From: Bacteroidales bacterium
Lineage (GTDB): Bacteria > Bacteroidota > Bacteroidia > Bacteroidales > BM520
Direction of reading: 5' to 3'
NCBI GenBank assembly: GCA_031276035.1
Contig: JAISNV010000019.1
Coordinates: 1 to 64,000, forward strand
Length of the DNA stretch: 64,000 nucleotides
The notes below the pieces were generated by a model that saw only the letters and a list, made by a program, of their open reading frames with translations, did not search any database and had not been told where the DNA came from. The position numbers and the translations under genes were made by a program. Of this stretch, positions 1 through 64,000 are shown in pieces; position 1 is the first letter of the stretch, and every line of letters begins with the position of its first letter.

Positions 1-1455
1 CTCTGAACGGAAATCTATAGGTACATCTACACAATATTTTTGATTGCTCGCTATCTCGTTGCTCAAAATGTCATCTATGTACATAAACTGTGTTAACATA
101 CTGCCTCCAATTGAACACATAAAACCATAAGACATATTAGTTGATACGACACTTGCAATAACGCCGCTTTGGCTGGTAACGGTATACACCTGATTAGTCA
201 AAATGTCTGTATATCCATAAGAATATTCAGGTGTTTCAGGGATAGGATTCATATAAATATTCGCATTATTAACTTGTACACTATTTGCATGAGCGGTAAG
301 AGCAATAATATCAATAAAGGCGCCTGTCGCATTCCCATGCTCCGGTGTAGTAATAATAAAATCTTTACAGGCTTGTTCTCTGGAAGCAATCATAGTAATA
401 GATGGATTAATATTATATGTGGAATGTATTGTACAAGGTTTATCTGCATTTAATGCAATAGCATCAATATCATAAAAATTTCCATTAGATTCACCCTTAT
501 TCAGATTATCAAAAGGATTTCCGCTTGTATGCACAATTGAAGTATTATCGTACAAACCTGTAATTGTGAGAAATATTGGAGAAGTGGGATTAGAATCAAT
601 CATAACAGAAGCTAACTGTTTACCACAATATTTTATTGGAAATGTTTGATCATATGTATGTGAAGATTTCATTTGATATTGAGGATCCGGAGATTGAGAC
701 AATTCATAAGTCTGAGAATTACCCTGAAAAACCGCAATCTGTCCGCCTTGAACAACCTCAACCCAGGAGCCGGTTAAGCCGACTTTATATTCCGCTAACT
801 GGCTTGATCCCGCCGGATGCTCCGCACCAACCATATATACCTGTCCCCGGTTTAGGGTTATCTCAAAAGGAACATTTTTTGGCTTGCCGTCATTGGTAGC
901 TAACTTCGGCGTAATACGGACCCGGGTATTATTGGTCGTAGCAAGGATTGCAAATTGTGCAGCAAAAACCCCTCCGCAATTATCAAGATAATATCTCGTA
1001 CCTGCGGTTGTTATAGAATATTCTTTCCCCAAACATCTAACTGGGAGTACAATTGTTGCATCAAAAGAAGTATTTGCTTGATTTGAAGCATATATACTAA
1101 TATTATCAAGTGATGTGATAACTAAACCGGTGCTTACAACACTACCATAAACATCAGTATATGCTTCGTTATATGGAATGGTAACTTCTGTTACTTGCAT
1201 AGCACCGACAACAAAATTTTGTGTGTAACCTGTGTTAGGATTAACAATAGTACCCGTTGTAGCATTTCGAGCAATAATTGTTAAGCGTAATTTCTCCATA
1301 TTTGGATCGCCCCCGGCATTAGGATAACATCCTTTTTTCGCATTCTTCATAAAAGTTACCCAAAACTCTTTACCCTCTGTTGATGGAGCCGCACTTTGAG
1401 GAAATACTTTTATTACAATTAAAGAAAAAATAATTAAGATTAATATTTTTTTCAT
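1..1455 (-). CDS. IgGFc-binding-type secreted surface protein (3' end outside window)
   Basis: A minus-strand frame stays open from an ATG at 1455 to the window edge: 485 codons without a stop, so the C-terminus is missing. The N-terminus is a signal peptide (MKKILILIIFSLIVIK, cleavage likely near FPQSA). The mature part starts with an EGKEFWVTFMKN motif and continues with beta-rich sequence, including ITSLDNISIYASN, TIVLPVRCLGKEY, TRVRITP and the block TLNRGQVYMVGA. These match the bacterial IgGFc-binding N-terminal domain, a beta-propeller-like module of large Bacteroidota surface proteins that often end in a T9SS or gliding-type sorting domain. Whether such a tail exists cannot be seen here. 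The ligand is unknown; IgG binding should not be assumed from the domain name. Confidence 0.72.
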   Translation of the reverse strand, partial: MKKILILIIFSLIVIKVFPQSAAPSTEGKEFWVTFMKNAKKGCYPNAGGDPNMEKLRLTIIARNATTGTIVNPNTGYTQNFVVGAMQVTEVTIPYNEAYTDVYGSVVSTGLVITSLDNISIYASNQANTSFDATIVLPVRCLGKEYSITTAGTRYYLDNCGGVFAAQFAILATTNNTRVRITPKLATNDGKPKNVPFEITLNRGQVYMVGAEHPAGSSQLAEYKVGLTGSWVEVVQGGQIAVFQGNSQTYELSQSPDPQYQMKSSHTYDQTFPIKYCGKQLASVMIDSNPTSPIFLTITGLYDNTSIVHTSGNPFDNLNKGESNGNFYDIDAIALNADKPCTIHSTYNINPSITMIASREQACKDFIITTPEHGNATGAFIDIIALTAHANSVQVNNANIYMNPIPETPEYSYGYTDILTNQVYTVTSQSGVIASVVSTNMSYGFMCSIGGSMLTQFMYIDDILSNEIASNQKYCVDVPIDFRSE

Positions 1456-1602
1456 AAACATCTTTGTAGAACCAATTGAAAATAATAAAAATAAAAACAA
1501 AATAAAGTCTAATAAAACATTAAACAACTATCATTTGACTTTAAATTAAATATATGAATAACAATGTAAACATTACATCATTTTTTAGAAAAAAAATACT
1601 TA

Positions 1603-1632
1603 CAAATGTATAAAATTTTTATAAAAAAACAA
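1603..1632 (-). promoter_or_regulatory. Putative promoter of the surface-protein gene
   Basis: On the minus strand a TACATTTG box (1610-1603) is preceded, after a 19-base spacer, by TTG (1632-1630). This fits the Bacteroidota TTG/TAnnTTTG promoter and would give a 5' leader of about 140 bases. The rest of the divergent spacer 1456-1784 is A/T-rich with no recognisable gene. Confidence 0.35.
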
Positions 1633-1758
1633 AACAATCTTTTAATTTAATAAAAATTTCTTTTCCCCATTTCAATATATTAACAAAATTGATACGACAA
1701 AAAATAATTATTAAAAATAAAACAACGTTATTTATAAAATATTTAAGCATAAAAATAT

Positions 1759-1766
1759 TATTTTTG
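1759..1766 (+). promoter_or_regulatory. -7 box of the esterase gene, decides its start
   Basis: TATTTTTG fits TAnnTTTG and lies 18 bases before the ATG at 1785. The frame is open further upstream to a TTG at 1689, but those codons would lie before this box. No clear TTG element is seen about 19 bases upstream. Confidence 0.35.
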
Positions 1767-1784
1767 CAGGCAAAATCATGTTTC

Positions 1785-3482
1785 ATGAAACATCTATTTT
1801 TCTATATTGTTTTTTTTATAATCATATTCGTATCTTGTGATTCAAACACACCTGTTAACTCAAACACTGATAATGTTTCTGGTAAAAACCATATAATTGT
1901 TGAAACAGGAAATAAAACTGATAACGGATTAATGTATTCGGACTTCTTCTATAGTGATAATTTTTATAAACCTATTAATAAAGATTGTCCTATATATATT
2001 ATTCCGGCAAATAAAAACAGTAATGTTTACGCTTACTTTTTTATTAATGATAAATCTGATAAAACCTCTTTAATTCCTATATTCAGTGATGATAATGGAA
2101 ACCTGTTTCATGAGGAATGTAAATTTAAAATCAATTATATTGATTTACAAAACAATGATAAAATTACTGTTAATTATACCGAAACTAAAAAGAAGTTATT
2201 TTTTAAATCTAAAAAAGAATATAATCATACTTTTACCAAAAATATATCTAATAATAATTTCGTAAAAAACAGGTACAAAAATGAAGTGTTTGATAGTTAC
2301 AAGTTAATAGATGATATTAAATATGGCACTGCTGTAGGATATTGGACAAATTATTCTACCGAAGGAGACAATGATAATTATATTGATATTGTTAAAAGTC
2401 AGGCTAAACATTTGGTAAAATCTCAAAAAAAACTTGATCTTTACATGGATATATATTATCCTGAAAATGACTTTGTAGAAAAGAGGCCTTTGATTATGAT
2501 GATTCATGGAGGCGGATTTTTTATTGGTGACAAAAAGAATTCCTTTATGCAAGATATGTGCCCATATCTGGCAAAATGCGGTTATACGGTTGCTTCAATA
2601 GATTATCGTTTAGGATATATTCCTTCTCAAGCCAACATAGACAGAATCGGTTATCAAGCTCTACAAGATGCAAGAGCTGCAATGAGATATCTTGTTAAAA
2701 ATGCAAATAAATACAACATTGATACTGCAAGAATTTATGTGGCCGGCACAAGTGCAGGCGCAATTACAGGTTTAAATATGGCCTTCATGGAAGAAGAATT
2801 TATTCCAGAAAGTGTAAAAGGCGGATTTTTAAGGTCTCCATTGGGTGGATTGGATGACAGCGGCAATAAACATAAAGAGTCTTTCAAGGTTAAAGCTGTT
2901 ATTAATATGTGGGGCGCCGTACATGACTCTGCTATGATATCACCAAATAAAGATATTGCAATTCTATCTGTTCACGGCGATGCCGATATGGTGGTTCCTT
3001 ACGAGCACGCAAATCCATTTTTAGATGCTGGAAAAATTGCAGAATGGCTTACTAATAAACTTTGCGGCTCTAAAGTAATTCATCGCAGAGCAAAGGAAAA
3101 TAAATATTCTTCCGAAAAATTAATTCCGATTCAGGGAGGAGGACATGGCCCCATATATGATGAGAAAAATCAACTCAATGACAATTATTATATGATTAAA
3201 GATGAAATGACTTCTTTTCTTTATAACTTAAACAATAAAGATCTTAATGAAATAACTATTGATGATCTTAATGTTAATTTCGAAGATAATATCATCAAGA
3301 TCAATCCGACACATGAAAGCATTCACAGTTATTATATAAATGTTGTCGGTGGCTGTATAACTCAAGATAAAAAAAATAATTATAATACTACCTGGTTCTC
3401 AAATGTAAATGATAGATTCTACGAATTTCATATTACAAATAAAATCGGGGCGTGTAAAACTTTAAAACTTTATGTCAACTAA
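1785..3482 (+). CDS. Lipoprotein carboxylesterase-like alpha/beta hydrolase
   Basis: The product is 565 residues from the ATG at 1785. That start gives a lipoprotein signal peptide (MKHLFFYIVFFIIIFVSC) with the lipobox cysteine at about residue 18, so the enzyme is probably anchored outside the cytoplasm. The catalytic domain has an oxyanion-hole HGGG at 241-244, the nucleophile elbow GTSAGA with Ser323, an HGDAD segment with the likely acid Asp401, and a histidine in GGGHGP (His454). This is the layout of HSL/carboxylesterase or feruloyl-esterase-like enzymes. About 200 residues before the domain are Asn/Lys-rich and unassigned, as are about 75 residues after it. The substrate is unknown. 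The stop overlaps the start of the downstream transporter by 11 bases, which suggests a two-gene operon. Confidence 0.75.
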   Translation: MKHLFFYIVFFIIIFVSCDSNTPVNSNTDNVSGKNHIIVETGNKTDNGLMYSDFFYSDNFYKPINKDCPIYIIPANKNSNVYAYFFINDKSDKTSLIPIFSDDNGNLFHEECKFKINYIDLQNNDKITVNYTETKKKLFFKSKKEYNHTFTKNISNNNFVKNRYKNEVFDSYKLIDDIKYGTAVGYWTNYSTEGDNDNYIDIVKSQAKHLVKSQKKLDLYMDIYYPENDFVEKRPLIMMIHGGGFFIGDKKNSFMQDMCPYLAKCGYTVASIDYRLGYIPSQANIDRIGYQALQDARAAMRYLVKNANKYNIDTARIYVAGTSAGAITGLNMAFMEEEFIPESVKGGFLRSPLGGLDDSGNKHKESFKVKAVINMWGAVHDSAMISPNKDIAILSVHGDADMVVPYEHANPFLDAGKIAEWLTNKLCGSKVIHRRAKENKYSSEKLIPIQGGGHGPIYDEKNQLNDNYYMIKDEMTSFLYNLNNKDLNEITIDDLNVNFEDNIIKINPTHESIHSYYINVVGGCITQDKKNNYNTTWFSNVNDRFYEFHITNKIGACKTLKLYVN

Positions 3483-4419
3483 TATAGAAAACAAAAATAT
3501 CAGTAAAAAAACTGCAATATCAATATCAGGAAGTATCGCTGTTGCTATCGCTGCAATAATGTGGGGCGTTGACGGCGTATTATTAACGCCAAGATTACTC
3601 GATAACACCGGTCATCCTCTGAATACGAGCTTCGTTGTTTTTATATTACACCTAATTCCTTTTATTATAATGAATTTTGTGTTTTATAAACAATATAGCA
3701 CTCTTAAGCAATTTAATTTAAAGGATTATATATACATGACCTTAGTTGCACTTCTGGGCGGCGCACTGGGAACAATGTGTATTGTGAAAGCTTTGTTTTT
3801 GGTAAATTTTCAAAATCTTACTATTGTTGCATTATTACAAAAACTACAACCGATATTCGCAATAATTCTTTCCGTAATTATACTTAAAGAAAAATTATCA
3901 AAGCAATATTTCCTTTGGGCTGCATTAGCTTTAGTTTCAGGATATATTATGACATTCGGGTTCAATTTACCTGCATCGGCCGACGATAATATTATTCAAG
4001 CATCGCTATATGCCCTTGGCGCAGCGTTTTGCTTTGGCTCATCAACAGTTTTCTCAAAAATATTGCTTAATAAGTACACATCGCCTACCATCACGTTTTT
4101 CAGATACGGATTTACTACGATTATAGCCTTAATTATATGTTTAATCTCCGGATCTCTCCTTCAATTTCAGATAGTTCCGATGAAAACTTGGGCGATATTT
4201 TTATTGATTGGTTTTACAACCGGTTCGGGCGCAATATTTCTTTATTATTACGGTTTAAAGAAAATCAAAGCTTCTGTATCAAGTATTTTAGAATTATTTT
4301 TCCCAATTACTGCGGCTCTTTTGGATTATTTCATCAATAATAATACGATGACTGCCGTTCAATGGATTGCTGCTGCAATAATGATATTCTCAATAGTCAG
4401 ATTATCCAAGAAAGAATAA
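3472..4419 (+). CDS. EamA/DMT-family transporter
   Basis: This 315-residue protein is almost wholly hydrophobic, with about ten predicted membrane segments in two repeated halves. It carries the EamA pattern in each half (IMWGVDGVLL near the start, AAFCFGSSTVFSKILL in the second half). Members of the drug/metabolite transporter superfamily export or import small metabolites; the substrate cannot be told from sequence. The ATG lies inside the last codons of the upstream esterase, so translation is probably coupled. Confidence 0.8.
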   Translation: MSTNIENKNISKKTAISISGSIAVAIAAIMWGVDGVLLTPRLLDNTGHPLNTSFVVFILHLIPFIIMNFVFYKQYSTLKQFNLKDYIYMTLVALLGGALGTMCIVKALFLVNFQNLTIVALLQKLQPIFAIILSVIILKEKLSKQYFLWAALALVSGYIMTFGFNLPASADDNIIQASLYALGAAFCFGSSTVFSKILLNKYTSPTITFFRYGFTTIIALIICLISGSLLQFQIVPMKTWAIFLLIGFTTGSGAIFLYYYGLKKIKASVSSILELFFPITAALLDYFINNNTMTAVQWIAAAIMIFSIVRLSKKE

Positions 4420-4425
4420 ATTTAT

Positions 4426-4449
4426 ATTTGTAACTTAAGATTTACAAAT
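4426..4449. terminator. Weak hairpin between convergent genes
   Basis: ATTTGTAA (4426-4433) pairs with TTACAAAT (4442-4449) across an 8-base loop, between the transporter stop and the DUF456 stop. It is A/T-rich and lacks a clean T-run, so it is at best a weak bidirectional terminator. Confidence 0.3.
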
Positions 4450-4452
4450 TCA

Positions 4453-4926
4453 TTAAAACAAGTTCGAAAAAAATTCATAGGTAATCCAACCTGATGTAGC
4501 AATTTTCAAACCGGTACCGAAGACAAATCCTAATAGTGAAGCAAATCCGGATTTAAAAGCTATTGCCGAATCTTTTCCGCTTATTAATTCTCCTACCACT
4601 GCTCCAAGAAACGGGCCAACAATAATTCCCCATGGAGCAAAAAAGAATCCTATAATCAATCCTATTGCCGAGCCCCAAGTGCCCCATTTACTACCTCCGA
4701 GTTTTTTCGTACTCCAAACCGGAACTACATTATCAATAACAGTAACAATTACCACTATTCCGGCCAACAACCACATATATTCAGAAGTAAAAGGGTGCCT
4801 ACTGCTCAACTGCAACATTAACAATCCGATAAAAGAAATAGGCGGTCCAGGAAGTACAGGCAAAACGCATCCCAAAAGTCCGACAATAATAAAAATAGCC
4901 CCCAATATATACAAAAATATATCCAT
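4453..4926 (-). CDS. DUF456 family membrane protein
   Basis: The product is 157 residues from the ATG at 4926; an upstream TTG at 4935 is less likely. It matches DUF456: an opening membrane segment with the GLLGCVLPVLPGPP pattern, a second segment, and a glycine-rich pair of hydrophobic stretches (GLIIGFFFAPWGIIVGPFLG) near the middle. About four membrane segments are expected. The function of the family is not established. The start lies 5 bases after the stop of the DUF3078 gene, so the two are probably co-transcribed. Confidence 0.78.
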   Translation of the reverse strand: MDIFLYILGAIFIIVGLLGCVLPVLPGPPISFIGLLMLQLSSRHPFTSEYMWLLAGIVVIVTVIDNVVPVWSTKKLGGSKWGTWGSAIGLIIGFFFAPWGIIVGPFLGAVVGELISGKDSAIAFKSGFASLLGFVFGTGLKIATSGWITYEFFSNLF

Positions 4927-4931
4927 AATTA

Positions 4932-5939
4932 TCAAAATTTAAATTTTATTCCTAAACCGAAACTTTCATGAAATTGTACTTTTGGAACATTTTTTACAAC
5001 AACCTGCACACCGTTAATCTCCTCATATACAGGAAATTTTATATCATCATCGTAAACCAATCGCCAAAATAAATTAGTACTAAAATGTTTAGTTATTGAA
5101 AATACGAATTTTCCTTCCCAATCAATATCAAAATTCCATCTATTAGCTTCTTTTTCATCCAAATAATTATTATGTAACTCAAGTTTGGATGAAATATCAA
5201 TTCTTTTTGCAACAGTTTGATTATATTTAATCACAAAATTAAACCCGATCTCCGACCTGAATTTTTTACCGGGATTTATCATAACTCCAAACTCATCATA
5301 TACGGCAGGCGTTACTCCGAATGAACCTTTATTTGCCAGTTCTTCATTCAACACAAAAGTAAATTTACCTGAAAGCGCAGATGCAAATATTGAAAGCGGC
5401 TTAACCGGAATAATTTCCACGCCCCAAGAAATCGTCAAATAAGCAGGAGCAAAAAAAGCCGAAATATAAACGGAATCATTGGGATAAGTATAACCGTAAT
5501 CAAATTGCGATTTCAAATCAACAAGTAAAGAGTAAGATAATACTTTATTTAGTCGGTAATTCAATTGAGAATAATAATTGAGTTTATCATCAGTTTTTCT
5601 TATTGGCGCATCAACTTCGGCGAGCAACATTTTACCGTAACCCAATGAAAGAGAGTTGATATAAGTAATTGTTTCACGTTCATAGCTCACTTTGCCGTCG
5701 AATAAAACAGTTCCGGCGATGGAATTATTACCGCCAGCCGACCAATTTGTATATGAATATTGATTGAAAGTTAAGCTCGTGATAAAGGAATGTTTCCAAT
5801 ATGAAACTTTTTTGATACTATCTGCAGTCGGAATACTATCTTGCGTAACTAAGAGTAATGTATCCGTGCTATACCGGGCGAATACAACATTACTACATAT
5901 CAACATGCATAATACCAATATCAATTTCCGACTAAACAT
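4932..5939 (-). CDS. DUF3078 family outer-membrane-like protein
   Basis: The product is 335 residues with a signal peptide (MFSRKLILVLCMLICSNVVFA). The mature chain has the DUF3078 hallmark WKHSFITSLTFNQYSYTNWSAGG, followed by alternating amphipathic strands and an aromatic C-terminal end (FGLGIKFKF) typical of an outer-membrane beta-barrel. DUF3078 is largely confined to Bacteroidota and its role is not known. It is followed closely by the DUF456 gene on the same strand. Confidence 0.8.
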   Translation of the reverse strand: MFSRKLILVLCMLICSNVVFARYSTDTLLLVTQDSIPTADSIKKVSYWKHSFITSLTFNQYSYTNWSAGGNNSIAGTVLFDGKVSYERETITYINSLSLGYGKMLLAEVDAPIRKTDDKLNYYSQLNYRLNKVLSYSLLVDLKSQFDYGYTYPNDSVYISAFFAPAYLTISWGVEIIPVKPLSIFASALSGKFTFVLNEELANKGSFGVTPAVYDEFGVMINPGKKFRSEIGFNFVIKYNQTVAKRIDISSKLELHNNYLDEKEANRWNFDIDWEGKFVFSITKHFSTNLFWRLVYDDDIKFPVYEEINGVQVVVKNVPKVQFHESFGLGIKFKF

Positions 5940-5968
5940 TTTATTTTAACGCTGTATTAGAATTAATA

Positions 5969-7999
5969 TTATTTTAAATATTTATCAAGCCAATTTTTAA
6001 ATTCCCGCTGCCATAAAACAGCATTTTGCGGTTTCAGAACAAAATGTGTTTCATCATTAAAAAATAATAGACGAGCCGGAATATCCTGCAGTCTCGCACA
6101 ATTGAAGGCTTCCAAACTTTGTGTGTAAGGAATTCTATAATCATGTTCTCCAACAATAATTAAAATCGGAGTATCCCATTTGTTTGCAAAAAGATGCGGA
6201 GAAAATTCCGCATAACTTTTTGGTTGCGGATTTAACCAATAAGCTCCTTCATAATCGTAATTAGTGAAAAAGTTTTCTTCAGTTGAACCGTACATGCTGT
6301 AAAAATTGAAAATTCCACAATGAGATATGAAAGTCTTGAAGCGTTTATCATGGTTTCCGGCCAACCAGTAAACAGAATAACCGCCGTAACTCGCACCCAC
6401 GGCTCCGAGTCTATCTTCATCAATAAATGGTTCTTTTGATAAAATATCAACAGTTTGCAGATAATCTTGCTGATTCAATCCGCCGTAATCACCCGAAATC
6501 TGATCATTCCATTCCTGTCCGAAAGTCGGTAATCCCCTCCTATTCGGCGCCATTACAATATAACCGTTAGCAGCCATCATTTGAAAATTCCAACGATACG
6601 ACCAGCCATTAGTAACATCCGATTGCGGACCGCCCTGGCAAAATAAAATTGCCGGATATTTATCATTTTCATCAAAAAATGGAGGATAAATTACCCAAAC
6701 AAGCATATCCTTATCGTCAACGGTTTTAATCCATCTTTCTTCAACCTTTCCCATTTCCAAAGTCGATAATAAGTTATCATTAACATGAGTAATCTGCATT
6801 TCTTTTCCCGTTTTGATATCAATTTTAAATATTTCATTGGGATATGACATTGTTTGTTTTACACCGATAATAAATTTACCGGCAGGAATATATTCTACAT
6901 AATTATGTGAGCCATTTGTGATTTGAGATATTTTATTTCCCTTTAAATTTAATTCATAAATATTATATGCCGCATGACGGCCGCTGATAAAATATATTTT
7001 ATCGCCGTTTTTACTCCACTTAAAATCATGACTGCTCTGATCAAAACCTTCGGAAAGGTCTTTTACTTCATTTGTTTTAAGATTGATAAGCATTATGCGT
7101 TCCTTATCGGCTTCAAAACCCGGAGTTTCCATACTTCTCCAGACAATATAATTATTATCTGGGGAAAATACGGGATCAAAGTCGTAACCTTCATTAAATT
7201 CAGTAATATTCTTAGTTGTCTTATTGTGAACATCATAAAGATAAATATCCGAATTTGTACTAATTGAATATTCTTTTCCTGTTAACTTTTTGCAAGTATA
7301 AGCAAGGAGTTTACCATCGTCAGACCACGCAACCTGCTCCATTCCGCCAAAAGGATTCATAGGCGAATCAAATTTCATATTTTTTAGAATATCAGTACCG
7401 GCGCTGATATTTCCGTCAGCAGATAGAATTGTAACAAATAAATGACTATAAGCGTAATCATGCCATGAATCCCAATGCCTATACATCAAATCATCAAAAA
7501 TACGTGCATTAATCAAAGGTAAATCAGGATTTTCCTCAGCCGGAGTTTTATCTAATTTCACATCTTGCGCATATACAATTTGTTTTCCGTCGGTAGAAAA
7601 TTTGAAAGAGTTTATTCCATCCTTAATATTACTGACTTGAGTAACATTTGCACCTTGATAATCGGCAGAAAATATTTGCATTCCGTTATTATCACTTAAG
7701 GCAAGAAAATATATAAGATTATTTGTAGGATGAAATACAGCATTATAAATTGATCCTGTAAAATCTATAAGTTTGTGTGAAACATCATCTTTCAGATTTA
7801 GCAGGTAAATATCTCTATTACCGGTGTTTTTTTGAAGATCATAGTTAGTAATTCCGTAGATAATTTTAGATTGGTCGGGCGATAACTGTACATCGTTTAA
7901 TCTGCCGAAACGCCATAAATCTTCAGGAGTCATTGCTCTTTTTTGTGCAAAAGAACAAAACGACAATAATACTAATGAGATTAATAAGAATTTTTTCAT
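5969..7999 (-). CDS. S9-family serine peptidase (prolyl oligopeptidase type, DPP/acylaminoacyl peptidase-like)
   Basis: The product is 676 residues from the ATG at 7999, chosen because it opens a good signal peptide (MKKFLLISLVLLSFCSFAQ). A longer in-frame start at 8059 would hide it. About 430 residues of WD40-like beta-propeller (repeated LSPD, FSPDNNYIVW, WSKNGDKIYF) precede an alpha/beta-hydrolase domain. The catalytic triad is readable: Ser537 in GASYGGYS, Asp620 in GEHDYRIP and His652 in DETHFV. It is probably a secreted or periplasmic exopeptidase cleaving short peptides, as DPP enzymes do in Porphyromonas-type peptide users; the exact specificity is not readable. Confidence 0.85.
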   Translation of the reverse strand: MKKFLLISLVLLSFCSFAQKRAMTPEDLWRFGRLNDVQLSPDQSKIIYGITNYDLQKNTGNRDIYLLNLKDDVSHKLIDFTGSIYNAVFHPTNNLIYFLALSDNNGMQIFSADYQGANVTQVSNIKDGINSFKFSTDGKQIVYAQDVKLDKTPAEENPDLPLINARIFDDLMYRHWDSWHDYAYSHLFVTILSADGNISAGTDILKNMKFDSPMNPFGGMEQVAWSDDGKLLAYTCKKLTGKEYSISTNSDIYLYDVHNKTTKNITEFNEGYDFDPVFSPDNNYIVWRSMETPGFEADKERIMLINLKTNEVKDLSEGFDQSSHDFKWSKNGDKIYFISGRHAAYNIYELNLKGNKISQITNGSHNYVEYIPAGKFIIGVKQTMSYPNEIFKIDIKTGKEMQITHVNDNLLSTLEMGKVEERWIKTVDDKDMLVWVIYPPFFDENDKYPAILFCQGGPQSDVTNGWSYRWNFQMMAANGYIVMAPNRRGLPTFGQEWNDQISGDYGGLNQQDYLQTVDILSKEPFIDEDRLGAVGASYGGYSVYWLAGNHDKRFKTFISHCGIFNFYSMYGSTEENFFTNYDYEGAYWLNPQPKSYAEFSPHLFANKWDTPILIIVGEHDYRIPYTQSLEAFNCARLQDIPARLLFFNDETHFVLKPQNAVLWQREFKNWLDKYLK

Positions 8000-8268
8000 A
8001 TAATTAATATTAAGTTTGTTATTTGATTTGATATTATAATATAAATTGATATGATGCATTGCATCTACAAGTTAAGTCTGAAATCAAAATTAAAATGCAA
8101 ATATAATTTAAAACTCAGGAAGAATTGGAAATGATTTATTCCTTTTAACGATTTTTTATAATTGCAATAATACCGGAGATTTGTTTTTGTAAACAATACT
8201 AATAAGACGCTGATAAATCGGTTTTATCCATTTTAATATGTTTTATTTATTTTATAAGTTTTTTATAT

Positions 8269-8276
8269 TAACTTTG
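8269..8276 (+). promoter_or_regulatory. -7 box for the mutL gene run
   Basis: TAACTTTG (TAnnTTTG) lies 22 bases before the ATG at 8299. It is the best candidate promoter for the following plus-strand run; no clear TTG element is seen upstream. Confidence 0.38.
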
Positions 8277-8298
8277 CAAGTACAAAAACTCGAGTGTT

Positions 8299-8559
8299 AT
8301 GGCAAATTTTTTAAATCCGGGAAAACCGCGACAATTTAATATTCAGACCCGACATTATGATCCTAAAAAGGAACATGAGAAGATGAAGGAAAAGAAAGCA
8401 GAAGGAAAAAATGAGGAATATAACGAATATCGTCGCGAAATGATGCGTAGTGAATGGAAAACTCAACGTATAGAAGAAAAAAAGAGCAAGACACAAAAAA
8501 GACTAATTATTTATGTCATTTTGGCAGCGCTTCTTTTGGCATTTATTTTGATGATCTAA
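8299..8559 (+). CDS. Small tail-anchored membrane protein upstream of mutL
   Basis: This 86-residue protein has a strongly charged, Lys/Glu-rich helical N-terminal 65 residues (coiled-coil-like EKMKEKKAEGKNEEY) and one C-terminal membrane helix (LIIYVILAALLLAFILMI). It ends 21 bases before mutL, so it is the first gene of that run. The layout predicts a cytoplasmic domain held at the inner membrane by its tail. The function is unknown and no enzymatic motif is seen. Confidence 0.65.
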   Translation: MANFLNPGKPRQFNIQTRHYDPKKEHEKMKEKKAEGKNEEYNEYRREMMRSEWKTQRIEEKKSKTQKRLIIYVILAALLLAFILMI

Positions 8560-8580
8560 GGAACTTTAATTGAATATAGT

Positions 8581-10416
8581 ATGTCTGATCTTATTAGGCT
8601 TTTACCTGAAAATGTTGCTAATCAAATTGCCGCCGGTGAGGTTGTACAACGCCCGGCTTCTGTGGTAAAAGAACTATTGGAAAACGCGGTTGACGCAAAA
8701 GCTTCTAAAATAACTCTTATTATTAAAGATGCAGGTAGATTGTTGATACAAGTAATCGACAACGGTATAGGCATGTCCGAAACCGATGCCCGATTGAGTT
8801 TCGAAAGGCATGCAACTTCAAAGATACATTCCGCAGACGACCTCTTCAAATTAAACACTTTAGGATTTCGCGGGGAAGCATTAGCTTCTATCGCTGCCGT
8901 TGCACAGGTTGAAATGAAAACCAAAAAAGCAGACAATGAACTCGGCACTAAAATAATTATTGAAGGAAGTAAATTGGTTTCTCAAGAGGAATGCACCTGT
9001 GATACAGGCACTTCTATCTCTGTGAAAAATCTTTTCTTTAATATTCCGGTTAGAAGAAACTTTTTGAAATCTAATACTCAGGAGCTTAAATTAATCATTG
9101 AAGAATTTTACAAAGTTGCTCTTATTAATCCGCACATTCATTTTGCAGTTTATAATAACGACAATTTATTATATGATTTAATTCCTGAAAATTTCAAGCA
9201 ACGTATTGTAAACCTTATAAATAAATCATACAAGGAAAAATTAATTCCTTTAGAAATAGACATTGAAAATATTAAGATTTCAGGATTTATTTGCAAACCT
9301 GAACATGCTAAAAAATCGCGCGGCGACCAATATTTATTTGTAAATAATCGTTTTATAAAACATCAATACCTGAAACACGCTATAGAATCTTCTTATCAGG
9401 AGATTATTCCCGCAGATATGTTTCCGATGTTTTTTATTAAAATTGACATTGAACCGGAATTGATTGACGTTAATATTCATCCGACAAAAACAGAAATCAA
9501 CTTTCAGGATGCGAGTACTTTGTATTCCATTTTGAAATCAGGAATGAAAAGAGCTTTCGGGTCTTTCAGCATTCAAGTACCTTCTATTGATTTTGGCAGT
9601 ACTCCGGAATTTGCTCCTATTACCGACAACAGACCTGTAGTGCCGCCAAATATTAAATTAAATCCGAATTATGATCCTTTCGACGGATTTGCAAATGTCA
9701 AAAAGAATAGCGAAAACAATTCAAATTGGCAAGAATTTTATTCGGAACTGAATAATCAATATAAAAATACTTTCGGCAATAATGATGAAAGAGAATCTGA
9801 CAATAAAAGTAATATTGAATCCGGGGTTCTGTTCGAGAAAAAAAATGAATTTATTTTCGGTGAAACTTTTATTCAGTTTAAAAATAAATATATCATAGGC
9901 ACTATCAATAAAGGAATCATAATTATTGATCAACAAAGAGCTCATGAAAGAATTTTATTTGAGGAATATTTGGATAAACTCAAGAAAAATACTCCTGCAA
10001 CACAGATTGATATGTTCCCCGAAACAATAACTGTAAATTTCGATGAAGCATTAATTCTTGATGAAACAAAAGATTTATTTGCAAGCATCGGATTTATGTA
10101 CGAAAAACTCGGTAAAACTAATTATGTTATCAATTCTCATCCCGAAAACATAAGTACCGACGAGATAAAAGACTTTTTTGAAAATGTCTTGATGAATCTG
10201 AAAATGGAAACCGGAAAAATTGTGAACGACAGGCATACTGCCATTGCAAAATCAATGACAACCAGAACCAGGATCAGGGAAAACACAATATTACACAATC
10301 TTGAAATGCGTAATATTGCAGAAAAATTATTCAAATGTAAAATAAGTGATGTCGATCTGAAAGGTAATCCGACTTATGCAATAATCGACATGGACGCAGT
10401 AGAAAACATATTATAA
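8581..10416 (+). CDS. mutL: DNA mismatch repair protein MutL
   Basis: The product is 611 residues, normal for MutL. The N-terminal GHKL ATPase shows all motifs: ENAVDA (Glu34, Asn35, Asp38), DNGIGM near 60 and GFRGEAL near 96. The C-terminal dimerisation/endonuclease region has DQQRAHERILFEE from Asp450, the place of the metal-binding DQHA(X)2E(X)4E motif. Here Gln-Arg replaces His-Ala, while Asp and both Glu remain, so nicking activity is plausible but not certain. MutL links MutS mismatch recognition to strand incision. It sits in a run with rhomboids and uvrB. Confidence 0.95.
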   Translation: MSDLIRLLPENVANQIAAGEVVQRPASVVKELLENAVDAKASKITLIIKDAGRLLIQVIDNGIGMSETDARLSFERHATSKIHSADDLFKLNTLGFRGEALASIAAVAQVEMKTKKADNELGTKIIIEGSKLVSQEECTCDTGTSISVKNLFFNIPVRRNFLKSNTQELKLIIEEFYKVALINPHIHFAVYNNDNLLYDLIPENFKQRIVNLINKSYKEKLIPLEIDIENIKISGFICKPEHAKKSRGDQYLFVNNRFIKHQYLKHAIESSYQEIIPADMFPMFFIKIDIEPELIDVNIHPTKTEINFQDASTLYSILKSGMKRAFGSFSIQVPSIDFGSTPEFAPITDNRPVVPPNIKLNPNYDPFDGFANVKKNSENNSNWQEFYSELNNQYKNTFGNNDERESDNKSNIESGVLFEKKNEFIFGETFIQFKNKYIIGTINKGIIIIDQQRAHERILFEEYLDKLKKNTPATQIDMFPETITVNFDEALILDETKDLFASIGFMYEKLGKTNYVINSHPENISTDEIKDFFENVLMNLKMETGKIVNDRHTAIAKSMTTRTRIRENTILHNLEMRNIAEKLFKCKISDVDLKGNPTYAIIDMDAVENIL

Positions 10417-10433
10417 ACTAATTATCTTAAAGA

Positions 10434-11291
10434 ATGAGTGAACGTCAATATTCTCCGCAAAGATTCTCAATTTTACCGCCGGTAGTTAAAAACTTATTAA
10501 TTATTAACGTACTGGTTTATTTAGCAACGATTGTCTGTAATATGGCTTTCCATATAGACCTCAATGATTATATCGGGTTGAGGTATCCGGGTGCCAGCGA
10601 TTTTCGTTTTTATCAGTTTTTCACTTACATGTTTGCACATGGTTCATTCAGTCATTTGTTCTTCAATATGTTTGCATTATGGATGTTCGGCAGCGTTATT
10701 GAAAACGCCTTCGGTGAAAAACGATTTATCATCTATTATTTAGTTTGCGGTTTTGGTGCGGCGCTGACTCATTATGCAGTAGCTTTTTTCGAAATCAATC
10801 CGATCGTACATTCAATCAATTATATAATTGATAATCCTACTGCCGAAAATATTTTCGCTTTTGTTAAAAATCACAAATTCAATATTTCACAATATTCAGA
10901 TATTGAAATACGCAACGGATTGGCAAGTTTTAACGCAAGCCTGAATACTTTACAATATAACAATCATGATTCTGCGGCAATTCAAACATGTATAAATTTC
11001 TTAACCGAATACAAGGAATATTTCAAGAATATACCTAATGTTGTCGGCGCGTCAGGTGCAATTTACGGATTACTTTTAGCTTTCGGAATGCTTTTCCCCA
11101 ACTCGTTGATATATTTATATTTCTTTATACCTATAAAAGCAAAATGGTTTGTAATTATTTTCGGTGTAATTGAGTTGGTATCAGGTATAACTTCTACCGG
11201 TAATATTGCACATTTTGCACACCTCGGAGGTATGATTTTCGGTGTTTTCTTAATTATATATTGGAGGAAAAAAGGCGTTTTGCGAATATAA
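10434..11291 (+). CDS. Rhomboid-family intramembrane serine protease (first of a pair)
   Basis: This 285-residue protein has about six membrane helices. The catalytic dyad is readable as Ser207 in GASGAIYG and His263 in HFAHLGGM. An HGSFSHLFFNMFALWMFG motif in the second helix is the conserved rhomboid L1/TM2 signature. About 75 residues between helices 3 and 4 (roughly 118-195) form an enlarged soluble loop. Rhomboids cleave substrates within membrane helices; the target is unknown. It begins 17 bases after mutL and ends 4 bases before a second rhomboid gene. Confidence 0.88.
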   Translation: MSERQYSPQRFSILPPVVKNLLIINVLVYLATIVCNMAFHIDLNDYIGLRYPGASDFRFYQFFTYMFAHGSFSHLFFNMFALWMFGSVIENAFGEKRFIIYYLVCGFGAALTHYAVAFFEINPIVHSINYIIDNPTAENIFAFVKNHKFNISQYSDIEIRNGLASFNASLNTLQYNNHDSAAIQTCINFLTEYKEYFKNIPNVVGASGAIYGLLLAFGMLFPNSLIYLYFFIPIKAKWFVIIFGVIELVSGITSTGNIAHFAHLGGMIFGVFLIIYWRKKGVLRI

Positions 11292-11295
11292 TTTT

Positions 11296-12198
11296 ATGTA
11301 TAAAAACAATTATAATAGAAGAAATTACGGAGTTAAAGACTTTTTTAAATCTAAGTCGGCATTATCAACATTAATATTGATTAATATTATTATTTGGTTG
11401 ATTATTGCCTTGATAGATGTTTTTTGTTTTCTGTTTAATAAATCGTCACCGCTCGCGGCAGCAAACATTTCCAACAACAGTATGCAATGGCTGGCCTTGC
11501 CGTCGGATTTAAATTCATTGTTGCATAAACCGTGGACAATAATTACTTACATGTTTGTTCACAGTAATTTCTTTCATATTTTTTTCAATATGTTCACTTT
11601 ATTTTACGCCGGAAAGTTATTTATGACGTACTTCCGTAAAAATCAATTACTTTGGACATATTTTTTCGGAGGAATTATTGGTGCCGCATTTTTTATAGGT
11701 GCGATGAATATTTTCCCTGTTTTCATCGAACAAAATACCAATTTTCACCTGATTGGTGCTTCGGCAGCGGTTTTGGCAATATTAGTTACAATAGCTACTT
11801 ACATTCCGAATCTCGAAATTAATTTATGGCTCTTGGGAAGAGTCAAATTAAAATATTTGGCTTTAATCTTAATTCTGATTGATGTTTTAAGTATTTCTGC
11901 CGGAAATGCCGGCGGACATTTTTCTCATCTCGGCGGCATGCTTTATGGATTTTGTTACGGATTTTATCTGAGAAGGAATCATAACAGACATCTAAGCAGC
12001 TTTTTTCAAAGATTATCAAATCGTTTTAAAAATTTAAAGAAAGATCGGAACTATAAAAATCAAGTCAGAGAAGAAAAGAAAAAATCGGAAGAAAATCAAC
12101 AAAATATAGATAACATTTTAGCAAAAGTTAGCAAATCGGGATACGGTAGCCTAACAAAAGAAGAAAAAGATTTGTTATTTTCCAAAAGTAAGAAGTAA
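11296..12198 (+). CDS. Rhomboid-family intramembrane protease with DUF6576-like tail (second of a pair)
   Basis: The product is 300 residues. It has rhomboid motifs VHSNFFHIFFNMFTLFYAG, GASA with Ser156 and HFSHLGGM with His211, so the catalytic dyad is intact although the usual GxSG ends in alanine. After the last helix comes a basic cytosolic linker and a C-terminal ILAKVSKSGYGSLTKEEKDL motif, the short DUF6576 domain often attached to Bacteroidota rhomboids. It is 4 bases downstream of the first rhomboid and clearly paralogous, but lacks that protein's large loop. Confidence 0.87.
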   Translation: MYKNNYNRRNYGVKDFFKSKSALSTLILINIIIWLIIALIDVFCFLFNKSSPLAAANISNNSMQWLALPSDLNSLLHKPWTIITYMFVHSNFFHIFFNMFTLFYAGKLFMTYFRKNQLLWTYFFGGIIGAAFFIGAMNIFPVFIEQNTNFHLIGASAAVLAILVTIATYIPNLEINLWLLGRVKLKYLALILILIDVLSISAGNAGGHFSHLGGMLYGFCYGFYLRRNHNRHLSSFFQRLSNRFKNLKKDRNYKNQVREEKKKSEENQQNIDNILAKVSKSGYGSLTKEEKDLLFSKSKK

Positions 12199-12235
12199 TT
12201 GCGAGTAAGCAAGTAAAAAGTGAAAAGAAAAAATA

Positions 12236-13315
12236 GTGAAAGACAAGAAAAATAAGAGTAACCGGTTTGGTGTTGTCGGTATTATAATGATACTGTGCAA
12301 CATTATTGTATCTATACTTTTGGTATTTTCAATTTTTGCCGGATACTTTAAACCTTCACAACATCCTCTTACTGTTTTTCTGGGAATAATATTTCCGTAT
12401 TTATTTATATTACAAATATTTTTTCTTATTTATTTTATATTAAAAAGAAGTAAGTTTTCTTTTATTCCTATTCTTTTTCTCTGCCTTTCTATTCCGTCTT
12501 GCCAGAAAATATGGTCGCCGGGAAATAATAAAAAAATCGACAATAAATCGTTAAAAATCATATCATTTAACGTTAAAAATCTAACAACAGGAAAAAATTC
12601 CAATGCACAAACTCCCGTTGACGACTTTTACAAATATCTTGAAGAATCGAATGCCGATATTATTAATTTGCAAGAATATAATATGTATAATATTCAAAGA
12701 GATTTGGATAAATTAAAAAAGATAACAAACACAAAACATGTTGCTTACACACATTACTATCCGAACAAACCTAAGTTTGCGATCATAACTTTGTCGAAAT
12801 ATCCGATAATAAACATAGAAAGTATCAGAGCCGAAGGAAAAAGTTATGCTGTTGCGAGCGATATTCTTATTGGAAACGATACGATAAAAATCATTAATGT
12901 TCATCTTCAATCTATTTATTTAAATTTGGATGAGATAAATTCGATACCGAATAATACTGAAGAGGCGAAAATATTATCTAAAAAAGTTTACGGCAAAGTT
13001 GTTTATGCCGCACAAAAAAGAGAAAGGCAAGTTGAAAAAATACTTTATAATATTGGAAAAGATCCTAAGAAGACTATTTTATGCGGCGATTTCAATGACA
13101 CGCCGAATTCTTACACATACCGACAAATAAATCAAGTAATGACGGACATTTTTATTAAACATGGAAATGGTTTCGGATTTACTTTTAAAGAATTACCTTT
13201 GTTAAGAATCGATTATATGTTTACGAGCAAGGATATGAATCCGCTTAATTTTTATATCAACAGGCAATCGGATTTATCCGACCATAATATAATAATCGGG
13301 GAGATCAAATTATGA
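12236..13315 (+). CDS. Membrane-anchored endonuclease/exonuclease/phosphatase (EEP) family protein
   Basis: The product is 359 residues from a GTG at 12236, chosen because it places a charged stretch before three N-terminal membrane segments (residues about 12-90). The rest is an EEP domain: SFNVKNLT, a metal-binding glutamate in INLQEYNMY, GDFNDTP near 280 and SDHN at the C-terminus. EEP proteins include DNases, sphingomyelinases and lipid phosphatases; with the active site beyond membrane helices, a phospholipid or phosphoester role outside the cytoplasm is possible but unproven. Its last 4 bases overlap the uvrB start. Confidence 0.78.
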   Translation: MKDKKNKSNRFGVVGIIMILCNIIVSILLVFSIFAGYFKPSQHPLTVFLGIIFPYLFILQIFFLIYFILKRSKFSFIPILFLCLSIPSCQKIWSPGNNKKIDNKSLKIISFNVKNLTTGKNSNAQTPVDDFYKYLEESNADIINLQEYNMYNIQRDLDKLKKITNTKHVAYTHYYPNKPKFAIITLSKYPIINIESIRAEGKSYAVASDILIGNDTIKIINVHLQSIYLNLDEINSIPNNTEEAKILSKKVYGKVVYAAQKRERQVEKILYNIGKDPKKTILCGDFNDTPNSYTYRQINQVMTDIFIKHGNGFGFTFKELPLLRIDYMFTSKDMNPLNFYINRQSDLSDHNIIIGEIKL

Positions 13316-15345
13316 ATGAATTTATACTAAGATCGGATTTTAAGCCAACCGGCGATCAACCGGAAGCAATAAAAGAACTTACCGAAAGTGTTGAACGCGG
13401 TGATCCGGCTCAGGTATTGCTTGGTGTTACCGGATCTGGAAAAACTTTTACAATGGCAAATGTTATTGCAAACACGGGAAAACCAACACTTGTGCTTAGT
13501 CATAATAAAACTTTGGCAGCACAATTATACGGTGAGTTTATGCAGTTCTTTCCCGAAAATGCAGTAGAATATTTTGTTTCATATTACGATTATTATCAAC
13601 CGGAAGCTTTTATTCCGACTACAAATACATATATTGAAAAAGATCTTCAAATTAACGAGAATATTGAAAAATTACGTTTAAGTACAACATCTTCTCTACT
13701 TTCAGGGAGACGCGATATTGTTGTTGTTTCTTCGGTTTCCTGTTTATACGGAATCGGAAATCCTGTTGAGTTCCACAATACTTTGATTGAACTCGCAACA
13801 GGAATGACAATGGATATGACTTTATTTCTCAATAAGTTGGTTATTGCTCTTTATTCCCGCGACGAAAGAAATTTTAAACACGGAAATTTCCGTATTAAGG
13901 GAGATACAATTGATGTTTATCCGCCCTACTCCGATGATGCTGTGAGAGTTGTTTTCTGGGGCGATGAAATTGAGTCAATTTCTATTGTTGAGGTCTTAAC
14001 CGGCAAAATTATCAGTGAACAACCCAGCATTATAATTTATCCGGCAAATATTTTCGTTACATCACCGGAAACGATGAAACGCGCTACAGGAGCTATTCAG
14101 CAAGATTTATTTAAACAGGTTGAATATTTTAAAGAGATTGGAAAGCATTTCGAAGCTAAGAGATTGGAAGACCGTGTGACTTTTGACCTGGAAATGATGA
14201 GAGAATTAGGATATTGTCCCGGAATTGAAAATTATTCGAGATATATGGACGGACGAGCACCCGGAACGCGTCCTTTCTGTCTTTTGGATTATTTTCCCGA
14301 AGATTTTTTGATGATTGTTGATGAAAGTCATGTTACAATTCCTCAAATACGGGCAATGTACGGCGGAGACAGATCCAGAAAGGAAGTTCTTGTTGAGTTC
14401 GGATTTAGATTACCGGCTGCATTGGATAACAGACCATTGAAATTTGAAGAATACGAAGCTCTTACGCCTCAAACAATTTACGTAAGTGCAACTCCTGCAG
14501 ACTACGAGTTAAATCGTTCGGGAGGCGTAATTGTAGAACAAATTATTCGTCCTACAGGATTATTAGAACCACCGATTGAAATACGCCCGAGCCTTAACCA
14601 GATGGATGATTTAACTGATGAGATTGAACTTGTGGTAAGTAGAAATGAGAGAGTTTTGGTAACAACATTAACTAAACGTATGGCTGAAGAATTGGCTCAG
14701 TTTCTTGCAAATCGCGGTGTTCGTTGCCAATACATTCATTCCGATGTTGATACTCTTGAAAGAATGGAAATAATGCGCGGCCTGCGTCTCGGACACTTTG
14801 ATGTTTTGATTGGTGTAAACTTGCTTCGCGAAGGTTTGGACTTACCGGAAGTTTCTCTGGTTGCAATTCTTGATGCCGATAAAGAAGGTTTTCTTCGTTC
14901 CGAAAGATCTTTGACACAAACTGCAGGAAGAGCCGCCAGAAATATCAACAGTAAGGTTATCTTTTATGCAGATAAAATTACTGATTCCATGCAAAAAACT
15001 ATCGATGAAACAAATCGTAAAAGAGAAAAACAAACTGCATACAATATTGCAAACAACATTACTCCCACGCAAATTCAAAAATCAAAAGAAAATATTCTTA
15101 GTCAAACGGTTATTGCATCTGCTCACACTGATGAATATCATTTGGATGAAAAGATCACAAATATTGCTTCCGACCCGGTAATTAAGTATATGAATAAAAA
15201 TGAAATCGAGAAGTTGATAAAGACGACCAAGAAAAAGATGGAAGCCGCTGTAAAAGAATTAGATTTTATTAAAGCTGCAAGCCTGCGTGATGAGTTAATT
15301 AAACTACATAATTTATTGGATAAAGATGATAGAAATAAAAAATAA
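13312..15345 (+). CDS. uvrB: Excinuclease ABC subunit B
   Basis: The product is 677 residues, the normal length. It contains Walker A GVTGSGKT near 40, the beta-hairpin region YYDYYQPEAF, the DEAD-like VDESH box, helicase motifs V-VI (GVNLLREGLDLPEVSLV and QTAGRAARN) and a C-terminal UVR domain (about 635-670) that binds UvrC. UvrB verifies the lesion in nucleotide excision repair after delivery by UvrA. The start overlaps the EEP gene by 4 bases and the end overlaps smpB by 20 bases. Confidence 0.96.
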   Translation: MNEFILRSDFKPTGDQPEAIKELTESVERGDPAQVLLGVTGSGKTFTMANVIANTGKPTLVLSHNKTLAAQLYGEFMQFFPENAVEYFVSYYDYYQPEAFIPTTNTYIEKDLQINENIEKLRLSTTSSLLSGRRDIVVVSSVSCLYGIGNPVEFHNTLIELATGMTMDMTLFLNKLVIALYSRDERNFKHGNFRIKGDTIDVYPPYSDDAVRVVFWGDEIESISIVEVLTGKIISEQPSIIIYPANIFVTSPETMKRATGAIQQDLFKQVEYFKEIGKHFEAKRLEDRVTFDLEMMRELGYCPGIENYSRYMDGRAPGTRPFCLLDYFPEDFLMIVDESHVTIPQIRAMYGGDRSRKEVLVEFGFRLPAALDNRPLKFEEYEALTPQTIYVSATPADYELNRSGGVIVEQIIRPTGLLEPPIEIRPSLNQMDDLTDEIELVVSRNERVLVTTLTKRMAEELAQFLANRGVRCQYIHSDVDTLERMEIMRGLRLGHFDVLIGVNLLREGLDLPEVSLVAILDADKEGFLRSERSLTQTAGRAARNINSKVIFYADKITDSMQKTIDETNRKREKQTAYNIANNITPTQIQKSKENILSQTVIASAHTDEYHLDEKITNIASDPVIKYMNKNEIEKLIKTTKKKMEAAVKELDFIKAASLRDELIKLHNLLDKDDRNKK

Positions 15346-15766
15346 AAAAGCCGGATATCAATTTTATCTTTTAGGAGAACTTACCGCTGGTATAGTACTC
15401 ACCGGCACCGAGATAAAATCTATCCGCGAAGGAAAAGCAAATCTTACCGATGCATATTGCTCTTTTATCGGTGACGAATTGTTTGTAATGAACATGCATA
15501 TTGCGGAATACAAATACGGTACTCACTACAACCATGAACCTAAAAGAAAGCGTAAACTTTTACTTAACGCTCGTGAGCTTAGAAAGTTAAAAATCCAAAT
15601 CAATGAAAAAGGTTACACAATTATTCCTGTCAAATTATTTGTAAATGAAAAGGGATTAGCTAAACTTTTGATTTCATTGGCAAAAGGTAAAAAATTATAC
15701 GATAAACGTGAAAGTTTGAAAGAGAAAGATACCGAACGATCATTGAGAAGACTTAAAGAGGAATAA
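15326..15766 (+). CDS. smpB: SsrA-binding protein SmpB
   Basis: The product is 146 residues, typical of SmpB. Conserved blocks are seen throughout: GIVLTGTEIKSIREGKANLTDAY, HNMHIAEY-type NMHIAEY, the KRKRKLLL segment, KGYTIIPVKLF and the basic tail GKKLYDKRESLKEKD that enters the decoding centre. SmpB binds tmRNA and lets it rescue stalled ribosomes. No tmRNA gene was recognised in this window. The ATG is 20 bases inside the end of uvrB. Confidence 0.95.
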   Translation: MIEIKNKKAGYQFYLLGELTAGIVLTGTEIKSIREGKANLTDAYCSFIGDELFVMNMHIAEYKYGTHYNHEPKRKRKLLLNARELRKLKIQINEKGYTIIPVKLFVNEKGLAKLLISLAKGKKLYDKRESLKEKDTERSLRRLKEE

Positions 15767-15836
15767 CATAATTTTAAGAATATAAAAAATCCTACTTCAA
15801 ATATCAAAAAAACAGAATACTCAAAAATAAAAAATT

Positions 15837-16277
15837 ATGAACGGAATTGTAAAGGAATACACAAACGGCGAGGTAACCGTAATTTGGAAACCTGATTTAT
15901 GTATACACGCAACTTTATGTTGGAAAGGTTTACCGGAAGTTTTTGATCCTAAGAAAAGACCATGGATAAATATCAACGGAGCAAATACCGAAAGAATTAT
16001 CAAACAAGTTGAAGAATGCCCGTCGGGAGCATTATCTTTTTACAAAAACAAGGATAAAACTGATAAAACAGACAAAATTGATAACGCAAAAGATGATTTT
16101 GTGAAAGTTAAGGTAATGAAAGACGGTCCATTAATGGTTTATGGCGATTTAATGGTAGAAGGTATCGACGGCAGCAAAATGAAAAAAGAAAAATGCACCG
16201 CATTTTGTCGTTGCGGAGTATCTAAAAACAAGCCGTATTGCGACGGCACTCATAAAGAAATAAATTTTAATGATTAA
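15837..16277 (+). CDS. Fused 4Fe-4S mono-cluster (Fer4_19) and CDGSH iron-sulfur protein
   Basis: This 146-residue protein has two modules. Residues about 1-65 resemble the divergent single-cluster ferredoxin domain Fer4_19 (DLCIHATLCWKGLPEVF and VEECPSGAL). Residues about 80-146 hold a CDGSH zinc-finger-like motif with CRCGVSKNKPYCDGTH, which binds a 2Fe-2S cluster through three Cys and one His. A Lys/Asp-rich linker joins them. The partner and redox role are unknown. It follows smpB after 70 bases and precedes a small acetyltransferase. Confidence 0.82.
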   Translation: MNGIVKEYTNGEVTVIWKPDLCIHATLCWKGLPEVFDPKKRPWININGANTERIIKQVEECPSGALSFYKNKDKTDKTDKIDNAKDDFVKVKVMKDGPLMVYGDLMVEGIDGSKMKKEKCTAFCRCGVSKNKPYCDGTHKEINFND

Positions 16278-16294
16278 TATAAAATTTTTAAATT

Positions 16295-16591
16295 ATGATT
16301 ATTAGACACGATGACAATGGAGAAAACGGCGTTTTTTACGCTGTTGAAAATGAATTAAAAGATGAAGCGATAGGTGAAATGACCTATTCATGGGTAAACA
16401 ACAACACAATTGCTATCAATCATACACATGTGATTGACAGGTATCAGAATCAAGGTATCGGCAAGCAAATGGTAGCAAAATGTGTTAATTTTGCCAGAAA
16501 AGAGAACTTGAAGATTATTCCTATTTGCAGGTATGCAAAAGCTATATTCGACAGAACACCGGAATATAGTGACGTAGCAATAAACAGATAG
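16295..16591 (+). CDS. Small GNAT-like N-acetyltransferase (YjdJ/GNAT_acetyltr_2 type)
   Basis: This 98-residue protein is a minimal GNAT fold. It has the FYAVENELKDEAIGEMTYSW beginning, an acetyl-CoA-binding pyrophosphate loop RYQNQGIGKQM (Q/RxxGxG/A) and the C-terminal PICRYAKAIFDRTPEY motif typical of the YjdJ-like family. These proteins bind CoA; the acceptor is unknown. It is 17 bases after the iron-sulfur gene, a pairing that fits co-transcription, and is followed by a terminator-like hairpin. Confidence 0.8.
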   Translation: MIIRHDDNGENGVFYAVENELKDEAIGEMTYSWVNNNTIAINHTHVIDRYQNQGIGKQMVAKCVNFARKENLKIIPICRYAKAIFDRTPEYSDVAINR

Positions 16592-16599
16592 TCAGTAAA

Positions 16600-16643
16600 A
16601 AATATAATGCATAAGATTTAGTTTAATTTTGTGCATTATATTT
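16600..16643. terminator. Hairpin terminator between convergent genes
   Basis: AAATATAATGCA (16600-16611) pairs perfectly with TGCATTATATTT (16632-16643) around a 20-base loop, between the acetyltransferase and the TtcA-like gene. The A/T flanks on both sides fit a bidirectional terminator. Confidence 0.5.
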
Positions 16644-16728
16644 ATCGTTTAATTTTGCACTTCAATTGATAATTATTAATAGTAAGATTATCTAAGTGAA
16701 TTTTATTGCCTCCGCAGTAATAAATTTA

Positions 16729-17457
16729 TTACGATTTATTGGCCTTTTTCAAAAAATTCAGAACACTCTCCGCTGCTCTATTACTGAAATCCGGAAGTTT
16801 TTCATCAATATCATTTACTAAATCTCTGAAAACTTCTCTTCTGTTCTTTTCTTCATACTTACAATTAAAATCTGCTAAAGGCAATTCAAAATATTTGTGA
16901 ATTTTGATAATTTCCTTCTTAGAAAGACAAAGCATCGGACGAAGTATATAAAAACCAGTTCTGTCCAAGAAAGTGAAGGGCATTAAAGTATCCAAAAGTT
17001 TATGATAATCCATGTTCATCAATAAAGTTTCAAGCAAGTCATCGGCATGATGGCCGAACGCCACTTTATTAATATTACGGGCTTTCAAATGCTCTACCAA
17101 AGCTCCCTTGCGCAACTTCGAACATGTATAACAAATTCCTTTATCCGGAACAGGCAAATTATGATCATCAACATAAATATTCATAAACTCAACATCCAAA
17201 TCTTTACAATAATCCTCCAAAATTTTTGTGTCATGTTTATCATAAACCTGCACATGTACAGCAATGATTTTAAAATTGATATGCGAAAATCTACGAATAT
17301 ATTCCAAAATCAACAACAAAGTTATACTATCTACCCCACCGGAAAGTCCTACAGCAATAATTTCATTATCTTCAATTAAGTTAAAATCTTTTATAACTCT
17401 CAACACCTTACCGGAAAACCATTTATTGGTATTTTTGTTGTGCTTTAATACAATCAT
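16729..17457 (-). CDS. ttcA: TtcA-like tRNA thiolation protein (PP-loop ATPase)
   Basis: The product is 242 residues from the ATG at 17457; an in-frame TTG at 17466 lies inside a likely -7 box. It shows the PP-loop SGGVDSITLL near residue 40, the cluster-binding CYTCSKLRKGAL motif and GHHADDLLETLLMN. This combination marks the TtcA branch, which makes 2-thiocytidine at tRNA position 32 with a 4Fe-4S cluster. TilS-like enzymes lack the CxxC. It could also be a related TtuA/TtcA-family enzyme with a different tRNA target. The gene stands alone on its strand. Confidence 0.78.
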   Translation of the reverse strand: MIVLKHNKNTNKWFSGKVLRVIKDFNLIEDNEIIAVGLSGGVDSITLLLILEYIRRFSHINFKIIAVHVQVYDKHDTKILEDYCKDLDVEFMNIYVDDHNLPVPDKGICYTCSKLRKGALVEHLKARNINKVAFGHHADDLLETLLMNMDYHKLLDTLMPFTFLDRTGFYILRPMLCLSKKEIIKIHKYFELPLADFNCKYEEKNRREVFRDLVNDIDEKLPDFSNRAAESVLNFLKKANKS

Positions 17458-17463
17458 GATTTG

Positions 17464-17471
17464 CAAAGATA
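17464..17471 (-). promoter_or_regulatory. -7 box abutting the ttcA start
   Basis: TATCTTTG on the minus strand ends only 6 bases before the ATG at 17457. If used, the mRNA would be leaderless or nearly so. No TTG element is visible at the expected distance. Confidence 0.35.
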
Positions 17472-17656
17472 ATAATATTACACTTCCGCATTCATTTAGC
17501 GGTAACCATTTTAAGCTAAGTTTGAAATCTCTTCAATTAAAATTTATTTCATAATTAATAATATTATTTCGCACGAAATACGACTCAACCTCTGTATTCT
17601 TAATTCTCTTAATTTATATTAAATCTTTATCATTACAAAAAATATTTCAAAAAATC

Positions 17657-17685
17657 TTGTGAATTAAAAAAAAGTTGTATCTTTG
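17657..17685 (+). promoter_or_regulatory. Promoter of the initiator tRNA gene
   Basis: TTG (17657-17659), an 18-base spacer and TATCTTTG (17678-17685) make one of the clearest Bacteroidota-type promoters in the window. It ends 15 bases before the tRNA. Confidence 0.7.
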
Positions 17686-17700
17686 CACTCTAAATAATGA

Positions 17701-17772
<72 letters not shown>

Positions 17773-17779
17773 CAAACTA

Positions 17780-17806
17780 AGGGGCTTAAGTGCCCCTATT
17801 TTTTTG
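17780..17806 (+). terminator. Rho-independent terminator after the tRNA
   Basis: AGGGGC (17780-17785) pairs with GCCCCT (17792-17797) around a 6-base loop, followed by a run of T residues to about 17805. It would separate tRNA transcription from era. Confidence 0.75.
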
Positions 17807-17830
17807 CCAATAGCGTAGTAATCAACAATT

Positions 17831-18724
17831 ATGGAAAACGAACATAAATCCGGATTTGTTAATATTATAGGGAAACCTAATGCCGGTAAATCAACTTTGA
17901 TGAACGGATTGGTTGGTGAAAACCTTTCAATCATTACATCCAAAGCACAAACTACCAGGCACAGAATTATGGGAATCGTTAACTCTGATGATTTTCAAAT
18001 TGTTTATTCCGATACTCCGGGAATCATTCAAAGGCCTGCTTATAAACTGCAGGAATCTATGATGAATTTCGTGGAAGGCGCTTTCATTGATGCCGATGTT
18101 TTTCTTCTGATAATTGATGTTACTGATGAAACAAAATTCGATGAAAAAGTTATCCGGAGAATAACAAATTCCGAAAAACCTGTTATAGTTATCATAAACA
18201 AAATTGATTTGATTGACGAAAAGAAAACAGAAACAATAGTTGAGCATTGGGCTGAAATATTTCCCGACTCCCCTATTATTCCCGTATCTGCTCTCCACAA
18301 ATTTAATTTAGAACCGATAATAAAAATAATTGTTGATAAACTTCCTGTTAGTCCGCCATTTTTTCCTAAAGACGACTTGACAGACAAACCCACAAAATTC
18401 TTTGTAAGCGAAATTATCAGAGAAAAAATCTTGATGAATTACAAACAGGAAATTCCTTATTCTTGCGAAGTTTACGTTGAGGAATACAAGGAAGAAAATA
18501 ATATTGACAAGATTAGAGCAATTATATATGTTGCTCGCGATTCGCAAAAAGGAATTATCATCGGTAAAAAAGCTGCCGCTATAAAAAAATTAGGTATAGA
18601 GGCACGTAAAGATATCGAAGATTTTTTGCAAAAAAGAGTTCATCTTGAACTTTATGTTAAGGTCATGAAAGAATGGCGAAATAATGAAATAATGCTCAGA
18701 AATTTCGGTTACACTCAAAAATAG
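17831..18724 (+). CDS. era: GTPase Era
   Basis: The product is 297 residues. The N-terminal G domain has G1 GKPNAGKST, the switch I region [11 protein letters not shown]3 DTPG and G4 NKID. The C-terminal KH domain carries the characteristic [15 protein letters not shown], which binds the 3' end of 16S rRNA. Era checks small-subunit maturation. It is followed after 7 bases by der, so the two ribosome-assembly GTPases are probably in one operon. Confidence 0.96.
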
Positions 18725-18731
18725 GATTATT

Positions 18732-20036
18732 ATGTCGAATATTTTAGCTATAGTAGGACGACCAAATGTTGGGAAATCAACATTATTCAACAGATTGGTC
18801 GGTCAAAGACAAGCGATTGTTGATGCGGTTAGTGGGGTTACCCGCGACAGGCATTACGGAAAATCCGACTGGAACGGAATATCTTTTTCCGTAATTGATA
18901 CCGGCGGTTATGTTGAGAACTCCGAAGATGTTTTTCAATCGGAAATCTCCAAGCAAATACGTTTAGCTATTGACGAAGCCGATGTTATTTTATTTTTGAT
19001 GGATATAACCGAAGGTTTAAATCCGATGGATGAAGATGTTGCCAACATTCTTCGCAAATGCAAAAAACCTATTGTACTTGCTTGTAACAAAACCGACACT
19101 CCTACCCGTTTTTACGATGCAGGAGAATTTTATTCATTAGGCTTAGGCGAAATATTTCCGATTTCCGCGATGAGCGGTTCCGGGACTGGTGAAATGTTAG
19201 ATGAAATCGTAAAACACTTCAACCCGGAAAGCGACAATAAAGAAATTGAACTTCCGCGATTTGCAGTAATCGGCAGGCCGAATGTCGGAAAATCTTCTAT
19301 TATTAATGCATTTCTCGGTAACGAAAGAAATATTGTAACTTCTGTTGCGGGAACCACAAGAGATTCCATCTATACTGAATACAATAATTTCGGGTTTCAT
19401 TTCTATCTTGTTGACACGGCTGGTGTTAGAAAAAAGTCTAAAGTTGAGGAAGATATTGAGTTCTATTCTGTAATGAGATCCGTACGAACAATTGAATACA
19501 GCGATGTTTGTATTTTGATGTTGGATGCTACGCAAGGTCTGGAAAGTCAGGATCTTAATTTATTCTCACTCGCACAAAGAAATAATAAAGGCATTGTAAT
19601 TGTTGTAAACAAATGGGATTTGGTCGAAAAAGACAATAACACTCACTTGGAATACAAAAAACTTATTCAGGAAAAGATTGCTCCATTCACAGATGTTCCG
19701 ATAATTTTCACATCGGTAATAAATAAACAACGTATTTTCAATGTTGTAGAAACGGCCGTAAGAGTTTATGAAAACAAAACAAGACATATAAGCACATCCA
19801 AACTCAATGATATTTTACTACCCCTTTTAAAAGACAACCCGCCGCCGATGCACAAAGGTAAAACGGTAAAAATAAAATATATCACACAATTAAAGAAAGA
19901 TTATCCTATTTTTATATTTTTCTGCAATTTACCGCAATATGTAAAAGAACCTTACAAACGCTATGTTGAAAACAGAATGCGCGAGCTTTTCGATTTCAAT
20001 GGAGTTCCTATAACTTTATATTTCAGAGAAAAATAA
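18732..20036 (+). CDS. der: Ribosome biogenesis GTPase Der (EngA)
   Basis: The product is 434 residues with the Der layout of two consecutive G domains and a KH-like C-terminus. Domain 1 has [13 protein letters not shown] and NKTD. Domain 2 has [19 protein letters not shown] and NKWD. The C-terminal module includes [14 protein letters not shown] and ends in PITLYFREK. Der is needed for 50S subunit assembly. It lies between era and an S4-domain gene, each a few bases apart. Confidence 0.96.
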
Positions 20037-20045
20037 TTTCTTGAC

Positions 20046-20414
20046 ATGAGAATAGACAAATGGTTGTGGTGCGTACGTGTTTATAAAACCCGGACTTTAG
20101 CCACTGAAGCCTGTAATGCAGGTAAAATAAATATTGACGGAATTGATTGTAAGCCATCTCGAAAAATATCTTTGAATGATATTATAAATATCAAAATAAC
20201 TCCTATCACAAAGACATTGAAGGTTTTGGATTTTCCGAAATCACGTGTCGGAGCTAAATTACTCCCCGTTTATATTGAAGATATCACACCGCCGGAAGAA
20301 TACGAAAAAATTGAAATGCTCAAAATGCAAAAAACCGAATGGCGTGATCCACGTACAGGCCGCCCAACAAAAAGGGAGAGACGCGAGATTGAAAAATTCA
20401 AAGAAGAAAATTAA
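20046..20414 (+). CDS. S4-domain RNA-binding protein, Hsp15-like
   Basis: The product is 122 residues. The opening MRIDKWLWCVRVYKTRTLA and NIDGIDCKPSRKISLND form an S4 RNA-binding domain as in Hsp15 (HslR), which binds 50S subunits carrying nascent chains. The basic C-terminal tail (RDPRTGRPTKRERREIEKF) is typical of the Bacteroidota form. It starts 9 bases after der and ends this housekeeping run; accessory genes begin after it. Confidence 0.85.
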   Translation: MRIDKWLWCVRVYKTRTLATEACNAGKINIDGIDCKPSRKISLNDIINIKITPITKTLKVLDFPKSRVGAKLLPVYIEDITPPEEYEKIEMLKMQKTEWRDPRTGRPTKRERREIEKFKEEN

Positions 20415-20801
20415 ACATTGAAAGTTAAAAATTAATTTGTTGATATCATTAATTATTATTCGATTCGTTATTTCTTTCCTCTTTTGATATAACAATTTTC
20501 AGTCGAATGATTTCCATTTCGTTACCGGGTTATATTAATTCAATTAATACAAATTTTTAATCCGATCATTTAACATTCAAAATACAGAAATATCTTGATT
20601 GAAAGATAAATTTATCTGTATTAACAAATACAAAAATCCTAAGATAGAAGATGATTTCAACCTATCTGTAAACATAAGATTTTGTATAATATTCAAATTT
20701 TCTTTATCTTTGTGAAATTTTCTTAAAAAACGAAGTACGTAAAAAATAATATAGTTAATGACTAAACATCTAATGATAAGAAAAATAGAAAATTTTATAA
20801 A
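20415..20801. other. Spacer at the junction of housekeeping and accessory regions
   Basis: This A/T-rich stretch contains no gene that could be supported. It holds the promoter listed at 20681-20712. It marks the switch from ribosome-associated genes to the array of unrelated accessory genes. Confidence 0.5.
20681..20712 (+). promoter_or_regulatory. Promoter ahead of the first accessory gene
   Basis: TTTG (20681-20684), a 20-base spacer and TATCTTTG (20705-20712). Transcription from here would include a short open frame at 20802 before the gene at 20870. Confidence 0.5.
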
Positions 20802-20873
20802 ATGACAGACGAAACAGATGGTTCATGTATTTATGAGTTAGCGTACATAAACAACAAACAAATAGAAACATGA
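20802..20873 (+). CDS. 23-codon upstream ORF overlapping the next gene by ATGA
   Basis: An ATG at 20802 opens MTDETDGSCIYELAYINNKQ and three more codons. The TGA (20871-20873) overlaps the next gene's ATG in an ATGA junction. Such overlaps usually couple translation. It could be a leader peptide, the remnant of a larger gene, or chance; no family is recognised and the length alone is weak evidence. Confidence 0.3.
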   Translation: MTDETDGSCIYELAYINNKQIET

Positions 20874-21682
20874 AACAAGCATTGAAAAATCTAACAGCTC
20901 AATATTGTCCTTTTTTGTACGATATTATAAAGAATAAAGAATCTATATGGGATAAAGTATCCAATAAGTTTGAGGAAAAACTTGAAATTGCAAAAGATAT
21001 AATAACTAATAAAGGACAGATTCTAACAGAGAATTCACTTCCCATTTTGTTAGGAAAAGCAGAAGAGGGAGATAGTATTTCAAAGGATTTTTTGAAATTT
21101 ATTGATTCCGAAATTAAATACTTATTTGATTCAAGTCCAATAGAGTTGAAAGAAAAAACCGTTGGCTTATGCAAACGATTATTTTTAGAATTTGATACAG
21201 TTGAGCTATCGAAACCAAATCCAACGTATTTAAATGGAGTCGCAGAAATACTCGTCATTAACAAGTTAATAAAATCAGGAGAGTACACACTATTATCTAT
21301 TGAAGAAAATCTTTCTAATGGGAAAAGTGCTGATTTTTTATTGAAAAAAAATGAAACAAATGAAAAGTCTTACGTTGAGGTTTTTAATATTCATGTTGAT
21401 GATGAAAAGGTTTCAAATTTTGAAGATTTTAAAACTTTTATAGATAAACGGATAGAAGATAAATACTCAAATAAAACTAGTGGATTAGATGGAAGTACCA
21501 AACAAATATTTTTCTTATGTCCTGTTATTTGGAGTGGAGATAGTATTGCGAGCATATTGAAAGAATATGATGAAAAATTCAGTTTGCAATCCAAGAATAT
21601 TTTAAATCCTTGTTCTTTAGTTCAGATAGATTGCAAAGGTACAAAATATTATCATTTTGGGCTTAATAATTACGTCCGCTAA
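20870..21682 (+). CDS. Unknown protein, possible diverged PD-(D/E)XK nuclease fold
   Basis: This 270-residue protein is not recognised. The N-terminal 120 residues look helical and charged. Residues 126-175 have a pattern of a restriction-endonuclease-like core: Glu126 in GVAEIL, Asp155 in SADFLL and Glu170 in YVEVFN. The lysine expected after the last acidic residue is replaced by a hydrophobic residue, so either the fold call is wrong or the site is altered. There is no signal peptide and no membrane segment. The stop codon is part of the CGCTAAC end of the following palindrome. It is the first gene of the accessory array. Confidence 0.55.
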   Translation: MKQALKNLTAQYCPFLYDIIKNKESIWDKVSNKFEEKLEIAKDIITNKGQILTENSLPILLGKAEEGDSISKDFLKFIDSEIKYLFDSSPIELKEKTVGLCKRLFLEFDTVELSKPNPTYLNGVAEILVINKLIKSGEYTLLSIEENLSNGKSADFLLKKNETNEKSYVEVFNIHVDDEKVSNFEDFKTFIDKRIEDKYSNKTSGLDGSTKQIFFLCPVIWSGDSIASILKEYDEKFSLQSKNILNPCSLVQIDCKGTKYYHFGLNNYVR

Positions 21683-21802
21683 CACGCAGTTTGCTGTAAT
21701 GTGGGTGTCGCCCGCTGGAAAGTCCTAGCGGACTTTCCAGCGGGCGACACCGCACGAACATTCTGGAAACCCGCACTACAGCAAGCTGCCAAAACGTTAG
21801 TC
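21677..21802. repeat. attC-like compound palindrome with perfect 22-bp hairpin
   Basis: The outer ends are CTAAC (21679-21683) and GTTAG (21796-21800). Inside them, arms of about 20 bases (GCAGTTTGCTGTAATGTGGG against the complement of CCCGCACTACAGCAAGCTGC) pair with three mismatches. The centre is a perfect 22-bp inverted repeat (21704-21725 and 21730-21751) with a TAGC loop. Unequal spacers between the GTT/AAC ends and the arms resemble an integron attC site. It is far more GC-rich than its surroundings and has no T-run, so a terminator is unlikely. Confidence 0.6.
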
Positions 21803-21834
21803 GTCATGCGGGCAGAATGAGCAAAATTTTTAGA

Positions 21835-22653
21835 ATGAAGAAAATAAATATAAAAATAGGATTAATGATTTTGGCAATGAGCATTGCCTTGAATGGTTTT
21901 GCAAATAAGCCGAAAGAACTGTCTGAATTGAAAAATATATTCGATAAATTCAAAGTCAGCGGTTCAATTCTTATTTATAACCAGAAAGAGAATGTTTATT
22001 CGGGATACAATTTGGAAAGGTGCAATGTCACATTTTGTCCAGCTTCGACTTTTAAAATTCCGAATACATTGATTGCTCTTGAAAGCGGGATTGCAACGTC
22101 CGAAACGATTTTTGAATGGAATGGAGAAAGTCGAAAATTTTCAGGTTGGGAAAAAGATATGACTCTTAAAGAAGCATTCAAAGCGTCCGCAGTTCCTGTT
22201 TATCAAGAAATCGCACAGCGTGTTGGAGTTGAGAAAATGAGATATTATACTCAACTTTTCAATTATGGAAACTTAGAAATAACCGCTGAAAACATTGATA
22301 AATTTTGGTTGGAAGGAAATTCAGCGATTACACAATATCAACAAATCTATTTTTTGCAGAAATTGTACAACTTGGAATTGCCTGTTCGAGAAGAATCCAT
22401 GAAGCAAGTTAAAGAAATTATGCAATATGAAACAGGCAATAATTATTCAATCAGTGGAAAAACAGGTTGGGCTGTTCGCCAAAAAGAAGATATAACTTGG
22501 TTTGTGGGTTATGTGGAAACAAATGATAATGTCTATTTTTTTGCAACAAACGTTACTTCAACCGAAAATACAAACACAGAAACATTTGGGCAAGTACGAA
22601 TTGAGCTGACAAAAGAAGTTTTGAACGAGTTGAAAATTATAAATAGCAATTAA
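21835..22653 (+). CDS. Class D (OXA-type) beta-lactamase
   Basis: The product is 272 residues from the ATG at 21835, which opens the signal peptide MKKINIKIGLMILAMSIALN; an ATG six codons earlier is possible. All class D motifs are present: STFK with the acylated Ser71 and the carbamylation-type Lys74, SAV (118-120), YGN (144-146), a conserved Trp in DKFWLEG and KTGWA (209-213). The enzyme should hydrolyse beta-lactams in the periplasm. The spectrum cannot be told from sequence, and chromosomal relatives may have weak activity. It begins shortly after a strong attC-like palindrome and ends in another, like a cassette-borne OXA gene. Confidence 0.88.
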   Translation: MKKINIKIGLMILAMSIALNGFANKPKELSELKNIFDKFKVSGSILIYNQKENVYSGYNLERCNVTFCPASTFKIPNTLIALESGIATSETIFEWNGESRKFSGWEKDMTLKEAFKASAVPVYQEIAQRVGVEKMRYYTQLFNYGNLEITAENIDKFWLEGNSAITQYQQIYFLQKLYNLELPVREESMKQVKEIMQYETGNNYSISGKTGWAVRQKEDITWFVGYVETNDNVYFFATNVTSTENTNTETFGQVRIELTKEVLNELKIINSN

Positions 22654-22791
22654 AATGCATGAACTGCCAGCAAGCGGTTTTGCGTCAAGCGGGGCGCATG
22701 TCCGCAGAAAATCTTGTTTGATTTTATAAGTTTCGTGTCCACTTGTGTTCATCAGCCCTACGCTAATCCGATGACTGTGTGTGCAATTTTA
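22651..22791. repeat. attC-like imperfect palindrome after the beta-lactamase
   Basis: TAAAATGCA (22651-22659), starting in the stop codon, mirrors TGCAATTTTA (22782-22791). CGGTTTTGCGTCAAGCG mirrors AGCCCTACGCTAATCCG with about 12 of 17 bases paired. The left arm shares CGGTTTT-CGTCA with the arm at 31490. The right end lacks a clean GTT core. Confidence 0.38.
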
Positions 22792-22846
22792 GCGACATCA
22801 TGGGTGAAAGTACCTCAGTATAATTTTCAGAAAATCAAAAAATAAT

Positions 22847-23521
22847 ATGAAAAAGCATTCTAAAGAAAACAAAAAACAAAATGAACAAAGAAGATTACAG
22901 AATCAACTCATTAATCAGAATAAGTCTTCGCTAAGCCATTTAGTTAACGGAGCCACAAAAATTATTGCAACCCCAAGCTCTAAACCGATAGAGAATACAC
23001 AATTTGAATCCCATGTTGGCGGTCAGCCTTATTTTGAAAAAATCGAAGAATGGGACTATGGTTTATGGCCTAAAACAAAAAAAGGGAAAAAGTTAGATTT
23101 TGTTTTACAAATATTTAATGATGGTAATATTGCAATGCCGCAAAATATAAAACTTGTACAGTTCTTTTTAGATATGGACAATCTGCCAACCGAGACTTCA
23201 GATGATGGCTGGGAGATAATAGTGTATGAGGAACTAAATCCTGAAAACTTTGTATTTATCGAAAATCCCAAAGGGCTTAACGGCGTTCGTTACCGTGAGT
23301 TCGAATTTAAACCGACATCACTATACGGCAATGAAATTGACAGCAGATTAGGTGGTTCCCCGCATTGGCTTCAGTTTGGCACAAATGAGTTTGATGAATA
23401 TTATCTATTGCTACAAATAGATTCATTTGATATTGGTGTAACGTGGCATGATTGTGGTGTTGCCTATATATTTTACGAACCTAAAAGTAAAAAAATAGGA
23501 TTTCGTTTAGAATCTTGTTGA
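22847..23521 (+). CDS. DUF1963/YwqG-like protein
   Basis: The product is 224 residues with no signal peptide. After a Lys/Gln-rich first 30 residues it shows the DUF1963 features SHVGGQPYFEKIEEWDYG, a FVLQIFNDG strand, a KLVQFFLDMDN strand and SRLGGSPHWLQF, then YYLLLQIDS and CGVAYIFYEP. The YwqG family is widespread, often near toxin or immunity genes, but has no settled function. It stands alone between two imperfect palindromes. Confidence 0.7.
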   Translation: MKKHSKENKKQNEQRRLQNQLINQNKSSLSHLVNGATKIIATPSSKPIENTQFESHVGGQPYFEKIEEWDYGLWPKTKKGKKLDFVLQIFNDGNIAMPQNIKLVQFFLDMDNLPTETSDDGWEIIVYEELNPENFVFIENPKGLNGVRYREFEFKPTSLYGNEIDSRLGGSPHWLQFGTNEFDEYYLLLQIDSFDIGVTWHDCGVAYIFYEPKSKKIGFRLESC

Positions 23522-23546
23522 AAACACCTATACTTCACTAAAAAAT

Positions 23547-23641
23547 TGCAACACAATAAGCAGCTTGGTAGTAATGTGTGCATAACCAGAAACATCATCG
23601 CCCTACCGAAAATAAAATCCCGACGAATTGCGTTATCTTTG
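23547..23641. repeat. Possible attC-like palindrome with an embedded -7 box
   Basis: An AAC-led left arm (CAGCTTGGTAGTAATGTG) sits 30-60 bases after the DUF1963 stop. A partly complementary CATCGCCCTACCGAA follows, then a GCGTTATC end. The end overlaps TATCTTTG (23634-23641), a possible -7 box for the Nudix gene. The pairing is weak outside GGTAG/CTACC. Confidence 0.28.
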
Positions 23642-23700
23642 AAACTTGAAACAATAAAAAAACAATAAAAACAATTGAATATATTCATTAACAAAGTATT

Positions 23701-24525
23701 ATGTTTCAAGATATAGCTCCTCACAATTTTAATATAAGCTACCGAGACTGGAAGCCACAGAATCACGACTATCTGATTTCATGTAATGATAATCAAGTAT
23801 TGATTTGTCAAAATGAAAATTTTCATTTCCCTACAATATCTGACATATTTCAATATCATGATTCCAACCAACTCGTTTATCTATTTGAAATTGACGGACA
23901 CAGATGTTTTCTTTCATTGGAACGGCTGAAAGAAACAGAAAAGTTCAAGTATCAGGATATACGCTCACTAACTAATAGACAACCTAATTGGTTGTGTTTT
24001 GGAAGTGCTATTGCAATGCACCTTACTCGTTGGTATCAGAATAATCAATTTTGCGGCAGGTGTACGCATCGTATGCTACCGAAAGAAAACGAAAGAGCTT
24101 TACACTGTCCGAAATGCAACTCGGTGGTTTATCCCAAAATAAACCCTGTGCTTATTGTTGCAGTTACAAATGGCGAAAAGCTGCTTTTAGCCAAAAATAC
24201 TAATACCGCCTATAAAAACTATGGTCTTATCTCAGGGTTTATGGAAGTGGGAGAAACATTAGAAGATACTGTAAAGCGTGAAGTAAAGGAAGAAGTCGGA
24301 CTGACTGTTAAAAACATACGTTACTATAAAAGTCAGCCTTGGGCATTTTCCGAATCTGTATTAATAGGTTTCTTTGCGGAAGTTGAAGGAAGTGATGAAC
24401 CTTTTTTAGATGGAAACGAACTGACCGAGGCCAAATGGTTTTCAAGAGAAGAGTTACCCGCATTTGACTCCCGTTTTAGTCTTACTTGGGATATGATTGA
24501 GAGTTTCCGTTTTCGAGAAATTTGA
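23701..24525 (+). CDS. nudC: NudC-like NAD+/NADH (or capped-RNA) Nudix hydrolase
   Basis: The product is 274 residues with the NudC layout: an N-terminal domain, a four-cysteine zinc ribbon (CGRC near 120 and CPKC near 137), a complete Nudix box GFMEVGETLEDTVKREVKEE followed by VGL, and the SQPWAFSES motif that marks NADH pyrophosphatases. It should hydrolyse NAD(H), and by family knowledge may remove NAD caps from RNA. NudC is usually a core gene; here it lies alone among accessory genes. Confidence 0.88.
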   Translation: MFQDIAPHNFNISYRDWKPQNHDYLISCNDNQVLICQNENFHFPTISDIFQYHDSNQLVYLFEIDGHRCFLSLERLKETEKFKYQDIRSLTNRQPNWLCFGSAIAMHLTRWYQNNQFCGRCTHRMLPKENERALHCPKCNSVVYPKINPVLIVAVTNGEKLLLAKNTNTAYKNYGLISGFMEVGETLEDTVKREVKEEVGLTVKNIRYYKSQPWAFSESVLIGFFAEVEGSDEPFLDGNELTEAKWFSREELPAFDSRFSLTWDMIESFRFREI

Positions 24526-24605
24526 GTTTTTTTGATACGCAATCGCCAATGTTTGCGGTTATGTTGAAAAATACAGATATGTAGATAAATATAACATTTG
24601 ATTAA

Positions 24606-25277
24606 ATGAAGAAATTTTATAAAACAATATTTATTGCTGGACTTATTTTAATCAGCACTTTTGAATTACAAGCGCAAACGACTGATAATAACCTTAACCA
24701 AGTTGACTTGATGAAAAAGTTTGTTGGTCGTTGGAAATGCGAATTGGGTAATGACACAATATTAATTAGCGAAAATATTGAGTTTGGGACAGGATTAGTA
24801 TGTAATAGTCAGGTCATTGCAAACGACAAGATTATTAATTCAGTGAAACAGCTTTACGGATACGACAAAAAAACAGACAAATTTATTGTCGCTGAACTTA
24901 TAGAATCTTCCCCTGTCATAGAGATTTGTTCCACTTGGTTCACTTCTGCAACTACCGGAGAACTTGTTATTACTAATCCTGATAATGCTCCTTTTAGATT
25001 TAAATTTGAATTTAAGACACCCGATTCGATTGAACAGACTGCCATACAAAATAATACTGATAAAAATTTTATTGATGCCATTATTATAAAATCGCCTTAT
25101 GACAGAAATAGAAATATAACAAAAGAAGCTTCGCTTTTTGATACCGTTTATTTAGCCGACACAAGAATAAATCAATATGCAAAGGAAGATACAATTTTCG
25201 TTTATGTATTAAGAAATGCTAAGGTAAATATAAGTGAAGTTATTAAAGAGGAGAAAAAACAACAAAAAAATCGGTAA
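24606..25277 (+). CDS. Secreted unknown protein, lipocalin-like start
   Basis: This 223-residue protein has a signal peptide (MKKFYKTIFIAGLILISTFELQAQ). The mature N-terminus LMKKFVGRWKCELGNDTI resembles the opening strand of DUF1579 or other lipocalin/calycin-like proteins (G-x-W). Alternating strands continue to about residue 190, followed by a Lys/Glu/Gln-rich tail. No catalytic motif is seen. The family assignment is tentative. It lies 80 bases after the Nudix gene with no clear promoter between them. Confidence 0.5.
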   Translation: MKKFYKTIFIAGLILISTFELQAQTTDNNLNQVDLMKKFVGRWKCELGNDTILISENIEFGTGLVCNSQVIANDKIINSVKQLYGYDKKTDKFIVAELIESSPVIEICSTWFTSATTGELVITNPDNAPFRFKFEFKTPDSIEQTAIQNNTDKNFIDAIIIKSPYDRNRNITKEASLFDTVYLADTRINQYAKEDTIFVYVLRNAKVNISEVIKEEKKQQKNR

Positions 25278-25300
25278 AATGAAAAATTGTGAATCCCAGC

Positions 25301-25330
25301 GTACAACGAAGCGGTTTGGCATTATGTGAG
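25301..25330. repeat. Left-arm remnant of the array palindrome
   Basis: GTACAAC followed by GAAGCGGTTTGGCATTATG, starting 23 bases after a stop codon, matches the left arms at 21681, 27798 and 36429. No right arm is visible. Confidence 0.3.
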
Positions 25331-25363
25331 AGACTAAAAAAATTTCCATTGAAAAACAATTCC

Positions 25364-26303
25364 ATGAAAATAAACACAATAATTTTACTACTTTTTTGCT
25401 TATATTCTTGTAATCAGCAAAATAAAAGCAACATTTCAGTAATCGAAAAAAAATAATCAAACTGTATTCAATATGAATAATGGATGTATATCATTAGAAG
25501 CGACAATGTGCGATTCTATTCATGGTGAATTTGCTTTAGACAATGGTATGGGAATATCTTTATTAGACAGTACATTTTTCTATTCGAAATTTGATACATC
25601 AAAATTTATTCTCAAAAAAGATAATTCATACGATTATTTTAAGTTTCAGGTCTATTATGGAGAAATACCTGTTTACATTGGAGAGCATAAGTTTATTATT
25701 ATAGAATTTCGTGTGAAAAACTGCAGAGATTTGGGTATTCCCGATTTGAATGGAATAATTGGTGCGGAAGCTTTTATTTCAAAAATAACTGTTGTGGATT
25801 TTGAAACCCAAAATATATCTTTTATGGATTCGCTCTCGGTTGATTCCCTGTACGAAAAGATTCCGATGCATTCACCGATGGATAGAAGTAATGGCCATTC
25901 GAAATTTGTCGATATTACATTTTATAACAACAATAAAGAGGCTATAAATGGATTTATTCAATTTGATTTAGGACTTAATGGAACAGAATTACAATGTAAT
26001 CAATCTTTTGCAAAACAAATAGCAAAAACAGAAAAGCATGTGACAGGTAATATACACACTCCTACACAAAAAAACAAAGTTCAATTTTGGAATATCAACT
26101 CTTTAAAACTGGGAAAATACTACATTCACAATATCGAATTGGTTACATCGTATATTGAAATGAATGGTAAGTTAGAAGACCCAATGTTAATGTTTAAAGA
26201 AGGAGACGGATGTTTTGGGTTGGAATTTATAAAAAGATTTAATCTTATTGTCGATTACAAAACAGATTTTCTTTATTTAAAGCCTAATAAATACTTTGAC
26301 TAA
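25364..26303 (+). pseudogene. Frameshifted aspartic-protease-like lipoprotein
   Basis: An ATG at 25364 opens a lipoprotein signal peptide (MKINTIILLLFCLYSC) that stops after 30 codons at 25456. The body of the protein (276 residues from an ATG at 25473) lies in another frame without any signal. Removing one A from the A8 run at 25446-25453 joins the two into one protein of about 312 residues. The body looks like two retropepsin-type domains: FALDNGMGISLLD, and FIQFDLGLNGTEL about 150 residues later, with DNG/DLG in place of the usual DTG. It may be decayed, phase-variable, or a sequencing error in the homopolymer. The substrate is unknown. Confidence 0.55.
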
Positions 26304-26349
26304 ACATGAGATTAAAATGTTATAACAACCAAATGATACAAAAACCAGT

Positions 26350-26408
26350 GCATAACAAGCAGCGGAGTGTTATTCCGCACCACTCCAAGCCAGCCGGACG
26401 TTGCATGC
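26350..26408. repeat. 59-base attC-like element
   Basis: GCATAAC (26350-26356) and GTTGCATGC (26400-26408) bound a short palindrome. GGAGTG (left arm) pairs with CACTCC (right arm), and GCAGC approximately with GCCAGC, across a loop of about 10 bases. Spacers beside the AAC and GTT ends are 2 and 5 bases. Each core has one mismatch to RYYYAAC or GTTRRRY. Confidence 0.48.
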
Positions 26409-26471
26409 GATTTTATGATACGCCACCGCTCAAAAACAACAATTAATTAAAAAAAGAAGCGTTAAAACAAA

Positions 26472-27770
26472 GTGAGAAAAACCAACTTTCTGAAAATACT
26501 AATATTGACAATGATAACTGTTTTGTGTGTTGATACAGCGTTTCCGTGCAGTATGTATAAAGTAACAGCCAATGGAAAAACAATGGTTGGCAACAACGAA
26601 GACAGTTGGGGACGAGATGCAAGAATTTGGTTTGAACAAGGGATAAATGGAAAATTTGGTGTTGTGTGTGTAGGTTATGCTCGTAAACAACCGCGTCCCG
26701 ATGGGGCAATGAATGAATACGGACTTGCATTTGATGCATTTACAATGCAACACAAAGCCAACATTCACGAAAAAGACCCGAATAAAAAAGATTTTTCCTA
26801 CACACATATAAAAACCATAATGCAACAGTGCAAAACGGTAGATGAAGTGTATACATTCCTTGAAGAATTAAATTTACACATTCTTAACGGAAGTCCGATT
26901 TTTAATGGTGGTATGCTCTTGTTTGTGGACAAAACAGGTAAATATTTGGTTGTGGAAGCCAGTAAAATGACTTTTGGAAATGACGATAAATTTGTTTTGG
27001 CAAACTTCAGCATTTGCGATACCAAAGATTTTAGCACAATAAAATTGGAACGCTATCGAAAAGGCATTACGTTTTTGAATAATAAAAAGTTAGACACAAG
27101 CCTTTCTTTTTGCACGGCTTTATCTGATACAATGAGCGTGAACAGAGCAAAAGTCGGGGATGGCACACTCTACACAAACATCTACGACCTTGATGAAGGC
27201 CTGATTTATCTTTACTTTTTTCACGATTTCAGCAAGCGTGTAACTTTTAACCTAAAAGAAGAACTGGCAAAAGGCGACCATTCATACAACTTTACTGAAT
27301 TATTTCCCGGCAATAAGAACTATCAAAAATTTCTTGACTACAAAACACCTCAAAACAATAAAGTTATTTTTATTTTCATCGTTGCTTGTGGCCTGTTATT
27401 CTTTTTCTCTGCATTATTTTTTCTAATAAATTTCTGGGCATCAAACACAAATTACAAATATCTGAAACTTGGAATATCTGCATTAAGTATTGCAATGTGT
27501 GTATATACTTATGTACTTCTCAGAAATGAAGGGATTTTTTATTTCCCTTCACCTTATAATAACGGAATCTCCTTTGTTGTTTCGCTAACTTCTTATTTGC
27601 CGTTCGTGTTGCTTGTTGCGATAATTCCATTGCTGATTATTACGGTAAAAATCTTTAAACAAAAAAAGTGGAGCGGTTTTGCTAAATGGTTGCTCGCAAT
27701 AAATAACTTTGCTTACATTATTCTAATCGGACTGTTTGCATATTGGAAACTGTTTGATATTTTTAACTAA
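26472..27770 (+). CDS. Ntn-hydrolase (choloylglycine/C45 acyltransferase-like) with C-terminal membrane domain
   Basis: The product is 432 residues from a GTG at 26472, which gives the signal peptide VRKTNFLKILILTMITVL. Cleavage before Cys in FPCSMYKV would expose an N-terminal nucleophile cysteine. GKTMVGNNEDSW and MNEYGLAFDAF are typical of linear-amide C-N hydrolases (penicillin V acylase, bile salt hydrolase, C45 peptidases). Residues 1-290 form the hydrolase; the last 140 hold four hydrophobic segments, an unusual addition. The substrate could be an acyl amide such as a signal, bile salt or beta-lactam side chain; none can be chosen from sequence. Confidence 0.7.
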   Translation: MRKTNFLKILILTMITVLCVDTAFPCSMYKVTANGKTMVGNNEDSWGRDARIWFEQGINGKFGVVCVGYARKQPRPDGAMNEYGLAFDAFTMQHKANIHEKDPNKKDFSYTHIKTIMQQCKTVDEVYTFLEELNLHILNGSPIFNGGMLLFVDKTGKYLVVEASKMTFGNDDKFVLANFSICDTKDFSTIKLERYRKGITFLNNKKLDTSLSFCTALSDTMSVNRAKVGDGTLYTNIYDLDEGLIYLYFFHDFSKRVTFNLKEELAKGDHSYNFTELFPGNKNYQKFLDYKTPQNNKVIFIFIVACGLLFFFSALFFLINFWASNTNYKYLKLGISALSIAMCVYTYVLLRNEGIFYFPSPYNNGISFVVSLTSYLPFVLLVAIIPLLIITVKIFKQKKWSGFAKWLLAINNFAYIILIGLFAYWKLFDIFN

Positions 27771-27793
27771 ACTGATGATAAGCAACGAATTGC

Positions 27794-27820
27794 ATGCAAC
27801 AATCGGTTTAGCATCATTTG
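27794..27820. repeat. Left-arm remnant of the array palindrome
   Basis: ATGCAAC followed by AATCGGTTTAGCATCATTTG, starting 23 bases after a stop codon. It has the same AAC then CGGTTT-GCAT pattern as the arm at 25301. No right arm is seen. Confidence 0.3.
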
Positions 27821-27851
27821 TTCGAAAGTACAATAACAAAAAAGATAATAT

Positions 27852-28718
27852 ATGAAGAAAAAAATATTTTTTGGAATAATTTTTACGATAATAACAAGTA
27901 TTTCTGTTTTTGGTTGTACTTGGGAATTGATAAAAGAAAAAACATGGGGAACGAAACACTTCCCAACAGAACAAATTGTTTTTTACGAATCTTTGAATGG
28001 TTTGAAAAAAGCCATTTATCAACTTAATGGAAGCGGGCGCTGTGCTGTTCGTTCTTTTATATACGACATTGAATTAAAAGGAGATAGCATTTACTTGATA
28101 GACGCTTTGGATTTAGAACCGAATGTGCCGTCCAAAAAACGAGAAAGCGAATTATTATTACCTTTTATGCTATATCTAAAAAATGAAGTGTTAATTTTAG
28201 AAAATTTAGAATTTACAAAAGTTTCTGATTTACCTCTAATCTGTAATTGGCTAGAGACTTACAGTGGAAATAACATCATACCTATTGAAAAACTGAAAGC
28301 AATACCCATTCAAAAAAAAATGATATATGATAAGCACACCGTAAATTTTGGGCCAAACCCTGAAAATTGCGGTATTGACAACAATCCTGCATTGACAGAA
28401 GCAGAAGCAATTTTTTTGAATGAATATTTAAGTGTTCCTATTCAATTAATGGAATTTGATTTTAACAATAAAAAGATACTATTTGTAACTGGTAGTAATG
28501 GAAGAACAATTGGATCGAAAAATGCATATTTTGATAATATAAAGGAATGGAAAGTAAAACATAATAGCAAAATTGCTACCTCACTGATTGTTTTGGCCGA
28601 TAGTGATAAAATGAAATATGGATATGATGCTATTTTAACATATTGGGTAAAAGTATTAATCAATTCAAAGGTAAAGAATAAAATATTACAACGAGCAAAT
28701 GAGAGGGACAAAGAATAA
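27852..28718 (+). CDS. Unknown lipoprotein-like protein
   Basis: This 288-residue protein starts with MKKKIFFGIIFTIITSISVF and a lipobox-like SVFGC, so it is probably an exported lipoprotein. The rest has no motif I recognise. Two cysteines (GRCAVRS and NCGID) and a strand-rich middle are seen; the last 40 residues are basic. It is a single gene between palindrome remnants, on the same strand as its neighbours. Confidence 0.5.
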   Translation: MKKKIFFGIIFTIITSISVFGCTWELIKEKTWGTKHFPTEQIVFYESLNGLKKAIYQLNGSGRCAVRSFIYDIELKGDSIYLIDALDLEPNVPSKKRESELLLPFMLYLKNEVLILENLEFTKVSDLPLICNWLETYSGNNIIPIEKLKAIPIQKKMIYDKHTVNFGPNPENCGIDNNPALTEAEAIFLNEYLSVPIQLMEFDFNNKKILFVTGSNGRTIGSKNAYFDNIKEWKVKHNSKIATSLIVLADSDKMKYGYDAILTYWVKVLINSKVKNKILQRANERDKE

Positions 28719-28773
28719 TAAAATGCTTATTACAATGAGAATATAGAAACTTGACACATAAATTACGCCAACA

Positions 28774-28823
28774 AATAACAACCAATTTGACTTCAGGAGG
28801 TAAAAACTCGAATTGGCATTATT
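28774..28823. repeat. Hairpin in the spacer before the hydrolase gene
   Basis: AATAA plus CCAATTTGA (28774-28790) faces TCGAATTGG plus TTATT (28808-28823), with a small internal bulge and a 17-base loop. It has no T-run in either direction. It may be a degenerate array palindrome, but lacks the CGGTTT arm of the others. Confidence 0.28.
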
Positions 28824-28890
28824 AGAAAATTTTGCAAGAATAATATATATAAACAAAAAATACCGTAACCCATGAAAAAATAGATAGTTT

Positions 28891-29964
28891 ATGAAGAAAA
28901 AAATTAAAATCATTTTGCTTATCATACTAAGTATAGTTATTATACTTGGTATTTTTCTATGTGTATATTTTTATAGGAACATGAATTATGATAAAAACAC
29001 AGATAAAATACTATCCAAAGCCGGTTTTATTGAAAAACAAGTTACATTAGATGACGGAACAATTTTAAACTATGGCGAAGGAGCAAATAATGGCATTCCG
29101 CTTTTATTGATACACGGTCAATCAACCTATTGGAAAAATTATGTAAAAGTACTTCCCGAATTAACTAAGCATTATCATGTTTTTGCGATAGATTGTCACG
29201 GACACGGAAAATCAAGTAAAAACAGAAAAAAATATACGGCGGAAAAAATGTGCAAAGATTTTATCTGGTTCATCGAAAACGTGATAGGTCAGCCCGCTAT
29301 TGTTTCGGGTCATTCATCAGGAGGACTGCTAACCGCTTGGTTAGCTTCTAATTCTCCTCAAAATGTAATCGGAATTGTAATTGAAGATGCTCCGTTTTTT
29401 GCGACGGAACCGCAACGTTGTCAGAAAACATTTGCATGGCTCGACCAATTTCAGGTAATTCATAAGTTTCTTAATCAGACAAAAGAAACAAATTATACGC
29501 GCTTCTATCTCGAAAATTGTTACATGCAGACTTTTTTTGGCGCTTCTTGGACAAATATTAAGAAATATGCTTTTAACTATATCAATAAGAATCCTGAAAA
29601 AAATTTGCGGATATTCTATCTTCCTCCTGCTATGAATAAAACCTTTGACTTGCTTTCGGGAAAATATGATTTGCATTTCGGAGATACATTTTATGATTGC
29701 TCATGGTTTAAAAATTTTGATCAAACCGAAGTTTTGTCAAAAATAAAATGTCCTTCGGTCTTAATTCATACAAATTGGAGTTATAATGATGACGGAATAC
29801 TTCTCGGTGCAATGGACGGCACAGACGCGCAAAAAGCACATGAACTCATTGTATCAAACAAACTTATGAAAATTAATTCGGGCCATAATTCTCACGATGA
29901 AAAACCAAAAGAATTTAATAAAATTATGATTGAATTTCTTGATAATATTAATGTAAAGAAATAA
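28891..29964 (+). CDS. Membrane-anchored alpha/beta hydrolase
   Basis: The product is 357 residues with one N-terminal membrane helix (residues 5-28) that is probably retained as an anchor. The hydrolase domain has LIHGQSTYWKNY (oxyanion HGQ), IDCHGHGKS and the nucleophile elbow VSGHSSGGLL. A late INSGHNSHDE provides the histidine. A helical lid insertion lies at about 165-255. It could be an esterase, epoxide hydrolase or haloperoxidase-like enzyme. It is followed 29 bases later by an acetyltransferase gene, so these two may be co-transcribed. Confidence 0.75.
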   Translation: MKKKIKIILLIILSIVIILGIFLCVYFYRNMNYDKNTDKILSKAGFIEKQVTLDDGTILNYGEGANNGIPLLLIHGQSTYWKNYVKVLPELTKHYHVFAIDCHGHGKSSKNRKKYTAEKMCKDFIWFIENVIGQPAIVSGHSSGGLLTAWLASNSPQNVIGIVIEDAPFFATEPQRCQKTFAWLDQFQVIHKFLNQTKETNYTRFYLENCYMQTFFGASWTNIKKYAFNYINKNPEKNLRIFYLPPAMNKTFDLLSGKYDLHFGDTFYDCSWFKNFDQTEVLSKIKCPSVLIHTNWSYNDDGILLGAMDGTDAQKAHELIVSNKLMKINSGHNSHDEKPKEFNKIMIEFLDNINVKK

Positions 29965-29993
29965 ATAAGATCACATGCAAATAATATAAATAT

Positions 29994-30446
29994 ATGGAAA
30001 TTAAAAAGATAATTAAGGATAAAGAACGTTTTATGGACTTGCTGCTATTGGGCGATGAACAGGAAAGTATGATTAACAAATACTTAGAAAGAGGTGAATT
30101 ATTTGCATTATATGACACCGATTTAAAAACTGTTTGTGTTGTAACACAGGAAGACGAAAACACTTTCGAAATCAAAAATATTGCAACTTACGAAAAAGAA
30201 CAAGGGAAAGGATACGGAAGTTCAATGATAAAATATGTAATTGAAAATTATAAAGATAAATGTGATACGCTATTAGTAGGCACAGGCGACGACGATAAAA
30301 TATTATCATTTTACAAAAAGTTCGGATTTGTTTATTCTCATACTGTAAAAGACTTTTTCATAGATAATTGCGATCATGAAATGTTTGAAAACGGAAAACA
30401 ATTGAGAGATATGATTTATTTAAAAGTAATTGTATCTAAACGATGA
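29994..30446 (+). CDS. GNAT-family N-acetyltransferase
   Basis: The product is 150 residues. A GNAT core is seen from TVCVVTQEDENTFEIKNIAT through the acetyl-CoA loop KEQGKGYGSSMIKYV to LSFYKKFGF and a final DMIYLKV strand. The acceptor is unknown; small GNATs of this kind modify antibiotics, amino acids or protein ends. It sits 29 bases behind the alpha/beta hydrolase gene. Confidence 0.8.
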   Translation: MEIKKIIKDKERFMDLLLLGDEQESMINKYLERGELFALYDTDLKTVCVVTQEDENTFEIKNIATYEKEQGKGYGSSMIKYVIENYKDKCDTLLVGTGDDDKILSFYKKFGFVYSHTVKDFFIDNCDHEMFENGKQLRDMIYLKVIVSKR

Positions 30447-30587
30447 AATAATGACAAATAATTTGCTGGCTAGCAAACGATATACATCAGATAAGGTTTT
30501 ATCACACCCTGACTGTTTTTACAGAATTTGTGCTGCCCGAACACCAAATTGTCGTAAGTTGTGTTATTTAGCTGAAAGAGTAAAACT

Positions 30588-31472
30588 ATGAACGATTTGA
30601 CAGAATATATTGATTTACCGATTGAGTTTAATCAAAGTAAAAATCTGTTTCATAAAGAAATAAATGAAACAATGAAATTTACGGAATCAAAACTTAACGC
30701 GATTCTTAATTTAGGCGAAATAACTCCAAATAATTTAAGTTTATTGATTGACTACACCACAGAAAAAGTGCTGCAGGAATTTTGTCGCATAAATCAGTAT
30801 TTTTCATTTCAAAAAAAGGATAAATCCGATTTAAAAACAATTTATTGGAATTTATATCAGAGCTTAGTAAAAAATGACTATCCTATTGATATAATATCTC
30901 AAAATCATTACGAGAATTTGAAAATTTGGTTAGAAAATACAAATCCATTTTCACGAGAGATATATCAAGAAAAAGAATCAGTTATTGAATCTGTTGTGTG
31001 TTCGGAATATAGTGCAATCATGCAAAAAAAGATTCTTCAATTAGATTTTGCTTACTTACGGGAGCCTATTTTGGATATTGGTTGCGGAAAAACAGGGAAT
31101 TTGATAAGTGACTTACGCAAAAATGAGTTCGAAGTATATGGAATAGAGAGATTTTCAAGTAATTTACCATATATTGAAAAGGCGGATTGGCTCGAATTTG
31201 ATTATGGAATTGAGAAATGGGGTACAATTGTCAGTAACTTAGGGTTTTCGAATCATTTTATTCACAATCATTTACGGGAAGAAGGAAGTTTTATTGAATA
31301 TGCAAATAAGTATATGGATATTTTGAAATCGTTAAAAATCGGTGGAAGTTTCCATTATGCTCCGGATTTACCATTCGTAGAAAAATACCTGGATAAAAGG
31401 AATTTTTTGATTACGAAACGTGATATTGAAGATTTATCATTTAAAACAACAATAATAAAACGATTAAAGTAA
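30588..31472 (+). CDS. Class I SAM-dependent methyltransferase
   Basis: This 294-residue protein has a helical N-terminal half of about 155 residues without recognised motif. A Rossmann methyltransferase core follows: motif I LDIGCGKTGNLISDL, an acidic motif II region VYGIERFS and WGTIVSNLGFS as motif IV. The core is short (about 130 residues), and the final strands are followed directly by the stop. The substrate is unknown. The next 249 bases contain a dense cluster of inverted repeats. Confidence 0.7.
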   Translation: MNDLTEYIDLPIEFNQSKNLFHKEINETMKFTESKLNAILNLGEITPNNLSLLIDYTTEKVLQEFCRINQYFSFQKKDKSDLKTIYWNLYQSLVKNDYPIDIISQNHYENLKIWLENTNPFSREIYQEKESVIESVVCSEYSAIMQKKILQLDFAYLREPILDIGCGKTGNLISDLRKNEFEVYGIERFSSNLPYIEKADWLEFDYGIEKWGTIVSNLGFSNHFIHNHLREEGSFIEYANKYMDILKSLKIGGSFHYAPDLPFVEKYLDKRNFLITKRDIEDLSFKTTIIKRLK

Positions 31473-31475
31473 AAA

Positions 31476-31538
31476 CACTAACACGCGATAAACGGTTTTA
31501 CGTCAGGCTTAAGTTTAGTCGCAGTTTGACAGTTAGTA
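31476..31538. repeat. attC-like element after the methyltransferase
   Basis: CACTAAC (31476-31482) and GTTAGTA (31532-31538) bound 63 bases with a central CTTAAG palindrome and partly paired arms (AAACGG left, CAGTTT right). ACGTCAGG in the left arm can also pair with CCTGACG at 31648-31654, so the true right end is uncertain. Further hairpins (CCCACT/AGTGGG, TCAAC/GTTGA) and a TATCTTTG box (31621-31628) lie between here and the next gene. Confidence 0.42.
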
Positions 31539-31721
31539 TTGATTTCGTCCGTCCACCCCACTGATACCGCTCGTTTTGCGCAAGTGGGTTCAACCTCCTG
31601 CAATGTTGACGAATATTTCTTATCTTTGTTGTCTAAAGTGTAAGCTACCTGACGACAATACAAGCCCGATAGGTTTTGAAAACATATAATTGAAATAAAA
31701 TTTAAATAAAATAAACCGGAT

Positions 31722-33335
31722 ATGAGAAAAGTATTAATTTTATCATTAATAGCATGTTTAATAGGATTTGAAGGATATTCCCAAAATATTGACAAAACAA
31801 AATTAGATGCTTACTTTGATACGCTTGCAAAAAACGATAAATTTATGGGAAGCGTTGCCGTATCGCATAATGGAGAACTGATATATACGAAATCTGTCGG
31901 ATTTTCCGACATTGAAAAGGGGTTAAAAGCAAATGAAGATACAAAATATAAAATCGCATCCATATCTAAAACATTTACGGCAGTGCTGATTTTCATTGCT
32001 ATTGATGAAGGCATATTAAATCCCGATCAAACAATTGATAAATTCTTTCCTGAAATTAATAATGCCGAAAAGATAACCATCTCACACTTGCTTTACCATA
32101 GGAGCGGAATATTTGACGACAATTCATATACAGATTACACTAATCAACCAGAAACAACACAGGAAACACTTGAAAGGATAACTAACGCACAAACTGACTT
32201 TGAGCCCGGCACCAAAGCAAGATACGGCAATGTGAACTTCATTTTGCTGTCGTATATCCTTGAAAAAATTTATCAGAAATCTTTTCCCGAAATACTTGAA
32301 GAAAAAATCACTAAACCTACAGGTTTGAAAAACACTTATTGCGTGAATAATGTCAATAATGATGCATGTAAATCATATAAATACGTTTGGGAAATAGAAC
32401 ACGGAAATAACGAATATAGCTGGGAAAGTGAACCTGAAATTGACTTGTCTGTATTGTTGGGTGCAGTGGGTATCGCTTCCAATGCTGTTGATTTGGTTCT
32501 GTTCAGCGATGCCCTGTTCAACGGAAAATTGATTTCAGACCATAGTCTGCAGCAAATGGAAACTATTAAAGACGGCTATGGAATGGGGCTCATGCAAATA
32601 CCTTTTGGCAACCGGACTGGTTTCGGACATTCTGGTAATATAGATGCTTTCAGTTCAATATTCGTTCACTTTCCCGATAGTAAAGTCTCGTTTGCTCTTA
32701 CTGCCAATGGATTGAATTATAACAGAGATCATATTGCCTACGTTGTATTGAGCACTGTTTACAACATGTCGTTTGAAATTCCTGAATTCGGTTCCCTTGC
32801 TTACAATTTAACTGATGATGAGTTGGAGCAATACGTAGGTATTTATTCAAACGAGCAAATTTCTGGGAAAATTACCGTAATCAGAATTAATAATCAATTG
32901 TTTGGAGCAATGACAGACTCTTATGTTCCCCTTAAAGCAGTTGGAAAAAACAAATTTGTGTTTGAAGATGAAGGAATTGTTTTAGAATTTAATCCGGTGA
33001 ACAGGTCTATGATATTTATGCAAGGCGGTCAAACAGTAAGTCTTATAAGAGTCTCAAATCCCGAATTTAACACAACCCTAACTAACGAAGATCTGGATAA
33101 ATATTTGGGCGTTTATTTAAGTGAACAAATCACCATAAAAATTACCATCATCAAAGCTTATCATAAGTTGTTTGCCCATGTGACCGGAAGGAATTCTTTA
33201 ATGCTTTTGGAAACAACAGAAAAAGACAAATTCGAGTTTGCTGAAGAAGGCATCATTTTAGAATTTAATCAGAACAACAAAACTTTGGTAGTGAAACAGG
33301 GCAATAGAATATTAAGTTTCATACGAAAAGACTGA
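31722..33335 (+). CDS. Secreted class C beta-lactamase-like serine hydrolase with tandem C-terminal domains
   Basis: The product is 537 residues with signal peptide MRKVLILSLIACLIGFEGYS. The beta-lactamase/DD-peptidase-like domain (about 25-345) has SISK as SxxK, YGN at the tyrosine motif and GHSGN in the place of KTG. After it come two copies of a roughly 80-residue domain beginning LTDDELEQYVGIYSNEQI and LTNEDLDKYLGVYLSEQI. Enzymes of this kind are mostly esterases or D-aminopeptidase-like proteins rather than true resistance enzymes. The domain duplication is clear from sequence; its role is not. Confidence 0.78.
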   Translation: MRKVLILSLIACLIGFEGYSQNIDKTKLDAYFDTLAKNDKFMGSVAVSHNGELIYTKSVGFSDIEKGLKANEDTKYKIASISKTFTAVLIFIAIDEGILNPDQTIDKFFPEINNAEKITISHLLYHRSGIFDDNSYTDYTNQPETTQETLERITNAQTDFEPGTKARYGNVNFILLSYILEKIYQKSFPEILEEKITKPTGLKNTYCVNNVNNDACKSYKYVWEIEHGNNEYSWESEPEIDLSVLLGAVGIASNAVDLVLFSDALFNGKLISDHSLQQMETIKDGYGMGLMQIPFGNRTGFGHSGNIDAFSSIFVHFPDSKVSFALTANGLNYNRDHIAYVVLSTVYNMSFEIPEFGSLAYNLTDDELEQYVGIYSNEQISGKITVIRINNQLFGAMTDSYVPLKAVGKNKFVFEDEGIVLEFNPVNRSMIFMQGGQTVSLIRVSNPEFNTTLTNEDLDKYLGVYLSEQITIKITIIKAYHKLFAHVTGRNSLMLLETTEKDKFEFAEEGIILEFNQNNKTLVVKQGNRILSFIRKD

Positions 33336-33554
33336 AAAACAGTTTCTTGTTTGTCTAAATTCGCAAAGTAAAATAAACAATAGTTCGATTTAGGACTTAT
33401 CTAAATAAGATACTGCCTACAAAATATGCTTATATTTGCAAAAAAAATGTAAACAAACTGGTATTGGTGGAGCGGACAAAACAATGCCATATTCCGAAGT
33501 ATTCAGTCATGGCAAAGTTTCAAGAGAATTGAGAATATAAAATGATTTATTAAA

Positions 33555-33866
33555 ATGAAAATTAAAGGAATACAATACGAATTTTCCGCAAAAGTTTGGC
33601 ATTATTCGGTCACTGCCGGCATGAATGGCTGGCACATAGTTTGTCTGCCGAAAGAATTGGCAAGTGAAATACGGGAAAACCTGAAATTTTTGGAAGAAGG
33701 TTGGGGACGTCTAAAGACTACTGCAAAAATTGGCAGCACCGAATGGAAAACCGCAATTTGGTTTGACACAAAACATGAAACTTATCTACTTCCCATTAAA
33801 GCAGAAATCAGAAAAAAAGAAAATATTGAAATCGACAAGGAGGTCGATATTACTATTTGGATATAG
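33555..33866 (+). CDS. DUF1905 family protein
   Basis: The product is 103 residues matching DUF1905: YEFSAKVWHYSVTAGMNGWHIVCLP, then GWGRLKTTAKIGSTEWKTAIW and LLPIKAEIRKKENIEIDKEV near the end. The family is a small beta-barrel found alone or fused to a YdeI-like domain; its function is not known. A TATATTTG box lies about 120 bases upstream. An AAC-led arm resembling the array palindromes (near 33899-33920) follows its stop codon. Confidence 0.75.
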   Translation: MKIKGIQYEFSAKVWHYSVTAGMNGWHIVCLPKELASEIRENLKFLEEGWGRLKTTAKIGSTEWKTAIWFDTKHETYLLPIKAEIRKKENIEIDKEVDITIWI

Positions 33867-34018
33867 AATAAATAGTAAATATGCGGCCGGCAAGCTTCCA
33901 ACCGTGCTGCAATGGGTTTAAACATTTAGGAAAAGTTTGCCGAAAAAGAAAAATATCCCACCTGAATTTACTACATTTGTATTTCATAATCTGTCATTAA
34001 CGATAACAACGTGACATA

Positions 34019-34768
34019 ATGAATAATGATTTTATAAACTTAACAACAGAAAACCTTGCCGATGAGCATTTATGCTGCATTATCCGAAGTAAGAAACCTC
34101 ATCCTGGTGTTGAAGCAAAACGAAAATGGCTTTCCGACCGACTAAAAGAAGGTCATGTCTTTAGAAAGTTAAATGCCAAGGCTACCGTTTTTATTGAATA
34201 TGCTCCCCTTGAAACAGCCTGGGTTCCAATAACAGGCGAGAACTATTATTATATCTATTGCTTGTGGGTTTTGGGTAGTTACAAAGGAAATGGGTATGCC
34301 GAATCGTTGATGGAATATTGTTTGTCTGATGCCAGAGAGAAGGGTAAATCAGGTATTTGTATGCTCGGAGCAAAAAAACAAAAATCTTGGCTTTCTGATC
34401 AATCATTTGCAAAGAAATTTGGATTCGAGATTGTAGACACGACTGGTAATGAATATGAATTGCTTGCGATTTCTTTTGACGGAACAAAACCAAAGTTCGC
34501 ACAGAATGCTAAAATCCAAGAAATTGAAAACAAAGAGTTGACAATTTATTATGATATGCAATGCCCTTATGTCTATCAAAGTATTGAGATGGTAAAACAA
34601 TACTGTGAAATGAATGATGTTCCTGTTTCTTTAATTCAAGTAGATACTTTGCAAAAAGCCAAAGACTTACCTTGTGTTTTCAATAACTGGGCAGTGTTCT
34701 ATAAAGGAAAGTTTGAGACGGTGAATTTGCTGGAGATCGCCTACTTAAAGAGGATACTCAAAAAATGA
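34019..34768 (+). CDS. GNAT acetyltransferase with YoaP-like C-terminal domain
   Basis: The product is 249 residues. The first 150 form a GNAT domain (YYYIYCLWVLGSYKGNGYAE with the CoA loop KGNGYAESLM, and FAKKFGFEIVD). The remainder is YoaP-like: ELTIYYDMQCPYVYQSIE and LPCVFNNWAVFYKGKFETVN. The CPYVYQ segment recalls a thioredoxin-like fold start. The reaction is unknown. A TACATTTG box lies at 33972-33979. Its stop overlaps the next ATG by 4 bases, so the two genes form a coupled unit. Confidence 0.8.
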   Translation: MNNDFINLTTENLADEHLCCIIRSKKPHPGVEAKRKWLSDRLKEGHVFRKLNAKATVFIEYAPLETAWVPITGENYYYIYCLWVLGSYKGNGYAESLMEYCLSDAREKGKSGICMLGAKKQKSWLSDQSFAKKFGFEIVDTTGNEYELLAISFDGTKPKFAQNAKIQEIENKELTIYYDMQCPYVYQSIEMVKQYCEMNDVPVSLIQVDTLQKAKDLPCVFNNWAVFYKGKFETVNLLEIAYLKRILKK

Positions 34769-35373
34769 AAACTGAGAAAATAAATTTCGATAACTTAACT
34801 GAAGAACAAGTCGGTAGGCTTTTTCCTATTCGGATTGAACCTTACAATCCTGATTGGAAAACGCTTTTTGAACAAGAGAGGTTATTGATAAAAAATGTGT
34901 TTTTAGACGATGCACCGCTTAATATCGAACATTTCGGCAGCACTTCGGTTGAAGGACTTGCCTCCAAACCAACGATTGATATTTTGGTTGAAGTATCAAA
35001 ACTAAGTGAAGAGTTAAAACAGACTATTACTAAAAAGATGGAAAATATTGGGTATCGAAATATGCATAATGCCGAAAAGGAAAATAAAATGACTTTTGGG
35101 AAAGGATACTATGAAAATTATACCTGTACGCAAACCTATCATGTGCATATTCGCGAAAAAGACAATTTACCGCAGGATGAAATCCTTTTCCGTGATTATT
35201 TGCGACAAAATCCCGATGCACGCGATAAGTACGCAGAATTGAAGTATGCTTTAGCCGAAAAATATCAATTTAATCGCGAAGATTATACACATGGAAAAAC
35301 CGAATTTATCAAAAGAATCACCGAACAACAAAAGAAAAAATATAACAACGACCGACTAAATGCCAAAAATTAA
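34765..35373 (+). CDS. GrpB/UPF0157 nucleotidyltransferase-like protein
   Basis: The product is 202 residues of the GrpB family, a nucleotidyltransferase fold: PIRIEPYNPDWKTLFEQERL, EHFGSTSVEGLASKP, TIDILVEV and YHVHIREKDN. The GSTS and DILV elements correspond to the GS and DxD parts of the family active site. The function is unknown. It is coupled by ATGA to the preceding GNAT-YoaP gene, and its stop codon lies in the AATTAAC start of the next palindrome. Confidence 0.83.
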   Translation: MKTEKINFDNLTEEQVGRLFPIRIEPYNPDWKTLFEQERLLIKNVFLDDAPLNIEHFGSTSVEGLASKPTIDILVEVSKLSEELKQTITKKMENIGYRNMHNAEKENKMTFGKGYYENYTCTQTYHVHIREKDNLPQDEILFRDYLRQNPDARDKYAELKYALAEKYQFNREDYTHGKTEFIKRITEQQKKKYNNDRLNAKN

Positions 35374-35459
35374 CAAAGCATTTGCCGTCAAGCGTAATTT
35401 TGTAGTGGTTTGATAATTACTATAATTTCATTCAATCGAAAAAACTGCCAGACGTTAGC
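35368..35459. repeat. attC-like palindrome between grpB-like and methyltransferase genes
   Basis: AATTAAC (35368-35374) overlaps the stop codon. GTTAGC (35454-35459) lies 4 bases before the next ATG. Between them GTAATTTTGTAGTGGTT and AATTACTATAATTTCAT pair with several G:T wobbles. The tight fit to the stop and start codons is what a cassette boundary would look like. Confidence 0.5.
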
Positions 35460-35463
35460 AATA

Positions 35464-36186
35464 ATGCAAAGCAATGAATATATTATTGAAACAACAAATA
35501 TAATTAATGAGCTGATGGATTATTACTCTAAAAATCTGAATACAAACAAACTGCAGAAATGTTATGAAGTTGCACCATTAAGAATTCAACAACTCTTAAA
35601 AGAAGAAATAAATTTTATCAAAAAAAGACTTTCAATAAATGATGTTGTCTTAGATTTAGGTTGCGGATATGGAAGAGTGGCTATCGAATTGATTGGAGAA
35701 TGTAAGAAAGTTATAGGAATTGATATTTCACCTGATAATATCGAGTTGGCTAACAACCTGTATAACAATGTTAAAAATCTTCAATTTTACAAAATGAATG
35801 CAATAAAATTGGATTTTCCTGCCGGTATGTTTGATGTTACTATTTGTATTCAAAATGGCATCTCCGCATTTAAAGAAGATCCGCATTTATTATTAACTGA
35901 AGCATTAAGAGTTACAAAAAGAGGAGGAACGGTTTTATTTTCCAGTTATTCGGATAAGATTTGGGAAGACAGATTACATTGGTTTCAAATTCAGGCTGAT
36001 GAAGAATTATTGGGAAAAATAGATTATGAACAAACAAAAAACGGTATTATTGTATGCCAAGACGGATTTACGGCCACAACCTATTCAGAAAATGATTTTT
36101 TAAATTTAGCATCAAAATGCAATGTTAATGCGGATATCTATGAAGTGGATGATTCTACTATTTTTTGTGAAATTAAAAAGGAGTAA
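35464..36186 (+). CDS. Class I SAM-dependent methyltransferase
   Basis: The product is 240 residues from the ATG at 35464; the frame is open upstream to 35410, but those codons run through the palindrome. It has methyltransferase motif I VLDLGCGYGRVAIELI, motif II VIGIDIS, FDVTICIQNGISAF as motif IV and a GGTVLFSSY strand. It resembles small-molecule methyltransferases of the Methyltransf_25/11 type; the substrate is not readable. The start is only 4 bases from the GTTAGC of the boundary, leaving no room for a normal ribosome binding site downstream of it. Confidence 0.78.
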   Translation: MQSNEYIIETTNIINELMDYYSKNLNTNKLQKCYEVAPLRIQQLLKEEINFIKKRLSINDVVLDLGCGYGRVAIELIGECKKVIGIDISPDNIELANNLYNNVKNLQFYKMNAIKLDFPAGMFDVTICIQNGISAFKEDPHLLLTEALRVTKRGGTVLFSSYSDKIWEDRLHWFQIQADEELLGKIDYEQTKNGIIVCQDGFTATTYSENDFLNLASKCNVNADIYEVDDSTIFCEIKKE

Positions 36187-36424
36187 ATAATCGAATATAA
36201 TAATTTTGAAATACAGCAATTATACAAATCGCAACAAAAACGGATATCAAAGATTTAAAATCTGAATTAAAATAAAAACTGTCAAAGAAATGAAGAAAAA
36301 ACAGATAACAATGTTTTAAGCCAATTAATTATTGATTTCATGACCATATTTCTCATTTATAATAAAATTTATTTGAAATATTTTTCAATGACAAGATAAA
36401 TATGAAATCAATAAGTAAATGATT
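36187..36424. other. A/T-rich non-coding spacer
   Basis: No gene could be supported here. The sequence has many short A/T runs and no clear inverted repeat until the attC-like element that begins at 36425. Confidence 0.45.
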
Positions 36425-36518
36425 GCCTAACAAGTGTTTTCGCATAATGATAATGGAAACATCTTATATAAAACTTTTTACTTACATTTGCATTACTGCT
36501 TCGGCAAAAGTGTTAAAC
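36425..36518. repeat. attC-like element with consensus core ends
   Basis: GCCTAAC (36425-36431) fits RYYYAAC and GTTAAAC (36512-36518) fits GTTRRRY, the integron R'' and R' cores, in the right order and orientation. Inside them TTTTCGCATAATG faces CATTACTGCTTCGGCAAAA. The size (94 bases) is normal for attC. A TACATTTG box lies in the loop side (36483-36490). The next gene starts 51 bases later. Confidence 0.58.
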
Positions 36519-36568
36519 GGAATAACTTCATTTCGTCAAACCCTCAACCGTTATTAATAAATATTTAA

Positions 36569-37153
36569 ATGATGGCATTACCACAAGACATAAAAGAAAA
36601 ATTTTATAAGACAATCAAAGGCGACATTTCAACTGATAATTTTGAACAATGGTTATATTCGAACAAAGAGCTTGAAAGATATTTGGACTCTGACGACTAC
36701 CTTGACCTGATTTCATTAGATTTCAAGAAAAACGGAGCGAAATATGAACTTTGCGAATTACTCAAAAAACATATTGATCTCGGTGAGTTTGAAACATACA
36801 AAATGCTTGAACTTCTGAATGAAGCGAAAAAAAAGAACGAGCGGCTTCCATATATTTTAATGGAGTTCTACGACTTATATTGTAAAGGTTATGCTTTTCT
36901 TCAAGACCTTGGAATTGGAATCGGACTGGCAGTTCAAGTGCCAAGTATAAACGACTCAACTGCCGAAACTTGGGATGAATTAACAATTGAACAACAAAAA
37001 GAATTACTTGATAGTTTTTCGCCGAAACTTGAAAAATATATTGAAGAAGTTATTTACTGTCTTGAAATGAAGAAAATTATTTTGACAGGTAAGCAAGACG
37101 AAATTGGTCGGTACGGCTATGAAGACTTAAGAACAGAAGAGGAGAAGAAATAA
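36569..37153 (+). CDS. Unknown cytosolic protein, immunity-protein-like
   Basis: This 194-residue acidic, helical protein has no signal or membrane segment. The start could be this ATG or the next codon, also ATG. The pattern ISTDNFEQWLYSNKELERYL followed by YLDLISLDFKKNGAKYEL recalls small proteins annotated as immunity or cell-fate-like, but I cannot assign a family. It follows the element with the best attC core and precedes an acetyltransferase gene. Confidence 0.48.
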   Translation: MMALPQDIKEKFYKTIKGDISTDNFEQWLYSNKELERYLDSDDYLDLISLDFKKNGAKYELCELLKKHIDLGEFETYKMLELLNEAKKKNERLPYILMEFYDLYCKGYAFLQDLGIGIGLAVQVPSINDSTAETWDELTIEQQKELLDSFSPKLEKYIEEVIYCLEMKKIILTGKQDEIGRYGYEDLRTEEEKK

Positions 37154-37278
37154 GAACTCTTTGTAAAAACACCGAAAAACAAAGAAACAGGCACTTCAAC
37201 ATGTAAAAATTCAACTCGCGGAGAACAAGCAGACAAAAAATGATGGAAATTTTGGAAATAAGAATAACGAAAAAGTAA

Positions 37279-38130
37279 ATGGAAATAAAATCACTCAATA
37301 AAACAGATTTTGATGCGATATTTAAAGCATTCAATACGGCATTCATTGATTACGAACTACAATTAAACAAAGTACAACTTCAAGCTATGTTTAAAAGACG
37401 AGGTTTTAATCCTGCTTTATCATTTGGTGCATTTGAAGGAGATAAAATAGTGGCTTTCACTTGTAATGGAATAGGAAATTTCAATGGAATACCAACAGCA
37501 TACGATACAGGAACCGGAACAATCAAAGACTATAGAGGAAAAGGCTTGGCTACAAAAATTTTCGAATATTCTATTCCGTATTTAAAAGAAGCAAATATAA
37601 AACAATATATACTGGAAGTATTACAACATAATACAAAAGCAGTTTCCGTTTATAGAAAGCTTAATTTTGAGGTTACCCGTGAATTTAATTATTTTACACA
37701 ATCCGATAAAGAAATCCGTAATGAAATCAAAAATACAGACAAATCTTATTCAATCAAGCAAATAGATATTAGAAAAATCGATTCGATTACAAGTTTTTGG
37801 GACTTCTACCCTTCATGGCAGAATAGTTTCGAATCAATTGAAAGAGCAATCGATGATTTTATTAGCCTGGGAGTATTTAATGAAGATGAACTTATCGGAT
37901 ATTGTGTTTTTGAACCAATTTCGGGAGATATTACCCAGTTAGCTGTGGATAAACAACATAGAAGGAAAGGAGTTGCGTCTATATTAATTCATGAAATAAT
38001 CAAATTGAATAAATATAACTCTGTAAAAATTTTAAATACGGATATTTCATGTAATTCAATTACTGAATTTCTGAAAGCTAAAAATATAAATATTAAGGGT
38101 AAACAATTCGAAATGATAAGAAAGCTATAA
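37279..38130 (+). CDS. Tandem-GNAT N-acetyltransferase
   Basis: The product is 283 residues with two GNAT domains. The first spans about 1-140, with the CoA loop KDYRGKGLATKIFEYS and the LEVLQHNTKAVSVYRKLNF strand. The second runs from about 165, with DITQLAVDKQHRRKGVASIL. Double GNATs of this arrangement occur in many Bacteroidota and Firmicutes; acceptors are mostly unknown. It is the last plus-strand gene of the accessory array, 145 bases before the minus-strand sensor kinase. Confidence 0.8.
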   Translation: MEIKSLNKTDFDAIFKAFNTAFIDYELQLNKVQLQAMFKRRGFNPALSFGAFEGDKIVAFTCNGIGNFNGIPTAYDTGTGTIKDYRGKGLATKIFEYSIPYLKEANIKQYILEVLQHNTKAVSVYRKLNFEVTREFNYFTQSDKEIRNEIKNTDKSYSIKQIDIRKIDSITSFWDFYPSWQNSFESIERAIDDFISLGVFNEDELIGYCVFEPISGDITQLAVDKQHRRKGVASILIHEIIKLNKYNSVKILNTDISCNSITEFLKAKNINIKGKQFEMIRKL

Positions 38131-38275
38131 ACTGTTTGTCATACTACAAGATTGATTATTGAAAATTCAGCAATAATTCTAATCAATAAATATCAATATA
38201 ATTTTATCATATCCACAATAGCATCAAACAAACTTAAACTAATTCGAATATACTCTATTCCTCGACAAACAAATT

Positions 38276-39625
38276 TCAGTTTTTGAAAAACAGTTCAACT
38301 CTCGTTCCCTTTCCTTCTTCAGATTCAATCTGATAAGCAATATTATTTTTCTCCAAAATACGCAAAGCAATAGACAACCCGATGCCGCTACCTTGCATTT
38401 GATTGGCATTATCGGCTCTGTAAAATGGTTTGCTGACATGGGAAAGTTGATCGGCAGGAATACCGATTCCTTTATCGGTAATGGAAAGATGGAGATATTC
38501 TCCCTGCTTATAAAGTCGCGCTTCCACTGTAATTCCCTGCGAATATTTAACTGCATTTTCCAATAAATTATACAGAGCCATCAGAAGTTGCATGGCATCA
38601 ACATTTATGTTTAATACTGCCTCGTCTTCAACTTTAATATCAACGGAAACCATTATTTTAGATTGCGGATAATTATCGCTGAGTTTGGCAATTATTTCCC
38701 AAATCAACTCATCAATACGCATAGGAGACATACTTGGAGAATCTTTGCGTAAATCCGATATAACCATTAACGTATCTAAGATTTCTTCCAATTGATGTAT
38801 TTGGGTAATTAATTTTTGAGCCAGTTGATCGTATTCATCGGGCGATCGGTCCTTAATTGAAAAAACTTCCAAATTACCAAGCATTGCTGTCAGTGGTGTT
38901 TTAAATTCGTGAGTAACATAGCGAACAAAATTTTTGCGTATAATCATTGTTTCGGAAATTCTTTCCAAAAGCTCGTTAAATGTTTCCGTTAAATTTTGTA
39001 ATTCATCATGTGTATCAGGTGATTCTATACGTAAGCTTTCATCTCCAACAGGAATATTTTTTACCTGATTTACTACTTTGCTAAAGGGGCGGTATGCTAT
39101 AGATGCCATCCACATACTTAATAAGACAATCGCAATTATTCCGATGAGGAACAAAATAACAAGTATCCAAAGTAAAGACCGCATTTGTCCGGTTAATAGA
39201 GCCCGTTTTTCTTTTGTAATAACAACAAAATCTCCTTGATTATCTTCATAAAAGATACCATAACATAAATAATCTGTATCAGTAAATTCCAGTTTTTGTT
39301 TTTGACGTATTTTATCCAATAAATCTGTTGAAATAACGGGAAATTCGGCTCCCCAAACAATAATATTATTAACGTTATATATCTGATAATAAGTGTTTAA
39401 CACAAGTTCTTTAAATTGTTTCTTAACACTTTCAAATTCTTCCGTATTCAATTCATCTTCTTCTAAATAAAAATAAGCGGTAATCAGAGCAGTTTTTTCC
39501 AAATCAGAATAAATTCCATTTTTAGTATTATTGGAATACAATCCATAGATTAGCACTGCAATAATGATAAAGATAATCCCAAATACTATTGAGCTGAATA
39601 AACTGAGACGGGTTTGTACTTTCAT
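38276..39625 (-). CDS. Two-component sensor histidine kinase
   Basis: The product is 449 residues. It has two membrane helices (about 8-30 and 150-175) enclosing a periplasmic sensor of about 120 residues, a HAMP linker (PFSKVVNQVKNIPVGDE) and an H-box VTHEFKTPLTAML with His239. The ATPase motifs are NLLENAVKYSQ (N), DKGIGIPAD (G1) and GSGIGLSIA (G2). The layout fits CusS/ArlS-type kinases. Its partner regulator lies upstream on the same strand, with one small gene between them. An efflux system nearby makes metal or envelope sensing plausible, but the signal is not established. Confidence 0.88.
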   Translation of the reverse strand: MKVQTRLSLFSSIVFGIIFIIIAVLIYGLYSNNTKNGIYSDLEKTALITAYFYLEEDELNTEEFESVKKQFKELVLNTYYQIYNVNNIIVWGAEFPVISTDLLDKIRQKQKLEFTDTDYLCYGIFYEDNQGDFVVITKEKRALLTGQMRSLLWILVILFLIGIIAIVLLSMWMASIAYRPFSKVVNQVKNIPVGDESLRIESPDTHDELQNLTETFNELLERISETMIIRKNFVRYVTHEFKTPLTAMLGNLEVFSIKDRSPDEYDQLAQKLITQIHQLEEILDTLMVISDLRKDSPSMSPMRIDELIWEIIAKLSDNYPQSKIMVSVDIKVEDEAVLNINVDAMQLLMALYNLLENAVKYSQGITVEARLYKQGEYLHLSITDKGIGIPADQLSHVSKPFYRADNANQMQGSGIGLSIALRILEKNNIAYQIESEEGKGTRVELFFKN

Positions 39626-39708
39626 TTGATGGTAGTAATTTAAAAATTAAGAAGTTATGTATTGTTAATTATTTTTTTGTAATGAATGTTTAATATTCTG
39701 AATACAAC

Positions 39709-40017
39709 TTATATAAGTGAATTCAGCTGGATTTCTATATTCACATTAATATAGTCAAGGTACTTGGATAAAATTATGTAATTGCATTCCTCAATACTGC
39801 TTTGTGCGATGTTGAAGAATCGTAATTTATTAATTTTTCCCTTTTTCTTATGTCTTTCAACAATATTAGCAGGGATTGATACGACTGCTTTTAGAAACCG
39901 AGAAGTTAATTCGCATAATTCAAAATCTGGAAATTTCTTAATACATTTATTGCCTTGTAAAACAAAAGAGCGCTCTTTCCGCCACATTACCAAATCATTA
40001 AATGATTGCGATTCCAT
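39709..40017 (-). CDS. Four-helix-bundle protein (S23/23S rRNA intervening-sequence type)
   Basis: The product is 102 residues with the family pattern SFNDLVMWRKERSFVLQ, FPDFELCELTSRFLKAVVSIPANIVE and FFNIAQSSIEECNYIILSKYLDY. These small proteins occur in rRNA intervening sequences, in diversity-generating retroelements as Avd, and singly across Bacteroidota genomes. The usual family length is about 115-120 residues, so the C-terminus is slightly short. It separates the response regulator from the sensor kinase (49 and 83 bases away), an unusual site for an insertion. Confidence 0.75.
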   Translation of the reverse strand: MESQSFNDLVMWRKERSFVLQGNKCIKKFPDFELCELTSRFLKAVVSIPANIVERHKKKGKINKLRFFNIAQSSIEECNYIILSKYLDYINVNIEIQLNSLI

Positions 40018-40066
40018 ATTTGTATTTTATTACACTAACTAACTGTCTTTACTTCCAAAATTTCTT

Positions 40067-40750
40067 CTAACTTCCTCCCTTAATCATATACCCCACTCCC
40101 TTTATCGTTTCGATAAGTTTATTATCATACTCATTATCAATTTTATTTCTTAGATAAGATATATAAACGTCCACAACATTTGTATTGGTATCGTAATTTA
40201 AGCCCCAAACAGTATCCAATATTTGCGTACGGGAAAGAACTTTGTTCTTGTGTTCCAACAGATATTGTAGTAACTTGAATTCTTGAAATGTTAATTTAAT
40301 TTCTTTTCCGTTTCGTTCAACCTTGTATTGATCTATATAAAGCTTCAGGTCATCACACTCCAAAATATTCGAAGGCGTATCGTAAGAAAGCTTTACTCTC
40401 CGGGTTAAGGCGTTAATACGGGAAATCAATTCTTTGAAATGAAAAGGTTTGGCAAGATAATCATCAGCGCCGTAGTCCAACGCTTTTACCTTGTCATCAG
40501 GTTCTCCGAGAGCACTCAATACAAGTACCGGCGTATGTATTTTTCGATAGCGGATATATTGTAATAATTCAATCCCATCAATATCCGGCAACATAATATC
40601 CAGCAAAATTACATCCCATTGTTTTCCGGTAATTAACTCTCTTCCAACCGAACCATTTTCTGCTAAAACAATTGAAAAACCGCTTTCTTCCAAACCTTTA
40701 ACAATAAATTCGCTGATACGTCTGTTGTCTTCTATTAAAAGGATATTCAT
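40067..40750 (-). CDS. OmpR-family response regulator
   Basis: The product is 227 residues. The receiver domain has the acidic pocket near the start, phosphoacceptor Asp51 in LLDIMLPDIDG and Lys in DDYLAKPF. A winged-helix DNA-binding domain follows (TFQEFKLLQYLLEHKNKVLS to YISYLRNKID). It resembles CusR/CopR/ArlR regulators. With the kinase on the same strand it forms a two-component pair, and the phased direct repeats before the efflux genes are the kind of site such regulators bind; that link is inferred only. Confidence 0.9.
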   Translation of the reverse strand: MNILLIEDNRRISEFIVKGLEESGFSIVLAENGSVGRELITGKQWDVILLDIMLPDIDGIELLQYIRYRKIHTPVLVLSALGEPDDKVKALDYGADDYLAKPFHFKELISRINALTRRVKLSYDTPSNILECDDLKLYIDQYKVERNGKEIKLTFQEFKLLQYLLEHKNKVLSRTQILDTVWGLNYDTNTNVVDVYISYLRNKIDNEYDNKLIETIKGVGYMIKGGS

Positions 40751-40771
40751 GTAAATGATATTTTTAAGTTA

Positions 40772-40802
40772 CAAAGGTAGTTATTTTTCGGGGAATTAAC
40801 AA
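40772..40802 (-). promoter_or_regulatory. Promoter of the two-component genes
   Basis: On the minus strand, TTG (40802-40800), a 20-base spacer and TACCTTTG (40779-40772), with a leader of about 20 bases to the regulator ATG. Confidence 0.5.
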
Positions 40803-40973
40803 TTTAGGTAATAAAGAAGTTAGAGCACTTAGAGAAGTTAAGGATAGTGATATAAAGTTGTCTTTCAATTACATCTTAGTTATTTTTAATGTTAATATGA
40901 TTTTATTTGTCAACTTTTGTTAAATTTGCAGATTGATATACATCAGTTTGACTAAAAACAAAAACAAACATAT

Positions 40974-41574
40974 ATGAAAAGTTCGAATCGTTTATTGAAG
41001 TATTTTCTTTATTTTTTTCTGGTTTGTGTAGGAATTATAATTGGTGTAGCCATACGTCATTATACGAATGTACCTCTTGAAGAAACAATAAATATTGTTG
41101 ATGTGGCTACACTTTTGGTTACGGTATTTCTTGCCGTTTATATCCCTGAAGTTCTTGACCGCAGATTACAAGTGCAACGTGATAAAAAGGTTTTGATAGA
41201 AAACAGGATTAATGAATTTCAAACACTTCAAAGAAAGATAAATACACTGGTACAGGATGATGATGCTATGAATGAAAAGAATTATTTAACTATCAAAAAC
41301 GAATTGGATGTGTCGTTGCATAAGCTTGAAATCATTTCGACACTCATAAAAATATGCCAATTTCGGCTCATCATTTGAAGAAGAAATAGCAAGTATTGAA
41401 GATTTATGCGGAAAACATCGCGATCTTCTACTAATTAAAAATACAGAGAAAAATAAATTCATTTATTCTGACAAAATTCAGCAGGAGGAAGAAACTTTAT
41501 TTAATGATATAGATAAAGCAACGAGTTTATTATTGTTCAAAATAAGCGATGCCGAGTCAAAGACACGATATTAA
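40974..41574 (+). pseudogene. Frameshifted small membrane protein
   Basis: The frame from the ATG at 40974 encodes two N-terminal membrane segments and a helical, charged region, then stops at 41378 after a non-matching tail. From 41353 another frame continues without a stop for 73 codons to TAA at 41574, again charged and helical (YANFGSSFEEEIASIEDLC). Deleting one A in the A5 run at 41348-41352 joins them into a protein of about 199 residues (LIK then YANFG). No family is recognised. It is read as a single-base frameshift; a sequencing error is possible. Confidence 0.55.
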
Positions 41575-41621
41575 TTTTATAAAAATTAATACTCATTGCT
41601 GTTATTAAACCGATTAACAAT

Positions 41622-42161
41622 TTATTCAAAGTCAAAATCCAGTTGCGGTGTTTGCAAATGAGATTCCAATTCCAGAAGTTTCTTTTTTGCTTGAAGTCCG
41701 CCTGCATATCCGACCAACTTTCTATCGCTTCCAATAATCCGGTGGCAAGGAATGAAAATTGAAATAGCATTAGCTCCATTAGCCGCAGCAACTGCGCGAA
41801 TCGCATTTACATTGTTAATCCGTTTAGATAATTCCAAATAAGTTTCAGTAGTTCCGTAAGGTATCTGCAAAAGTTTATCCCATACACTTTTTTGAAACTC
41901 TGTTCCTATAAGCAAAAGAGGAATATCGAATTGAGTTCTTTTTCTATCGAAATACTCTTCCAGCTGATGAACGGCCATTTGAACGGCAACCGAATTTTCT
42001 TCCGAATATTCGGTTTTCAGACTTTTTTGTATTCTTGAATCAATAGCAGCTCTTGACTTTCTATACCTCCAATCACATAAACATATTTGTTCATTATAAG
42101 AACCTATTATCAATTCGCCGAAAGGAGATTTATAATACTGTATTTTAACCGGTTGTTCCAT
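41622..42161 (-). CDS. Methylated-DNA--protein-cysteine methyltransferase (MGMT/Ogt)
   Basis: The product is 179 residues. The C-terminal domain has the DNA-binding helix PYGTTETYLELSKRI, the arginine finger in NAIRAVAAANG, and the active-site IPCHRIIG with Cys139. That cysteine irreversibly accepts the alkyl group from O6-methylguanine. The N-terminal domain carries a zinc-free variable region. It reads like an Ogt-type single protein, without the Ada regulatory part. It is on the minus strand with a TATATTTG box about 110 bases upstream. Confidence 0.92.
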   Translation of the reverse strand: MEQPVKIQYYKSPFGELIIGSYNEQICLCDWRYRKSRAAIDSRIQKSLKTEYSEENSVAVQMAVHQLEEYFDRKRTQFDIPLLLIGTEFQKSVWDKLLQIPYGTTETYLELSKRINNVNAIRAVAAANGANAISIFIPCHRIIGSDRKLVGYAGGLQAKKKLLELESHLQTPQLDFDFE

Positions 42162-42453
42162 ACCTAAAATTTTTATAAATTATTGATTATTATTATAAGA
42201 TTTTACAATTTTCAAACTTCAGAAATTGTTAAAACTTTGAAAGTTTGAGTAACTCTAATCATTAAAATGCAAATATATATATAAAAGTTCATCTAAGAAA
42301 TGTATTTATATTTAAACATATTAAAATTTAAAATAAAAAAGTTCAACACCTGAAATAGTCCAATCACTACCTTAATTTATCTCTTTACAAATGCATATTT
42401 TTATAATTCCTTTGCAGAATTCATTTTATGTAAACAAAAAACACAGCAAAATT

Positions 42454-43653
42454 ATGCGTAAGGTAAGATTTCTTTTATTACTGTGTTGTTTTTGTATTTG
42501 TACGATAACACAAGCTCAAAAATTTGACAAGAAACATTTATCAATCGAAGGACAAGTCTCTTTTGGGAAAATGGCTAAGCTCGATTCCAAGATAAAAGAG
42601 GTTTTGCTCAGCAACGATGTGCGTTTTTACGATTTGTCGTTAAATTATAATACACTACCTTCCGATAGTAGTCGTTTCGCTTCGGCATACAATTATCCTA
42701 CTTTCGGATTAGGATTTACTGTTGCCGATTTTAGTAGCGTACATTTAACTAACCAATCTCGTATTAATACAATCTTTGTATTATCAGGTTTTATCGACAG
42801 AAATCTTATCCGCAATAAACATTTAAGTTTTGGTTATAAATTAAACGCCGGTCTGGCTTATGCAAATAATCCTTATGATCCGATTAAAAATCCGGATAAT
42901 ATATTTATCAGTTCTCCTTTGATGGTATATATCGGTTTTGGATTTAATGTAAAATACAAACCTGTCAACCGGCTTGCAATTGGTTTAAGCGCTGATTTCA
43001 GACATATCTCAAATGGTCGTACGGGGATGCCGAATAAAGGCATAAATATGTTTTCGGCAGGAGTTTCCGCAACTTATTATTTAGACAAACAGCAGTCAGA
43101 TTTTACGAAAATACACAAAAATGATAAATACAGAAAACATTTAATTTACCATTTAGCGCTACATAGCGGAATACAAAGTTCAATTGAGGAATGGAGTCTT
43201 TATTCTGAAAAAGAAGCTGACCCGGCGAAAAAGAAAACGGACTTTCAAAAATATCCTATTATTTCACTGTCTGCAGATATAATGTATAGATATTCCCTCA
43301 AATTTGGGACAGGAATAGGTGTTGACTTATTCTATACTTCCCACACCGATAAACTAAAGGAATGGGATTCCGCTTTGTCGGGTATAAACACCAGCAGACA
43401 GGAATATAATCCTTTATCTGTTGGGCTTTCAATAAATCAGGAAGTATATTATAAAAATTTATCCCTATTTGTTGCCGTCGGATATTATGTTTATCGTGAA
43501 TTGGGATTACAGAAAAAAGAAAAATTTTATCAGCGAGCCGGATTCCGATATTACCTGCCTCCAACTAATTCCGTTTTCATGGGAATTTCCATCAAAGCTC
43601 ACAAATTCTGTACAGCCGATTATCTGGAATTTTCCATCGGTTACAAATTCTGA
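42454..43653 (+). CDS. Acyloxyacyl hydrolase (PagL/lipid A deacylase-like) outer-membrane protein
   Basis: The product is 399 residues from the ATG at 42454, which opens signal peptide MRKVRFLLLLCCFCICTITQA; the frame is open upstream. It has beta-barrel-like strands and the PagL-family active-site pattern FRHISNGRTGMPNKGINM (His-Ser and a downstream Asn). These enzymes remove acyl chains from lipid A in the outer membrane. The protein is about twice the length of PagL: a second half of strands follows the active site, as usual for Bacteroidota members of the acyloxyacyl hydrolase family. Confidence 0.75.
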   Translation: MRKVRFLLLLCCFCICTITQAQKFDKKHLSIEGQVSFGKMAKLDSKIKEVLLSNDVRFYDLSLNYNTLPSDSSRFASAYNYPTFGLGFTVADFSSVHLTNQSRINTIFVLSGFIDRNLIRNKHLSFGYKLNAGLAYANNPYDPIKNPDNIFISSPLMVYIGFGFNVKYKPVNRLAIGLSADFRHISNGRTGMPNKGINMFSAGVSATYYLDKQQSDFTKIHKNDKYRKHLIYHLALHSGIQSSIEEWSLYSEKEADPAKKKTDFQKYPIISLSADIMYRYSLKFGTGIGVDLFYTSHTDKLKEWDSALSGINTSRQEYNPLSVGLSINQEVYYKNLSLFVAVGYYVYRELGLQKKEKFYQRAGFRYYLPPTNSVFMGISIKAHKFCTADYLEFSIGYKF

Positions 43654-43724
43654 CAAATAATTTTATCAGAACAACAAAAGATTTTTTCACATAGCGACAG
43701 ATTAATTTCAGTACAATGTAACGC

Positions 43725-43754
43725 TTTGGAATATGATTGCATTTCTTATCTTTG
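43725..43754 (+). promoter_or_regulatory. Promoter of the DMT transporter gene
   Basis: TTTG (43725-43728), an 18-base spacer and TATCTTTG (43747-43754). The leader to the ATG at 43857 would be about 95 bases. Confidence 0.55.
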
Positions 43755-43856
43755 CACTCAATTAAAATTTTATCAAAACATTTTATAAGTTAATGAAAAT
43801 AAGAAGTTTATTAAATGTAAATGTTTTTATTTTATTAAAACACTTTTTGTAGAGAT

Positions 43857-44753
43857 ATGAATTCAAGATTAAAAGGTATTTTGTTCGGCATAATAGCTGC
43901 CATTGCTTACGGAACTAATCCGCTTTTCTCCTTACCGCTTTATGCGGAAGGATTAACTCCAGACTCCGTATTGTTTTATCGTTATGGAATAGGCGTAGTT
44001 CTTCTCGGTATAATACTTCTCATTAAAGGAGAATCATTAAAAATCAAGAGAAAAGAAATATTGCCTTTATTTCTTTTCGGTATAATGTTTGCCTTATCCT
44101 CGCTATTTCTATATCAAAGCTTTCTCTATATGGATGCAGGTATTGCTTCCACAATACTGTTTATATATCCGGTATTGGTTGCCGTAATAATGGCTGTGTT
44201 TTTTAAGGAAAAAGCATCTTGGCTGACATATTCTTGCATAGTTTTAGCAATGATAGGAATCGCTCTTCTTTACAAAGGTAACGGAGAAACTGTATTAAGT
44301 ACTACCGGACTGATTTTAGTAGCACTTTCATCACTTTTTTATGCTATTTATATTGTAGCTGTCGATCACTCTTCGATACGAACAATGCCACCGGGTAAAT
44401 TGACCTTTTGGGCCTTACTTTTCGGAAGTATGGTTTTTGTGGTACGAACTAATTTCTTAACTGAATTACAACCTGTTCCTCCAAATGTTTACAGCTGGGT
44501 AAATATTATCGGCATTGCACTGTTTCCAACAATAATATCTTTACTTTTTATAAATATTTCTATCAAAAATATTGGCCCGACTTATGCTGCAATTTTTGGT
44601 GCTCTTGAACCGGTTACTGCTCTCATTATCGGTATATTTGTATTTCACGAAGTGATAACAATAAGGATAGCTATCGGAGCATTATTAATTTTGATTGCAG
44701 TTACACTCATTGTATCGAGTAATACTATTATTGAAAGATTTAAGAGGAGTTAA
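43857..44753 (+). CDS. EamA/DMT-family transporter
   Basis: The product is 298 residues with ten predicted membrane segments and two EamA repeats (GIIAAIAYGTNPLFSLP near the N-terminus and ALSSLFYAIYIVAVDHS in the second half). GALEPVTALIIGIFVFHE near the end is the usual DMT signature in helix 9. It belongs to a different subgroup from the transporter at 3472. The substrate is unknown. It ends in a strong terminator shared with the convergent pump gene. Confidence 0.83.
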   Translation: MNSRLKGILFGIIAAIAYGTNPLFSLPLYAEGLTPDSVLFYRYGIGVVLLGIILLIKGESLKIKRKEILPLFLFGIMFALSSLFLYQSFLYMDAGIASTILFIYPVLVAVIMAVFFKEKASWLTYSCIVLAMIGIALLYKGNGETVLSTTGLILVALSSLFYAIYIVAVDHSSIRTMPPGKLTFWALLFGSMVFVVRTNFLTELQPVPPNVYSWVNIIGIALFPTIISLLFINISIKNIGPTYAAIFGALEPVTALIIGIFVFHEVITIRIAIGALLILIAVTLIVSSNTIIERFKRS

Positions 44754-44793
44754 GATGTTAAATAACGAGCACATCTAACTCCTCTATTTTTTT
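44743..44793. terminator. Strong terminator between DMT transporter and RND pump
   Basis: AGAGGAGTTAAGATGT (44743-44758) pairs with ACATCTAACTCCTCT (44771-44785) with one bulged base, followed by a T-run. The left arm overlaps the end of the transporter gene. Confidence 0.75.
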
Positions 44794-44794
44794 C

Positions 44795-47700
44795 CTAACT
44801 TCTTTCCCGATATTCTTTCCTGTACGCATAATAAAAAATCTGCGGAAGAACAGTAAAAGAAAGTATCATACAAACAATTACGCCGCCAACTATCATAATC
44901 GCTAAAGGTTTTTGAACTTCCGACCCCATTCCGGTTGATAAAGCAGCCGGAAGTAATCCCATCGAGCCCATCAATGCAATCATCAATACAGGACGAATAC
45001 GTCTTTTGACAGCCTGGTCGATAGCAACATGCAGATTGCGAACTTGTTGTAAACGTTTTTTCATCAAAGACATTAGTAATATACTATCTATTGATACAAT
45101 GCCTAATAAAATGATGAATCCGACACCTGCCGAAATTCCAAAAGTTGTTCCTGTTACCCAAAGCGATAAAAATCCGCCTATAAAAGCAAACGCCATAGCA
45201 CAGACAGAAATTAATGTGTCTTTAACTGTTCCGAAATGCATATATAGTAAGAATATTATCAAAGCAAGAACAATGGGAATTACCATCATCAAGCGTTTGG
45301 ATGCACGCTGCTGGCTTTCAAATTCTCCGGCCCATTCCATTTTATTGCCGGCCGCGAGTTGCACGTTCTCACCAACTCTCTGTTGAGCTTCTGCAATGGT
45401 AGAACCTAAATCACGATCGCGAATGCTGAAACCGACACTTACGTAACGACTACTTCCTTCCCTGTAAATGAATGCAGGTCCGGTAATAAAACGAATATCG
45501 GCGATCTCTTTCAACGGAACCTGTTTTCCGTCCATAGTCGGAATGAGAATATTGCCGATTTTTTCTTCATTATCGCGAAAATATTTCTGGAAACGAATAA
45601 CAACATCGAACATTCGTTCATTTTCATAAAAATGTGTTGCCGCTTTACCTCCTATTGCCATTTCAACTACAGCCTGAGCGTCCTGCATGGAAACGGCATA
45701 ACGCGCCATCCGCGATTCTTCCAGTTTTAGCTGCAATTCGGGGAGACCTATGCTACGGAAAACATTCACATCTTCCACCCCGCGAACATCTTTGATTGCG
45801 TTTGCTGTTTGATTTGCCAAATCCTCCAATTCCCGCAAATCGTTTCCGAAAATTTTTATAACCAGAGAACTTTTAACACCTGCAACGTATTCTTCCACAT
45901 TATCTTGTATGGGCTGACTAAAGGCAACCACAATTCCAGGATAAACGCTGAATACATCCTGCATTTCTTCAATTATTCCATCTTTTGAGATTTTTCGATT
46001 CCACTTCTTTTCAGGTTTTAATTCAACATGAAATTCTATATTGAAAAATCCGGTTGCATCCGTTCCGTCATTGGGACGACCCGTCTGGGTAAGAATAAAA
46101 TCAATCTCGTCAAATTTCTGTAACTTGTGTTTCATCTCTTTGGTTAAGCGCACCGATTCATCAAGATTAACGCTGTTAGGCAAAGTAGCACGGATATAAA
46201 TGGCGCCTTCGTTCATGCTGGGAATAAACTCTGTTCCCCAGAAGTTGAAACGCACCAGACAAATAACCAATAAAACAACAAATGAAACAATAACACTTTT
46301 CCGGTGACGAGATGAGAAGGCATACAAAGCGTATATTTTAGATGTAAAAAATTCGCTGATACGATTTCTCCTCTCTTTTATAGGCTTTTTAAGTAATATT
46401 TTACACATGACCGGAACATAAGTCAAAGAAAGGATAAGCGAACCGAGCAAAGCATACGCCAACGTAAAAGCAAGCGGTTTAAACATTTTTCCTTCCACCT
46501 TTTCGAAAGAAAAAATAGGAATCAAAGCCACAACCAAAATGATTTGTGCAAAGAAAATATGGGTAGCCACATTTCCGGCACTTTTCTTTATCAATCCGTC
46601 TTTGCTCAAACGTGTAAAACGACTTCCCAATTCCCGCGATCGCTGTTCCATCGAAACATATATCGCTTCAACAATAACCAATGTCCCTTCTAATAACAAA
46701 CCAAAATCCAGCGCTCCCATGGATATTAAGTTCATCGGCAAACCTTGAATACGGAGCATAATCACAGCAAACAGAAATGATAACGGAATCACCGATGCTA
46801 CGATCAGAGTAGTGCGCCAGTTGAAAAGGAAAATAAATACAATTATCGAAACCAACAAAATACCTTCCAGCATATTTTTCATCACTGTGTTCAAAGTATT
46901 ATCTACAAGCTTTTCCCTGTCCATAAACGGTTCTATCTTTACTTCTTCAGGGAGAATACGGTCGTTCAACTCCCCTATCTTTACTTTCAGTCGGGAAATC
47001 ACTTCACTGGGATTTTCGCCACGAAGCATAATTACAATACCTTGTACAACATCATCTTCGCAGTTTAATCCTACCTGTCCCAATCGGGGTTTTGAAGACA
47101 CACTCACTTCAGCTACCTGCTTGACTCTCACCGGCGTACTTCCTTTTACCTCAATCAAGATATTTTCGATATCTTCTACGCTTTCCAGCAATCCGATTCC
47201 ACGTACAACATAAGCCTGACTACCTTTCTGTATCATATCGCCACCGACATTGATATTGCTGTTTCCAACGGCTTCGTACACCTGCAGGGGCGAGAGATCG
47301 TAATTCTGTAATTCTACCGGATTGACCTTTATTTCATAAATTTTTTCTTCTCCTCCGAAACTGGCAATGGTTGCAACTCCGGGTACCGACAACAATTCAC
47401 GCTGCACTACCCATTCGTTTATTGCTGCTACCTCCCGGATAGGCAAATCGCTCCGCAAAATATAACGGAATATCTCTCCAGTTGCTCCCGAAGGCGGTTC
47501 GATAGAAAGTTCCGCTCCATCTGGCAAGTCAATATCCTGCATACGGTTGGACGCATATTGCTGGGCATAAAAATCATCAACGCCGTCTTCGAACAAAACC
47601 GTAACTACAGAAAGTCCGAACAAGGAAGTAGAACGCACATCCGTTTTACGAGGAATAGTATTAAGCTGCTGCATAATCGGCAGCGTAATGAACTTCTCAA

Positions 47701-47890
47701 CCTCTTCGGCGCTACGCCCAGGCCATTGGGCGATAATTTTTACCCTTGTATTGGTAACATCGGGGTAAGCTTCTATAGGTGTGTTCTTAAAACATATAAC
47801 TCCACCTATCAATAAAATACCTGTAAGAAACAGAATCAGGATATGATTCTTTAAGGAAAAGGCGATTATTTTTTCAACTAATTTATGCAT
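44795..47890 (-). CDS. CusA/CzcA-type heavy-metal efflux RND pump
   Basis: The product is 1031 residues, the length of HME-RND transporters. It starts with a membrane helix (ILILFLTGILLIGG), then the porter-domain motif TNTRVKIIAQWPGRSAEEVEKFITLPIMQQL of the CzcA family. TM4 carries the acidic GALDFGLLLEGTLVIVE proton-relay segment. A second periplasmic half and six further helices follow. It should pump a metal cation (Cu, Ag, Zn, Co or Ni) or a related substrate from the periplasm through a channel. The matching adaptor and channel genes are 7.2 kb upstream on the same strand instead of adjacent. Confidence 0.92.
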   Translation of the reverse strand: MHKLVEKIIAFSLKNHILILFLTGILLIGGVICFKNTPIEAYPDVTNTRVKIIAQWPGRSAEEVEKFITLPIMQQLNTIPRKTDVRSTSLFGLSVVTVLFEDGVDDFYAQQYASNRMQDIDLPDGAELSIEPPSGATGEIFRYILRSDLPIREVAAINEWVVQRELLSVPGVATIASFGGEEKIYEIKVNPVELQNYDLSPLQVYEAVGNSNINVGGDMIQKGSQAYVVRGIGLLESVEDIENILIEVKGSTPVRVKQVAEVSVSSKPRLGQVGLNCEDDVVQGIVIMLRGENPSEVISRLKVKIGELNDRILPEEVKIEPFMDREKLVDNTLNTVMKNMLEGILLVSIIVFIFLFNWRTTLIVASVIPLSFLFAVIMLRIQGLPMNLISMGALDFGLLLEGTLVIVEAIYVSMEQRSRELGSRFTRLSKDGLIKKSAGNVATHIFFAQIILVVALIPIFSFEKVEGKMFKPLAFTLAYALLGSLILSLTYVPVMCKILLKKPIKERRNRISEFFTSKIYALYAFSSRHRKSVIVSFVVLLVICLVRFNFWGTEFIPSMNEGAIYIRATLPNSVNLDESVRLTKEMKHKLQKFDEIDFILTQTGRPNDGTDATGFFNIEFHVELKPEKKWNRKISKDGIIEEMQDVFSVYPGIVVAFSQPIQDNVEEYVAGVKSSLVIKIFGNDLRELEDLANQTANAIKDVRGVEDVNVFRSIGLPELQLKLEESRMARYAVSMQDAQAVVEMAIGGKAATHFYENERMFDVVIRFQKYFRDNEEKIGNILIPTMDGKQVPLKEIADIRFITGPAFIYREGSSRYVSVGFSIRDRDLGSTIAEAQQRVGENVQLAAGNKMEWAGEFESQQRASKRLMMVIPIVLALIIFLLYMHFGTVKDTLISVCAMAFAFIGGFLSLWVTGTTFGISAGVGFIILLGIVSIDSILLMSLMKKRLQQVRNLHVAIDQAVKRRIRPVLMIALMGSMGLLPAALSTGMGSEVQKPLAIMIVGGVIVCMILSFTVLPQIFYYAYRKEYRERS

Positions 47891-48475
47891 ACGATTTTAG
47901 AATTATTAGCTATGAGTTATGAATTATGGGGTTAGAGGAGTTTAGATGGCGGTGTGTATATGAAATCATTGAAAAGTAAATAGAATGAAAAAAGAATAAT
48001 AATCTGATATTTTGAAACATTTCTTTTTCGATTTTTCCATAAAATAATACCTTAATAACTTCTTCGGTTTCTTCTAAATTATTAACTTCTTTAACTTCTA
48101 TCATCATTAACTCTATTACCTTATACTAATTTCATAACTTCCCTGACTTCGATTAATATCTTACTTACTCTCATTTATAATGCAAAAGTAATCTCCCAAG
48201 ATTAGATGCTTTTTTGAATCAGATTAAAATAGGATTAGAAAAACCATCATCGTTAATGTATTTATACTGAATCATGCAATCTCCAAACTCATTCGACTTC
48301 TTAGCTTTTATATCTTCTTCAAATCCAAAACATTAATCAAAATTCCATATTCAATAAAAATAAAAAATACTTTTTTTTCTCTTTCATTAAAATATTTTTC
48401 ATTCTAAGTTGTCAGCATAAATAGAGAGGCCTCTAAAAATAAAATAACAAAATATAAATTTTAAAAAGTAAAATA
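47891..48475. other. 585-base region without a supported gene
   Basis: It contains the pump promoter/operator at 48183-48240 and, between that and the pump ATG, about 290 bases rich in TAACTTCT/TAACTCC-type short repeats. A 65-codon minus frame at 47910-48107 consists mainly of these repeats and is not convincing. The length of the leader, compared with 25 bases at the other copy of this promoter, suggests a deletion or rearrangement. Confidence 0.5.
48183..48240 (-). promoter_or_regulatory. Promoter/operator of the RND pump gene
   Basis: The minus-strand -7 box is TACTTTTG (48190-48183). No TTG element is present at the usual distance. Instead there are GATTAGA-like repeats (plus-strand reading) at 48200, 48222 and 48233, 22 and 11 bases apart. 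The whole block aligns without gaps to that at 57779-57838. Helically phased direct repeats and a missing -33 suggest an activator of the OmpR type. Confidence 0.52.
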
Positions 48476-48820
48476 ATGACAACAAGAAATTTTGGAAAGG
48501 GATTCTTCGGAAGAAATCCTTTCGATAAAGAAGCAAGAAAAAAGTTTCAAGAAGAATGGTCTAAAATGACCGATAGTGAAAAATTAGACTTTATGAACAA
48601 AAGAGTAGAAAATATGGGAAAAGATCATTTTTCGGTAGAAGCTATTGATGCCCGCTGTGAAGAATGGAAGAAGAAAACGCCGGAAGAAAAACAAGCCTTC
48701 GTTGATAAGAAAAAGGAAGTTATGGAAAAACATTTCGAAGGTCATTTTGGCGGACACGGTTTTGGATTCGGAGAACGTGAAAACTGTTTTTTCGGCATGC
48801 AGACATCAGATAATAAATAA
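48476..48820 (+). CDS. Small soluble protein with W-S-KMT motif, possibly metal-related
   Basis: This 114-residue protein has no signal peptide or membrane helix. It is helical and charged, with EEWSKMTDSEKLDFMNKRVE in the middle and a Gly/His/Phe-rich end (EGHFGGHGFGFGE). The EWSKMT-xE block recurs in the membrane protein at 49307 (KWAKMTPEQRKEFIEKRR), so the two are related. The pattern resembles CpxP/Spy-like or heavy-metal-resistance chaperone helices, but that is weak. It is divergently placed from the efflux pump. Confidence 0.5.
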   Translation: MTTRNFGKGFFGRNPFDKEARKKFQEEWSKMTDSEKLDFMNKRVENMGKDHFSVEAIDARCEEWKKKTPEEKQAFVDKKKEVMEKHFEGHFGGHGFGFGERENCFFGMQTSDNK

Positions 48821-48828
48821 TTGATTAC

Positions 48829-48875
48829 AAAAACAAAAACCGATTGCTTAAATAATCCAATCGGTTTTTGTTTTT
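48829..48875. terminator. Perfect 18-bp inverted-repeat terminator
   Basis: Bases 48829-48846 and 48858-48875 are perfect reverse complements (core AACCGATTG/CAATCGGTT with A- and T-rich outer ends) around an 11-base loop. The T-rich right arm and A-rich left arm make it work in both directions. Confidence 0.8.
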
Positions 48876-48895
48876 ATAAACATCAGCAATAAAAT

Positions 48896-49129
48896 ATGAT
48901 AGACAATAAATCAAACATATTAAGCAAAATTAGTACACCATACATCTGGATAAATACTCGTGATTGTAGAGCGTGTTGGAAATGTGTGGATAACTGTCCC
49001 GAACATATCATCGGAAAAACCGGATTTTTATGGCATAAACATATTGTAATACAAAATGAAGATAATTGCACCGGATGTAAAAAATGTATGCAAATCTGTC
49101 CCAATGGAGTATTTAATGAAATAAAATAA
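48896..49129 (+). CDS. Ferredoxin-like protein with two 4Fe-4S motifs
   Basis: The product is 77 residues with two complete cluster motifs: CRACWKCVDNCPEH (CxxCxxCxxxCP) and CTGCKKCMQICPNG. Between them IIGKTGFLWHKHIVIQNEDN contributes extra histidines. It should bind two 4Fe-4S clusters and carry electrons in the cytoplasm. No oxidoreductase gene adjoins it, so the partner is unknown. It follows a strong terminator, so it has its own transcript or depends on read-through. Confidence 0.85.
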   Translation: MIDNKSNILSKISTPYIWINTRDCRACWKCVDNCPEHIIGKTGFLWHKHIVIQNEDNCTGCKKCMQICPNGVFNEIK

Positions 49130-49306
49130 GGCTTAAATATGAATTGCCATAACATAGTTTTTTATAATTTAGCAGATGGTTTTACATGAAAAATAAACAT
49201 AAATAATATGGAATGATCATGGCCGATTTCTCACTTAATAAAGTGTAATTAAGTCATGCGGTTACATATTATCAGATTGAAAAATAACAAACAAAAGTAT
49301 TTAATT

Positions 49307-49699
49307 ATGAAAAGATTAAAATTTTTAATGCCGATAGGTTTTTTATTGATTGTTGCGGGATTCAGCGCAATTTTAATGTTGTTATGGAACTGGCTGATGC
49401 CTTCCATATTCGGATTAATTACGATTAATTTCTGGCAAGCACTGGGAATATTTATCCTTGCACGCATTTTGTTCAGCAGTTTTGGAGGCGGAAAAATGCA
49501 CATGGGTAAAATGATGGGCCACAATCATCACTTCAATCCTATTCATGAAAAATGGGCAAAAATGACTCCTGAACAGCGAAAAGAATTTATCGAAAAAAGA
49601 AGAAAATTCGGTTTCGGACATCCCCCAAGAGAGGATTTTTTCGAAAGAGAATTTCATAAAGATAATGAAAACGGAGAATGTAATAAGGATAATGGATAA
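49307..49699 (+). CDS. Membrane protein with Met/His-rich metal-binding-like loop
   Basis: The product is 130 residues from the ATG at 49307, which places two membrane helices (about 4-27 and 33-55) directly at the N-terminus. After them comes KMHMGKMMGHNHHFNPIHEKW, a Met/His-rich stretch typical of copper or silver ligands, then the KMTPEQRKEFIEKRRKFGFG block shared with the 48476 protein, and an acidic tail. Its 3' end overlaps the sigma factor gene by 8 bases. It may be the membrane partner of that sigma factor or a metal-handling protein; both are inferences. Confidence 0.55.
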   Translation: MKRLKFLMPIGFLLIVAGFSAILMLLWNWLMPSIFGLITINFWQALGIFILARILFSSFGGGKMHMGKMMGHNHHFNPIHEKWAKMTPEQRKEFIEKRRKFGFGHPPREDFFEREFHKDNENGECNKDNG

Positions 49700-50261
49700 A
49701 CCGAAAGAACAGGAAAATGTAGAAAAAATCTTTTCCGAACATCAATCCAAACTAAAAGCGTTTATTCGTAAACGAGTTTCAAATGAGGAAGATTCGGAAG
49801 ATATTCTGCAGGATGTTTTCTATCAATTGCTGAAAACGATAGAGACCGGGCTTAATCCGATTGAACAAGTAACGGCTTGGCTTTACCGCGTTACGCGTAA
49901 TACGATTATCAATAAAGGAAAGAAGAAGCGGGAAGAACAACTTCCGGAATATCAATACGATGAAGACGATAAGATGTTGAATGATTTTTCGGAAGTGTTG
50001 TTCGGCAATGCTTCCGCTTCTTCACCGGAAACGGAGTATATGCGTTCATTGGTTTGGGAGGAATTGGAAAAAGCTTTGACGGAACTTCCTCCCGAACAAC
50101 GCGAAATCTTTGAACTTACCGAACTTGACGGGCTTTCCGTAAAAGAAATATCCCAAGCTACCGGCGTATCCGTCAACACATTGTTATCCCGGAAACACTA
50201 TGCAGTAAAACATTTACGTAAACGTTTGGAAACATTGTATAATGATTTGATTTATTATTGA
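49692..50261 (+). CDS. ECF-type RNA polymerase sigma factor
   Basis: The product is 189 residues from the ATG at 49692. Region 2 is EKIFSEHQSKLKAFIRKRV to DSEDILQDVFYQLLKTI and AWLYRVTRNTII; region 4 is LTELPPEQREIFELTELDGL with helix-turn-helix SVKEISQATGVSVNTLLSRKHYA. No gene for a typical anti-sigma factor follows. The small membrane protein whose gene overlaps its start is the only candidate partner. The targets are unknown; its position among metal-efflux genes suggests a metal or envelope stress role. Confidence 0.85.
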   Translation: MDKPKEQENVEKIFSEHQSKLKAFIRKRVSNEEDSEDILQDVFYQLLKTIETGLNPIEQVTAWLYRVTRNTIINKGKKKREEQLPEYQYDEDDKMLNDFSEVLFGNASASSPETEYMRSLVWEELEKALTELPPEQREIFELTELDGLSVKEISQATGVSVNTLLSRKHYAVKHLRKRLETLYNDLIYY

Positions 50262-50486
50262 TTTTCGGTAAAACATTTCTTTAAGTATTTAAAAATACAA
50301 TACATTCTGATTTTGGAAGGTTAAAACTTTTATAGAATGAATCTTTTCAAAAGAAGTTATCTGACTTATAATTAATGAATAAAATAAACTTTTCCGGCAT
50401 CTAAGACAAAGGGATAACTCAATAGTGTTTTTATAATTATTATATTGTAAAAAAGACAATAATAACTCAAAGTTCCTTTTTTCTTA

Positions 50487-50516
50487 TTGCCATTTCCTCT
50501 ACTTTTCTTAAGTTTG
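50487..50516 (+). promoter_or_regulatory. Promoter of the GH3 gene
   Basis: TTG (50487-50489), a 19-base spacer and TAAGTTTG (50509-50516), 19 bases before the ATG. Confidence 0.58.
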
Positions 50517-50535
50517 CACTTCAAACAAAAACGAT

Positions 50536-52866
50536 ATGAAACATTTCTTCCTTTCTGCTGCTCTTTTTATTATTTCTCTTTATTCGCTTTTTTCACAGAT
50601 TCCGGATTATAAAAAGCCGGAAAAGAGCGTTGAAGAACGTGCAGAACATCTACTTACCCTTATGACTATTGAGGAAAAGGTAGGTCAGTTAGTTTGCGTC
50701 TTAGGTTGGGAGATGTATGAGAAAAAGGGAGATAGCGTAACCCATTCAAAAAAATTTGAAGAATTGCTTTCAAAGTATCATGTCGGTATGTACTGGGCGG
50801 TTTATCGTGCGGATCCGTGGACACAAAAGACTTTAGAAACAGGACTTTCGCCTCGCCAGGCGGCCGAAGCAGGAAATGCCATGCAGAGATATGCCGTTGA
50901 AAATACGCGTTTGGGAATTCCTATTTTTATTGCGGAAGAAGCACCGCATGGCCATATGGCGATAGGTGCGACTGTTTTTCCTACCGGTATTGGTCAGGCT
51001 TCAACCTGGAATCCGGAATTATTGGAAAAGATGGGAGAAGTTATCGCTAGAGAGATACGTTTGCAAGGCGGACATATCAGTTACGGCCCGGTATTAGATT
51101 TGTCTCGGGATCCGCGTTGGTCGAGAGTTGAGGAGAGCTACGGAGAAGATCCGGTACTTAGTGCAAAATTAGCCGCTGCAATTGTGAAAGGAACCGGTGG
51201 CGGAAATATTGTTGATACTCAAACAACTATTGTTACTCTGAAACATTTAATTGCATACGGGATTCCTGAAGGCGGGCATAACGGAAATACGGCATTTGTC
51301 GGCTACCGTGAACTGCATGAGAACTTTCTGCCGCCTTTTAAAGCTGCTATCGATGCCGGCGCTCTTTCAGTAATGACCGGCTATAATTCTATTGACGGAA
51401 TCCCTTGTACTTCAAATGGCTATCTATTAACCGATGTTCTTCGTAATCAATGGGGTTTTAAAGGGTTTACCATCTCAGACCTGAATAGTGTTGCAGGTAT
51501 TAGCAATGGGCATTTTGTTGCGGAAAATTCTAAAGAAGCGGGAAAATTAGCAATCATTGCCGGCCTGAACGTCGATTTAGGAGGAGATTCTTTTTTACAA
51601 TTAATTGAAGCAGTGAAGAATGCTGAGATTCCGGAAAGCCTTGTTGATACTGCCGTACTTCGGATTTTGAAACTGAAATTTGAAATGGGGCTTTTTGATA
51701 ATCCCTATGTTGATCCGGTAAATGCAGAGCAGTATGTGCGTTCCCCCGAACATATAGCGATAGCCCGTGATATAGCAAAAGAGTCGATTATTTTATTGAA
51801 AAATGACACTATTCTTCCTTTGCAGCGAAATGTGAAAATAGCGCTGATCGGGCCGAATGCCGATAATATTTATAATCAGTTAGGAGATTATACGGCGCCC
51901 CAACCGGAGGAAAATGTAATTACTGTTTTGAGAGGATTGCAGGCATATACTTCACCTGAAAATGTTCGATATGTGAAAGGTTGTGCTATTCGAGATACAT
52001 TACAGTCCGACATTGAGGCCGCTGTTGAGGCTGCCTTGCAGTCTGATGTGGTTGTTGCGGTAGTCGGCGGATCCAGCGCCCGCGATTTCAAAACATCATA
52101 TCAGGAAACCGGCGCTGCAATTGTGGATAACCGGTATATCAGTGATATGGAATCCGGAGAGGGATTTGACCGTGCAGATTTGAATCTTCCAGGACATCAA
52201 TTAAAACTTCTACAAGCTTTAAAATCAACAGGTAAACCGCTAATTGTTATATATATTCAAGGACGGCCGTTGAATATGAATTGGGCAGCAGAACATGCCG
52301 ATGCCTTGTTCACTGCCTGGTATCCCGGACAAGAAGGTGGATATGCAGTTGCAGATGTGCTTTATGGAGAATACAACCCTGCGGGGCGTCTGCCTATTTC
52401 CGTGCCGAAATCCGTAGGTCAGTTGCCGGTCTATTACAATAAAAAAAATCCACAGGGGCATGATTACCTTGAAATGACGGCTAAGCCGCTCTACGAATTC
52501 GGTTACGGATTGAGCTACACAACGTTTCAATATGGCAATCTGAACTTTGAACAGAAAGGGAAACATGCTGTTGAAGTCTCTTTTACTGTGAAAAACAATG
52601 GAAATTTGGATGGAGATGAGGTTGTGCAATTATATCTTCGCGACCACTATGCGTCTGTTGTACAACCGGTCAAGCAGCTAAAACATTTTCAACGAATTCA
52701 TCTCAAACGTGGCGAATCCCAAACAATTCGTTTTCTGCTCACACCCGAGGATTTTAGTATTATTGATAAAGAATTCCGATATATCGTTGAACCGGGAGAG
52801 GTTTCAATTTTGATTGGGAGTTCTTCCGAAGATATTAGATTGGAAAGCATTTGGAAGCTGGATTGA
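50536..52866 (+). CDS. Glycoside hydrolase family 3, beta-glucosidase/xylosidase-like
   Basis: The product is 776 residues with signal peptide MKHFFLSAALFIISLYSLFS. The GH3 N-terminal barrel shows IFIAEEAPHGHMAIGATVFPT, GPVLDLSRDPRWSRVEESYGEDP and KHLIAYG, and the nucleophile Asp315 in GFTISDLNS. A second GH3 domain and a C-terminal fibronectin-III-like domain (EVSFTVKNNGNLDGDEVVQLYL) follow. It is probably a periplasmic exo-glycosidase releasing single glucose or xylose units. It stands alone, with no SusC/SusD pair nearby. The usual Trp after the catalytic Asp is replaced by Leu. Confidence 0.9.
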   Translation: MKHFFLSAALFIISLYSLFSQIPDYKKPEKSVEERAEHLLTLMTIEEKVGQLVCVLGWEMYEKKGDSVTHSKKFEELLSKYHVGMYWAVYRADPWTQKTLETGLSPRQAAEAGNAMQRYAVENTRLGIPIFIAEEAPHGHMAIGATVFPTGIGQASTWNPELLEKMGEVIAREIRLQGGHISYGPVLDLSRDPRWSRVEESYGEDPVLSAKLAAAIVKGTGGGNIVDTQTTIVTLKHLIAYGIPEGGHNGNTAFVGYRELHENFLPPFKAAIDAGALSVMTGYNSIDGIPCTSNGYLLTDVLRNQWGFKGFTISDLNSVAGISNGHFVAENSKEAGKLAIIAGLNVDLGGDSFLQLIEAVKNAEIPESLVDTAVLRILKLKFEMGLFDNPYVDPVNAEQYVRSPEHIAIARDIAKESIILLKNDTILPLQRNVKIALIGPNADNIYNQLGDYTAPQPEENVITVLRGLQAYTSPENVRYVKGCAIRDTLQSDIEAAVEAALQSDVVVAVVGGSSARDFKTSYQETGAAIVDNRYISDMESGEGFDRADLNLPGHQLKLLQALKSTGKPLIVIYIQGRPLNMNWAAEHADALFTAWYPGQEGGYAVADVLYGEYNPAGRLPISVPKSVGQLPVYYNKKNPQGHDYLEMTAKPLYEFGYGLSYTTFQYGNLNFEQKGKHAVEVSFTVKNNGNLDGDEVVQLYLRDHYASVVQPVKQLKHFQRIHLKRGESQTIRFLLTPEDFSIIDKEFRYIVEPGEVSILIGSSSEDIRLESIWKLD

Positions 52867-53126
52867 TATTCCGTTAAATCTAACTTTCCTTTTTTATTTT
52901 TCAGAATTTTCAAAAATTTATCTCATTAATATGAGTTTTATAAATCATTGGAAATTAATTACGGATTATTAAACATGATTTGGATAACTTTAAAAGTAAT
53001 TAGATTCGAATGTCGATTATCACAAACAAGTGAATGTATCAATAAAATTCAGATATAATTAAAATATTTTCTCTTCCAATTTGTCTAATATATAAAAATG
53101 TTCTAAAAAATAATTATAAAAAATAT

Positions 53127-55073
53127 ATGATTACATTCGAATATATCTTGATATTATTGATAGCCATACTTTTATCAAATTTAATCAATAGATTTTTACC
53201 GGCAGTATCCGTTCCAATTATACAAATTATATTAGGAATAATAATTTCATTTGTGCCGTTTGGTTTTAACATTGAACTAAATCCCGATTTATTCTTTGTG
53301 CTTTTTATTGCACCATTAGTTTACAATACTAGCATGCTGCTGGATAAGAGAATGTTTTGGTCATTGAAGATGCCAATTTTAAACATGGCGGTTATTTTAG
53401 TATTGATAACGGTTTTGGGTGTTGGTTATCTAGTTCATTTTATGATTCCAACACTTCCACTTGCTGTTGCTTTTATGTTGATTGGTGCATTAGGACCAAC
53501 CGATGATGTAGCTATCCATTCTGTTTCGCAAAAAGTACCTATTCCTAAAAAATTGATGAATATGCTTACCGGAGAATCCATCATAAATGACGCGACCGGT
53601 ATTGTTTGTTTTCAATTCGCATTAGCGGCAGTAGTAATGGGATCTTTTTCTGCTGCTGGTGCAACAAAACAATTGCTTATTGTGGGTATTGGCGGAATAC
53701 TTGTAGGGTTATCATTTACTATTATTAAACGTCAGCTTGTTAAATGGATTCGCAAATTGGGCATGGATAATGTTACCTTACACACTTTAATTGAAATATT
53801 ACCGCCTTTCTTTGTTTATTTGTTTGCCGAAAAGTTAGGTGTTAGCGGAATATTGGCAGTATTTGCAGCAGGCATAACACAATCATTCGGCAAAGAAAGA
53901 ATAGATCCGAGTACTGCAAATCTAAATATCGCATCAAAGAATATTTGGAATATGCTTTCTTTTACTCTTGAAGGAATTGTTTACCTGATTCTCGGAATGC
54001 AATTACCTATGGTTTTACAAACATTTAAAAACAATACCTATTCATATTCGGTAGGAATGTTACTTTTATTCGTTCTTATCATAACAGTATCTTTTGCAAT
54101 AATTAGATTTGTTTGGTTCTATCTAACAACTCGAAAAAAGTCGTTTTTTGAAAAAAACGAGCCGATAAAAAAATGGAAGGCGGCACTTATTTTCAGTCTT
54201 GCAGGTGCAAGAGGAGCAGTTACAATGGCGAGTGTATTATCTATACCTGTTTTATTAAGTGACGGAACTGCTTTTCCTCAGCGTGATTTAATAATTTTGC
54301 TATCAACAGGAGTAATTCTGTTATCGCTTATCATAACTAATTTCATTCTTCCCGTTGTAGTCGGAAAATCAGATAAATCAACAAAAGAGATAAAGGAGAA
54401 TGAAGCATGTATTGAAATTTTATGTAATGTTGTTGATGCACTTGAAAAATCTGCAACAAAAGAAAATGAAATAGCCGAAAGAATGATTCTGAGCAGGTAT
54501 AAACACAGGATTCAGAACTTACGGTACACTCATACCGATAAAAATAAGGAAAAGATGCTGCGAAATGAAGCTCGGGAATGGGAAAAACAAAATACTATTC
54601 TTCTTATAGAGAGCGGTAGTATAGATGAAGCGGTTGGAAATCGATATTTGTATTCAATAAACAAACATCTAAAATTTCCGGTTTTATTTTCCGGTAAAAA
54701 AAGAAAAAAACGTTTTAAACATAAATTCCATGATAAAGAATTTCATTTTGAAGTATTAAAACTAAAGGAAATCAATGATTCATTTGTTATTAAAAAGCTA
54801 ATTGAGCGGCAACAATATGACAATAGTTATGAGTTGAAGAAAGTACTTTCAGAATATGAATCCAATTTACTTAATATGAATAATATGATTGCAATGGCAG
54901 GACGAAGAAAAGATTTTGCAAAAATAGAAATTGCTATGACTGAAGTTGCATCAACTGCATTTCAAATCGAACGCGATAATATACAAGCAATGTTCGAGTC
55001 TGGACGCATTTCACGTGAGAAAGCTAAAGAACTTCGTAATAATCTTATGTATATGGAAGCTGAACTAAAATAA
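53127..55073 (+). CDS. CPA1-family Na+/H+ antiporter with long cytosolic tail
   Basis: The product is 648 residues. Residues 1-415 contain about 12 membrane helices with the CPA1/NhaP motifs GALGPTDDVAIHSV and GESIINDATGIVCF (the ND pair), and LAGARGAVTMASVLSIPV in a late helix. The last 230 residues are soluble, charged and helical, as in many bacterial NhaP-like exchangers where the tail regulates activity. It should exchange Na+ or K+ for H+ at the inner membrane. No partner genes are evident, and it is convergent with the adaptor gene. Confidence 0.88.
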   Translation: MITFEYILILLIAILLSNLINRFLPAVSVPIIQIILGIIISFVPFGFNIELNPDLFFVLFIAPLVYNTSMLLDKRMFWSLKMPILNMAVILVLITVLGVGYLVHFMIPTLPLAVAFMLIGALGPTDDVAIHSVSQKVPIPKKLMNMLTGESIINDATGIVCFQFALAAVVMGSFSAAGATKQLLIVGIGGILVGLSFTIIKRQLVKWIRKLGMDNVTLHTLIEILPPFFVYLFAEKLGVSGILAVFAAGITQSFGKERIDPSTANLNIASKNIWNMLSFTLEGIVYLILGMQLPMVLQTFKNNTYSYSVGMLLLFVLIITVSFAIIRFVWFYLTTRKKSFFEKNEPIKKWKAALIFSLAGARGAVTMASVLSIPVLLSDGTAFPQRDLIILLSTGVILLSLIITNFILPVVVGKSDKSTKEIKENEACIEILCNVVDALEKSATKENEIAERMILSRYKHRIQNLRYTHTDKNKEKMLRNEAREWEKQNTILLIESGSIDEAVGNRYLYSINKHLKFPVLFSGKKRKKRFKHKFHDKEFHFEVLKLKEINDSFVIKKLIERQQYDNSYELKKVLSEYESNLLNMNNMIAMAGRRKDFAKIEIAMTEVASTAFQIERDNIQAMFESGRISREKAKELRNNLMYMEAELK

Positions 55074-55110
55074 TCCGTTTTTCTCTAACTTCGATAACTC
55101 CTTTAAATTC

Positions 55111-56214
55111 TTAACTCCGTCCCTTCTTCAACTCTTCATAAATCAACAACTGATTTCCGATGACAATATTATCTCCTTCTTGAATTCCCGAAGCAATATA
55201 AGAAACACCGTTATGACTACCTTGCAGAACCACTTCCTTCATCTTATAACTTTCATTATTTTTATCCGCGACCACTAAAAAATATCTGTTATCATCAAAA
55301 ATCAATGCATTAGATGAAACTGTTAAGAATTGTTGATTATCTTGTTTTTGTAATGTAACTAATACCGACATTTCCGGTTTGAATTTTAAATCCGAGTTAG
55401 AAATCGGAATTCTCGCTTTCAAAACCTTTTCTTCCGGATCGAATACTTGTGAAAGTGTTTTGATTTTTCCTTTAAAAATTTCACCGGGATAAGAAAGCGT
55501 TGTTATATCAACCTCCATACCTTCATGCACAAATTGTAAATTTCCGGCATATACATTGGCTGAAATCCATACCGTACTTAAATCGGCAATAGTAAAAACT
55601 ATTTCACCTCCTGACGAAATAGTGCTTCCAGACGAAATATTTTTATCTACTATAAACCCCGTCATCGGCGCTTTAACAGAAAAAGTTCCGTTCAACTCAT
55701 TATATCCATACAAAAACATATCCGTTTCCGTCTTTTGGAGAGACGCTCTACATTGATTTAACCGCGCTTCCACTTCTAATAATTCTCGTTCGGACAACAT
55801 ACCGGAATCAAACATAGATTGAGCACTTTTGAGTTCTCGCTCAACAATCTTTTTCTCCGCTTTTAATGAAGTTTGTTCCGATAACAACTGTGTTAGTTCC
55901 GTACTACGAATGTCAAAAAGTATATCTCCTTTCTTAACTTTATCGCCTAAAGAAAAATAAGTTTTCTCCACTACTCCACTAATTAAGGGAGAATAATGTA
56001 TGATTTTATCCGGGTCGTATTCCACCTTTCCGGTTAGAGTCAAACCTTCCTGCCTATTACTCAAAACCGCTTGAGTAGTTTTTACTTCCTTTAGAAAATC
56101 AGTATGGATTTCACCATTGAGCCCGTCGTTTTCCTTATTTATACCTTTTGAGCAAGAAACCGCACAAGATGCCGCGATGCCCGCAATTAATAATATAATT
56201 TTCTTGTTTATCAT
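55111..56214 (-). CDS. RND efflux periplasmic adaptor lipoprotein (CusB/CzcB-like)
   Basis: The product is 367 residues with a lipoprotein signal (KKIILLIAGIAASCAVSC). The membrane-fusion-protein layout is readable: a barrel-sandwich half PLISGVVEKTYFSLGDKVKKGDILF, a helical hairpin at about 105-160 (QTSLKAEKKIVERELKSA), the second sandwich half GTFSVKAPMTGFIVDKNI and a beta-barrel VWISANVYAGNLQFVHEG. The adaptor links an RND pump to an outer-membrane channel. It is 241 bases downstream of the channel gene on the same strand; the RND pump is distant. Confidence 0.9.
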   Translation of the reverse strand: MINKKIILLIAGIAASCAVSCSKGINKENDGLNGEIHTDFLKEVKTTQAVLSNRQEGLTLTGKVEYDPDKIIHYSPLISGVVEKTYFSLGDKVKKGDILFDIRSTELTQLLSEQTSLKAEKKIVERELKSAQSMFDSGMLSERELLEVEARLNQCRASLQKTETDMFLYGYNELNGTFSVKAPMTGFIVDKNISSGSTISSGGEIVFTIADLSTVWISANVYAGNLQFVHEGMEVDITTLSYPGEIFKGKIKTLSQVFDPEEKVLKARIPISNSDLKFKPEMSVLVTLQKQDNQQFLTVSSNALIFDDNRYFLVVADKNNESYKMKEVVLQGSHNGVSYIASGIQEGDNIVIGNQLLIYEELKKGRS

Positions 56215-56455
56215 TTTGTTTTTGTTTTTTGGGTTAAAAAAATCAGAAAGTTGTACCAGGGTTTAAATTGTTGATTTATAATAAATAACGAAGAAAGCAA
56301 GATGAAAAAATAATAATAACCTATAATCACAAAGATTTTACTTTTCACACTTTTTTAATCAGTATATCAGAATAAAAAAATCATATTCAATAATTAATCA
56401 TCTTAACTTTCTCCATATTTATTAACTTAATAACTCCTTAAACCTCTCTAACTTA

Positions 56456-57754
56456 TTATTCAATATCTTCTCCAACAACATATTGTAACTCTTCAAATTG
56501 CTGTCCGATATTTTTCTTTACCGACAACATGGTTTGTTTAGTGTTTTTATAACTTTCCATAAAATCAATATATTCCAACATACTGATATTTCGTTTCAAC
56601 AGATTCTCGGTATAGACATCCAGCATACTGTCAATTTCAGACAACAAACTGTTATTCTTCATTTTCAAAAAGAAGTCATACACAGAGCCATAATTATTAA
56701 AAGCTTGCTCAACTTCCTGTAGTACCAAATTCTGTTGCTGTTGAAACAAATATTCACTTTGCACTTTATTATAGTGAGCAATTCGTATATTTCCCTGATT
56801 CCGATTTATTATGGGCAAATCTATATTTAATCCGAACCCAACAAAATTCTTCCACACACCGCCATAACGGTCATAATTAACGCTTAACTCCAGATTCGGA
56901 GCACGTTGCGACTTTTCGTAAGAAATAGACTTTTCAAAATATTGTGTTTGAAGTTGGGAATATTTTAAGTCGTGGCGAGAATCTTTAGCTTGTTGAAATA
57001 AATTTTGTAATGAAATTTCTGCCGGATTTTTATACTCTTTTCCATCAGTAACGATTTCCAAGACAATTTGAGTTTGAATATTGAGTAGAGTTCTCAGCAT
57101 TTTTTGCCGTTCATTATATTCCAATCGCACCTCATGTCTCTCATTTTCCAATTCCAGAAGTGATGATTGCAAGCGGAGCAGTTCGCTTTTAGAAACATTT
57201 CCTAAAGAGACTTGAGCTTGATAATTTTCAATCAGCTTATCAAACGCCTCTATTTGATTTGACAATATTGTTTGATATTCTTGCAAATAAACAAGGTCAT
57301 ATATAGATTTTCGTAATTCCGCCTTTAATGATCTCAACATGTCACCAAACTCTTCTACAGCCATTTCTTTAGAAACCTTTTCCATTTTCATCAACTTTCT
57401 CCGCTGTCCGGCAATTTGAATAAACTGACTTAATTCAACGCTGAACTCCGTATTTCTACCGAAATTTCCAAACAAAGGAGGAATTACCTCATCAATGCCT
57501 TCGCGTTGTGAAGATGTACTCCAAAAATTGATTTGGCTTATTGAAAGTGATGGGTTTTCCCATAATTTTGCCTGTGTTATCGCTGCGTCGGCAATATCAA
57601 TATTATATTGTTGAGCTATAATTTCCAGATTTTGTTTCAGGAACATGATTTCCGCTTCTTCCTGAGTTATTTTTTGAACTTGCTGAGTCCGGGCAGGGAG
57701 AACGAAAACCATCCAACAGCAAAAAACAGATAACATATAAAGATATTTTTTCAT
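56456..57754 (-). CDS. TolC/CusC-like outer-membrane efflux channel
   Basis: The product is 432 residues with signal peptide MKKYLYMLSVFCCWMVFVLPA. The OEP pattern is clear: long helices with repeated QFIQIAGQRRKLMK and ELRKSIYDLVYLQEY blocks, the NPSLSISQINF strand, and the internally repeated second half (APNLELSVNYDRYGGVWKNF). It forms a trimeric channel-tunnel with the adaptor downstream. The upstream promoter/operator is nearly identical to that of the distant RND pump gene. Confidence 0.88.
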   Translation of the reverse strand: MKKYLYMLSVFCCWMVFVLPARTQQVQKITQEEAEIMFLKQNLEIIAQQYNIDIADAAITQAKLWENPSLSISQINFWSTSSQREGIDEVIPPLFGNFGRNTEFSVELSQFIQIAGQRRKLMKMEKVSKEMAVEEFGDMLRSLKAELRKSIYDLVYLQEYQTILSNQIEAFDKLIENYQAQVSLGNVSKSELLRLQSSLLELENERHEVRLEYNERQKMLRTLLNIQTQIVLEIVTDGKEYKNPAEISLQNLFQQAKDSRHDLKYSQLQTQYFEKSISYEKSQRAPNLELSVNYDRYGGVWKNFVGFGLNIDLPIINRNQGNIRIAHYNKVQSEYLFQQQQNLVLQEVEQAFNNYGSVYDFFLKMKNNSLLSEIDSMLDVYTENLLKRNISMLEYIDFMESYKNTKQTMLSVKKNIGQQFEELQYVVGEDIE

Positions 57755-57778
57755 ATCTACTTCGCAATTTTATTGCTG

Positions 57779-57838
57779 CAAAAGTATATCCCTAATATTA
57801 GACAGAATTTTGAAGAGGATTAAAATTAGATTAGAAAA
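57779..57838 (-). promoter_or_regulatory. Promoter/operator of the channel-adaptor genes
   Basis: The minus-strand -7 box is TACTTTTG (57786-57779), with a 25-base leader to the ATG. Blocks at fixed offsets from the TGCA at 57777 are ATTAGA (+20), TTTTGAA (+31), GATTAAAAT (+41) and GATTAGAAAA (+52). All recur at the same offsets at 48181. The last two GATTAGA/GATTAAA units are 11 bases apart. Confidence 0.58.
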
Positions 57839-58048
57839 GTAAAAATAATAAGATAAAGATTCATTTCTTCTAATGTTAAATAGATTTCGTTTTCAATTTT
57901 ATTTTTTTATTTAATAAAAACGGCAATCAATTTATCACATTAAATATGAACGGATTCGGATTAGTTGTATTTGGATATTATAAATAATTTATTTCCTTTA
58001 ACTTTGCCGACAGTTTTTATGTAAATTTTCATATCAAAGAAAAAATAT

Positions 58049-59524
58049 ATGTCAGCAAATAAAAATCTTCATTCTGAAATAGCTTTCAAAAGAATTGATA
58101 ATTATCCCGGGAAACCAACAATAATTTTTCTTCACGATTCATGGGGCAGTATTAATTTATTGCGTGATTTTCCGGAAAAATTGGGAGAATTAACCGAATG
58201 TAATGTGCTTATATATGATCGGCAAGGTTACGGAGAATCAGGTCCGTTTTCGTATTCCAAACGTAACAATGATTACATGGAGCTGGAAGCGGATATTCTG
58301 AACGAACTTTTAGATTATTGGAAAATAGATAAAGCTATACTTTTCGGACATAGTGACGGAGGGTCTATTTCTTTGATAACAGCGGCAAAATACCCCTCAA
58401 AAATCGTAGGAGTTATTACTGAAGGCGCACATGTTTTCGTAGAAGATATTACTGTTAACGGAATAAAAGATGCTGTTAAGCTTTATCAAACCGGCAATTT
58501 AAAATCCAAATTAGAGAAATATCACGGTGAAAAAACCGATTCAATGTTTTGGGCTTGGGCCGATACATGGACATCGGAAGAATTTCGGACCTGGAATATT
58601 GAAAGTTTTTTGCCTGCAATCCATTGTGATCTGCTTGTTATTCAAGGTGCTGACGACGAATATGGAACATTGGAACAAGTTACTAAAATAGTAACCCAAA
58701 CGAGCGGACAAGCTTCAAAATTGATTATTCCGAATGCTAAGCATTCTCCACATAAAGAAGTTCCCAATTTAGTTTTAGAAAAATCCGCAGAATTTATTAA
58801 ACAATTGTTTGATGATGAAAATAAAAACGCATCTATCCGGGAAGTTTCCAAAGCTTCTTTTAGAAAACATAAAAATAAATTTAAAGGTATAATCTTCGAT
58901 TTAGACGGCACATTGGTAAACTCGCTTGAAGACTTGGCTGGTTCAATGAATAAAGTATTACAAAATCATAACTTCCCTACTCATTCATTAGCCGACTACA
59001 AAATTTTTGTCGGCAAAGGAATTTTAAATTTAGTTCGCTCTTCTTTACCGAAAACAATACAGGATGAACAAACCGTTAAATCATGTTATCAACAAATGGT
59101 TAGTATTTATAAAGACAATTGCATCATTAAAACCGCACCGTATGACGGTATAATTGATTTACTTAACGAATTGAAATATAGAAAAATAAAATTAGCCGTA
59201 CTTTCAAACAAAGCAGATGAATTAACAAAAAAGATAGTTCAAACATTAATGCCGGATTATTTCGATGTGGTTTTAGGATTAACAAGCGAAGAGCTCAGAA
59301 AACCCAATCCGTTTGTCGCATTAAAAATAAGCAATTTTTTTCAAATTGATAGTGAAAATATGATTTATGTCGGCGACTCCGGCATTGATATGCAAACCGC
59401 TCAAAATGCAAAAATGTTTGGTGTTGGTGTAACTTGGGGATTTCGAACCGAAGAAGAATTAATCGTTAACGGCGCTCAAGAGATATTAAATCACCCGTCA
59501 GATTTAATAAAAATTATTTCTTAA
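58049..59524 (+). CDS. Fused alpha/beta hydrolase and HAD phosphatase
   Basis: The product is 491 residues made of two enzymes in one frame. Residues about 1-260 are an alpha/beta hydrolase: FLHDSWGS oxyanion region, YDRQGYGES and FGHSDGGS with nucleophile Ser102; NAKHSPHKE gives the histidine. Residues about 278-491 are a HAD phosphatase of the phosphoglycolate phosphatase type: FDLDGTLVNS (Asp284 and Asp286), LAVLSNKADE as motif II and YVGDSGIDMQTAQNA as motif IV. The linker is Lys-rich. Both sites look complete, so the fusion may perform two steps of one pathway. A TAACTTTG box lies at 57999-58006. Confidence 0.82.
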   Translation: MSANKNLHSEIAFKRIDNYPGKPTIIFLHDSWGSINLLRDFPEKLGELTECNVLIYDRQGYGESGPFSYSKRNNDYMELEADILNELLDYWKIDKAILFGHSDGGSISLITAAKYPSKIVGVITEGAHVFVEDITVNGIKDAVKLYQTGNLKSKLEKYHGEKTDSMFWAWADTWTSEEFRTWNIESFLPAIHCDLLVIQGADDEYGTLEQVTKIVTQTSGQASKLIIPNAKHSPHKEVPNLVLEKSAEFIKQLFDDENKNASIREVSKASFRKHKNKFKGIIFDLDGTLVNSLEDLAGSMNKVLQNHNFPTHSLADYKIFVGKGILNLVRSSLPKTIQDEQTVKSCYQQMVSIYKDNCIIKTAPYDGIIDLLNELKYRKIKLAVLSNKADELTKKIVQTLMPDYFDVVLGLTSEELRKPNPFVALKISNFFQIDSENMIYVGDSGIDMQTAQNAKMFGVGVTWGFRTEEELIVNGAQEILNHPSDLIKIIS

Positions 59525-59881
59525 TTAATGTGTTTATAAAATATTATTTATATCCTATTGATTGTGAGTAATTCAACCTAAAATCATATTAATAAAATAC
59601 AAAACACTAAAAGTTTCTTCTAATTATATCTAATCTTAATTTTGTAAATTGGGAAAATATTAGCGCCAAAATTTAGCAGCTATACTAATGTGGTTATCAT
59701 AATTTACACAACAATATTGGGATATTTTAATTAATGAGTTTGAATCAATCAAGAGTACTATTGAAATTTTCCTTCAAACCGAAATAAATATATCACAAAT
59801 AAGAATCAAAAAGTTGCATATTTACTTATCTTTGTAAACATTTTGTGTTCAGACAAATCATGTAAAGCGAATAAAATATCT
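59525..59881. other. A/T-rich spacer of 357 bases
   Basis: No gene could be supported. It has a TATCTTTG box (59827-59834) 47 bases before the next ATG, but no TTG at the proper distance, and a weak AATTTTG/CAAAATT inverted repeat near 59636-59674. Confidence 0.42.
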
Positions 59882-60607
59882 ATGTTAAAAAAATATCCCA
59901 AAAGAAGAATCGAATTACCTGATAACTACCTGAAGATATATTCGGAGCATTATAAAAGTAATCGGGAAGGAGATACATCAGCAGCATCATTGTCAAAAAA
60001 GATGGAATCGTGGATGCATAAAAAAGTTGCACAAGATGTAATCAATGATAAAAACAAATCTACACTTGAAATCGGAGCCGGCACATTAAACCAACTAACT
60101 TACGAAAATCCGGTTCCCTATGATATCATTGAGCCTTTCACCGAATTATATCAAAATTCAAAACTTCTTGATAATATTAATGAAATTTATAATGATATTG
60201 AGAATGTACCTGAAACAAAAAAATACGAAAGAATTACATCGGTTGCCACATTTGAGCATATATTAAATTTGCCTACTGTTGTTGCTAAAACTTGCTTACT
60301 ATTAGATAAAGACGGAACTTTGCGCGCATCTATTCCAAACGAAGGCAGTATTCTATGGACATTAGGCTGGAAATTGACAACTGGTGTGGAGTTTCGACTA
60401 AAATACGGTTTAAAATACGGTCTTTTAATGAAATACGAACATGTAAATTCCGCAAAAGAAATTATTGAAGTAATCAAATATTTTTATAAAAACGTAAAAT
60501 GTTCTTATTTCGGAATTAACAAGACGTTAGCTTTCTATATTTTCCTCGAATGTTCCAATCCGAATATTGATTTGGCAAAGGAATATTTGAATAATTCTTT
60601 AAATTAA
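59882..60607 (+). CDS. Class I SAM-dependent methyltransferase
   Basis: The product is 241 residues from the ATG at 59882; an in-frame TTG at 59843 is too close to the -7 box. It has methyltransferase motif I TLEIGAGTLNQLTYE, an acidic IIEPF at the end of strand 2, a RITSVATFEHILNLP segment as motif IV and TLRASIPNEGSILW. The following YGLKYGLLMKYEHVNSAKE resembles the lid of small-molecule or lipid methyltransferases. The substrate is unknown. The next gene starts 25 bases downstream. Confidence 0.72.
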   Translation: MLKKYPKRRIELPDNYLKIYSEHYKSNREGDTSAASLSKKMESWMHKKVAQDVINDKNKSTLEIGAGTLNQLTYENPVPYDIIEPFTELYQNSKLLDNINEIYNDIENVPETKKYERITSVATFEHILNLPTVVAKTCLLLDKDGTLRASIPNEGSILWTLGWKLTTGVEFRLKYGLKYGLLMKYEHVNSAKEIIEVIKYFYKNVKCSYFGINKTLAFYIFLECSNPNIDLAKEYLNNSLN

Positions 60608-60632
60608 TAAATTAAATAAATCCACAAATCCA

Positions 60633-61058
60633 TTGAAAATAAAACAATTAACAACCGTTAATCAAAAAGTATTAAACAAAATTAATTCTTTGCTGCCTGA
60701 GTTATTTGAAAATGCATCGGTATTAAGTCTTCAACAACTCGAAGAAATGATTAATGACGATAATACTACTATCTTTATTGCTGAAGAAAATGAAGAGATT
60801 ATAGGAATGCTTACTTTTGTAATTTATAGAATTCCAAGCGGTTTGAAAGCTTGGATAGAAGATGTAGTTGTTGATAAAGAGTATCAGGGAAAAGGTATAG
60901 GAAAAATATTGGTTCAGAGAGCAATTGATTATGCTAAGGAATTAGGTATTAATAAAATAGATTTAACATCAAGTTTATTCAGAGTTGCTGCAAATATTCT
61001 ATACCCTAAACTCGGATTTAAGAAAAGGGAAACAAATGTATATCGTTTAGAAATATAA
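60633..61058 (+). CDS. GNAT-family N-acetyltransferase with TTG start
   Basis: The product is 141 residues. A GNAT core runs from IAEENEEIIGMLTFVIYRIP through WIEDVVVDKEYQGKGIGKIL (CoA loop QGKGIG) to AANILYPKLGFKKRETNVYR. The start is taken as TTG at 60633 because no ATG occurs before residue 39, which is already inside the fold. The acceptor is unknown. It follows the methyltransferase gene by 25 bases and is probably co-transcribed. Confidence 0.8.
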   Translation: MKIKQLTTVNQKVLNKINSLLPELFENASVLSLQQLEEMINDDNTTIFIAEENEEIIGMLTFVIYRIPSGLKAWIEDVVVDKEYQGKGIGKILVQRAIDYAKELGINKIDLTSSLFRVAANILYPKLGFKKRETNVYRLEI

Positions 61059-61185
61059 AACAACATTATACTAATAACTGAACTTAACAAATAAAACAAA
61101 ACTTTGCTGCAAAAAACTCATCTTTCACATACAGATTGTAGCGATATTCTAATCTAAATTTCTACACTTTATTTAAGACATTATA

Positions 61186-61217
61186 TTTGATTTATCAGAA
61201 AAAAGTTAGTAGCTTTG
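61186..61217 (+). promoter_or_regulatory. Promoter of pruA, decides its start
   Basis: TTTG (61186-61189), a 20-base spacer and TAGCTTTG (61210-61217). It rules out the upstream in-frame TTG at 61215, which lies in the -7 box, and supports the ATG at 61248. Confidence 0.6.
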
Positions 61218-61247
61218 CCGAATAATTTTTTAATTTTAAATACAGAC

Positions 61248-62873
61248 ATGAATAACGCGATTTTTAAATTTCCAAACCCAAACAATGAACCGATAAAAGG
61301 TTACATGCCGGGCAGTCCAGAACGTATTGAGCTTGAAAAAGAATTGAAACGCCAATCAAGCACTGAAATTGAAATTCCGCTTCTAATAGGAGGTAAAGAA
61401 GTTAGAACAGGCGTAACTAAAAAAGTTACAATGCCTCACAATCATCAACATGTATTGGCTACTTTCCACTGTGCAACGGAAGAAACAGTTAAGATGGCTA
61501 TTGACGCTGCTTTAAAAGCAAAAGAAGAATGGCAAAAAATGCCTTGGGTGGAAAGAGGTTCTATCCTTCTTCGTGCTGCAGAAATGATTGCTAAACCGTA
61601 CCGTGCTACAATGAACGCAGCAACAATGCTCGGTCAAAGTAAAAATGCATATCAAGCAGAGATTGACTCAGCTTGTGAAGCTATAGACTTTTTAAGATAT
61701 AATGCGCATTTTGCAGGACAAATCTATGAAGATCAACCAAAATCTGACGCAACTCAACTTAACAGAATGGAATACAGACCTCTCGAAGGTTTTGTTTATA
61801 CAATATCTCCTTTCAACTTTACTGCTATTGCTACTAATTTGAATATGACTCCTATTATGATGGGTAACACCACCTTATGGAAACCTGCTACAACAGCGGT
61901 TCTTTCAAATTATTATGCAGCAAAGATTTTCTTGGAAGCAGGCGTTCCCGGCGGAGTATTTAACTTTGTTCCTGGTCAAGGTAGCCTTATCAGCGGTGTT
62001 GCTCTTAAACATAGAGCTCTCGCAGGTATTCACTTTACAGGATCTACATGGACCTTTAACAACTTCTGGAAAACCATCAGCGAAAATATTGAAAACTACG
62101 GCACTTATCCGAAAATCGTTGGTGAAACAGGTGGTAAAGATTTCGTTTTCGTTCACAATTCGTCTAATCCTATCGAAGTGGCTACCGCACTCGTTCGCGG
62201 CTCATTCGAGTATCAAGGACAAAAATGTTCGGCTTCTTCGCGTTCTTATATACCAAAATCTTTATGGAAAGAAATTAAGGAAGAGCTTGAAAAACAAGTT
62301 TCCGAAATTAAAATGGGTGATGTTGCCGATTTCGGCGTAACATTGGGTGCCGTAATTGATGAAGCTGCTTTCGACAGTATAATGAAATATGTTAACAAAG
62401 CTAAGGAAGATAAAGATTGTGAATTTATTACCGGCGGTAAAGCTGATAAGAGCAAGGGATATTTTATTGAACCTACGATTATCAAAACAACTAATCCTCA
62501 TTCTGATACAATGGTTAACGAATTATTCGGACCGGTATTGACTATTTATGTTTATGATGATGAAAAGTTAGATGAAGCTATTGAACTTTGTAATACAACA
62601 TCTCCGTATTCGCTAACAGGTTCTATATTCTCTAATGACAGAGCCGCAACATTGAAGATATTTGAAAAACTTCAGTATGCTTCTGGTAATTTATATATCA
62701 ACGATAAATCAACAGGTGCTGTTGTAGGTATGCAACCATTCGGCGGCGGAAGAGCATCCGGAACTAATGATAAGGCGGGAAGTAAACTCAATTTATTCCG
62801 TTGGACAAGTCCGAGAGCTATAAAGGAAGTTTTCGTTCCTCCTACACATTTCAGTTATCCTTATATGAAATAG
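61248..62873 (+). CDS. pruA: L-glutamate gamma-semialdehyde (1-pyrroline-5-carboxylate) dehydrogenase
   Basis: The product is 541 residues from the ATG at 61248. It belongs to the aldehyde dehydrogenase superfamily and to the stand-alone P5C dehydrogenase class. The general-base Glu293 lies in VGETGGKDF and the nucleophile Cys327 in GQKCSASSR; ISPFNFTAIATN is the coenzyme-binding strand region, and FGGGRASGTNDKAG near the end is typical of P5CDH. It converts glutamate semialdehyde to glutamate with NAD+ in proline and arginine breakdown. No proline dehydrogenase gene adjoins it. It has its own promoter and terminator. Confidence 0.93.
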   Translation: MNNAIFKFPNPNNEPIKGYMPGSPERIELEKELKRQSSTEIEIPLLIGGKEVRTGVTKKVTMPHNHQHVLATFHCATEETVKMAIDAALKAKEEWQKMPWVERGSILLRAAEMIAKPYRATMNAATMLGQSKNAYQAEIDSACEAIDFLRYNAHFAGQIYEDQPKSDATQLNRMEYRPLEGFVYTISPFNFTAIATNLNMTPIMMGNTTLWKPATTAVLSNYYAAKIFLEAGVPGGVFNFVPGQGSLISGVALKHRALAGIHFTGSTWTFNNFWKTISENIENYGTYPKIVGETGGKDFVFVHNSSNPIEVATALVRGSFEYQGQKCSASSRSYIPKSLWKEIKEELEKQVSEIKMGDVADFGVTLGAVIDEAAFDSIMKYVNKAKEDKDCEFITGGKADKSKGYFIEPTIIKTTNPHSDTMVNELFGPVLTIYVYDDEKLDEAIELCNTTSPYSLTGSIFSNDRAATLKIFEKLQYASGNLYINDKSTGAVVGMQPFGGGRASGTNDKAGSKLNLFRWTSPRAIKEVFVPPTHFSYPYMK

Positions 62874-62917
62874 TTACTTTCGGATTTAATCTCGAATTCT
62901 TAAAACTATAACATAAT

Positions 62918-62951
62918 AAAAAAGCAGACTCAAATATGGGTCTGCTTTTTT
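62918..62951. terminator. Rho-independent terminator after pruA
   Basis: AAAAAAGCAGAC (62918-62929) pairs perfectly with GTCTGCTTTTTT (62940-62951) around a 10-base loop. The T-run follows for pruA, and the A-run serves in the other direction. Confidence 0.8.
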
Positions 62952-63090
62952 TATAGTAATATACGTTGTTTGATTTATTTAACAGAATATAAGAGTTGTT
63001 TCGTTGCTACACAATTTTCAATAACAGAAATTCATGTAGTTTCTTCCATATTAACTGTGAAGAATCTGACTCGTAATCCAATACTTAAAA

Positions 63091-63852
63091 TTACAGTTCA
63101 ATTGCTATAGGACAATGATCCGAAAACATCACATCCGAATGAATTTCAGCGGATTTCAATCTGTCTTTTAAACCTTCGGTTACAATATGATAATCTATAC
63201 GCCAGCCAAGGTTTTTAGCTCTGGCATTAGATCTAAAACTCCACCAGGTATATTGTTCCGGATCTTTATTGAATTCTCTGAAAGCATCAACTAATCCAGA
63301 ATCTACATATTTATCAAACCATTCTCTTTCTTCAGGAAGAAATCCGGACATCTTTTCATGTTTTTCAGGTTTGTTAATATCAATTGGTTTGTGGCAAATA
63401 TTATGATCGCCGCAAATCAAGATATTCGGTCGAGTTTTCTTCAAATCATTAATATAATTATGAAATAAATCCAGAAATTGCATTTTTAATCCTTGACGTT
63501 CTTCGCCTGAAGTTCCGGATGGAATATAAACACAAATTATACTAACATCTCCGATATCTGCTCTGATAACACGACCTTCGGCATCAAAGAAATCATTGCC
63601 TATACCTTTACTGAAAAAATCGATTTTCAATTTGCTGAAAATTGCTACGCCACTATAACCTTTCTTCTGTGCGGAATTAATTATAATATGTTCATATCCT
63701 AATTCCCTAAATAAATTAAGATCGATATCGCTTTCCAAAGCTTTTATTTCTTGTAAACAAAGCACATCAGGATCAACTTTTTTAAGCCAATCTAATAAAC
63801 CTTTGTTTAATGAAGCTCTGATTCCATTTACATTATACGAAATTACCTTCAT
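63091..63852 (-). CDS. xthA: Exodeoxyribonuclease III
   Basis: The product is 253 residues, the normal XthA length. The motifs are MKVISYNVNGIRASLNKG, the metal-binding Glu in VLCLQEIKA, YSGVAIFSK, a GDHNICHKPID segment (usual GDxN), and the end WRIDYHIVTEGLKDR with SDHCPIAIEL. It is an AP endonuclease and 3'-5' exonuclease of base excision repair. It starts 5 bases after metK, so it is probably read from the metK promoter outside the window. Confidence 0.94.
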   Translation of the reverse strand: MKVISYNVNGIRASLNKGLLDWLKKVDPDVLCLQEIKALESDIDLNLFRELGYEHIIINSAQKKGYSGVAIFSKLKIDFFSKGIGNDFFDAEGRVIRADIGDVSIICVYIPSGTSGEERQGLKMQFLDLFHNYINDLKKTRPNILICGDHNICHKPIDINKPEKHEKMSGFLPEEREWFDKYVDSGLVDAFREFNKDPEQYTWWSFRSNARAKNLGWRIDYHIVTEGLKDRLKSAEIHSDVMFSDHCPIAIEL

Positions 63853-63857
63853 TTAGA

Positions 63858-64000
63858 CTAATTTTTAAAGAAAATATTTTTGATTTTATCTACATAATCA
63901 AGTTTTTCCCAAGTAAACAATTCAACTTCCAATTCTTTTTCTCCCGAATATTGAGATTTAAAAACTTTTTTAACAATTTGGGGAGTCCTTCCCAAATGTC
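63858..64000 (-). CDS. metK: S-adenosylmethionine synthetase, C-terminal end only
   Basis: On the minus strand, the frame from the window edge to TAG at 63858 reads HLGRTPQIVKKVF and ends LEVELFTWEKLDYVDKIKNI plus four residues. This is the C-terminus of Bacteroidota MetK, in which VELFTWEKLDYVDK is highly characteristic. About 46 residues are visible; the rest lies beyond 64000. MetK makes S-adenosylmethionine from ATP and methionine. Confidence 0.87.
   Translation of the reverse strand, partial: HLGRTPQIVKKVFKSQYSGEKELEVELFTWEKLDYVDKIKNIFFKN

Follow-up and report, generated by a model that had tools for sequence, protein, structure and literature searches.

A metal efflux operon taken apart in a Bacteroidales genome, with a predicted operator-promoter before each of its co-dependent parts

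Background

The closest described relatives of the system reported here are the CzcCBA and CusCBA operons, in which an outer-membrane channel, a periplasmic adaptor and a resistance-nodulation-division (RND) pump of family TIGR00914 are accompanied by the two-component genes CzcRS or CusRS. Regulators of the PhoB/OmpR type act at pho-box operators, made of direct repeats, 11 bp apart, that extend into the -35 region. We describe a locus with the same three parts and a two-component neighbor in the window (the whole 64,000-nucleotide stretch that we analyzed, from a Bacteroidales bacterium), which differs from the CzcCBA and CusCBA operons in that its pieces are separated by opposite-strand genes and its pump gene has a second operator. 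We found no published account of the split or of the operator in the open-access literature.

Results

Genes of the locus

The features of the locus are listed in Table 1. The pump belongs to the CusA/CzcA family (854 bits against a curated cut-off of 701 for TIGR00914), and the cognate adaptor (HlyD_D23) and channel (OEP) genes of a heavy-metal efflux (HME) RND system are both present. The gene list and the profile searches agree with the first-pass annotation in placing channel, adaptor and pump on one strand at the positions given in Table 1; adaptor and pump lie 7.2 kb apart, and the opposite-strand genes between them, previously counted as seven, are six on recount. For the response regulator the best of all families is TIGR01387 (CopR/CusR), yet its 234 bits fall short of the cut-off of 279.2, and the histidine kinase is below the cut-off of the heavy-metal subfamily TIGR01386; in both respects the pair differs from that of the CzcCBA and CusCBA systems. 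Relatives have regulator and kinase next to each other; in the window a gene for a four-helix-bundle protein separates the two.

Table 1. Features of the split efflux locus (positions in the window)
Feature	Position	Strand	Remarks
Outer-membrane channel gene, CzcC/TolC type, 432 aa	56456..57754	-	PF02321 (OEP) profile
Periplasmic adaptor gene, CzcB/CusB type, 367 aa	55111..56214	-	PF16576 (HlyD_D23); TIGR01730 above cut-off
RND pump gene, CzcA/ZneA-like, 1031 aa	44795..47890	-	ACR_tran; TIGR00914 above cut-off
Response regulator gene, receiver plus OmpR/PhoB-type DNA-binding domain	40067..40750	-	Domain profiles
23S rRNA intervening-sequence (four-helix bundle) protein gene	39709..40017	-	PF05635, TIGR02436
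Sensor histidine kinase gene, partner of the response regulator	38276..39625	-	Profiles, order in relatives
Block 1, before channel gene	57777..57838	-	Four boxes plus -7 box TACTTTTG at 57786-57779
Boxes of block 1	57835-57830, 57824-57819, 57813-57808, 57802-57797	-	TCTAAT, TTTAAT, TCAAAA, TCTAAT
Block 2, before pump gene	48181..48242	-	Four boxes plus -7 box TACTTTTG at 48190-48183
Boxes of block 2	48239-48234, 48228-48223, 48217-48212, 48206-48201	-	TCTAAT, TTTAAT, TCAAAA, TCTAAT
Pump leader, 288 nt	47891..48178	-	Exceeds the L091 leader by about 270 bp
Opposite-strand genes in the adaptor-pump gap	53127-55073, 50536-52866, 49665-50261, 49256-49699, 48896-49129, 48476-48820	+	
Cassette: 114-aa protein, ferredoxin, 147-aa membrane protein, ECF sigma factor	48476..50261	+	
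GH3 (glycoside hydrolase family 3) protein, Na+/H+ antiporter	50536..55073	+	Names read from sequence

The best solved relative of the pump is ZneA, a pump of another organism (PDB 4k0e/4k0j; E 8e-211). In the alignment the acidic residues at ZneA positions D602, E610 and D654 are kept, whereas I, N and E occupy the positions of the CusA methionine triad (M573, M623 and M672); both sets of residues have functional roles. A divalent cation is the best guess for the exported substrate, which is probably not Cu(I) or Ag(I).

Relatives keep the operon whole

We compared the locus with 84 related Bacteroidota loci. In most of them channel, adaptor and pump genes lie side by side; the regulator-kinase pair immediately follows the trio in many Bacteroidales and immediately precedes it in Flavobacteriia and Sphingobacteriia. 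Phased TCTAAT-type boxes precede the channel gene at 45 of the 78 loci that could be read. In the window these five genes (channel, adaptor, pump, regulator and kinase) still follow one another in this order on a single strand, but two breaks divide them into three pieces. Since essentially all other relatives have an unsplit operon with one operator, the arrangement in the window is a derived, opened one, much as the first-pass annotation had proposed; the contrary pattern that it had envisaged, relatives that always show the split with unrelated upstream regions, is not what we see: nearly all relatives are unsplit and have the operator before the channel gene. At the level of sequence, the comparison establishes channel-adaptor-pump-regulator-kinase, with one operator before the channel gene, as the predicted ancestral operon.

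Adaptor and pump are separated in only two other loci, L050 and L091. In L050 the gap holds three genes on the same strand and the pump is without an operator. The gap genes there (L050:678-3500; names read from sequence) encode a DUF262/GmrSD-like protein, a 242-aa protein and a Bro-N/KilA-like protein, and L050 is a sister operon with an independent insertion at the same adaptor-pump junction. In L091, from the Bacteroidales metagenome-assembled genome Iy174_bin98, the pump is 92% identical to that of the window, and the layout is again channel-adaptor, an opposite-strand ECF cassette and operator-pump, with two operators. This is the only other genome found with an opposite-strand split, and the pump-side operator is conserved in it. 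Unlike the window, the L091 gap is without the ferredoxin gene, has a different gene in place of the hydrolase/antiporter pair, and is followed by a pump leader of only about 16 nt from the predicted transcription start. The split, together with a complete predicted second operator-promoter before the pump, is thus evident from the sequences of both loci.

Twin operator-promoter blocks

The first-pass annotation had aligned a block of about 62 bases without gaps upstream of each part, and this holds: of all ungapped alignments of the upstream regions, the best one pairs blocks 1 and 2 over their full length, with 46 of 62 positions identical, and its score of 30 (matches minus mismatches) compares with a maximum of 18 and a mean of 14 in 60 Markov-simulated pairs. 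Both blocks contain four 6-bp boxes whose starts are exactly 11 bp apart, followed by the Bacteroidota -7 box, TAnnTTTG, as TACTTTTG. Direct repeats with 11-bp spacing upstream of a promoter are the mark of a PhoB/OmpR-type operator. As in pho-box operators, the repeats adjoin the core promoter and the regulator has the same domain pair; unlike them, the predicted operator here has four units with TCTAAT-type letters.

A TTG element near -33 is part of the Bacteroidota sigma-A promoter. Read from the block alignment, neither block has it, which agrees with a promoter that depends on an activator. The -7 box of flavobacterial sigma-A promoters lies at -12 to -5 (PMC9723704); placed likewise, the boxes here would span about -61 to -23, and transcription would be predicted to start near 57774 and 48178. 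From these starts the pump leader measures 288 nt, in line with the earlier figure of about 290, whereas the channel leader shortens from 25 to about 20 nt.

A 29-base core pattern matched only the two block sites in the window (0 expected), and a 28-base pattern with three mismatches allowed matched only the same two sites in the whole 2.69-Mb genome. We also built a sequence-only profile from ten blocks, which gave 58.4 and 58.1 bits at the twin sites and 17.4 bits at the next place in the window genome, and which found two strong sites in the genome of L091 and one in that of L037, whose operon is unsplit; because blocks from these genomes were among those that went into the profile, high scores for them are built in, and the informative result is the absence of further sites. 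The genome scan that had been suggested as a check thus returned just two copies, the next match being noise; neither the pattern nor the profile scans yielded a credible further candidate, and no third operator was found before the regulator gene. Operator copy number goes with how many pieces the system is in: the window genome and that of L091 have two copies each, and that of the unsplit L037 has one. A scan for sigma-70 promoters and terminators remained at chance level.

Were the blocks generic sigma-A promoters, they would be uninformative about co-regulation, and the -7 box is indeed a general Bacteroidota promoter element (PMC9723704). The whole block, however, occurs only twice in the genome, with the distance in score given above, and a scan of 393 genomes of the order gave strict profile matches, besides the window genome, in six, each time directly upstream of a channel homolog of this channel family; in at least four of the six the pump follows about 2.4 kb downstream of the operator. 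We therefore regard the generic reading as highly improbable.

Regulator and operator type

Of 44 loci whose neighboring regulator shares 50% identity or more with that of the window, 35 have two or more phased TCTAAT-type boxes; of 17 loci whose regulator belongs to another family (below 40% identity), none has TCTAAT boxes and 16 have TTAAG boxes. Box spacing across loci is 11 bp in 62 cases and 22 bp in 35, the next commonest spacing accounting for 8. The recognition-helix segment reads TNVVDVYISY in the group of the window regulator and TNTIEVYINF in the other. TTAAG operators stand upstream of the channel gene at L054, L058, L061, L065, L068, L071, L089 and others, accompanying the different regulator family in otherwise similar operons. 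On the pump tree the association of regulator and operator amounts to one joint switch and hence to one event rather than dozens, so that the Fisher value is not to be taken at face value; we rejected the locus counts as independent evidence for the pairing, because the single switch explains them. The association fits a role for the regulator at 40067-40750, which belongs to the family whose operons carry the TCTAAT-type operator, as the putative reader of the boxes. Its own promoter has a predicted -7 box, TACCTTTG, in a region without the operator.

The genomes of L091 and L037 (G299 and G300) have operators, and no close homolog of the regulator was found in them (best 36% identity). Both are metagenome-assembled, with completeness not reported, and either incomplete assembly or the use of another regulator would account for this. 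Conservation of the block is a feature of promoter plus operator, and another regulator could therefore use it.

Genes in the gap and the pump leader

Parts of the ECF cassette were also found in genomes G149 and G198, both without a close pump homolog; the cassette is therefore an independent module that became inserted at this site. Upstream of its plus-strand gene at 48476, the interval 48360-48430 holds a promoter-like stretch, AAAATATTTTT followed after about 11 bases by TGTCnnCATAAATAGAG, which is conserved in L091 and L119 in differing surroundings. It looks like an ECF promoter, and the cassette of the 114-aa protein and the ECF factor is on that account probably self-regulated.

Given the short leader in L091, the pump leader in the window contains a later insertion of about 270 bp, and its long form does not belong to the original design. 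We considered and rejected two identities for it, a riboswitch or other structured RNA (an Rfam search was without a match, and the leader folded worse than its shuffles, z +1.68) and a repeat element (the best other match in the genome covers 50 bases at 78%, E 6e-4); no four-helix-bundle gene was found near those other match places. We see no reason to assign a function to the leader.

Discussion

How the split system may work

We think it likely that this is a CzcCBA-type operon in three pieces in which an OmpR/PhoB-type regulator drives both block-bearing pieces. The kinase would phosphorylate the response regulator, which would then bind the four 11-bp-spaced boxes, at about -61 to -23, at both promoters and recruit RNA polymerase to them, the promoters having a good -7 box and no TTG at -33. 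Binding at both sites would cause the channel-adaptor and pump mRNAs to be made together even though they are separate transcripts. Most likely, then, the regulator at 40067-40750 activates the channel-adaptor and pump pieces in parallel, and both halves can probably still be switched on together. The regulator-kinase pair, now with an operator-less promoter of its own, would have lost the positive feedback that it had as the tail of the operon.

Origin and spread of the second operator

The blocks of the window and L091 are more alike by position (53 of 64 identical between the channel blocks and 50 of 64 between the pump blocks) than within either genome (46 and 47), and because they pair in this way the doubling is probably older than the separation of the two loci. 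Three routes to the second operator remain, namely duplication, fusion of two operons and convergence.

Under fusion, two related operons would have joined, one copy losing its pump and the other its channel and adaptor, and the operator before the pump would be the original promoter of the second operon rather than a copy. This would explain why the L091 operator lies about 16 nt before the pump, as it does before the channel gene. The pump of the window and L091 groups with those of L036 and L037 with full support, the tree of channel and adaptor does not group the window and L091 with L037, and the pump block of L091 matches the channel block of L037 at 49 of 64 positions compared with 47 of 64 for its own channel block. 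The adaptor tree, on the other hand, does not reject the L036/L037 grouping (AU p 0.156), and since that test is not significant we rejected a different origin of pump and channel-adaptor despite their differing trees. The adaptor/pump distance ratio (3.3-3.7 in the window) is equally high, 3.81, in the unsplit L036 and L037, and we came across no genome with two complete operons; fusion is, in our judgment, possible and rather unlikely. In the case of convergence, the pump would have gained a promoter de novo after the cassette was inserted, and selection would have built the boxes. The identities between the twin blocks do fall mainly at positions conserved across genera, and in the variable columns the twins agree at 25 of 43, compared with 24-25 of 43 for the best inter-genus pairs (L037). 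The twins nevertheless agree in all four boxes, in the 11-bp phasing of these, in the spacing to the -7 box and in TTTTGCA, and independent building of such a set is less likely than copying; we consider this route distinctly unlikely.

Seven sampled relatives from the genus and family (G001-G007) contain no close homolog of the pump (best 24-34% identity), so the system would have been gained by transfer or often lost, and only one of the 60 relatives sampled around L091 has a strict operator match. Both results would be explained if the split locus moved between lineages or was frequently lost. A fuller scenario, in which another operon of the family supplied the second operator, giving a mosaic of two pumps held together by a shared operator, and the split locus was then transferred horizontally, strikes us as tentative and unlikely.

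Conclusion

Judged from sequence, the arrangement is real and derived: a predicted metal efflux operon has been broken up, and each of the two co-dependent parts has a full operator-promoter. The parts and their regulation are of known kinds, and the interest lies in coordination that has apparently been preserved after splitting. The locus would be a clean natural case of breakage in an operon whose products are needed together, in which every one of the mutually dependent pieces has the regulatory site. For a two-component family that is widespread in Bacteroidota and probably responds to metals, it also yields a precise operator prediction of four 11-bp units and a -7 box; with the TCTAAT operator predicted for this family and the TTAAG type for the sister regulator family, the specificity of regulators for their operators in the phylum becomes directly testable.
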